A stretch of DNA of 41,124 bases from Bifidobacterium breve (lineage in GTDB: Bacteria > Actinomycetota > Actinomycetes > S36-B12). A program made the translations under genes and the position numbers. Positions 1 through 41,124 of this stretch are shown one piece after another; position 1 is the stretch's first letter; each line of letters opens with the position of its first letter. The stretch is taken from assembly GCA_945877545.1 (NCBI GenBank), contig CAMCSO010000005.1, positions 1 through 41,124 on the forward strand. Reading direction: 5' to 3'. Below the pieces are notes generated by a model that did no database searches, was not told the origin of the DNA, and saw only the letters and a list, made by a program, of their open reading frames with translations.

Positions 1-63
1 GGCAATGAAGCTCGCCGAGGAGATGAGCGGCCTCTCCGGCGCGCCCGTGGTCACGACGTCCTG
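1..63 (+). CDS. C-terminal fragment of a CDS cut by the window edge, possibly IspG (GcpE)
   Basis: Frame 2 reads ...AMKLAEEMSGLSGAPVVTTS* ending at TGA 61-63. IspG assignment rests on the actinobacterial ispG-GNAT-proS neighbourhood. Confidence 0.4.
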
Positions 64-94
64 ATCTCATTGGCCCCATGCCCGTGGTGACGAG

Positions 95-934
95 GTGACG
101 CGGATCGGCGTGCGCGCCATCACTGGCGACGACCTCGATTCAGTCCACGGGCTCCTGCACCGTGACCCAATCGCCCACTGCTTTGTCGATGCCCGGGTGC
201 GCGCCGGTGGCGCAGATCCCTGGCGGCTCGGTGCCGATGTGTGGGGCTATTTCGCGGACGGCACGCTGCAGTCACTGCTCCACTACGGCGCGAACACTGT
301 CCCGGTCGAGACCACGCCGGCGTCGCGGGCGTCATTTGCCGATCGGCTGCGGACGATCCCACGCCGTTGCTCATCCTTCGTCGGGCCCGCCACTGAGGTC
401 CTCGACCTGTGGCGCCTCCTCGAGCCTGCCTGGGGCCCGGCCCGCGAGGTGCGGAGCAGCCAACCGCTGCTCGCGATCGGGACCGACTCGACGCGCCAGG
501 TTGATGCTGCCGTGCGACGCGTCGACATCACCGAGATCGACATCCTGCTCCCGGCCTGCATCGATATGTTCACGTCCGAGGTGGGTGTCTCGCCGGTAGC
601 AGGAGCCTCCGGCCCCGGCTACCGCGCCCGCATCGCCGAACTCATCAGGTCCGGTCGCGCATTCGCCAGGATCGACAATGGTCGAGTGATGTTCAAGGCC
701 GAGGTCGGCACGGCAACCGATGGCGTATGTCAGGTGCAGGGGGTGTGGGTCGCGCCGGAGTTGCGCGGCAGAGGCCTCGCCGAGCCGGGAATGGCGGCTG
801 TCGTCGCGCTCGCCCGCGCATCAATTGCTCCGACTGTGTCCCTGTATGTCAACGACTTCAACACATCCGCCCGTAAGACCTATGCGGCGGTCGGGTTCGA
901 GCAGGTAGGAACCTTCGCCACCGTCCTGTTCTAG
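95..934 (+). CDS. GNAT-family N-acetyltransferase (two-domain actinobacterial type next to proS)
   Basis: GTG start; C-terminal GNAT pattern VQGVWVAPELRGRGLAEPGMAAVVALA...SLYVNDFNTSARKTYAAVGFEQVGTF. Confidence 0.85.
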   Translation: MTRIGVRAITGDDLDSVHGLLHRDPIAHCFVDARVRAGGADPWRLGADVWGYFADGTLQSLLHYGANTVPVETTPASRASFADRLRTIPRRCSSFVGPATEVLDLWRLLEPAWGPAREVRSSQPLLAIGTDSTRQVDAAVRRVDITEIDILLPACIDMFTSEVGVSPVAGASGPGYRARIAELIRSGRAFARIDNGRVMFKAEVGTATDGVCQVQGVWVAPELRGRGLAEPGMAAVVALARASIAPTVSLYVNDFNTSARKTYAAVGFEQVGTFATVLF

Positions 935-946
935 CACAGGCGCCGA

Positions 947-952
947 TATCCT
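947..952 (+). promoter_or_regulatory. Putative -10 hexamer TATCCT of a leaderless proS promoter
   Basis: TATCCT followed by 6 nt (tcgctg) then ATG at 959; no Shine-Dalgarno visible. Confidence 0.45.
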
Positions 953-958
953 TCGCTG

Positions 959-2725
959 ATGCTGAGAATGTCGAGCCTGTTCCTTCGCACCCTTCGAGAT
1001 GACCCGGCAGACGCAGAGGTCCCGAGCCACCGCCTGCTCGTCCGCGCCGGCTACGTCCGTCGTATCGCTCCAGGGGTGTTCTCGTGGTTACCACTCGGCT
1101 ACATCGTCTACCGAAATATTGAGCGCATTGTCCGTGAGGAGATGGACGCCGCAGGGTTCCAAGAGGTGCACTTTCCCTCGCTGCTCCCGCGGGAGCCCTT
1201 TGAGGCGACGGGCCGGTGGACGGAATATGGCGACACACTATTCCGGCTCCAGGACCGCAAGAAGAACGATTATCTGCTCGGCCCGACCCACGAGGAGATG
1301 TTCACCCTGCTCGTGAAGGGTGAGTACTCGTCCTACAAGGATCTTCCCCTCGTCATCTACCAGATCCAGACGAAGTTTCGCGACGAGGCACGACCGCGGG
1401 CTGGCATCCTGCGCGGCCGGGAGTTCGTTATGAAGGACTCCTACTCCTTTGATGTCACCGACGAGGGACTGGCCATCTCCTATGGGCGGCACCGCGACTC
1501 CTACATCAAGACCTTCGAGCGGCTTGGGCTTGAGTACGTGATCGTGTCGGCGATGTCAGGGGCTATGGGCGGGTCGGCGAGCGAGGAATTTCTCGCCCCG
1601 ACAGCCGTTGGCGAGGACTCCTTTGTTCGATGCTCAGGCTGCGACTACGCGGCGAACGTCGAAGCTGTCCAGACCCCAACCCCCGCACCGGTCGATGCCA
1701 CGCGTATTCCGGCCGCGCACGCGGAGGACACCCCCAGCACGCCAACGATCGAGTCGCTCGTCGCCGTGTCTAATGAGCGCCCGGATCTCGCGCACCCTGA
1801 TCGATCTTGGACCGCGGCGGACACCCTCAAGAACATCGTGTTTACGGTGACGAATCCCGACGGCACCTCGTATCCGCTGGCCGTGGGCCTGCCGGGTGAC
1901 CGCGAGGTCGATCTCAAGCGTCTCGAGGCGGTGCTGCAGCCGGGGGTGCCTGGCCCCTTCGACGAGGCCGAGTTCGCACGGCACCCGTCGCTCGTGAAGG
2001 GATACATCGGGCCGGGATCACTCGGCGAGTCGAACGCGTCGGGCATCCGGTTCGTCGTTGACCCGCGAGTCGTCGCCGGAACTCGCTGGATCACAGGTGC
2101 CGACACCGCAGGCAAGCACGTGTACGACCTCGTTGCAGGCCGTGACTTCACTGCAGATGGAGTCCTTGATGTCGCCGAGGTCCGCGAGGGCGATGAGTGC
2201 CCGGCGTGCGGCAACTCGCTGCTTCTCGCACGCGGCATCGAGATTGGGCACATCTTCCAGCTCGGACGCAAGTACGCCGAGGCGCTGGGCCTGCGGGTGC
2301 TCGATGAGCACGGCGAGCTCGTCACCGTCACGATGGGCTCCTACGGCATCGGCGTCTCGCGCGCTGTCGCGGCGATTGCTGAGCAGTCACACGACGACAA
2401 GGGCCTCGTCTGGCCCCGCGAGGTCGCGCCGGCTGACGTCCACCTCATCGCAACGGGCAAGGACGACACCGTGTTCGACGCGGCCGAGGAGATTGCCGCG
2501 GCGCTCGAGGTCGCCGGTGTCCGCGTCCTCATCGACGACCGGCGAGGCGTCTCGCCAGGGGTGAAGTTCAATGACTCGGAACTCATCGGCATCCCGACGA
2601 TCATGATTGTCGGCAAGCGCCTCGTTGAGGGTTTCGTTGAGGTGAAGGATCGCCGGACGGGGGAGCGAACCGATCTCGAGGTGGGATCGGCCGCCGCCGC
2701 TGTTGTGGCCATGTGCGGGCGATGA
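959..2725 (+). CDS. proS: Prolyl-tRNA synthetase (bacterial type with inserted editing domain)
   Basis: Class II aaRS motifs: [57 protein letters not shown]; 588 aa. Confidence 0.97.
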
Positions 2726-3462
2726 CTTCAACAATCCGTGCGGTCATCTTCGACTGGGGTGGGACCCTCACCCCGTGGCACGACATCGACCTGTTCAGCC
2801 AGTGGTACGCCTACGCCGAGTTCTACGATCCCGCGGACGCGAGTGGCCTCGCCCAGCGACTCCTCGATGCAGAGCTCGATCGGTGGCGTGTGCTTCGCGA
2901 GACCAAGGGGGCCGAGAGCACTGGCGCCCTTGACGCGATGTTCGTCGGACTCGGCATCGATGTCACGAGCGCCTTACACCTGCGTGCACTGGGCAACTAC
3001 CTCGACTTCTGGGCGCCGCATACGATCGCCGATCCCGAGGCGGCCCCGCTCCTAAATGAACTGCGCGCCATAGGCCTGAAGATTGGCGTGCTGAGCAACA
3101 CCATGTGGCCGCGGTCGCACCACCAGGAAGTGTTCATGCGGGACGATCTCATCGATCTCATCGACGCTGCTGCTTATACGAGCGAGATGCCGGTTGCAAA
3201 GCCCCACGAGGAGGCATTCCGGTCGATTGCCGGCTCGCTGGGCGTCGAGCCAGCGGAGTGCGTGTTCGTTGGCGACCGGCTCTGGGATGACATCCATGGG
3301 GCCCAGCAGGCCGGGATGCGTGCGATCCTCATCCCGCATTCGAACCTGCCTGCGGTGCAGGTGCCCGACGACTCTGCGATGCCTGATGCGGTGGCCTACC
3401 GACTGGGCGAGGTCCTCACAATCATCAGGGCGTGGCGTGAGGACGGTTCCAGCCGCGCATGA
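2722..3462 (+). CDS. HAD-superfamily hydrolase
   Basis: Motif [13 protein letters not shown], motif II VLSNT, motif [26 protein letters not shown] overlap with proS stop (alternative in-frame start 2713). Confidence 0.9.
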
Positions 3463-4241
3463 TGGCGTCGCTCGACCTCGGCACGATCGCGCTTCTGTGC
3501 ATCGCGGCAGGGGCCGCCGGGTGGGTCGATGCCGTTACCGGCGGCGGGGGGCTCATCCAACTGCCATCGCTCCTCATCTCGATGCCGAATGGCTCACCGG
3601 CCGATGCTCTCGGGACCAACAAACTCTCGAGCATCATTGGCACGAGCGCTGCCGCGACGACCTACCTCCGCAACACCAAAATCGACCTGCGGACGGCACT
3701 CCCGATGGCTGGAGCGGCCTTCGTCGGATCGGCCATCGGCGCGCTGCTTGCCAGCCGGATTCCGGCCGCCTCGCTTCGTCCGATCATCCTTGTGATGCTC
3801 ATCGGGGTCTGGCTGTGGACCTGGCTCAAGCCCGCGATGGGAACGGTCGAACAACTGCGGTGGGAGGGGCAGCGCCAACATTACGGAGTTGCCGTCATCG
3901 CTGGTCTGGGCATCGGGTTCTACGACGGGCTCATCGGTCCGGGTACCGGGTCATTCCTCCTCATCGTTCTTGTCGCCGGGCTAGGCCTGTCCTTCCTCAA
4001 GGCATCGGCCACCGCGAAGATCGTCAATGTCGGCACGAATATGGCCGCCCTCATCGTCTTCGGGATCACCGGCTCGGTCCTGTGGCTTCTCGGGCTCCTC
4101 ATGGGGGCCTGCAACCTCATTGGGGCGGTCATCGGCGCACGCACGGCGATTACCAAGGGCAGCGAGTTTGTTCGCCGAGTGTTCCTCGTCGTCGTCGCCC
4201 TCCTCATCCTGCGACTTGCGTGGGACGTGTTCGCGGGCTGA
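3459..4241 (+). CDS. TauE/SafE-family (DUF81) membrane permease
   Basis: Multi-TM protein with AGWVDAVTGGGGLIQLPSLL...LGTNKLSSIIGT and GFYDGLIGPGTGSFLLI repeats typical of TauE/SafE. Confidence 0.92.
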   Translation: MMASLDLGTIALLCIAAGAAGWVDAVTGGGGLIQLPSLLISMPNGSPADALGTNKLSSIIGTSAAATTYLRNTKIDLRTALPMAGAAFVGSAIGALLASRIPAASLRPIILVMLIGVWLWTWLKPAMGTVEQLRWEGQRQHYGVAVIAGLGIGFYDGLIGPGTGSFLLIVLVAGLGLSFLKASATAKIVNVGTNMAALIVFGITGSVLWLLGLLMGACNLIGAVIGARTAITKGSEFVRRVFLVVVALLILRLAWDVFAG

Positions 4242-4631
4242 TCAGGCCTGAGGGAACGCCATGGTGATGCCGCCCCAGGCGATCGCACGGGTCGCGCATT
4301 CCATCGCGGCGGTGACAGCATCCTCGCGCGCCGTGCCGGCGGTGGAGGCCGCCAGATCCGCATACTGGCCGACCATTCGATTCTCGACGAGAACGGCGAG
4401 CAGTTTTGCAGACGCTGCATCCTCCACGGGGAATGGGAAGTCGTAGGCGATACTCGCTGCCACGATGACCGGGGCCTGCGACTGGAGCCGATCACGCCAC
4501 GCCCGGTGGTCGGCGAGTGCCTTGCGGGCCCGCTCCGTCGCTGCGCCCCTCACCTGGGAACCGATGACCCCGTAGGCGTAGATGCAGGCGTCCTCACCCG
4601 AGATGGCGGCTTCGATCGGAGTGATGCTCAT
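4242..4631 (-). CDS. DUF4439-type ferritin-like protein
   Basis: EDACIYAYGVIGSQV...DHRAWRDRL helical ferritin-like pattern; located beside rimP as in many actinobacteria. Confidence 0.7.
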   Translation of the reverse strand: MSITPIEAAISGEDACIYAYGVIGSQVRGAATERARKALADHRAWRDRLQSQAPVIVAASIAYDFPFPVEDAASAKLLAVLVENRMVGQYADLAASTAGTAREDAVTAAMECATRAIAWGGITMAFPQA

Positions 4632-5101
4632 CTTGCGAGCATTCTTGTGAGTGCCGGAGCGTGGGAGGCCTCAGACGCGGCAATGAGGGCAAGGAGCCTG
4701 GCGAGCTCAGGGTTGGTCGCGGCAACGCACGAGCTGCGACGCGCCTTGGCGGCCTCCCGCTCCGCGTCAGCGAGCACAGCGACGGCGGTCCGAGGATCGG
4801 AGGCGGCGACGGGTGCCGCGGTCGAGGTTGTCGTGACCCCGAGAGCCTTGAGGTGGTCAGCGTGCTGGTCGAGGATCGGTGTCAGCTCGACCTTGAGTTG
4901 CGGGAACGTCGTGATGAATGCCTGATATTGGGCGATAAGTGCCTGCTCTGCCCCGGCAACCTCGGTGGCGACCGGGTCGTTAGCGGGTCCCGAGGCTGCA
5001 GTGCTGTCACCGCATGCCGCCAGGACCCCGGCGCCTGCGATGCCAGCCCCGACGGCAAGGACGGCCCGACGGCTCATGTGCTGTTCGAATCCCACAGGCA
5101 C
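4628..5101 (-). CDS. Ferritin-like lipoprotein with Tat-like signal
   Basis: MSRRAVLAVGAGIAGAGVLAACGDS signal/lipobox; 4-bp overlap with the following DUF4439 gene. Internal ATG at 5076 may be the true start. Confidence 0.7.
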   Translation of the reverse strand: MPVGFEQHMSRRAVLAVGAGIAGAGVLAACGDSTAASGPANDPVATEVAGAEQALIAQYQAFITTFPQLKVELTPILDQHADHLKALGVTTTSTAAPVAASDPRTAVAVLADAEREAAKARRSSCVAATNPELARLLALIAASEASHAPALTRMLAR

Positions 5102-5228
5102 ACAATGGCATGGGTCTTTGTGAGGCTGAACGCAGGTAGACTCATTACACTGTTCTCTCTAGCGGCGCCCGCTCAAGAACCGCTCGGCCTAAGCGAATCC
5201 GTACAACAGAATCGGCATTGGAGGCCCC

Positions 5229-5717
5229 ATGGCTGCGTCCGTGGAGATCATCCGAAGGGCGCTCATTGACGCCCTGACGACCATCGGTGTCGATCTCGAG
5301 GACCTACAGATCACCACGGCGGGCCGCCGAGAGGTGGTTCGGGTGGTCGTAGATCGCGATGGCGGTATCGATCTGGACCTCATCGCGGATATCAGTCGGC
5401 AAGTCGCTGAGCTCCTCGATAATCCACCCCTTGCTGATGAGATTGTGGGCACGTATGTCCTTGAGGTGTCGTCGCCGGGGACCGACCGGCCGCTCACCGA
5501 GGAGAAGCACTGGCGGCGTGCCGAGCGCCGACTCGTCGAGGCGACCCTCGCCGATGACTCAGTCGTGACGGGCCGCATTGTCCGCACCGACGCTGGAGTT
5601 GTTGAGATCGAGCAGGCTGATGGCGAGGTGCGTGCGGTGCCGCTGAGCTCGCTGCGCCGGGGCCTCGTGCAACTGGAATTCTCACGGGCGGCATCTGATT
5701 CATCGGACGAGGAATAG
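5229..5717 (+). CDS. rimP: Ribosome maturation factor RimP
   Basis: VVRVVVDRDGGIDLDLIADISRQVAELLD...YVLEVSSPGTDRPL; upstream of nusA; SD GGAGG before ATG. Confidence 0.95.
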   Translation: MAASVEIIRRALIDALTTIGVDLEDLQITTAGRREVVRVVVDRDGGIDLDLIADISRQVAELLDNPPLADEIVGTYVLEVSSPGTDRPLTEEKHWRRAERRLVEATLADDSVVTGRIVRTDAGVVEIEQADGEVRAVPLSSLRRGLVQLEFSRAASDSSDEE

Positions 5718-5726
5718 GAGACAATA

Positions 5727-6731
5727 ATGGACATCGACGTCGCGGCGCTCAAGGGACTTGTACGCGAAAAGGGTCTGTCACTTGATCTCGTCGTGGAAAG
5801 CATTGAGCAGGCACTTCTCGTCGCGTATCGCAGTACCTCGTCTGCGGCAGAGCGCGCGCGCATCGAACTCGATCGCAAGACCGGCCACGTGGTTGTCTAC
5901 GCGGCCGAGGTCGACGAGGAGGGCATTACCCAGCGCGAGTATGACGATACGCCCACCGGATTCGGCCGGATTGCTGCGACGACAGCAAAGCAGGTCCTCC
6001 TCAACCGACTGCGCGAGGCCGAGGGCGAGGTCACGCTCGTGGAGTTCACTGGCCGCGAGGGCGACTTGGTTTCCGGGGTTGTCCAGCAGGGAACGAACCC
6101 GAGGATGATCAGGGTTGACCTTGGCAAGCTCGAGGCGAATCTCCCTCCCGAGGAGCAGGTGCCGGGTGAGTCCTATGCACACGGGACTCGTCTGAAGTGC
6201 ATTGTCACGGGCGTTCGCAAGGGCTTCAAGGGTCCGCAGATCACCGTGTCGCGGACGCATCCAAATCTCGTGCGACAACTCTTCGCGCTCGAGGTCCCCG
6301 AGATCGCTGACGGTACGGTGACGATCAATGCGATCGCCCGAGAGGCGGGCCACCGGACGAAAATTGCGGTCCGGTCGACCGTTCCCGGGGTGAACGCGAA
6401 GGGAGCGTGCATTGGGCCGATGGGTCAGCGGGTGCGGCAGGTGATGTCGGAGCTGTCCGGCGAGAAGATTGACATCGTCGACTTCAGCGATGACCCGGCC
6501 GAGATGATCGCACATGCGCTGTCGCCCGCCCGGGTCTCGCAAGTCATGATCGTTGATCCCGTCGCTAGGGCCGCCCGCGTGATCGTGCCGGACTACCAGC
6601 TCTCGTTGGCGATCGGCCGTGAGGGGCAAAATGCCAGGCTCGCGGCTCGGATGACCGGATGGCGGATTGACATCAGGTCTGACGCGGCGAGTACCGAGGA
6701 GACGATTTTGGCGCATTCCGAGGAATCGTGA
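5727..6731 (+). CDS. nusA: Transcription termination/antitermination factor NusA
   Basis: [77 protein letters not shown] (KH domains). Confidence 0.97.
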
Positions 6732-7012
6732 TCGAAAATGAAGTGACTCCCCGGCCCCTGACCCGTCCGGTGCGCACCTGCATCGGTTGCCGGGAACGCG
6801 AAGAGTCCTCCGATCTTCTGCGGGTCGCGGTTGATGGCGGCCGAATTGTCCCGGATATCAGGCGGCGAATCCCCGGCCGTGGCGCTTGGATTCACGCGAG
6901 GGAATCGTGCGGACTGGCTGCGACCCGCAGGCGGGCCTGGGCGCGCGCACTTCGGCAGCAGGGGACACCCGACTCATCGGCTGTTAAGGAATACCTTTCC
7001 GCATTGGTATAG
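6728..7012 (+). CDS. ylxR: YlxR-family (DUF448) RNA-binding protein
   Basis: [31 protein letters not shown]...PGRGAWIH; between nusA and infB with 4-bp overlap. Confidence 0.93.
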
Positions 7013-7013
7013 T
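7008..7013 (+). promoter_or_regulatory. Possible internal -10 element TATAGT upstream of infB
   Basis: ttggTATAGTcat overlaps the ylxR stop codon; no good -35 seen. Confidence 0.3.
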
Positions 7014-7127
7014 CATCCACCGGACCCGGGCAGATGCTCGCAGTCCATCCATCCACAGGTCGGGAGCCCTTGATGAGGACCAACACCCGATGAACGCGCG
7101 GAAATGATCATGCGTCGTTCGCACTAA

Positions 7128-7151
7128 GGCCCCGGGTGGCAAGCCCGGGCC
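7128..7151 (+). other. GC-rich hairpin in infB leader just upstream of the SD
   Basis: ggccccgggtggcaagcccgggcc can fold as GGCCC/GGGCC plus GGG/CCC with a one-base bulge; SD AGGAG follows. Confidence 0.45.
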
Positions 7152-7166
7152 AAAGACAGGAGAGTT

Positions 7167-10019
7167 ATGTCGAAGGTTCGGGTCCATGAGCTCGCAAAAG
7201 AGCTCGGTGTGCCGAGTAAGGATGTCCTGGCCAAGCTGCAGGAACTCGGTGAGTTTGTAAAGTCGGCTTCGTCAACGGTGGAAGCCCCGGTCATCCGCAA
7301 GCTCAAAGAGGCGATGCCCGCTGCTGCCGTGGCTCCCGCAGACTCTCCGGCGGCTGAAGCGCCGGTGAAAAAGACGGCTGCAAAGAAGACGACGAAGGCT
7401 GCCGAGTCAGTTGGGGAGTCCCCAACTGCTGCATCCAGTGAGGTTGCGCCCGTTCGTCCTACCCCATCGGCACCCGCGCTTGCCCCGGTGCAGCCGGCGG
7501 CGACCCTCGCTGTACCGTCTGCACCGCAGACCCCTGCGGTAGCAGTCGAGTCCCCTGCTGCCAGTGCCGTCCCGGGCTCGCAGGCCGCGGGAGAGCCCGC
7601 CCCGCGCCCGGTTCCCGGTGGTCCGCGCCCGGTCCCCGGTGGGATGCGCCCAACCGGCCCTCGACCGGGAAACAACCCGTTTGGTGAGAGCACCGGTATG
7701 GGCCGGACCCCGGCGCCGCGTCCCGGTAATAACCCCTTCGGCGGCAGCACGGGCATGGCCCGGCCCCAAACCCCGAGCGTCCCTGGCGCACCGCGCCCGA
7801 ACCCCGGCACCATGCCCCCTCGTCCTGCGGCACGTCCGGCAGGGACAGGCGGCCCGAGCAGAGGCCCGAGTGGATTCCAAGGCCGTGGCCCCGGGGGACC
7901 AGGTGGTTCCGGGGGACCTAGCCGTGGTCCTGGGGGTACCACGGGATTCCAGCAGCGGGGTCCGGGAGGTCCCGGCAGTGGAACCAGTCCGGGTGCAACT
8001 GGCCGAGGTCCAGGTGGTCCAGGTGGTCCCGGTGGTCCCGGTGGATTCCAAGGCCGACCAGGAGGCAGCGGCCCGGGGGCCCGTGGCACGACGGCTGGAG
8101 CATTCGGCCGGCCCGGTGGCCGTCCGTCTCGCGGCCGCAAGTCCAAGCGCGCGACGCGCCAGGAGTTCGACAACATGCAGGCGCCGTCCATGGGCGGTGT
8201 ACGAATCAGTCGCGGTTCGGGCGAGACCGTCCGGCTGCCACGTGGCTCGAGCCTCACTGACTTCGCCGACAAGGTGAATTGCATGCCGGCTGACCTGGTG
8301 AAGGTACTCATCGAACTCGGTGAGATGGTCACCGCGACTCAGTCGATCGATGACGACACCCTGCGACTGCTGGGCGAGCACCTTAATTACCAGATCGAGG
8401 TCGTGTCGCCCGAGGATGAAGACCGCGAACTGCTCGAGTCCTACCACCTCGAGTTTGGCGAGGACGAGGGTGCAGATGAAGACCTTGTGGTCCGTCCGCC
8501 GGTCGTTACCGTCATGGGCCACGTCGATCACGGTAAGACCCGCCTGCTCGATGCAATCCGAAAGACGAACGTCCTAGGCGGGGAGGCTGGCGGGATCACG
8601 CAGCACATCGGCGCGTACCAGGTCTCCACTATGACCAAGGAGGGTGAACGGAAGATCACCTTCATCGATACTCCGGGCCATGAGGCGTTCACCGCCATGC
8701 GAGCACGTGGTGCGCAGGTCACCGATATTTCGATCCTCGTCGTTGCCGCTGACGATGGCGTGAAGCCCCAGACAATTGAGGCCCTCAACCATGCTCAGGC
8801 CGCCGGTGTCCCGATCGTGGTCGCCGTGAACAAGGTTGACAAGGAAGGGGCGGACCCGACAAAGGTGCGTTCGCAGCTCACCGAATACGGTCTCGTCGCA
8901 GAGGAGTTCGGGGGCGACACGATGTTCGTCGATGTGTCGGCCAAGGCTGGTACTGGCATCGAGGCACTCCTCGATGCAGTGCTCCTCACCGCTGATGCAG
9001 CCCTGGACCTGAAAGCGAATCCGAATCAGGATGCCCAAGGCGTGGCAATCGAGGCTCACCTTGATCGCGGGCGTGGTCCGGTGGCGACTGTCCTTGTCCA
9101 GCGTGGCACCCTGCGCGCCGGTGATTCGATAGTCGCGGGAGATGCGTACGGTCGCGTTCGAGCGATGCTCGATGACGAAGGGAATCCTGTTCAGGTCGCT
9201 GGTCCGTCCTTCCCGGTGCAGGTACTCGGCCTGACCTCGGTTCCGGGAGCGGGCGACAGTTTCCTCGTTGTCTCCGAGGATCGCGTCGCACGTCAGATCG
9301 CGCAGACACGACAGGCGCGGGAGCGCAATGCACTCCTCGCGAAAAATCGCGTGAAGCGCTCGCTCGAGGACTTCCTCGAGTCGATCGAGAAGGGCGAGGT
9401 TGCCGAACTCACCCTCATCATCAAGGGCGATGTCTCCGGTTCTGTTGAGGCACTCGAGGATGCGCTATTGAAGATCGATGTCGGCGAGGAGGTGAGTCTG
9501 CGTGTCATCCATCGAGGCGTGGGCGCGATCACCAAGAATGACGTGACCTTGGCCAGCGCGTCGAAGGCGGTCATCATCGGGTTCAACGTCCGGGCTGAGG
9601 GCAAGGTGGCCGAGCTTGCAACCCATGAGGGCGTCGATGTTCGCTACTACAGCATCATCTACCAGGCGATCGAAGAGGTTGAGGCCGCACTTCGGGGGAT
9701 GCTCAAGCCGGAGTACGAGGAGGTACAACTCGGTACCGCGCATGTCCGCGAGGTATTCAAGTCGTCCAAGTTCGGCACGATCGCCGGGTGCCTTGTGCAG
9801 TCCGGAGACATCAGGCGCAATGGCAAGGCGCGCCTAATCCGTGATGGTGTCGTGGTGGCAGAGAACATTGCCATCGCGGGCCTGCGCCGATTCAAGGACG
9901 ACGTGACCGAGGTTCGCGAGGGCTACGAGTGCGGTATCAACCTCGGAAACTTCCAAGACGTGAAGGTTGAGGACGTCATCGAGACCTTCGAGATGCGGGA
10001 GAAGCCGCGCAAGCCCTAG
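7167..10019 (+). CDS. infB: Translation initiation factor IF-2
   Basis: [60 protein letters not shown] GTPase motifs; Gly/Pro/Arg-rich linker. Confidence 0.98.
7590..8140 (+). repeat. Low-complexity Gly/Pro/Arg-rich linker with [13 protein letters not shown] repeats inside infB
   Basis: Translated [36 protein letters not shown] and [17 protein letters not shown] runs. Confidence 0.85.
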
Positions 10020-10031
10020 CCCACCCCGGTG

Positions 10032-10123
10032 CCGTTTGTCCCACGACGTGGGGCATTCGGCAGAAATCGGCGTCATTACGCGGCATTTCCCCCGTTTCTC
10101 CCCTTTCATGGGACAAACGGGGG
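10032..10123. repeat. Intergenic inverted repeat with alternative inner stem between infB and rbfA
   Basis: CCGTTTGTCCCA (10032-10043) is the perfect reverse complement of TGGGACAAACGG (10109-10120); CCCCCGTTT (10089-10097) is the perfect reverse complement of AAACGGGGG (10115-10123). Confidence 0.8.
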
Positions 10124-10162
10124 AGGGGCGACGTTGGTGCTTGATGGTTCCGGAATTTGAAT

Positions 10163-10174
10163 TTCACCGGTGAA
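10163..10174. promoter_or_regulatory. 12-bp perfect palindrome TTCACCGGTGAA touching the rbfA SD
   Basis: ttcaccggtgaa reads identically on both strands; SD aaggagg begins at 10173. Confidence 0.5.
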
Positions 10175-10185
10175 GGAGGCTGGAA

Positions 10186-10689
10186 ATGAGCAGCGAGGCG
10201 CGGCAGCGCAAGATGGCGGACCGCATCAAGGTCATTGTGGCGGAGGCGGTTGAGCGGCGAATCAAGGATCCGCGACTCGGCTTTGTAACGATCACCGATG
10301 TCCGTGTGAGCACGGATCTGCGGGATGCTTCGGTTTTTTACACGGTGTTTGGCGACGATGAGTCACGCCAGAGCACGGCGGCGGCCCTCGAGTCGGCGCG
10401 AGGCATGCTGCGGACCGAGGTCGGTCGGTTGACCGGACTGAAGTTCACCCCTTCCTTGGCATTCTTCCCGGACGCGATTCCCGAGAATGCCAAACTCGTC
10501 GACGAGTTGCTCCGTGCTGCAGCACAGGCTGATGCACATGTGCACGAACAGGCGGTGGGCGCGCAGTACGCCGGGGAGGCTGATCCTTATCGTCACCCTC
10601 GGGTTGAGGAGGATGATGAGGTCGGGGCCCTTGAAGGCGGGGAGTCCATCGTCCAGACCGGTGTCGACGGTGCCGACAAGAACCCGTGA
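10186..10689 (+). CDS. rbfA: Ribosome-binding factor A
   Basis: RQRKMADRIKVIVAEAVERRIKDPRLGFVTITDVRVSTDLRDASVFYTVFG; upstream of truB. Confidence 0.95.
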   Translation: MSSEARQRKMADRIKVIVAEAVERRIKDPRLGFVTITDVRVSTDLRDASVFYTVFGDDESRQSTAAALESARGMLRTEVGRLTGLKFTPSLAFFPDAIPENAKLVDELLRAAAQADAHVHEQAVGAQYAGEADPYRHPRVEEDDEVGALEGGESIVQTGVDGADKNP

Positions 10690-11597
10690 ATCCAGCGGGT
10701 CTGCTTATCATCGACAAGCCGAGTGGCATCACCTCGCATGGTGTGGTGAGCGTCATACGGCGCACCCTGCACACCCGCAAGGTGGGCCATGCTGGGACCC
10801 TCGACCCGATGGCGACGGGTGTGCTCATCCTCGGTGTTGACCGTGCGACGCGCGTCTTGGGCTATCTTGCGCTCAGCGACAAGGAGTACATCGCCACGAT
10901 TCGTCTCGGTGAGTCGACCGTGACGGACGATTCCGAGGGCGTCTTGCTTTCGGCCGCGGACCCGGCGGTCCTTCGATCGATCAGCGATGAGGCGATCGCG
11001 GCGGAGGTGACCGTGCTCACGGGCGAGATCGACCAAGTGCCGAGCGCAGTCAGCGCCATCAAGGTCGACGGCAAGCGCGCCCACGCCCTCGTTCGTGCTG
11101 GTGAGGATTTCGTGCTCAAGTCTCGGCGGATCACTGTACAAGGTTTTGAGGTGCGGGCCACCCGACGAGGATTGGACTTCATCGATCTCGACGTTGTCGT
11201 GAATTGCAGCACCGGTACCTATGTGAGGGCGCTCGCCAGAGACCTCGGGGTGGCGCTTAGGGTCGGGGGGCACCTCACTGCCCTGCGGCGATCGCGGATC
11301 GGAGCGTGGTCGCAGGATGAGGCCGTGGAATTGCAAGCGTTCGTTGAATCGCCTGACCCGGCCGGTCATCTGGTGGGCCTTGATTCCGTTGCGGCGCGAG
11401 CCTTTCGGACCCGTGAGGTGACGAACGCCGAAGCGCAGTTCATTCGGACCGGGCGGGTCATTCCGTGGGCCGAACCGTCTGCGGTTGGCTCGTTGCCGGC
11501 CGAGCCGGTTGCCCTCGTCTCGGATCAAGGTCGGTTGATGGCCCTAGCCCAGCGCCGCGGAGCCGACGTAAAGTACCTCGCTGTATTCGCGGAATAG
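10686..11597 (+). CDS. truB: tRNA pseudouridine(55) synthase TruB
   Basis: GLLIIDKPSGITSHGVVSVIRR...KVGHAGTLDPMATGVLILGVDRATR. Confidence 0.97.
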   Translation: MNPAGLLIIDKPSGITSHGVVSVIRRTLHTRKVGHAGTLDPMATGVLILGVDRATRVLGYLALSDKEYIATIRLGESTVTDDSEGVLLSAADPAVLRSISDEAIAAEVTVLTGEIDQVPSAVSAIKVDGKRAHALVRAGEDFVLKSRRITVQGFEVRATRRGLDFIDLDVVVNCSTGTYVRALARDLGVALRVGGHLTALRRSRIGAWSQDEAVELQAFVESPDPAGHLVGLDSVAARAFRTREVTNAEAQFIRTGRVIPWAEPSAVGSLPAEPVALVSDQGRLMALAQRRGADVKYLAVFAE

Positions 11598-11598
11598 G

Positions 11599-12513
11599 GT
11601 GGCGTCCATGGTCGGAGGTGAAAAGAGCGGGTCCGTGGTCTGCGTCGGGGTATTCGACGGAGTCCACCGTGGCCACCGTTCGCTAATCGCGCAGGCCCGT
11701 GTCGAAGCCGACCGCGCCGGCCTGCCCCTCGTCGCCGTCACGTTCTGGCCACATCCGGCTGCCGTGCTCCGACCGTCCGGTGCGCCGAAGGCGCTTGCGA
11801 CGATCGAGGGCCGAGTCGAACTGCTTCGCGCCGCGGGTGCGGACGATATCGACGTCCTGCGATTCGACGAGGATCTTGCCGCCCTCACCGCAGAGGAGTT
11901 CGTGCAGCGCGAGCTCCTCGACCGGCTCGGAGCAAGAGCGGTCGTCGTAGGCGAGAACTTCGTGTTCGGCGCGCATGCGGCGGGCAACGTTGAGGTGCTG
12001 CGCGAGTTGGGGTCCACCCTCGGGTTCGAAGTACTCGCGGTGCCGCTGGAGTCAGATGGCGAGCCGTGGTCCAGCACCCGTATCCGCCGGCATCTGGCGG
12101 CCGGTGAGATCACCGAGGCGAATGGAATCCTCGGCCGCACGTACGTCGTGGCGGGCGAGGTGGTCCACGGCGATCACCGGGGCCGCGAGCTCGGGATCCC
12201 GACAGCGAACCTGCGACCCGAGGGCAATCCGGTCATCCCCGCCGACGGGGTCTACGCCGGGTGGCTCGAGGCTGGGGGCGAACGGATGCCCGCGGCGATC
12301 TCGATCGGGCCCAACCCGCAGTTCGCCGGCGAGGACCACCGAATCGAGGCCTATGCGATCGACCGGACGGGCCTTGACCTCTACGGCCAGCAGGTTCGGG
12401 TCGAGTTCCTCGAGTACATGCGACCTCAGGCGGTGTTCCCTGACCTCGACGGCTTCATGGCGCAGGTCTGGGCGGACGTTGCATCAGCCCGCGAGATCAT
12501 CGACGGATCTTGA
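11599..12513 (+). CDS. ribF: Bifunctional riboflavin kinase/FAD synthetase
   Basis: VCVGVFDGVHRGHRSLI, SSTRIRRHLAAGEI, HGDHRGRELGIPTANL, PADGVYAGWL motifs. Confidence 0.95.
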   Translation: MASMVGGEKSGSVVCVGVFDGVHRGHRSLIAQARVEADRAGLPLVAVTFWPHPAAVLRPSGAPKALATIEGRVELLRAAGADDIDVLRFDEDLAALTAEEFVQRELLDRLGARAVVVGENFVFGAHAAGNVEVLRELGSTLGFEVLAVPLESDGEPWSSTRIRRHLAAGEITEANGILGRTYVVAGEVVHGDHRGRELGIPTANLRPEGNPVIPADGVYAGWLEAGGERMPAAISIGPNPQFAGEDHRIEAYAIDRTGLDLYGQQVRVEFLEYMRPQAVFPDLDGFMAQVWADVASAREIIDGS

Positions 12514-12592
12514 CGAACGCCGCTACGGACAGAGCAGGGTGAACAGGCTGGTATCGTGACCTGCGTCGGCAGCAGGCCGGCGCATCCAGACG

Positions 12593-12616
12593 GTCGCGAA
12601 GCGGGCGCTTTGCGAT
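12593..12616 (+). promoter_or_regulatory. 10-bp hairpin in the rpsO leader
   Basis: GTCGCGAAGC gggc GCTTTGCGAT pairs along its full length (with G-U pairs). Confidence 0.6.
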
Positions 12617-12639
12617 ACGTGACGAAGACGAACAGTGCG

Positions 12640-12658
12640 CTGATCTCGGAAGGATCAG
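12640..12658 (+). promoter_or_regulatory. Second hairpin in the rpsO leader
   Basis: CTGATC tcggaag GATCAG, 6-bp perfect stem, extendable by GCG/CGC across a 2-nt bulge. Confidence 0.55.
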
Positions 12659-12682
12659 GGCGCGCCCGAGAGGAACAAGGCA

Positions 12683-12946
12683 GTGGACGCAGCAACGAAG
12701 CAGCAGATCATCGCAGAGCACGGCTTCAAGCCGGGCGACACCGGATCACCCGAGGTGCAGATCGCACTTCTCACCAAGCGCATTCAGGAACTCACCGAGC
12801 ACCTCAAGACGCACAAGCACGACCATCACAGTCGTCGCGGCCTGCTCATCCTTGTTGGCCAGCGCCGCCGGCTCCTCCAGTATTTGGTGAAGTCCGACAT
12901 CTCGCGCTACCGCGCGATCATCGAGAAGCTCGGCATTCGCCGCTAA
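12683..12946 (+). CDS. rpsO: 30S ribosomal protein S15
   Basis: [51 protein letters not shown]. Confidence 0.98.
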
Positions 12947-12953
12947 AGTCTCG

Positions 12954-12985
12954 CGGGCCTGGCTGGTGTATTCCGGCCAGGCCCG
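12954..12985 (+). terminator. Strong hairpin after rpsO (terminator or processing stem)
   Basis: CGGGCCTGGCTGG tgtatt CCGGCCAGGCCCG: 13-bp stem, 6-nt loop; no clear U-tract. Confidence 0.6.
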
Positions 12986-13059
12986 TGTAGTAAGCACCGC
13001 TAGCACGACAGATGACACAACTGAATCCGAAGCAAGAATCCGAAATCCGGGGCGCAGCG

Positions 13060-13199
13060 ATCAGGCGCCAGTCCGTCGGTCCTCGGTAGTGACCTCCGGG
13101 GGAGCCGTCCGTAAAGGGCGCGACTCCCGTGGGCCTCGATCGAAGACCGCCACCGGCCGCTAGACGCGTGCGCCCCTGTACATGAGAACAGGGAGGCAC
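13060..13199 (+). ncRNA. Structured pnp 5' leader, candidate Actino-pnp RNA motif
   Basis: Closing helix cggtcctcg (13077-13085)/cgaagaccg (13141-13149) with one mismatch, inner gggag/ctccc, and hairpin CCCTGT (13174-13179)/ACAGGG (13188-13193) next to the SD; position matches the known actinobacterial pnp leader motif. Confidence 0.5.
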
Positions 13200-13201
13200 C
13201 C

Positions 13202-15409
13202 GTGGAGGGTCCCCAGATTGCCACAGCGCACGCCATTATCAACAATGGGTCGTTTGGTACACGCACCATCAAGTTCGAGACGGGCCGGTTGGCCCGTCAG
13301 GCCGCAGGCTCCGTCGCTGCCTACCTCGACGACGAGACCATGCTGCTGTCCGCGACCACCGCGGGCAAGCAGCCCAAGGATCAGTTCGACTTCTTCCCCC
13401 TGACGATCGATGTCGAGGAGCGGATGTACGCCCTCGGGCGAATCCCGGGATCGTTCTTTCGCAGGGAGGGCCGTCCGAGTGAGGACGCAATCCTCACCTG
13501 CCGCCTCATCGACCGCCCGCTGCGTCCGACCTTCAAGAAGGGCCTGCGCAACGAGGTTCAGGTTGTCATCACCGTCATGGCGCTAAACCCGATTGATCTG
13601 TACGACGTTCTCGCAATCAACGCTGCGTCCGCATCAACCCAGTTGTCAGGCCTGCCCTTCAGCGGCCCGATCGGCGGCGTCCGCGTGGCGCTCATCAAGG
13701 GCCAGTGGGTCGGTTTCCCGACGCACGATCAGCTTGAGGACGCCGTATTCGACATGGTCGTCGCGGGTCGGATCGCGGGCGATGACGTCGCGATCATGAT
13801 GGTTGAGGCCGAGGCAACCCTGCGGACGATGGAACTCATCGCCGGCGGCGCTAAGGCACCGACGGAGGAGGTCGTGTCTGAGGGGCTCGAGGCGGCCAAG
13901 GTGTTCATTCGCGCGTTGTGCGTCGCGCAGCAGGAGCTCGCCACTCAGGCCGCGAAGCCGATCGTCGAGTTCCCGATCTTCCTTGAGTACCAAGACGATG
14001 CATTCGACGCAGTCGAGGCCGCGTGCGGCGTCGATGTTCGACAGGCACTCACCATCGTCAGCAAGGCTGATCGCGAGGCTCGCCTTGATGAGATCAAGGC
14101 TGATGTTCTGGCGAAAATCGGTTCGAGCTTCGAGGGCCGTGACAAGGAGCTCGGTGCTGCCCTTCGCTCGGTGACCAAGAAGATGGTCCGCGATCGCGTG
14201 CTGCGCGACAAGATTCGTATCGACGGACGCGGCCTCGCTGACATCCGCACGCTCAGCGCCGAGGTTCAGGTGCTGCCGCGTGTTCATGGCTCAGCGCTGT
14301 TCGAGCGTGGCGAGACCCAGATCCTCGGCGTCACGACGCTCAACATGCTCAAGATGGAGCAGCAGCTCGACACGCTGAACCCGGAGAACCGCAAGCGCTA
14401 CATGCACAATTACAACTTTCCGCCGTACTCCACGGGTGAGACGGGCCGAGTCGGCTCGCCGAAGCGCCGTGAGATCGGGCATGGTGCACTTGCTGAGCGG
14501 GCGCTCCTGCCCGTGCTGCCCAGTCGGGAGGAGTTTCCCTACGCGATCCGTCAGGTCTCAGAGGCGCTCGGCTCGAACGGTTCGACCTCGATGGGGTCGG
14601 TTTGCGCATCGACAATGTCGCTTCTCAATGCGGGCGTACCGCTGCGGGCATCGGTTGCCGGCATCGCGATGGGCCTGATCTCGGGTGAGGTCGACGGCAA
14701 GACGGAGTACGTCGCACTGACCGACATCCTCGGCGCGGAGGATGCGTTCGGCGACATGGACTTCAAGGTTGCTGGTACCCGTGAGTTCGTCACCGCCCTG
14801 CAACTCGATACCAAGCTCGACGGGATCCCGGCATCGGTTCTTGCTGATGCGCTGCAGCAGGCTCGGAGCGCCCGGTTCAGCATCCTTGACGTGATGAACG
14901 AGGCGATTGATGCTCCTGACGAGATGGCGGCAACGGCACCGCGCGTCATCAGCGTCCGTATCCCGGTCGACAAGATCGGCGAGGTGATCGGTCCGAAGGG
15001 CAAGATCATCAATCAGATCCAGGCCGATACGGGTGCCGACATCTCGATTGAGGATGACGGCACCATCTACATCGGTGCGACCAACGGCCCGTCAGCTGAG
15101 GCCGCTCGAACGGCAATCAACAACATCGCGAACCCGACGATGCCCGAGGTGGGCGAGCGTTACCTTGGTACGGTCGTGAAGACCGCCGCATTCGGCGCGT
15201 TCGTCTCGCTTATGCCGGGCAAGGATGGCCTGCTGCACATCTCGGAGGTCAAGAAGCTTGCCGGGGGTAAGCGCATCGACAAGGTCGAGGACATCCTCAA
15301 CGTCGGTGACAAGGTGCAGGTGGAGATCAAGGAGGTCGATTCGCGCGGCAAGCTCTCCCTGGTGCCCGTGCTTGAGGCTGGGGACGCCGCGGCAAGCGCC
15401 GATGCCTAA
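13202..15409 (+). CDS. pnp: Polyribonucleotide nucleotidyltransferase (PNPase)
   Basis: [31 protein letters not shown] domain [30 protein letters not shown]1 domain. Confidence 0.98.
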
Positions 15410-16706
15410 GGTGACCACGCGAACACTGCTTCGGGAGGGCGACGGCGGACTTGTCCGCCGGACCGTCCTCCCGGGCGGTTTGCGCGTGATAACCGAGCAG
15501 GTGCCGGGCGTCCGCTCGGTGTCGTTTGGGGTGTGGGTAGGGGTTGGTTCGCGCGACGAGACGCCCGCGCAGATGGGTTCAGCGCACTATCTCGAACATC
15601 TGCTGTTCAAGGGGACGACGAAGCGGTCCGCGTTGGATATCTCCGCCTCCATCGAGGCGGTGGGCGGTGACCTCAACGCCTTCACGACGAAGGAGTACAC
15701 CTGCTTTTACGCGCGGGTGCTCGATACCGACCTGCCGCTGGCAGTCGCAGTCGTGAGTGATGTCGTGACCGATGCGCTCATCCTTGCTGCGGATGTCGAG
15801 GCGGAGCGAGGGGTGATACTCGAAGAAATCGCGATGCACGACGACGATCCGAGCGACATCGTCCACGATGAGTTCGCTGCCGCGCTGCTCGGTGATACGC
15901 CACTCGGTCGCCCGATTCTCGGCACCGTTGAGACCATAGAAGCGATCCCGAGGGCAGCCATCAACCGCTTTTACCGCTCGCGTTACCGGCCCGAGGCGAT
16001 GGTGGTCGCTGCCGCGGGCAATCTCGACCATGCGACGGTGGTGACCCAGGTACGCAAGGCGTTCGCGCACGTCCTCGATGCCTCTGCCGAGGTGGCGCCG
16101 ACGCGTCGAAAGGGCAAACCGCGGGTCCATGGTTCAAGCGTGCGTGTCGTGAACCGCGCCACTGAGCAGGCGCACCTCGTTCTTGGCGTTCCGGGTTTCA
16201 CCCGCAGTGATGATCGACGGTATGCCCTCGCAGTGCTCACGACCGCGTTCGGCGGCGGTATGAGTAGCCGGCTGTTCCAGGAGATCCGTGAGAAGCGCGG
16301 CCTCGCTTACTCGGTCTACGCCTACTCGCAGGGGTTCTCGGACGATGGCATGTTCGGCCTGTACGTAGGCTGCCTTCCGGGCAAGGTCGCGACGGTACTT
16401 CAGGTGTGCCGCGAGCAGATGGATTTGCTGGCGCGGCACGGCCTCAGCGATGAGGAGATCGCTCGGGGCAAGGGCCAGGTTCGAGGTGGAACCGTGCTCG
16501 GCCAGGAGGACACGGGTGCCCGCATGACCCGGATCGCAAAATCCGAGCTGCATGACGACCCGCTCCTCAGCATTGATCGACTGCTGCGCAAGGTCGATGC
16601 CGTTACGTCGTCAGACATCAAGTCCATTGCATCGAGCCTGCTCAGCGCCGAGCCAACCCTCGCAGTGATTGGGCCGTTCGAGGATGCCACGAGCTTTGAG
16701 ATCTGA
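15402..16706 (+). CDS. M16-family zinc metallopeptidase (pitrilysin/MPP-like)
   Basis: HXXEH motif in [33 protein letters not shown]; downstream of pnp. Start inferred at ATG 15402 (or GTG 15411), not the upstream ORF start. Confidence 0.93.
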
Positions 16707-16749
16707 ATCCTGACCGACCGCATTCGGTTGTCGGGCGCACTCCGAGCGG

Positions 16750-16755
16750 TAAGGT
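16750..16755 (+). promoter_or_regulatory. Putative -10 hexamer TAAGGT of a leaderless dapB promoter
   Basis: TAAGGT, 6 nt, then GTG at 16762. Confidence 0.45.
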
Positions 16756-16761
16756 CGGCGT

Positions 16762-17514
16762 GTGATTCGAGTCGGTGTCATCGGTGCACGTGGGCGCATG
16801 GGAATGGCGGTCATGGCCGCCGTGGGGGAGGCTTCGGACTGCGAACTCGTCTGCGGGGTCGATGCCGGGGACGACCAGGCAGCCCTCGCCGATTGTGACG
16901 TCGTCGTTGACTTCACGACGCCTGACGCCGTGATGGCGACCCTCGAGCGTTGTATCACGAGTGGCGTCCACTGCGTCGTCGGCACGACCGGGTTTGATGA
17001 TGCACGGCTGGCCACGGTTGCTGGATGGTGTTCGAGAAACCCTTCAGTGGGGGTGCTCATCGCTCCCAACTTCGGAATCGGTGCAGTACTTATGATGCAG
17101 TTCGCGACCAAAGCAGCGGCCTTCTTCGAGTCGGCCGAGATCATCGAACTCCACCACCCGGACAAGATTGACGCCCCCTCCGGGACGGCTCGTCACACGG
17201 CGGAAATGATCGGGGCGTCGCGCGCCCTGCACGGATTGGGGCCTGTTCCGGACTCGACATCCACGGCGCTTGACGGCGCACGAGGTGCGGTGGTGTGCGG
17301 CGTCCATGTTCACTCGGTAAGGGCGCGGGGGCTCGTCGCCCATCAGGAGGTGATCTTCGGCGGGCCAGGCGAGACCCTGACGATCAGGCACGACTCGATG
17401 GACCGCGCCTCGTTCATGCCCGGTGTTCTCCTCGGTGTTAGGCGTGTTGCGGCGCATCCGGGCCTCACGATCGGCCTAGACAGGTACATCGACGACACCG
17501 GACCCCGAGGCTAG
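16762..17514 (+). CDS. dapB: 4-hydroxy-tetrahydrodipicolinate reductase
   Basis: VGVIGARGRMGMAV, VDFTTPDAVM, GTTGFDD, EIIELHHPDKIDAPSGTA. Confidence 0.97.
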   Translation: MIRVGVIGARGRMGMAVMAAVGEASDCELVCGVDAGDDQAALADCDVVVDFTTPDAVMATLERCITSGVHCVVGTTGFDDARLATVAGWCSRNPSVGVLIAPNFGIGAVLMMQFATKAAAFFESAEIIELHHPDKIDAPSGTARHTAEMIGASRALHGLGPVPDSTSTALDGARGAVVCGVHVHSVRARGLVAHQEVIFGGPGETLTIRHDSMDRASFMPGVLLGVRRVAAHPGLTIGLDRYIDDTGPRG

Positions 17515-17519
17515 TCCGA

Positions 17520-18044
17520 CTATCGCTGCTCGCCCCATCGCTGCTCGCCCCATCGTTGCACTGCGAGTTTGGCCATGTCGTACGCCTCTGGCCGACCGAT
17601 GAGGTCCAGTGACCGGCGGCTGATGTGGGTGCCAAGCCGCCTGCCATCGCGGAGCGTGACGATCACCAATCCCGACTCGTCCATGACTTCGCGAACCTGG
17701 GCCCATCGCACCGAGTCGGTCCCGAGCAGTCGCTGGACGGCAATTCCTGCATCGTTGACGTAGGTACCGACGCTCCAGCAGCGCAGGAGGAGGACGAGGA
17801 AGCTCGCAATGAGGCCGGAGACCGGAAACAGGAGTAGCCAGGATGTGCCAATGGCTGCGCTGAGCGCTGAACCGGCGAGCATCGTGAGACCGGCAGTGCC
17901 GGCGACGAGCAGAGCGATGCGCAGCGGCCCTCGGCTCGGCACCCGGATGAGGCGGACCTGGACGTAAGCCTCGTCGACGGGGGCGCTGGGGTCTGGCCGC
18001 GGCCAGAGGAACCCGAGGATGGGACGGGGCAGATCCTGGGTCAT
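17520..18044 (-). CDS. Membrane protein with C-terminal PH-like domain
   Basis: Two TM segments followed by VGTYVNDAGIAVQRLLGTDSVRWAQVREVMDESGLVIVTLRDGRRLGTHI; 4-bp overlap with azlD. Confidence 0.65.
   Translation of the reverse strand: MTQDLPRPILGFLWPRPDPSAPVDEAYVQVRLIRVPSRGPLRIALLVAGTAGLTMLAGSALSAAIGTSWLLLFPVSGLIASFLVLLLRCWSVGTYVNDAGIAVQRLLGTDSVRWAQVREVMDESGLVIVTLRDGRRLGTHISRRSLDLIGRPEAYDMAKLAVQRWGEQRWGEQR
17522..17559. repeat. 15-bp tandem repeat (about 2.3 copies) at the 3' end of the PH-like gene
   Basis: atcgctgctcgcccc-atcgctgctcgcccc-atcgttgc; encodes QRWGEQRWGEQR at the protein C-terminus. Confidence 0.85.
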
Positions 18045-18352
18045 GCGGCAACACCTGTCGCTCGAAGGACGCCCGCGGTGATCGCTGCAGACAGGATTAC
18101 GACGAGAAAGGGGGCGCGGAGCATGAGAGCCACGATAGCCACCGCCAGCCCGGCGAGCCGCGCATCGACGGACAATGCCTGTCCGGTGGCGAATGTCTGG
18201 ACGATGACGAGGGCTGCGAGGAGGGCGACCGGTAGGAGACCCGCGATGCTGCGAATGATGGGACGGTCAAGGACCGTTGCGGGCAGGATGAATCCGATGA
18301 GCTTTTCCAGGTAGGTACCCGCGGCGCCGAGAACGATGGCGAGCCAGATCAC
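18041..18352 (-). CDS. azlD: AzlD-family branched-chain amino acid transport protein
   Basis: VIWLAIVLGAAGTYLEKLIGFILPATVLDRPIIRSIAGLLPVALLAALVIVQTF; start GTG at 18352 overlapping azlC stop; the longer ORF upstream is not coding. Confidence 0.85.
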   Translation of the reverse strand: MIWLAIVLGAAGTYLEKLIGFILPATVLDRPIIRSIAGLLPVALLAALVIVQTFATGQALSVDARLAGLAVAIVALMLRAPFLVVILSAAITAGVLRATGVAA

Positions 18353-19038
18353 GCACGCCTCCAGACCCAGACGCCTGCGGCTACGGCAATGAGCGCCGAG
18401 CCGAGGACCGGTACTCCAGGAGCAGTGATGGGGATGAGTGCGAGCGCGACGAGTCCGCCGGCGCACGCAACTGCCCGTGAGAGGCGGTCCTTGAGCCTGG
18501 GCCACAGCAGCGCCATGAATCCGGCGGGGATAGCCGCATCGAGGCCGAGGATCTCCGGCTCGGACAGCAGTGAAGCCCCGATGGCTCCGAGAGCGGTGCC
18601 GACGTTCCACAGGACGAATACCGAGATTCCAGTCGCCCAGAAGGCGTGGCGACTCGCGGCAGTGGTGTCCTCGTGCGCCACCGCCATGGCGGTGGACTCG
18701 TCGATCGTCAGTTGAGCCGCGAGAAGCCGGCGCCAACCGCGCAGTTGCAGGGTCGGCGCCACGTGAAGGCCATAGAGGCCGTTTCGGGCACCGAGAAACC
18801 ACGCGGTGAGCACCGCGGCGGCGATTCCGCCTCCCGCGCCGAGGATTCCTACTAGGGCGAACTGTGACGCTCCAGTAAACATCAGGACGGATAGTGCTTG
18901 CGCCTGCCATATTGTGAGTCCGCTCGCAATACTGATGGCCCCGAACGAGAGGCCGTAGGCACCGGTCGCTATTGCGATGCCGAGGGCGTTCGAGCGGATG
19001 GCTCGTCTACGGGCAGGGGGGAGTTGCACATGCGGCAC
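18349..19038 (-). CDS. azlC: AzlC-family branched-chain amino acid permease
   Basis: GLSFGAISIASGLTIWQAQALSVLMFTGASQFALVGILGAGG and FLGARNGLYGLHVAP; GTG start inferred at 19038. Confidence 0.9.
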   Translation of the reverse strand: MPHVQLPPARRRAIRSNALGIAIATGAYGLSFGAISIASGLTIWQAQALSVLMFTGASQFALVGILGAGGGIAAAVLTAWFLGARNGLYGLHVAPTLQLRGWRRLLAAQLTIDESTAMAVAHEDTTAASRHAFWATGISVFVLWNVGTALGAIGASLLSEPEILGLDAAIPAGFMALLWPRLKDRLSRAVACAGGLVALALIPITAPGVPVLGSALIAVAAGVWVWRRA

Positions 19039-21489
19039 AGTGTCACAGTGGCAGCGACGGCAGATGACCAGTCCTCGACTAAGGGGGTCGCCTTGCGGGC
19101 CGCTGACCGGACAGGTCGCCACCTGCCGAGCGTGTTTTGGCCCCACCGCAGTCGGCCGCGTCCCTCCCCGGTTTCCGGGGTTGAGCGTGGTCTTGCCACC
19201 CTAGGGATCGTGTGGGAGGGCCTGTGGCTGCTCCCGGACCCGAACCTGTGGCCGACGAATCAAGGCACCACTGTCGAGTCCCTTCTCCTTGCCGGGGTTC
19301 TCGTCACCTGGGTCGCGGTGGTCCTGACCGCCTTTGGTCCGGTCGCGAGTCGGCGCCGGCGGGTGCGGGCCCAGGTCGTCAACGTGTGCCTGCTCTTCGC
19401 TGCCGGTGTCGCGCTGCTGCACTTCGAACCGGCGTTGAGCTCAGATGCTGCGACGATCATGACTGACTGGCAGGCAGGCGCATCGCTGGTCAACTTGGCC
19501 TGCGCCCTCACCGGGCTTCTCCTCGTCACGGTGGTCGCCATTCCAGTGGTCCTCGGGGTGGTGCTCGTCGAAGTGACGCTGCTGTTGATCGACCTACCAT
19601 CTGTGCCAACGGCAAGTGATCGGCTCAGCACGGTCCTCTACCCGACCTATGCCCTCGCGATGGGGGCCGCGTCTATCGGTGCGCGCCGCGGGCTCTTGGC
19701 GGCCGCTCGCCGCTCCGACGAGGCGCGGACCAGCTTGGAGTTCGCTGAAGCTCAGGCTGAGGCCTTGCGCGATGCGCAGAGGCGGCTGAGGGAGCAACAG
19801 CGACTCCTTCATGAAACCGTGCTCAACACGTTGACGGCCATCGCGCGAGGCGGCATCGGAGGGTCGGCCGACAGCGGCACGCGCACCCGGGTGATGTGTG
19901 CCGAGAGCGCCCTTGTTCTCCGGACCCTTTCGTCAGCGGAGTCCGCCGTTCCCGTAATGGGCAGTCGGGATTGGGCGGCTGATGTCATGGCGGGGATTCA
20001 GCCGTTGATCGATCTTGGGGTCCACGTCGACGTTCGCGTGCAGGCGACCGGCCGGGCGATTCCGGATCCTGTCTACGGGGCCATGGTCGTCGCGGTCCGT
20101 GAGGCTCTCTCGAATGTCGCACGGCATGCGCGCGCCGACTCTGTCGTGCTGAGCGTCTCCGTGACGACCGATGCCCGCGTCCGCCGGGACCATTGGATCG
20201 TCGAGGTTCTCGACGACGGTATCGGGTTCGATGCACAGAGATCATCGTCGAGATTCGGTCTCAACTCGGCGATTGTCGAGGCGATGGACGACGTCGCAGG
20301 TGAGGCGACTGTGACCTCGGCCCTCGGTGAGGGCACCTGTGTGAGGCTCTCATGGAGCACGAGTCCCGAATCCCGGGTGTCCGTCGTGCTGGGGGAGTCC
20401 GCGACAAGCGTCAACGCACTTGGCGCCCCGGTCCTTTTGTCATTCGGCGCGTTCAGCATGCTTTCGCTGATTCTCACCATTTCAGATTTCGAGTTCTCGC
20501 GCATCGCGGTCGCGGGATTCATGTTGGCCGTTGCTTGCGGCATTCTGCTCGTGTGGTTTGGGCGTGCGGGAAGCCTTCCTCCTGTACTCGTGGTTGGAGT
20601 GTGCATCGCGACTCCACTCGTGTATCGATTCCAGCAGATCGGACTTGGGAGTGGTGTTGGGACCCCTTGGACGGACTGGTCATCCGAGGCGATCGTGGCG
20701 CTCCTTCTCATCGTGGCTGGCACCGGTCCCTGGTGGGGATTCATTGCTGCGCTCGCCGCTTGGCTGCTCACCCAGGGCGACATGGTGGGAGAACTCATCC
20801 GGCCCGGAACCGCCGTGATCATCGCGGGGGCGCTCTTCGCTCGCAGCGTGCGGGCAAACGATCGCGCCTACGCGGCGGCTATGAGTCAGCGACTCAAGGA
20901 GGAGGCCTCGTCGATGGGCAACCAGGTGAGCATCCGTGCCCTGGCCCGACGGTACAAAACCCTAAGCGAGTCGTCAGCGATGCGCCTACTCGAAGGCATC
21001 GCCAACGGTCGCATTGACGCGAGCGAGGCAGAAGTTCGAGCCGCGTGCGGGCTTGAGGAACACTTCATCAGGACGGTGATGAAGATCGATCCGGCGGCAG
21101 GACCCCTGCACGCGCTCGCGTTGCAGTTGGCCAGCCATGCGCATCACCGCGGGATCGCACTCGACGTGGATATCGCCGACTCGTCGGGGGTGCGCCGGGG
21201 GGAGTTGCTCAATCTACGGGCCTCGGCCAATCGAGCGATCAGCCACGCGATGCCGGGCGCACCGGCGAGACTCAGCGCGCGACGCGAGAAGGCGGTACTC
21301 ATCGTGAGGCTCGTGGTGACGGTAGCGGAGGCGAATCAGCCTACTGTCGTTGAAGAAACCGGGGGCCAAGTCATCTCCTGGGATGCTGATCCTGCCGATG
21401 GCACGCTCATCCTCGAGGCCAGCTATGCCGCAGCGCCCCGATCACTGACCTCGATGGGGGACGTTCATGACCGGCCGAATGCTGACTGA
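19030..21489 (+). CDS. Large membrane histidine kinase with a second, degenerate membrane/ATPase-like module
   Basis: LLHETVLNTLTAIARGG phosphoacceptor (His codon 19810-19812), VREALSNVARHARAD N-box, VEVLDDGIGFD G1 box, then another multi-TM block and a degenerate HK-like tail. Start inferred from SD aggggggag 5' of ATG 19030. Confidence 0.88.
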   Translation: MRHSVTVAATADDQSSTKGVALRAADRTGRHLPSVFWPHRSRPRPSPVSGVERGLATLGIVWEGLWLLPDPNLWPTNQGTTVESLLLAGVLVTWVAVVLTAFGPVASRRRRVRAQVVNVCLLFAAGVALLHFEPALSSDAATIMTDWQAGASLVNLACALTGLLLVTVVAIPVVLGVVLVEVTLLLIDLPSVPTASDRLSTVLYPTYALAMGAASIGARRGLLAAARRSDEARTSLEFAEAQAEALRDAQRRLREQQRLLHETVLNTLTAIARGGIGGSADSGTRTRVMCAESALVLRTLSSAESAVPVMGSRDWAADVMAGIQPLIDLGVHVDVRVQATGRAIPDPVYGAMVVAVREALSNVARHARADSVVLSVSVTTDARVRRDHWIVEVLDDGIGFDAQRSSSRFGLNSAIVEAMDDVAGEATVTSALGEGTCVRLSWSTSPESRVSVVLGESATSVNALGAPVLLSFGAFSMLSLILTISDFEFSRIAVAGFMLAVACGILLVWFGRAGSLPPVLVVGVCIATPLVYRFQQIGLGSGVGTPWTDWSSEAIVALLLIVAGTGPWWGFIAALAAWLLTQGDMVGELIRPGTAVIIAGALFARSVRANDRAYAAAMSQRLKEEASSMGNQVSIRALARRYKTLSESSAMRLLEGIANGRIDASEAEVRAACGLEEHFIRTVMKIDPAAGPLHALALQLASHAHHRGIALDVDIADSSGVRRGELLNLRASANRAISHAMPGAPARLSARREKAVLIVRLVVTVAEANQPTVVEETGGQVISWDADPADGTLILEASYAAAPRSLTSMGDVHDRPNAD

Positions 21490-22171
21490 GGGCACGGATG
21501 TGACGCCGGCGCCGCTCAGGGTGGCGGTGATCGACGACCATGAGCTCGTTCGAGAAGGTCTGGCATCTCTCGTGAGCAGCCAGGTGACCTTCGTGATCGA
21601 TGTCGTGTACTGCGGCGGGAGCGTTAGGGGCGCCGCGGCAGCCAGCCCCGATGTGGCCATCCTCGATATTGATCTAGGCCCCGGATCCACCTCGGTCAGC
21701 CAGGGCGTGCTGGCGTTGCAGGATGCAGGGGCGAAGGTCCTCATCATCAGTGCATTCGAGGACCCAACCGCAGTGCGATCCGCACTCGAGATGGGCGCCC
21801 TTGGATTCGTTCCAAAGCGGGTGTCGCTTGAGTCACTCCTCGAGGCGATTGCCACGGTGGCCCGTGGCGAGCTGTATCTGTCGATTGACCTCGCGGCGAT
21901 CTTGGCGGCGGCGGTTGAGACGCCGAATCTCAGTCCCCGGGAGCTTGACGCGTTGCGCCTCTACGCGTCCGGGCTCAAGCTGACCGCTGTCGGGCATCGT
22001 ATGGGGATTTCGCCGCATACGGCGAAGGAGTACCTCGATCGGGTTCGGGTGAAATACGCCAATCTCGGCAGGGACGCGCGAACGCGCACGGAACTCTACG
22101 CCGAAGCAAACCGCGATGGTTTACTCAAGGAGCCAAAGCACGTCCCCCCCGTTGGGGACACGTTTGGGTGA
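21467..22171 (+). CDS. LuxR/NarL-type response regulator
   Basis: VAVIDDHELVREGLASLV, VAILDIDLG, GFVPKRVSLESLLEAI, HTH LSPRELDALRLYASGLKLTAVGHRMGISPHTAKEYL. Confidence 0.93.
   Translation: MTGRMLTEGTDVTPAPLRVAVIDDHELVREGLASLVSSQVTFVIDVVYCGGSVRGAAAASPDVAILDIDLGPGSTSVSQGVLALQDAGAKVLIISAFEDPTAVRSALEMGALGFVPKRVSLESLLEAIATVARGELYLSIDLAAILAAAVETPNLSPRELDALRLYASGLKLTAVGHRMGISPHTAKEYLDRVRVKYANLGRDARTRTELYAEANRDGLLKEPKHVPPVGDTFG
22142..22159 (+). terminator. Terminator-like hairpin overlapping the end of the response regulator gene
   Basis: GTCCCC cccgtt GGGGAC, followed by acgtttggg. Confidence 0.4.
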
Positions 22172-22233
22172 TATTGGCCCCCGACTGCGGTGGAATAGTG
22201 ATGTCCGGCGAGAACGGGGGGCCCGCCGGGGCT

Positions 22234-22289
22234 GGCCCGCTTCCTTGGTCATCCGCGGTTGTTGGTCGGGATGATCGGTGAGGCGGGCC
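22234..22289. terminator. Long imperfect stem-loop between convergent genes, possible bidirectional terminator or small RNA
   Basis: Outer GGCCCGC (22234-22240)/GCGGGCC (22283-22289); inner GGTCATCC (22247-22254)/GGATGATC (22269-22276). Confidence 0.5.
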
Positions 22290-22337
22290 GTGGCCGTTCC
22301 CAGATTGATGAAAGACCACGAAGGTGGGCAGGATCAG

Positions 22338-22886
22338 TCAGCCGAGCACGGTGGCAAGGCGGACCTCACGGATAACCACGCCGTCCGCCTCGATGTCGCG
22401 GAAGGCCGAGTCCGGTCCCCAGCCGGAACTGTGCAGGAATGCTCGGCGTGGCTCATTGCCGACGGGTACCCAGATGTTCACGTCCCTTGTACCGTCAGCG
22501 CGAAGGTACTCGACGGCGGCGGCCATGAGTCGCGATCCGTGCCCTTGGCGCTGATGCTCCGGATCCACGACGAGCGCGAGCACTTCGCCGGTGGCGAGGT
22601 CATCGACGCAGTCCGGGTCGCTACTCGGACCGACCGCCGCGTATCCCACGATCGTGTCGGTCCCTGACGTTCCCTCGATCGCGACGAGGAGGCGGTGCCG
22701 GGTGGTGGGTGGATTGAGGATCCCGCTCGCCCACGCTGAGGCAATATCCATCGGATCGAGACCGGTGAGTATCGACTCCGGTAGGACGCCCGCGTATGTC
22801 TGATGCCAGGCGCGGATCTGAACGGCGGCGATGTCATCAACGTCGGATGTTCGCGCGAGACGCGCACCGGTGGGCATAGGCCCCAT
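22338..22886 (-). CDS. GNAT-family N-acetyltransferase
   Basis: ARLARTSDVDDIAAVQIRAWHQTYAGVLPE...VLALVVDPEHQRQGHGSRLMAAAVEYLR; start inferred at 22886 or 22877, not the upstream ORF start. Confidence 0.9.
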   Translation of the reverse strand: MGPMPTGARLARTSDVDDIAAVQIRAWHQTYAGVLPESILTGLDPMDIASAWASGILNPPTTRHRLLVAIEGTSGTDTIVGYAAVGPSSDPDCVDDLATGEVLALVVDPEHQRQGHGSRLMAAAVEYLRADGTRDVNIWVPVGNEPRRAFLHSSGWGPDSAFRDIEADGVVIREVRLATVLG

Positions 22887-22945
22887 TCTCCTACAGAGCG
22901 CCGGCTGCCACGGATGTCCGCCGGGCTTCGTGGCGCGGTTGCCGT

Positions 22946-22951
22946 TAGTGT
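22946..22951 (+). promoter_or_regulatory. Putative -10 hexamer TAGTGT of a leaderless thyX promoter
   Basis: TAGTGT, 7 nt, then GTG at 22959. Confidence 0.4.
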
Positions 22952-22958
22952 TCGTGAC

Positions 22959-23684
22959 GTGCCTGAGCATCGGTCGATCATCATTCGCAGCGACATGACC
23001 GTCGAGTTGGTTCGATCGAGCGCGTCCGATGCCGACGTCGTGTTCGCTGCCCGGGTGTCGACCGTAGGGGAGCAGTCCCTCGAGGATGTCGACGCGGATC
23101 CGGCGTCCGCGAGGGGACTCATCGGCTACCTCATGCGCGAGCGCCACGGGAGTCCGTTCGAGCACAATTCGATGACCTTCTTCGTCCAGGCGCCCATCTT
23201 TGTTTGGCGCGAGCACATGCGTCACCGGATCGCCAGCTACAACGAGGAGTCGGGCCGCTACCGCGAACTCAAACCGGTCTTCTACGTTCCCAACCGCGAG
23301 CGGAATATCGTCCAGGTCGGCAAGACGGGCGCATACGAGTTTTTGCCCGGAAGCGATGATCAATATGACCTGATCGAGGCGTCGATGGTCGAGTCGTGCG
23401 CAAGAAGCTATGAGGCCTATCAGGGGATGATTGAGTCGGGCATCGCCCGGGAGGTGGCGCGCATGGTGCTTCCTGTCTCGATATATTCCAGCGCATATGT
23501 GACCATGAATGCGCGGGCCATGATGAATTTCCTGTCGCTTCGGCGCAAGGCTGAGGCTTCGCAGTATCCGTCATACCCCCAGCGAGAGATCGAGATGGTT
23601 GCCGAAGGCTACGAGCGGCAATGGGCCCGACTGATGCCCATGACCCACGCGGCGTTCGTAGCGGGGGGCCGTGTCGCACCATGA
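22959..23684 (+). CDS. thyX: FAD-dependent thymidylate synthase
   Basis: ThyX motif MRHRIASYNEESGRY; HGSPFEHNSMTFFVQAPIFVWREHMRHR. Start GTG 22959 inferred (alternative ATG 22995). Confidence 0.96.
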   Translation: MPEHRSIIIRSDMTVELVRSSASDADVVFAARVSTVGEQSLEDVDADPASARGLIGYLMRERHGSPFEHNSMTFFVQAPIFVWREHMRHRIASYNEESGRYRELKPVFYVPNRERNIVQVGKTGAYEFLPGSDDQYDLIEASMVESCARSYEAYQGMIESGIAREVARMVLPVSIYSSAYVTMNARAMMNFLSLRRKAEASQYPSYPQREIEMVAEGYERQWARLMPMTHAAFVAGGRVAP

Positions 23685-23689
23685 CGCAG

Positions 23690-23695
23690 TAGCCT
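23690..23695 (+). promoter_or_regulatory. Putative -10 hexamer TAGCCT of a leaderless dapA promoter
   Basis: TAGCCT, 6 nt (gttgtc), then ATG at 23702. Confidence 0.45.
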
Positions 23696-23701
23696 GTTGT
23701 C

Positions 23702-24613
23702 ATGCCCGGACCTGTGACACCCAATGCGCCCTTCGGCGTGATCCTCACGGCGATGATTACGCCCTTTCTCCAAAATGGCTCGATTGACCTTGAGGGCGGC
23801 CAGCGGCTCGCGACCCATCTCGTCGATGACCTTGGGCACGACGGCCTCGTCATCAATGGCACGACCGGTGAGTCTGCGACGACGACTGACGAGGAGAACA
23901 CCGACCTGCTCAGGGCAGTCGTGGAGGCGGTCGGCGACCGGGCGACCGTGGTGGCGGGGGTTGGATCCAATGACACGGCGCACTCCGTGCTCAGTGCTCG
24001 AAGCGCAATTGGGGTAGGGGCGCACGCGGTGATGGCGGTGAGTCCGTACTACAACCGCCCGCCGCAGGAGGGCCTCATCCGGCATTTCCACGCCATTGCA
24101 GATGCGAGCGACCTACCGATGATGGTCTACGACATCCCCAAGCGCACCGGTGTGGCGATCGAAACGGACACGCTCGTCCGGATAGCAGAGCATCCGAGGA
24201 TCATTGCAAATAAGGATGCGAAGGGCGACCTTGAGGCTGCTCAATGGGGCATGGCCCGCACCGATCTCGCGTGGTATTCGGGCGATGACATCCTCAATCT
24301 GCCGCTCCTTTCTATCGGTGCCTGCGGAATGATTTCAGTGGTCGGTCACCTCGTCGGTGATCGGCTCAAGTCGATGGCCGAGGCATTCTGGGCAGGTGAT
24401 GTACGGGGGGCGATCAGGATGAACCAGGAGTTGCTGCCGGTGTACGCGGGGGTGTTCCGTACTCAGGGCGTCATCACCATCAAGGCGGCCCTCGCAGATC
24501 AAGGACTCCCCGCCGGACCGGTGCGGTTGCCGCTCGTCGATGCAACCGCGGACCAGCGAGCGCTCCTGTGCCGTGATCTTGCTGCCGGACGAGTGCGCGG
24601 GTTCACGGCGTGA
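23702..24613 (+). CDS. dapA: 4-hydroxy-tetrahydrodipicolinate synthase
   Basis: GLVINGTTGESATTTDEE, AVSPYYNRPPQEGLIRHF, MMVYDIPKRTGVAI, IIANKDAKGDL. Confidence 0.96.
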   Translation: MPGPVTPNAPFGVILTAMITPFLQNGSIDLEGGQRLATHLVDDLGHDGLVINGTTGESATTTDEENTDLLRAVVEAVGDRATVVAGVGSNDTAHSVLSARSAIGVGAHAVMAVSPYYNRPPQEGLIRHFHAIADASDLPMMVYDIPKRTGVAIETDTLVRIAEHPRIIANKDAKGDLEAAQWGMARTDLAWYSGDDILNLPLLSIGACGMISVVGHLVGDRLKSMAEAFWAGDVRGAIRMNQELLPVYAGVFRTQGVITIKAALADQGLPAGPVRLPLVDATADQRALLCRDLAAGRVRGFTA

Positions 24614-26289
24614 TCCACGGCGAACTCTCCGCTCCACCCGCGCTCGCACCCGGTGCCCTGAGGATCTTCGCACTCGGTGGGCTCGGTGAAATCGGCCGAA
24701 ATATGACGGTCTTCGAATTCGGTGGCCGGCTGCTGATCGTCGACTGCGGGGTGCTTTTCCCCGAGGAGACCCAGCCTGGAGTCGATCTCATCCTCCCGGA
24801 CTTCGCCCCGATCAAGGACCGGCTCGACGATGTCGAGGCGATTGTGCTCACGCACGGCCATGAGGATCACATTGGAGCCGTGCCCTACCTGCTGAGGCTT
24901 CGGCAAGATATACCGCTCCTCGGCTCAAGACTGACGCTCGCCTTCCTCGAGGCGAAACTCAAGGAGCATCGAATAAAGGCTCGATCCCTTGACGTGGCCG
25001 CTGGCCAGGTCGAACGTCTTGGGCCGTTCTCCGTTGAGTTCCTCGCGGTGAATCATTCCATTCCGGACGCCATGGCTGTGGCGATCACCACCGCAGCGGG
25101 GGTGGTGCTTCACACGGGCGACTTCAAGATGGATCAGGTGCCGCTCGACGGCCGGATCACCGACCTCAACGGGTTCGCCCGTCTCGGCGACGCGGGAGTC
25201 GACATCCTGCTCGTCGACAGCACGAACGCCGAGGTGCCTGGCTTCGTTCCGAGTGAGCGCGACATCATCCCGGTGCTCGATGCCGTCTTCCTTCGAGCAG
25301 AGGGGAGGATAATTCTCGCGTCGTTCGCCTCGCACGTGCATCGCATCCAGCAGGTGATCGATATGGCCGGGCTCCACGGCCGCAAAGTGGCGTTTGTTGG
25401 CCGGTCAATGGTCCGCAACATGGGCATCGCACGCGACCTCGGATATCTCAGGATTCCAGGCGGCACCTTGGTGACCGTTGAGGAACTCAACGGAATGCCG
25501 GACGATGAAAGCGTGCTCATCTGCACCGGGTCGCAGGGCGAGCCGATGGCAGTGCTGTCGAGAATCGCCAATCGCGACCACGCGATCAGCGTGGGCCCCA
25601 AGGACACGATCGTCCTCGCTTCTTCACTCATCCCCGGCAATGAGAACTCGGTGTACCGGGTCATCAATGGCCTGACGAAGCTCGGTGCCACCGTTGTTCA
25701 TAAAGGCAATGCCCTCGTCCATGTCTCCGGGCATGCCTCGGCGGGCGAGCTCCGCTACGTCTACAACATCGTGAAGCCGCGCCACGTGATACCCGTCCAC
25801 GGCGAGTGGCGCCACTTGCGAGCGAATGCGGAGATCGCGCACAGCGTCGGTATCGACCTCGATCGAATTATCCTCGCGGATGACGGTGTCGTGGTGGATC
25901 TCGTCGATGGCCGGGCATCGATTGTCGGCTATGTGCCTGTTGGTCTCGTGTACGTCGATGGGGCGAGCGTCGGTGGGGTGACCGATGCGGCGCTCAAAGA
26001 CAGGCGCATGCTGGGAGAGGAGGGGTTCATCTCCATTGTTGCCGCTGTTGACATGATCGACTCAAAGGTGGTTGCCGGTCCCGAAATTCACGCACGGGGC
26101 CTCGGGCTCGACGAACGAGCCTTTGACGAGGTGATTGACAGGGTTCGAGTCATCCTTGAGGAGTCCCTTGCTGATGGCGTGACGGATACCTACGAGCTTC
26201 AGCAGCGGGTGAGGCGGGCGGTCGGGAAGTGGGTGAGCACCTCTCACCGACGCAAGCCAATGATCGTCCCCGTCATTGTGGAGGCCTGA
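24610..26289 (+). CDS. rnj: Ribonuclease J
   Basis: LGGLGEIGRNMTVFEF, LTHGHEDHIGAVPYLL metallo-beta-lactamase motif, beta-CASP features, VIPVHGEWRHLRANAEIA. Confidence 0.97.
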   Translation: MIHGELSAPPALAPGALRIFALGGLGEIGRNMTVFEFGGRLLIVDCGVLFPEETQPGVDLILPDFAPIKDRLDDVEAIVLTHGHEDHIGAVPYLLRLRQDIPLLGSRLTLAFLEAKLKEHRIKARSLDVAAGQVERLGPFSVEFLAVNHSIPDAMAVAITTAAGVVLHTGDFKMDQVPLDGRITDLNGFARLGDAGVDILLVDSTNAEVPGFVPSERDIIPVLDAVFLRAEGRIILASFASHVHRIQQVIDMAGLHGRKVAFVGRSMVRNMGIARDLGYLRIPGGTLVTVEELNGMPDDESVLICTGSQGEPMAVLSRIANRDHAISVGPKDTIVLASSLIPGNENSVYRVINGLTKLGATVVHKGNALVHVSGHASAGELRYVYNIVKPRHVIPVHGEWRHLRANAEIAHSVGIDLDRIILADDGVVVDLVDGRASIVGYVPVGLVYVDGASVGGVTDAALKDRRMLGEEGFISIVAAVDMIDSKVVAGPEIHARGLGLDERAFDEVIDRVRVILEESLADGVTDTYELQQRVRRAVGKWVSTSHRRKPMIVPVIVEA

Positions 26290-26336
26290 CTCCACCGCAC
26301 AAGAAACTTCGCGACACGCACTCGTGTGACGTGTGT

Positions 26337-26362
26337 GACGAACGGTACGGAAGGGGTTCGTC
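26337..26362. promoter_or_regulatory. 7-bp inverted repeat upstream of ftsK, candidate operator
   Basis: GACGAAC (26337-26343) N12 GTTCGTC (26356-26362). Confidence 0.4.
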
Positions 26363-26364
26363 GG

Positions 26365-26370
26365 TACGCT
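26365..26370 (+). promoter_or_regulatory. Putative -10 hexamer TACGCT of a leaderless ftsK promoter
   Basis: TACGCT, 7 nt (aaccggc), then ATG at 26378; no SD. Confidence 0.45.
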
Positions 26371-26377
26371 AACCGGC

Positions 26378-29296
26378 ATGGCTTCCCGTCCTCCTGCTCC
26401 CGCGCGCTCGCGAACTGCCCAACCGGCAAGTGGCCGCACGTCAGCGACCGCCCGCAAGCGAACCTCCTCGGGTCAGCCGCCGACGAAGGCTCCGGCGAAG
26501 AGGTCTCCGGCAAAGAAAACTCCCACAGGACGGGCACCGGCGAAGAAGTCACCCGCTCGGGCAACGACATCGCGACCTGCCACGACGCGGGCCACGACGC
26601 GGGCCACGACGCGGGCCACCGCGCGCAGGCCCGCCAAGCAAGCGACTCGGGCACGCCAGGCCGATGGCGGATTGCTCGTCCGGCTCTTTAGGGCCCTTGG
26701 TCGGGCCATCCGGTTCCTGTGGCTGGGGCTCGCCCATGGGTTTGGTGCGGTCGCTCGGGGGATCGGCCACGGTGCCAGCGACCTTGAGCCAGAGGAGCGC
26801 CGTGATGGGACCGCCCTGGCACTCATCGCAGTAGCGGGCATCCTCGCTGCTGGGATGTGGTTCGGGGTCGAAGGCTGGTTCGTTCAGTGGACGACCCAGG
26901 CCGGTGTAGCTCTCGTTGGCGCACTCGAATGGATCATCCCGCTCACCTTCCTCGCGCTTGCCTGGCGAACCCTGCGTCACCCTGAGGACCGGAAGTCCAC
27001 CGGTCGGTGGGTCATCGGCACCGGGGCCCTCCTCCTGTCGATCATCGGCCTGTGGCACCTCGCACGCGGGGCATCGACGCCCAGCGATGGATCTGCTGCC
27101 ATGTCCGGCGGGGGCGGGCTCGTTGGTTGGCTCGTCACTGCTCCGATCGTCGCGGCCATCGGGCCGGTCGTGGCAGGTTTCATCCTTGTCCTCCTGCTCG
27201 CCTTCGGCCTGCTCATCGTGACGGGAACGTCGCTGCCGATCCTGCGCGACGGAGTTTCCCTGCTCGTCGGAGGTCGGCGCGATGACACTGGAGCGCAAGG
27301 GGATAACGAATTCGACGAAGGCTACGACCTGGACGCCTACGACGATGAATATGACGATGTTGATGACTACGACGAAAGCTTGGCCCTTGAGCCGAGGCGT
27401 CTGCCCGTCGCCGAGCGATTTGGGTCCCCTGTCATCGACGGCGAACTCCACCCTGCGGCGGTCCTTATGTACGGCGTTGAGCAAGCCGGTCGGCCGATCG
27501 ACCTCGAGAGCGCCCTGCGGCGAACTGAGCAGGTAGCGGGAGCATCAGCCGTACTGGAACAGATGGCCCTTGCCGCTGCCGCGCGGGAGGCCATCGAACG
27601 CGACGAGAGAATGCGCGACGAGCAACTCGAACGGGAACGTCTTGAGCGCGAACAGGCTGCGGAGGAGGCACGTGCTGCGGACTTCGCGCGGGTGCAGCGG
27701 GACCTTGATCGTGCCCTGAGGGCGCCGGGGGCTCATCCGGGCCGACAGGAGACTGTTGCGGTCGTCAAAGGTCCGCCGGCTCCTGAGCGGGCTGCGCGGC
27801 GCAAGGCTGAGCAATTGCCGCTCTCGGGCAATGGGATGTACCTGCTGCCCGACATGGCGCTCCTCAAGACCGGTCCCGCGCATAAGACTGCGACGAAGGC
27901 GAATGACCAGGTCGTCCAGGCCCTCACCGAGGTCATGGAGCAGTTTGGGATTGATGCACAGGTCACCGGATTCATGCGCGGACCGACGGTCACCCGCTAC
28001 GAGATCGAACTCGGTCCGAGCGTCAAGGTCGAGCGGGTGACAGCACTGAGCAAGAACATCGCTTACGCGGTGGCGAGCGCCGACGTTCGAATCCTCAGCC
28101 CGATCCCTGGGAAGAAGGCCATTGGGATCGAGATCCCAAACACCGACCGGGAGCTCGTCCTCCTCGGCGACGTACTTCGCAGCGCCGCCGCGACGGGGGA
28201 GCAACACCCAATGGTTGCGGCCCTCGGCAAGGACGTCGAGGGTGGTTTCGTCTGCGCCAACCTCGCGAAGATGCCGCATATTCTTGTTGCGGGGGCCACG
28301 GGAGCCGGAAAGTCGAGCTGTATCAACTCACTCATCACCTCGGTTCTCATGCGAGCGACCCCGGATGAGGTTCGGATGATCCTCGTCGATCCGAAGCGGG
28401 TCGAACTCACGTCCTATGAGGGCGTCCCGCACCTCATCACGCCGATCATCACGAACCCGAAGAAGGCGGCGGACGCCCTCCAATGGGTCGTAGCTGAGAT
28501 GGACCGTAGGTACGACGATCTGGCGCTGTTCGGCTTCCGCCATGTTGACGACTTCAACAAGGCCGTCGGCTCCGGACGGCTCACCGCTCCTGCGGGCAGC
28601 GAACGGGTCATGCGTCCGTACCCGTATCTGCTCGTCATCGTCGATGAACTCGCAGACCTCATGATGGTCGCCCCGCGTGACGTTGAAGAGTCGATCGTGC
28701 GCATCACGCAGCTTGCGCGCGCAGCCGGCATCCATCTTGTACTCGCGACTCAGCGCCCAAGTGTTGACGTCGTCACCGGGCTTATCAAGGCGAATGTTCC
28801 GAGTCGCTTGGCGTTCGCGACGTCAAGTCTCGCCGATAGCCGCGTCATCCTCGATCAACCGGGGGCAGAAAAGCTCGTGGGGCAGGGCGATGGTCTGTTT
28901 CTCCCCATGGGCACGAACAAGTCCATGCGAATCCAGGGTGCCTTCATCTCCGAGACTGAGATCAGGGCCGTTGTCGACCATTGCAAAAGCCAGACATTCG
29001 CGGCCTACGTCGAAGACGTGACGGCACCTGCCGTGAGCGTCAAGGAGGTCGACTCCGACATCGGCGACGACCTTGACATCCTCCTGCAGGCCGTGGAACT
29101 GGTTGTTTCGACCCAGTTCGGCTCCACCTCCATGCTCCAGCGCAAACTGCGCATCGGTTTCGCGAAGGCTGGTCGAATCATGGACCTGATGGAGTCACGT
29201 GGCGTCGTTGGCCCATCCGGAGGCTCGAAGGCCCGCGAGGTGCTCATGTCTTTAGAGGAACTTCCACAATTTCTATCGCTCCTACGCGGAGAGTAA
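26378..29296 (+). CDS. ftsK: DNA translocase FtsK/SpoIIIE
   Basis: Basic N-tail, 4-TM region, Walker [32 protein letters not shown], gamma domain [34 protein letters not shown]. Confidence 0.97.
26579..26626 (+). repeat. 12-bp tandem repeat in the ftsK N-terminal coding region
   Basis: GCCACGACGCGG x3 perfect plus a degenerate 4th copy; encodes [16 protein letters not shown]. Confidence 0.9.
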
Positions 29297-29308
29297 AGGA
29301 GAATCCGA

Positions 29309-29638
29309 ATGAAAACATCTGTTCTTGCTGCGCTTCGTCCCCGTGTGCGCTACGTTGAATCTTCTTTCGGCAACGAGGAGTTGGAGCCGGTGTCAGTAGG
29401 TGAGAGGCTGCAGCAGGCTCGCGAGTCCGCCGGTCTCTCAGTGGATGATCTCGCTGAATACACGAAAATTCGGGCAACCATCATCACTGCGATGGAGCAT
29501 GATGATTTTTCCTACTGCGGTGGTGCCACGTATGCGCGGGGCCAAATTAGATCAATCGCCAAGGCGCTGCGCACGGATGCCGTGCCGATCATTGTTGAAT
29601 TTGAGATCCAGATAGGGATGCCGCCTTCCGCGCGTTGA
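29309..29638 (+). CDS. Short RodZ-like HTH protein (HTH domain only)
   Basis: VGERLQQARESAGLSVDDLAEYTKIRATIITAMEHDDFSYCGGATYARGQIRSIAKALRTD; SD aaaggag upstream of ATG; stops before any TM or DUF4115 segment. Confidence 0.8.
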   Translation: MKTSVLAALRPRVRYVESSFGNEELEPVSVGERLQQARESAGLSVDDLAEYTKIRATIITAMEHDDFSYCGGATYARGQIRSIAKALRTDAVPIIVEFEIQIGMPPSAR

Positions 29639-29643
29639 GTCCG

Positions 29644-29649
29644 TAGGCT
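29644..29649 (+). promoter_or_regulatory. Putative -10 hexamer TAGGCT of a leaderless rimO promoter
   Basis: TAGGCT, 6 nt (gtcggg), then GTG at 29656. Confidence 0.45.
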
Positions 29650-29655
29650 GTCGGG

Positions 29656-31092
29656 GTGAAGCAACCGCAGCGCGTCTCCATCGTCACACTGGGCTGTGCT
29701 CGAAACGAGGTCGACTCCGAGGAACTAGCGGGGCGGCTCTCGGCGGCGGGCTGGGAACTCGTCGATGACCCGACTCACGCCTCGGCGGTACTGGTGAACA
29801 CGTGCGGTTTCGTGGAGGTAGCGAAAAAGGATTCGATCGACGCGGTGCTCGCGGCCGCGGATCTCAAGCAGGCAACCGGAGGTCCCCGCGCGGTCGTTGC
29901 GGTTGGCTGCCTCAGCGAGCGTTATGGTCGGGACCTGGCTGCAGAACTCCCCGAGGCCGATGCCGTCCTCGGCTTTGATGACTATCCGGAGATTGCGGAG
30001 CGACTTACCCGTATCGTGGCGGGGGAACGGCATGTTCCGCACGCCCCTTCTGACCGTCGCCAGCTTCTGGCGATATCGCCCGTTGAACGTTCGGGGACTG
30101 CCACGTCGATACCTGGTCATGGAGCGAGTGAGGATTTGCCGGCGGGGTGGTCGCCGCCCGTACTTCGGCGCAGACTTGACGGCAGTCCAGTAGCACCGGT
30201 CAAGCTGGCTTCGGGCTGCGATCGCCGGTGCACATTTTGTGCCATCCCATCCTTTCGAGGGTCCTTCATTTCTCGGCCACCCGCCGACGTCATCGCCGAG
30301 ATCGCCTGGCTCGTCAGCGAAGGTGTGCAGGAGATCGTCCTCGTGAGCGAGAACTCGACGTCATATGGCAAGGACCTCGGCGATCTCAGACTGCTCGAGA
30401 CCCTGTTGCCTGCGATAGGTGAGGGCACCGGCGTTGGCCGAATTCGCGTCGCCTATCTGCAGCCAGCGGAAGTCCGGCCCGGCCTGCTTCAGGTGATCGC
30501 GCAAACCGCAGTGGTGGCGCCGTACTACGACCTGTCGTTTCAGCATGCGAGTCCATCGGTGCTGCGTCGCATGCGCCGGTTTGGCGGGCGCGAGGAATTC
30601 CTGGGCCTTATCGCCCAGATCCGCGAGCTCGACCCCCGGGCGGGTATCAGGAGCAACATCATCGTGGGCTTTCCTGGCGAGACCCAGGAGAACCTTGATG
30701 AGCTCGCCGCGTTTCTGGTCGATGCCAGACTTGATGCCGTCGGTGTGTTTGGCTACAGCGACGAGGACGGCACCGAGGCAGTGGGCCTCGCGAACAAGGT
30801 GGACACGGAGGTCATCCGGGAACGGGTCGAATCCATCACCGCGCTCGTCGAAGAGCTCATGGCGCAACGAGCGGAGGACCGCATCGGTGAGGCGTTGATC
30901 GTGCTGATCGAGACCATCGAACGAAACGATGCGGGGGATTGGATCGCGGTGGGGCGCGCGGGCCATCAAGGTCCGGACGATGGCGAGACAGTCCTTGTCC
31001 TTGAGCAGGCATCAGACGTAGCGGTGGGTGAATTCATCGCCGCTCTCGTCGTTGACACCGACGGAGTCGATCTGATTGCGGAACGGTCGTGA
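29656..31092 (+). CDS. rimO: Ribosomal protein S12 methylthiotransferase RimO
   Basis: [19 protein letters not shown], radical [45 protein letters not shown]. Confidence 0.95.
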
Positions 31093-31718
31093 ATCCCGCC
31101 CAAGCTGAGCCGGCAAGACACCCGGCGAGCAACGCGCCTGTCCTGAACGTCCCAAATGCGCTCACGTTCTTGCGTCTGCTGTGCGTGCCGGTCATGGTGC
31201 TGCTCCTGTTCTCGGGCGGTGGCGGAGCCGGACTCGCCCGTGATAGCGCGGCACTCGTGTTCGTCATTGCGTCGATTACGGACCTCATCGACGGAGCAGT
31301 GGCGCGCAAGTTCGGGCAGGTAACGAACGTTGGGAAGATCGCCGATCCACTGGCTGACAAGGCGCTTATCGGGTCCGCGCTCATTGGTCTGTCCATCCTC
31401 GGAGATCTGCCGTGGTGGGTGACAATCGTGATCCTTGTGCGCGAAGTTGGGGTGAGCCTGCTCCGCCTATGGGTGATCGAGCACGGGGTGATCTCGGCCA
31501 GTAGGGGTGGAAAGCTCAAGACGGTGGTCCAGACCGTCGCGATCACCATGGTTCTCGTCGTCGTTCCGGGATTGCCCTGGTGGGGCGCGGTGAGCAGTCT
31601 GGTCATGGGCGCCGCTGTTGCCCTGACCATCGTCACGGGAATTGACTACCTGGTACGCGCGCTTCGGCTTCGGTCGGTAGCCGCGGGAATCATCACGGAC
31701 GATGGCGCGCTGCGTTGA
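31089..31718 (+). CDS. pgsA: CDP-diacylglycerol--glycerol-3-phosphate 3-phosphatidyltransferase
   Basis: [24 protein letters not shown]-alcohol motif [29 protein letters not shown]. Confidence 0.94.
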
Positions 31719-32191
31719 GTTCGGCTGATCGCGTCGTACACCTGCTCCGCGAGCACGGAAGGACCCTCGCCACCGCAGAGTCGCTCACTGCGGGGCTGCT
31801 CGCCTCGACGATCGCCGAGGTCCCAGGATGCTCGTCGGTTCTTAGGGGCGGAGTCGTTGCCTACGCCACCGATGTCAAGCGCACGGCGCTGGGCATTGAC
31901 GAACTTGCGTTGAAGCAAGTGGTGAGCGAGGCGGTTGCGGTGGGTATGGCCATCGGGGCCACGAGGGTGCTTGGCTCGGATATCGGCGTCGGCACGACTG
32001 GCGTCGCAGGCCCCGAGTGGCTGGACGATCAGGCGCCCGGAACGGTGTGGATTGCGGTCCACGATGCGCGAAGCATACGGACGCAGTCGCGACTTTTGCG
32101 CCTTACGGGCACTCGTGAGGAGATCAGACGTGGAACAGTCGATGCCTGCCTCGAGGCTATCGAGGCCGTCGTTCGTGAGGCAGCACCATGA
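31715..32191 (+). CDS. CinA C-terminal domain protein (PncC-type amidase)
   Basis: TAESLTAGLLASTIAEVPGCSSVLRGGVVAYATDVK...VGTTGVAGP. Confidence 0.94.
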   Translation: MSSADRVVHLLREHGRTLATAESLTAGLLASTIAEVPGCSSVLRGGVVAYATDVKRTALGIDELALKQVVSEAVAVGMAIGATRVLGSDIGVGTTGVAGPEWLDDQAPGTVWIAVHDARSIRTQSRLLRLTGTREEIRRGTVDACLEAIEAVVREAAP

Positions 32192-32339
32192 AGGGTCGGA
32201 ACATCGAGAGGCACGTCGGAATAATGGCGGGTGTCCTCGGTGTTGGAGACAGCAATGGAGATTGAATCTGCTCCCGATGTGGCGCATGTCAGCCTGCCGG
32301 GATAACGTGTGATCGAGGATTAGGAAGGGAGGTCGTGCG

Positions 32340-32603
32340 ATGATCGTTTTGAGGCATGTCATCGGTGATGAACTACGTCGTCGGCGACAGGACCAGGGGC
32401 GCACCCTGCGTGATGTGTCCGCAGCCGCTGCTGTGTCCCTCGGCTACCTTTCAGAGGTCGAGCGGGGCCAGAAGGAGGCCTCAAGCGAGTTGCTTGCCGC
32501 GATCTGCGGCGCTCTTGATGTCCCTCTCTCGGATGTCATGCACTCGGTCACGAATCACCTCGTGGAGGCAGAGCACCCTCGCGTCGCTGTGCACGCGAAC
32601 TAG
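32340..32603 (+). CDS. clgR: XRE-family HTH regulator, ClgR-like
   Basis: [62 protein letters not shown] ggaagggagg; downstream of pgsA-cinA. Confidence 0.85.
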
Positions 32604-32674
32604 GCGCTCGACACCATCATCTGGCCTTCTGTGGGGCGTGTTTCCCTTCCTCGCCGTTGTGGTGGGGAGCGGCG

Positions 32675-32866
32675 GTGCGGCTGACCGATTTCTGGGAACG
32701 GATGGACGAGATCCACGGCCCGGGCTATTCGCAATCGTGGGCCCGCGACGTTGTCCTTTCTCCCTTGGGATGCACGGCGGCGGAGGCAATCGAGCGGGGT
32801 TTCGACACCAAGGAAATCTGGCGGGCGGTCTGCACGGTCGTTGAGGTGCCTTCTCGGCTGCGATGA
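32675..32866 (+). CDS. DUF3046 family protein
   Basis: VRLTDFWERMDEIHGPGYSQSWARDVVLSPLGCTAAEAIERGFDTKEIWRAVCTVVEVP; GTG start 32675 preferred over TTG 32657. Confidence 0.88.
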   Translation: MRLTDFWERMDEIHGPGYSQSWARDVVLSPLGCTAAEAIERGFDTKEIWRAVCTVVEVPSRLR

Positions 32867-32903
32867 TCCCCGGCATCCGATCTCGCTAGGCCTATCGTGA
32901 CGT

Positions 32904-32909
32904 TATTGT
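32904..32909 (+). promoter_or_regulatory. Putative -10 hexamer TATTGT of a leaderless promoter for the sulfotransferase-like gene
   Basis: TATTGT, 6 nt (cagggc), then ATG at 32916. Confidence 0.45.
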
Positions 32910-32915
32910 CAGGGC

Positions 32916-33659
32916 ATGTTCGGGCGTGAGAGGCAGCGTGAGCCGGAGTTGTCGTACCTCACGGTTGTGACGTACGGACGGACAGGCAGCACCGCGATCC
33001 AGTCGGCTCTCAATGCCCTTCCCGGTGTGGTGGTGCGCGGCGAGAACTACGGGGCGATGCGGGGGCTGCGCACGTACCTCCAGTCGGTTGCCGAGACCGC
33101 TGACCGTCACCATGCCGGCCGGCCTGACCATCCCTGGTACGGATCGGCGCGACTTGACCCTTCGGCCGTGCTCGCCGATCTGCGCCGACATGTCGTCGAG
33201 TTCATCCTGCGGCCGAGCCGCGGCACCCGAGTCATCGGTTTCAAGGAGGTTCGCTACGAGCCGGGTCACTTCGCCACCTACGACCTCCTCCTTGAGTACC
33301 TGATCTTCCTCGGCCAATTGTTCCCGGGGCTGACCTACCTCATGAATGTTCGAGATCCCGCGGATGCGGCCCGCAGTGGATGGTGGCCCGGCAATGACCA
33401 GGCGCTGGAGGTGCTAGGCACGACCCGGGATTGGATGGCGACAGCCGTCGCGGACCTAAACGACCTCTACGGACACGGGCGAGCGGTGCTCGTCGACTAC
33501 GCCGACTGGCAGGCCGACGCCGCCGTGCTCATCGCTGCGTTTGATGCGCTCGGACTTCCGAAGGATGATGCGGCCGTGATGATGGCGCTCGATGCTCGGC
33601 TCACCCATGGGCCGCATGGAGAGCAGGAATCGCCCGATTCTGCGAGGGGCCCGGAATGA
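32916..33659 (+). CDS. Sulfotransferase-like protein
   Basis: N-terminal TYGRTGSTAIQSALNALPGVVVRGEN resembles the 5'-PAPS-binding loop; VRDPADAARSGWW resembles the 3'-phosphate-binding RDP...S motif. Confidence 0.75.
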   Translation: MFGRERQREPELSYLTVVTYGRTGSTAIQSALNALPGVVVRGENYGAMRGLRTYLQSVAETADRHHAGRPDHPWYGSARLDPSAVLADLRRHVVEFILRPSRGTRVIGFKEVRYEPGHFATYDLLLEYLIFLGQLFPGLTYLMNVRDPADAARSGWWPGNDQALEVLGTTRDWMATAVADLNDLYGHGRAVLVDYADWQADAAVLIAAFDALGLPKDDAAVMMALDARLTHGPHGEQESPDSARGPE

Positions 33660-34918
33660 GCAATGCCACCGTCGCGCCCACGATGGTGGAAGGTGCCCAG
33701 CGCAACGCGCTACGGGTGCTCTCCACCGGGTCAGTGCTCGGGGGCATCGCTATCGCGGGCGCAATCCCGGCCGGGTCCCTCCTTGCGGCATCCATTGCAG
33801 ACTCCGAGGGGGCCGCCGGATTCGCCCAGACGGCTGGGGTGCTGGGCGCTGCCCTTCTCGCACTGCCGCTTGCGCGAATCGCCCTATCCCATGGCCGTCG
33901 AGCGGCTCTCGCTACGGGATACGGGATCGGTGCAGTGGGAGCCGTCGTCGTGATCCTGGGGGCAGTGCAGCGAAGCCTCCCACTCATCCTCATCGGATGC
34001 GTCATGGTTGGAGTTGCGTCGGCTTCCGGTTATCAGGCGCGTTATGCCGCTACCGACCTCGCTCACGACGATCACCGGGCCCGGGCACTGTCGCTCGTCG
34101 TCTGGGCCGGGACCATCGGTGCGGTGCTCGGTCCAAATCTCCTTGATGCCTCGGGAGCTCTCGGTCTCGCACTCGGCCTTCCGCAACTCGCCGGGCCGTA
34201 TGTCGTGTGCCTTGTCAGCCTCGGACTCGCGGCGCTTGTGCTCTTCGTGTTCCTTCGACCGGATCCCTACCTCATGTCGGTCGAGCGGCGACGGGGGACC
34301 GCGGACGAGAAACCCAAGCCGCGATTGCGCGATGGGATCGGGCACCTCGCAGGTAGGCCGCGAGCGGTCCTCGGGATCGGCGTGATCGCCATTGGTCACG
34401 TCGTGATGGTCATGGTTATGGTCATGACGCCGGTGCACATGGCTCATGTCGATGTATCGCTAAGGCTCATCGGTCTCGTCATTAGCGTCCACGTGGCGGG
34501 CATGTATGCGTTGTCGCCGCTCGTTGGCTGGACGGTGGACCGAGTCGGACGGGTGCCGGTCGTCGTCATGGGTATCGGCATCCTCACCGTCGCCTGCGTG
34601 CTTGCCGGGGTCGCTTCGGGTGATGACGTCACCCTTCTTGGTTTCGGGTTGTTCCTTCTCGGCCTGGGCTGGTCATGCACGCTTATTGCAGGTTCGACGC
34701 TCGTGACCGATGAGGTGGCGGCGCCGGATCGTCCATCAGTCCAAGGACTATCGGATGTTGTGATGAATGCGGCGGGGGCAGTCGGGGGAGCACTGGCTGG
34801 ACTCATCGTGCTCGCGAGTTCCTACGGTGTGCTCTGCGCCGCGGCGCTCCTGCCGCTCTTTGGCCTCGGGGTATGGGTCGCAGCGCCGTCCTCGAGGCGA
34901 ACCTCTGCGAGGACCTGA
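33656..34918 (+). CDS. MFS transporter
   Basis: 12-TM-like hydrophobic pattern in two halves with a central charged loop; 4-bp overlap with the sulfotransferase-like gene. Confidence 0.88.
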   Translation: MSNATVAPTMVEGAQRNALRVLSTGSVLGGIAIAGAIPAGSLLAASIADSEGAAGFAQTAGVLGAALLALPLARIALSHGRRAALATGYGIGAVGAVVVILGAVQRSLPLILIGCVMVGVASASGYQARYAATDLAHDDHRARALSLVVWAGTIGAVLGPNLLDASGALGLALGLPQLAGPYVVCLVSLGLAALVLFVFLRPDPYLMSVERRRGTADEKPKPRLRDGIGHLAGRPRAVLGIGVIAIGHVVMVMVMVMTPVHMAHVDVSLRLIGLVISVHVAGMYALSPLVGWTVDRVGRVPVVVMGIGILTVACVLAGVASGDDVTLLGFGLFLLGLGWSCTLIAGSTLVTDEVAAPDRPSVQGLSDVVMNAAGAVGGALAGLIVLASSYGVLCAAALLPLFGLGVWVAAPSSRRTSART

Positions 34919-34979
34919 GTCACCCCTTGGCGCAGGCATGACGATGTCGTGCTGCGTGTCGTCGGCGTGTCGGATACCT

Positions 34980-34995
34980 TCGAACAGGCGTTCGA
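34980..34995. promoter_or_regulatory. LexA-binding SOS box upstream of recA
   Basis: TCGAAC AGGC GTTCGA, a perfect match to the actinobacterial SOS-box form TCGAAC-N4-GTTCGA. Confidence 0.88.
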
Positions 34996-35059
34996 TATAG
35001 GTTGAGAACCTGACATGGATCCGGATGCTGTCCACAGTTTGGGAGCAACGTCTTCGTCA

Positions 35060-35082
35060 ATGTCACAGGCTCGACCTAAGTT
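35060..35082 (+). promoter_or_regulatory. PafBC/RecA-NDp-like promoter of recA
   Basis: aTGTCAcag-N8(gctcgacc)-TAAGTT fits TGTCR core, 8-nt spacer, TAnnnT. Confidence 0.55.
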
Positions 35083-35119
35083 CTGAGCACCAACATTCGA
35101 ACCGACTCAAGGAGACGAC

Positions 35120-36256
35120 ATGGCAAGCGCCGCCAACGACCGCGAAAAGGCATTGGACTCTGCCCTCGCCCAGATCGAACGCCAATTCGGCAAGGGCTCG
35201 ATCATGCGCCTCGGTGAGGAGGGTCGCGCTCCGATGGACGTCATCCCTACCGGGTCTATCGCCCTTGACGTCGCGCTTGGGATCGGCGGCTTGCCCCGCG
35301 GCCGGATCGTCGAGATCTACGGCCCGGAGTCATCGGGCAAGACCACACTGGCACTGCACGCCATCGCGAGCGTTCAAAAGGCAGGCGGTCTTGCCGCCTT
35401 CATCGACGCAGAGCATGCACTCGATCCCGACTATGCCTCGCGCCTCGGCATCGACCTTGACAGCCTCTATGTGTCTCAGCCCGATACCGGCGAGCAGGCC
35501 CTCGAGATCACTGACACCCTCGTTCGATCTGGCGCACTAGACCTCATCGTGATCGACTCGGTGGCAGCGCTCGTGCCCCGAGCAGAGATCGAGGGCGAGA
35601 TGGGCGATAGCCACGTCGGACTTCAGGCCCGGCTCATGAGCCAGGCCCTTCGCAAGATGGCCGGCGCATTGAGCAACACGAACACGACCTGCATCTTCAT
35701 CAATCAGCTTCGCGAGAAGATCGGCGTCATGTTCGGCTCGCCCGAGACGACAACGGGTGGCAAGGCACTGAAGTTCTACGCCTCTGTGCGCCTCGATGTC
35801 CGTCGAATCGAGACCCTCAAGGGTGGCACCGAAGCCGTTGGCAACCGCACCCGCGTGAAGGTCGTCAAAAACAAGGTTGCGCCGCCCTTCAAGCAGGCCG
35901 AGTTCGACATCCTCTACGGGGAGGGTATTTCCCGCGAGGGCTCGCTTATCGACCTTGGCGTCGACTGTGGCATCGTGAAAAAGTCCGGCGCCTGGTACAC
36001 CTACGACAGCGACCAGCTCGGCCAGGGCAAGGAGAATGCCCGCACATTCCTCAAGGACAACCCCGATCTCGCCGACGACATCGAGAAGCGAATTAAGGAT
36101 CACATGGGCATTGGCCCGCGGGTCGATGCACCGGCGGATGAGCATGCGCCTCGTTCAACACCGCCTGAGTCTGTGGCCGGCGCGGCCGGTGTGGGTGCCA
36201 AGCGCGCCGAGTCCGCCGCGTCAAAGCGGGCAGCAGTCGTTTCCATTGACGGCTAA
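35120..36256 (+). CDS. recA: Recombinase RecA
   Basis: [27 protein letters not shown], Walker [73 protein letters not shown] aaggag. Confidence 0.99.
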
Positions 36257-36280
36257 GTCCGCGCGAGGGTTCGGGTCGTC

Positions 36281-36844
36281 ATGGCGAGGTCTTCTCGAAG
36301 GTTCGAGCGGGCTCGGTCAAACGAATCGGCGGACGACTCTCTCACCGACCCGCAGCATGAGGCGAGTTCGGAGGGTGCAGCCAGAGCGATCGTCCTGCGA
36401 CGGCTAAGCGCATCTGCCCGCACCCGTTACGAGCTTGACGAGGACCTGACGGACCGAGGATTCCCGGCCGACGTCATCGAGTGCGTCCTTGACCGGTTCG
36501 AGGAGGTCGGGCTCGTTAATGACGCCGAGTTTGCCGAGCTGTGGGTGGCCTCACGACATCGAACTCGAGGGGCGGCAAGATCGGTGCTTCGTCGAGAACT
36601 GCGGAACAAGGGCGTGAGCGACGAGCTGGCAGAGTCGGCGCTCGCGGGGATTTCATCCGAGGACGAGCTGGTTCGCGCAAGGGCGCTCATCGACCGCAAG
36701 CTCATTACCCTTCGAAGTGCAAGCCGTGATCAGTCTCAACGCCGACTCGTCGCCTACCTCCTTCGCCGGGGCTACCAAGGCGGGGTTGCGTTCGCCGTCG
36801 TGTCGCAGGCACTCGATTTGCACGATGTTCAGATGGACGGATAG
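36281..36844 (+). CDS. recX: Regulatory protein RecX
   Basis: LSASARTRYELDEDLTDRGFPADVIECVLDRFEEVGLVNDAEFAELWVASRH; downstream of recA. Confidence 0.93.
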   Translation: MARSSRRFERARSNESADDSLTDPQHEASSEGAARAIVLRRLSASARTRYELDEDLTDRGFPADVIECVLDRFEEVGLVNDAEFAELWVASRHRTRGAARSVLRRELRNKGVSDELAESALAGISSEDELVRARALIDRKLITLRSASRDQSQRRLVAYLLRRGYQGGVAFAVVSQALDLHDVQMDG

Positions 36845-36895
36845 GTTGTTTCGCGAGCGGAATAGCGCTGAACCATCCCATCTCAAGGAGTGCTC

Positions 36896-39244
36896 ATGCC
36901 CGGCCTTTCATCGTGGGCAGTACGCCGCCCCGTTATCGCGCTCATCTGCTGGCTCGCTGCGCTCGTCGCGGTGGTGGGCCTTGGCGTTGGCGTCGGCGGC
37001 ACGCTCAACGACTCGTTCGAACTTCCTGATACCGAGTCGACGGCGGCCCAGGACCTGTTGATGGAATTGCCGAATGCAGGCGCCGCGACGGGTGCCTCTG
37101 CTCGGGTGGTGTGGTCACCGGCAAGTGGCACGGCGGTAGATGAGGCTGCGGTTGCGAAGGTGAAGCCGCTGCTCGACACGATCGCCGCGCTGCCGTCGGT
37201 TGATTGTGTGTCGACCCCCTTCGGTCCTGGACTGGGCAAGGCATGCCCGCCGATGCAGGCCGGAGCCTCGGAGGCCGACCTTGAGGCCATGCCGGAGGAT
37301 CAGCGGGCCGCGTTCTCTGATGCATCCAAGGCGGCCCAGCAGGCGATGTCGCCGGTGAGTCCCGATGGACGCGTCGCTTATGCCACGGTCTCGTTCTCCT
37401 CGGACGGAGGTCAGATCCCGACCCAGGATGCCAAGGCCATTCTTGATGGTGTGAAGGCTCTCAACGGGTCCGAGATCGCAGTGGGCGCCAACGGTCAGGT
37501 TCTTGATTTCGCTGGCCAGGAGCCTCCGAGCAGCGAGGGTATCGGAATCCTTGTAGCGATCGTCATCCTCCTCATTGCATTCGGCTCGATCATTGCGGCC
37601 GGCATGCCGATCGTTGTTGCAGTCGTCGGACTGGCAATGGGTCAAATGGCGATCCTCGTGGTCGCTAATTTCCTCGATGTCGCGACCTTCGCCCCAACGC
37701 TGGCGGCGATGATCGGACTTGGCGTTGGCATCGACTACGCGTTGTTCGTCATGAACCGGTTCCGCCAGGCGGTCCTCGCCGGCCACGCGCCGAAGGATGC
37801 CGCGATGGAGGCTGTGGAGACCGCAGGCCGGGCAGTCCTGTTCGCTGGTGGAACCGTCATCATTGCTCTGCTCGGTCTGTTCGTGCTGCGAATCAACTTC
37901 TTCGTTGGACTGTCGGTGGCAGCGTCCCTCACAGTGCTCATGGTCATGCTGTCGGCGCTGTGGATGCTGCCAGCGCTGCTCAGCCTGCTGGGCGCGAAGG
38001 CGCTTGGTCTGCGTATGCCGTGGGGGAAGAAGCCTGGCGTCGTGCACCCCGAAGGCGTGGCCTGGGCGAAGTACGGTCGCCGCCTTCAACGGCGTCCCAT
38101 CATCCCTGCGGCTATTTCGCTGCTCGTTGTGCTTGTGCTTGCGATCCCGCTCTTCAGCCTGCGGCAGGGCTTCTCCGATGACTCAGGCAAGGCGGTCGGA
38201 AGTCCTGGAAGAGTTGCCTTCGACCTGATGAGCGAGGGCTTCGGGGCTGGCGTGAATGGGCCGTTCTTCTTTGCGGTGAAGTTGGGGCAGCCTCGCGATA
38301 TGGAGGCCTACGGCGCGATCGTCAATGGGCTGGCAACGGCGGATGGCGTGGCGGGCACACTCCCGACTCCAGCGATGCTTCCATTGATCGCGGGTAATCC
38401 CGGGTCATTCAGTGAGGACGGAATGGTGGCCTCGATCATGGTCGTGCCAGCGTCAGCCCCACAGGATGAGGCCACAACGCAACTGCTCGACCGACTTCGC
38501 ACCGAGGTCGACCCCGGGCTAGAGCAGGCAACGGGGTCGAAGATTTACGTTGGCGGAGCGCAAGCGATCACGAGCGATTTCACGACCGTCCTCACGGACG
38601 CGCTGCCGATCTTCCTGCTGGTTGTCGTTGGGTTCGGCTTCCTTGCGCTTACCTTGCTCTTTCATTCAATCGTTGTCCCGCTCACCGCCGCGGTTACCAG
38701 CCTGCTGAGCTTCGGAGCCGCAATGGGCATCACGGTGGCGGTTTTCCAGTGGGGGTGGCTCGCCGGTCCACTCGGGATCTCAGGGACGGGTCCGATCATG
38801 CCCTTCCTGCCGATCATGGTGTTCGCCATCCTCTTTGGTCTGTCAATGGACTACCAGGTGTTCCTCGTGTCCCGAATGCAGGAGGAGTGGGCGCGGACTG
38901 GCGACAACGCAGCATCAGTTCGCCGAGGCCTTGCGGGCTCGGGCAGGGTGGTGATGATCGCGGCGGCGATCATGGCGAGCGTGTTCCTGGCATTCGTCCC
39001 GACGCCTGATTCGACGATCAAACTGTTCGGCATCGCTCTCGCATCTGCGGTCATCATTGATGCATTCATTGTGCGGCTCATTCTCGTTCCGTCGCTCATG
39101 TCGATGCTCGGCAAGGCGAACTGGTGGCTGCCGGAATGGCTCGACAGAATCTTGCCGAAGGTGCAGATTGAGCCGGGTGAAGACGAGGTCGACGATGATG
39201 CGAAGCCGTTGCCAGCCAGCACCTCCGCGCCCGTTGTCGGGTAG
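36896..39244 (+). CDS. MMPL/RND-family membrane transporter
   Basis: Two halves each with a periplasmic loop and TM block; GLGVGIDYALFVMNRFRQ and ILFGLSMDYQVFLVSRMQEEW. SD aaggag before ATG 36896. Confidence 0.94.
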   Translation: MPGLSSWAVRRPVIALICWLAALVAVVGLGVGVGGTLNDSFELPDTESTAAQDLLMELPNAGAATGASARVVWSPASGTAVDEAAVAKVKPLLDTIAALPSVDCVSTPFGPGLGKACPPMQAGASEADLEAMPEDQRAAFSDASKAAQQAMSPVSPDGRVAYATVSFSSDGGQIPTQDAKAILDGVKALNGSEIAVGANGQVLDFAGQEPPSSEGIGILVAIVILLIAFGSIIAAGMPIVVAVVGLAMGQMAILVVANFLDVATFAPTLAAMIGLGVGIDYALFVMNRFRQAVLAGHAPKDAAMEAVETAGRAVLFAGGTVIIALLGLFVLRINFFVGLSVAASLTVLMVMLSALWMLPALLSLLGAKALGLRMPWGKKPGVVHPEGVAWAKYGRRLQRRPIIPAAISLLVVLVLAIPLFSLRQGFSDDSGKAVGSPGRVAFDLMSEGFGAGVNGPFFFAVKLGQPRDMEAYGAIVNGLATADGVAGTLPTPAMLPLIAGNPGSFSEDGMVASIMVVPASAPQDEATTQLLDRLRTEVDPGLEQATGSKIYVGGAQAITSDFTTVLTDALPIFLLVVVGFGFLALTLLFHSIVVPLTAAVTSLLSFGAAMGITVAVFQWGWLAGPLGISGTGPIMPFLPIMVFAILFGLSMDYQVFLVSRMQEEWARTGDNAASVRRGLAGSGRVVMIAAAIMASVFLAFVPTPDSTIKLFGIALASAVIIDAFIVRLILVPSLMSMLGKANWWLPEWLDRILPKVQIEPGEDEVDDDAKPLPASTSAPVVG

Positions 39245-39256
39245 GCGTCCACACGC

Positions 39257-40105
39257 GTGGGCATCGTCCGTATCAGCGACCCGGCTGATGCAAGGCTCGC
39301 CGATTATGTGAGCCTTACTGATGTGGCCCTGCGGTCGCGCCATGAACCGTCCGTGGGACTGTACATCGCGGAGAGCTCGGAGGTCATTCGAATCGCGGTC
39401 GGTGCTGGTCACCGGCCGCGATCCTTCCTCTTGGCCGAACGCTGGCTGGAGGACCTCGGCCCTGTTCTATCGGAGGTGAATGCTGGGACGGACGGAGATG
39501 TGCCGGTGTTCGTCGCCGATCCACAAACCCTGCGCGCCATCACGGGCTTTCATCTCCACCGTGGCGCGCTCGCCGCCATGCACCGACCGCCGCTCGCGCC
39601 TGTGGGGGAGTTGATCGTCGGGCTCTGCTCTGGGGAGGGCCCGGTGCGGGTGGTGGTTCTCGAGGACATCGTTGACCATACAAATGTTGGGGCAATCTTC
39701 CGAAGTGTTGCTGCGCTCGGTGCCCATGCGGTGCTCGTGTCTCCACGGTGCGCTGACCCCCTCTACCGTCGCAGCGTGCGCGTGTCGATGGGAACGGTGT
39801 TCCTCGTTCCGTGGACGAGGATGACCGACTGGCACGATGGGGTCGAGGACCTGCGATCGAAGGGCTTCGTGATTGCAGCGCTCGGCCTCGGGGATGACTC
39901 CGTGGACCTAGATGTCTTTGCGACCTCGGCCCCGGAGCGACTGGCCCTCGTGTTTGGCACCGAGGGTGATGGCCTGTCATCGTCGGCCGTCGGATCAGCG
40001 GACCTAAGGGTTCGCATTCCGATGGCCGGGGGAGTCGACTCCTTGAATGTTGCTGCTGCTTCGGCTGTCGCCCTGTGGGCGCTGCGATCCTCGGCTAGCG
40101 TTTAG
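39257..40105 (+). CDS. SpoU/TrmH-family RNA 2'-O-methyltransferase
   Basis: VLEDIVDHTNVGAIFRSVAALGAHAVLVSPRCADPLYRRSVRVSMGTVF, LVFGTEGDGLS, IPMAGGVDSLNVAAASAVALW. Confidence 0.94.
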   Translation: MGIVRISDPADARLADYVSLTDVALRSRHEPSVGLYIAESSEVIRIAVGAGHRPRSFLLAERWLEDLGPVLSEVNAGTDGDVPVFVADPQTLRAITGFHLHRGALAAMHRPPLAPVGELIVGLCSGEGPVRVVVLEDIVDHTNVGAIFRSVAALGAHAVLVSPRCADPLYRRSVRVSMGTVFLVPWTRMTDWHDGVEDLRSKGFVIAALGLGDDSVDLDVFATSAPERLALVFGTEGDGLSSSAVGSADLRVRIPMAGGVDSLNVAAASAVALWALRSSASV

Positions 40106-40127
40106 GGAAACGAGGGTCTGGAGAACT

Positions 40128-41072
40128 ATGTCGCACTCAAATGAGGCCTTCTCGGCTGACAATCGGACGACGAGCACGGCGACCGAGATCAGCGACGGGA
40201 TCTTCGCCTACGTGCAGGCCGACGGTACGTGGTGGATCAACAACACGGGCTTCCTGGTGGGTAGGCGGGGAGTCGTGAGCATCGATGCCTGCGCGACAGC
40301 GCGCAGAACGACCGCTTACCTAGAGGCGATCACCGCGGTCACCCAGACCCCGGTGCGCACCCTCATCAACACCCATCACCATGGCGACCACACCTTCGGC
40401 AACTATTTGTTCACAGAGGCGACGATCGTCGCCCACGACGGCGTGCGCCAGGGAATGGCGGCATGGGGTGTGCCGAAGTCCGCACCGTTCTGGACCGAGG
40501 TGGAATGGGGACCCGTTGAACTCGTACCGCCGTTCCTCACCTTCGAGGATCGGGTGCGCGTCTACGTCGACGAACTCGTGTGCGAGGTGGCGCATGTGGG
40601 CACGCCGGCTCATACGGTCAGCGACTCCGTCGTATGGATCCCGGAGCGCGGGGTACTCTTCAGCGGCGATCTCATCTTCAACGGCGGAATGCCCTTCCTG
40701 CTGCAGGGTTCGATCAGCGGTGCCCGGGTGGCCCTTGACTCGATTCGGGCTCTCGGGGCCCAGATCATCGTTCCGGGTCACGGCCTTGTCTGCGGCCCGG
40801 AGGCGATTGAGGAGGTTGATCTCTATCTCGCCTTCGTCCAGATGGCTGCGCTGGATGGTCACGCGGCGGGGCTCACGCCTCTGGAGATCGCGAGGGACCT
40901 CGATCTAGGCGAGTTCGCGGCGCTCTCGGATCCCGAGCGCATCGTAGGGAACCTTCACCGCGCCCTCGCTGAGATCGATGGCCTGCCGCCCGGTGCGCCG
41001 ATTGATGCGCACGCTGCTCTCGCCGACATGGTGGAGTTCAACGGAGGAAGGCCCCTGACGTGCCTCGCCTGA
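40128..41072 (+). CDS. Metallo-beta-lactamase-fold hydrolase
   Basis: NTHHHGDHTFGNYLF zinc motif, HTVSDSVVWIPERGVLFSGDLIFNGG, IVPGHG; ATG 40128 with SD ctggag chosen over the longer ORF. Confidence 0.92.
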   Translation: MSHSNEAFSADNRTTSTATEISDGIFAYVQADGTWWINNTGFLVGRRGVVSIDACATARRTTAYLEAITAVTQTPVRTLINTHHHGDHTFGNYLFTEATIVAHDGVRQGMAAWGVPKSAPFWTEVEWGPVELVPPFLTFEDRVRVYVDELVCEVAHVGTPAHTVSDSVVWIPERGVLFSGDLIFNGGMPFLLQGSISGARVALDSIRALGAQIIVPGHGLVCGPEAIEEVDLYLAFVQMAALDGHAAGLTPLEIARDLDLGEFAALSDPERIVGNLHRALAEIDGLPPGAPIDAHAALADMVEFNGGRPLTCLA

Positions 41073-41124
41073 TGGCGCAGCGTGCCAAGGCGCTCGGCAT
41101 GAGCGGCAATGAGGCAGGACGGCA
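41072..41124 (+). CDS. Start of an unidentified CDS truncated at the window edge
   Basis: TGATG overlap with the preceding stop; reads MAQRAKALGMSGNEAGR... Alternative in-frame GTG at 41060. Confidence 0.35.
   Translation, partial: MAQRAKALGMSGNEAGR

Follow-up and report, generated by a model that had tools for sequence, protein, structure and literature searches.

The window, by which we mean the whole stretch of 41,124 nucleotides analysed here, carries infB and rbfA one after the other, with two RNA hairpins, A and B, encoded between them (Table 1). The infB gene ends with a TAG stop codon (10017-10019), and its C-terminal tail of 14 residues is kept in all relatives compared. In most other relatives infB and rbfA overlap or are tightly spaced with no insert. 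The doublet of hairpins was present between the two genes in three g1 genomes and in four g11 genomes (G047, G051, G056 and G058). In genus g7 the two genes are separated by a short ORF, which we take to be a YlxP/DUF503-like gene (L140, L148, L149, L153, L156 and L165) and which the window does not have. Two MAG records are titled Bifidobacterium breve (L015 and L018, the latter with 74% rbfA identity to the window's copy), yet their infB-rbfA regions are those of this actinobacterial family, and the titles look wrong.

Table 1. Features at the infB-rbfA junction of the window
Feature	Coordinates	Strand	Basis and remarks
infB (translation initiation factor IF-2)	7167..10019	+	ORF list; name from the earlier note and synteny
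Hairpin A, palindrome copy 1	10031..10061	+	pair probabilities 0.996-0.999; model R1 match 42.4 bits
Linker between cores A and B, 37 bp	10058..10094	.	self-complementarity 0.50 (partial)
Hairpin B, palindrome copy 2	10088..10124	+	pair probabilities 0.90-0.999; model R1 match 53.2 bits
Overall dyad of the doublet	10032..10120	.	36-nt arms, 72% complementary; arm 10032-10043 against 10109-10120
rbfA 5' flank	10125..10185	+	Shine-Dalgarno-like AGGAGG at 10174-10179
rbfA (ribosome-binding factor A)	10186..10689	+	ORF; relative L015 93% identical

An earlier note on this DNA had described two mutually exclusive stems sharing one 3' strand, and had proposed a switching leader or attenuator or, alternatively, a dispersed intergenic element. 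We confirmed that both stems exist. The long stem (10032-10043 with 10109-10120) is a perfect helix of 12 bp, and the 9-bp stem (10089-10097 with 10115-10123) grows to 15 bp at 10088-10102 and 10110-10124 with one C.C mismatch. The pairing of a smaller hairpin (10040-10044 with 10048-10052), thought to compete with the long stem, also exists and is the tip of the 31-nt hairpin A. What had been missed is that hairpins A and B repeat a single palindrome at a distance of 60 bp. The 23-bp core of hairpin A (10035-10057, TTTGTCCCACGACGTGGGGCATT) is decayed, with two T.T mismatches and one G.T, and that of hairpin B, also 23 bp (10095-10117, TTTCTCCCCTTTCATGGGACAAA), fits the strict family pattern given below and has one C.C mismatch in its outer arms. 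The two cores stand in tandem with a period of exactly 60 bp. Because A and B are the same palindrome, their arms are able to cross-pair, and the long stem consists of the 5' arm of copy A and the 3' arm of copy B.

The folding of the region was then examined. The 111-nt region folds more stably than its dinucleotide shuffles (z = -4.8, with none of 200 shuffles as good). Its minimum-energy RNA structure consists of the two local hairpins (-58.8 kcal/mol). When the long stem was forced the energy was -54.3 kcal/mol, a cost of 4.5 kcal/mol, and the probability of this pairing was below 0.001, so that a switch is not supported. A search of the region against Rfam gave nothing beyond chance level, with scores far short of the gathering thresholds, and a consensus scan of the rbfA 5' flank and the window revealed no promoter-like or terminator-like match and no U-tract. 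A riboswitch or attenuator leader was thus rejected on folding (no comparable competing stems), on Rfam (no known leader family) and on the consensus scan (no terminator). An intrinsic terminator was also considered and rejected, a T-run being found at only 2 of 130 family copies and at none in the window.

On the other hand, genome searches established the alternative of a dispersed intergenic element. The further genomic copies, which the earlier note had suggested looking for, were found and decide for this reading. The core 11-mer GGGACAAACGG occurs eight times in the 2.97-Mb genome (reversed control, 0), and a covariance model found about nine hairpin loci. The consensus of the family is TTTSTCCC-N7-GGGASAAA. 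We searched 85 related genomes with a strict pattern, TTTSTCCC-N{3,14}-GGGASAAA, and obtained matches in 15 of them, most carriers having 2-21 copies and two genomes one each; the control gave a single match over all genomes. Although centres of 3-14 nt were allowed, the centre was 7 nt in nearly all matches listed. The inner stem bases vary among species yet still pair. Such symmetric changes are also expected of a palindromic protein site, and are therefore no proof by themselves of an RNA hairpin.

The copies are arranged as singles, doublets and triplets. In the TTTSTCCC family 43 of 53 spacings were 60-61 bp, and the 37-bp linkers showed a mean self-complementarity of 0.48 (34 family linkers) compared with 0.26 after shuffling. 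CRISPR was considered as a source of the 60-bp period; the occurrence of singles to triplets and the self-complementary linkers speak against it. According to a simple custom gene caller, the copies lie mostly directly 3' of stop codons (36 convergent, 29 tandem and 4 divergent sites), and some adjoin tRNA genes. The distribution among related species is patchy, with whole sister species lacking the family; since all genomes are drafts or MAGs, such absences are soft. The window's genome has two strict copies against 11 in G083, and the arms of its copies are mismatched; the family looks old and decaying there. No cognate nuclease gene for TTTSTCCC was found in the window's genome (a draft, 90.5% complete). 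At one locus (G000:C99, L003/L282) decayed direct partial copies (TCTTCCATTTCACGG... and TCTCCCATTTCATC...) precede one palindrome, resembling an eroded array. A scan of IMG/VR with the pattern TTTSTCCC-N7-GGGASAAA gave 30 viral contigs (L290-L319) with one site each.

In some loci palindromes about 1.2 kb apart bracket a single gene beside gltA. Its product matches the profiles AbiEi_4 (1e-10), DUF559 (1e-4) and MTES_1575 (0.004), the latter two near the cut-off, with AbiEi_4 lying in the N-terminal part. We also found near-invariant residues, E226, D249, D258, E269, D271 and K275, and a weak match to PDB 3hrl (E = 0.058). The weak profile matches and the conserved acidic and Lys residues point to a putative PD-(D/E)XK-type (Vsr/MTES-like) nuclease. 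A search with this protein identified a high-scoring gene copy in 22 genomes, which include all 13 genomes having at least five strict palindromes or a model R1 match; in genus g7, gene and palindromes occur only in G024. As the genomes are related by descent, these association counts are not independent. The dN/dS values of 0.15 and 0.10 in two pairs indicate purifying selection on the gene there; in the second and third pairs the synonymous sites are almost saturated.

Concerning the gene neighbourhood, inspection by eye of five gltA-linked copies revealed gltA together with dapD or an acyl-CoA synthetase gene, and neither a partner toxin (AbiEii) nor a methyltransferase was noticed beside them. 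A tblastn search of plasmids gave no match. The dapD locus of G000 was searched for a lost nuclease; the neighbours differ there, which is weak evidence of absence. Upstream of the ATG of the gene, most species have TTG preceded by a CTGTGGATAAC-like motif (L320-L340), and this is perhaps a promoter or operator of the gene.

The flanks of the gene were compared in the 19 high-scoring loci with both gene flanks in sequence. The same palindrome stands on the left and on the right of the gene (scores 14-43, median 27), compared with 8-11 for rbfA-flank controls. The weakest match, in G041, was just above its own null, and several of the higher nulls are due to rbfA control loci at which this palindrome is present as well. 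These flank palindromes are genome-specific. Genomes with the gene and without TTTSTCCC have other palindromes on the gene flanks. Within the window's genus, a TTTSTCCC-flanked nuclease was found only in G083, and in G000, G081, G082 and G084 the high-scoring copies have other families at their flanks. Distant paralogues found in other genera mostly have palindromes or repeats of 60-66 nt at their flanks too, in most cases common to the left and right sides (the flank in G028 is masked). Another nuclease copy of the window's genus (L331 and L332, in G082 and G084) is bordered by palindromes of a third type (TTTCATCCAG...), and G000:C47:9837 is probably its counterpart.

The flanks of the gene in other genera do predict other dispersed palindrome families. 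In G070, the family predicted from the gene flanks, ACTTTCCCAG-N3-CTGGGAAAGT, has 17 dispersed copies, with two of four spacings at 60-61 bp, and no copies of this palindrome were found in 11 congeners lacking the high-scoring gene. In G021, which belongs to another genus, the predicted family has about 12 copies in 396 kb (16% of the genome; control, 0), and in G040 several further copies were found, including one pair 60 bp apart. The flank palindrome of G049 gave only its two flanking copies, with none further in 149 kb. The window's genome itself harbours a second family, CATCTSGCCC-N7-GGGCSAGATG, predicted from gene flanks at C6, with 22 copies (at most three mismatches; control, 0) and 9 of 11 spacings at 60-61 bp. 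One CATCTSGCCC palindrome (G000:C1:15799-15825, L373) lies inside a DUF559-like ORF match (C1:15781-16197), and overlaps of a similar kind occur in G083:C54 and G084:C16. Taken together, the association of palindrome families with the AbiEi_4-DUF559 gene is well supported.

Among known systems, enterobacterial BIME/REP and ERIC-like imperfect palindromes lie 3' of genes, form stable RNA hairpins and are built as mosaics of palindromes. The present elements share all three traits and differ in their sequences, their fixed 60-bp period, their host group and their associated gene. The resemblance to REPIN-RAYT systems (PMC3116915; RAYTs, PMC2817692) extends to short, dispersed extragenic palindromes, over-represented inverted doublets of fixed spacing (60 bp here, 71 or 110 bp in REPINs; PMC3116915) that form larger hairpins, a single linked gene with the palindromes on its flanks, and several independent families per genome. 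Unlike those systems, the carriers here have no RAYT/Y1 transposase; PF01797 was detected in four of the 85 genomes, none of them a palindrome carrier, and a RAYT as mobiliser was rejected on this ground. Instead, the flanked gene combines AbiEi_4 with a PD-(D/E)XK-like DUF559. The copies found are also far fewer (2-25), without a regular GTAG-type head: a REP tag, GTAG/GTGG or CGTC within 10 nt of the palindrome foot, was present at only 12 of 130 copies. CGTC REPs, which 'apparently lack a dedicated transposase' (PMC3733652), likewise lie between convergent and unidirectional ORFs and form dimers in opposite orientation, but here a CGTC tag is not the rule and a dedicated gene is associated. 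An N-terminal AbiEi_4 domain recalls the AbiEi antitoxin of the type IV toxin-antitoxin AbiE (PMC3985639), although in our case it is fused to a DUF559-like part and stands without a noticed AbiEii partner at the five gltA-linked copies.

These results suggest that the feature between infB and rbfA is probably a REPIN-like doublet, a miniature non-autonomous member of a dispersed extragenic family tied to the AbiEi_4-DUF559 gene. We infer that the protein encoded by this gene mobilises the palindromes. It would recognise its own palindrome through a wHTH-like N-terminal half and would cut hairpin, cruciform or replication-fork forms, by which short doublets would be copied to new places; copies would survive chiefly just downstream of stop codons, since an insertion is tolerated at such places. 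A broader proposal, which we hold only tentatively, is that miniature palindromic elements of actinobacteria could be mobilised by a PD-(D/E)XK-type protein bearing an AbiEi-like domain. Such a system would parallel REPIN-RAYT independently, with another nuclease fold in place of a single-strand HUH transposase. At the present locus, the doublet is most likely a passenger that sets apart genes which usually lie close together, and the two strong hairpins it forms may shield the 3' end of infB or reduce read-through.

Other explanations were weighed against a mobile doublet. The palindromes might have no mobile origin and be kept in this lineage for termination, as transcription terminators or as hairpins at mRNA 3' ends (TRIT-like), which the nuclease gene uses as its own terminators. 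Their marked preference for gene 3' ends and for gaps between convergent genes, their occurrence beside tRNA genes and the high stability of the hairpins agree with this, but the scarcity of T-runs noted above does not, and termination needs no 60-bp doublets or triplets. Taking into account also that the family is missing from whole sister species, that palindrome sequence tracks the flanked gene and that the element breaks a usually tight infB-rbfA pair, we consider this explanation unlikely. In another reading, the palindromes would be the sites that a defence or homing nuclease targets or recognises, and gene conversion, not copying by the nuclease, would have spread them. Such an origin would account for the AbiEi-like and REase-like domains and for the palindromic sites common to the gene flanks. 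The fixed 60-bp doublets and paired linkers suggest a copied unit over scattered sites, and the toxin or methyltransferase partner was not noticed at the five gltA-linked copies; such an origin seems to us improbable.

The dispersed, intergenic, inverted-repeat architecture and patchy presence would also fit MITEs of an ordinary insertion sequence with an unrecognised transposase, in which case the AbiEi_4-DUF559 gene would be carried as a passenger or be a place where they often land. However, the nuclease is the only gene recurrent between same-family palindromes, in several genera and with different palindromes, and no IS was seen within a palindrome pair, so that we find this quite improbable. 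That mutually exclusive stems act on rbfA as a switching leader or attenuator is extremely improbable. The cross-pairing arms are real and perfect over 12 bp, and the two hairpins occur at this site in the g11 and g1 relatives as well, but their long-range pairing is hardly ever populated, it contains a mismatch in G047 (L025 sequence), the U-tract of a terminator is absent, and these doublets also follow the ends of numerous unrelated genes, for the most part in convergent arrangement.

In a partial literature collection we found no earlier report of such a system and no paper linking DUF559 with inverted repeats, and novelty is to this extent provisional. The standard example of short repeats maintained by one domesticated transposase is the REPIN. 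If our interpretation is correct, the same architecture would occur with an unrelated nuclease-like protein, and the arrangement would have arisen more than once. The widespread and uncharacterised AbiEi_4-DUF559 gene family would be given a role, and as a direct prediction, the repeats of a genome should be readable from the flanks of any gene of this kind that it carries. Hairpins between actinobacterial genes should also be viewed with caution, as they may be repeat copies and not regulators. The results suggest that repeat families which travel with one nuclease-like gene form a class of miniature selfish DNA not recognised before.
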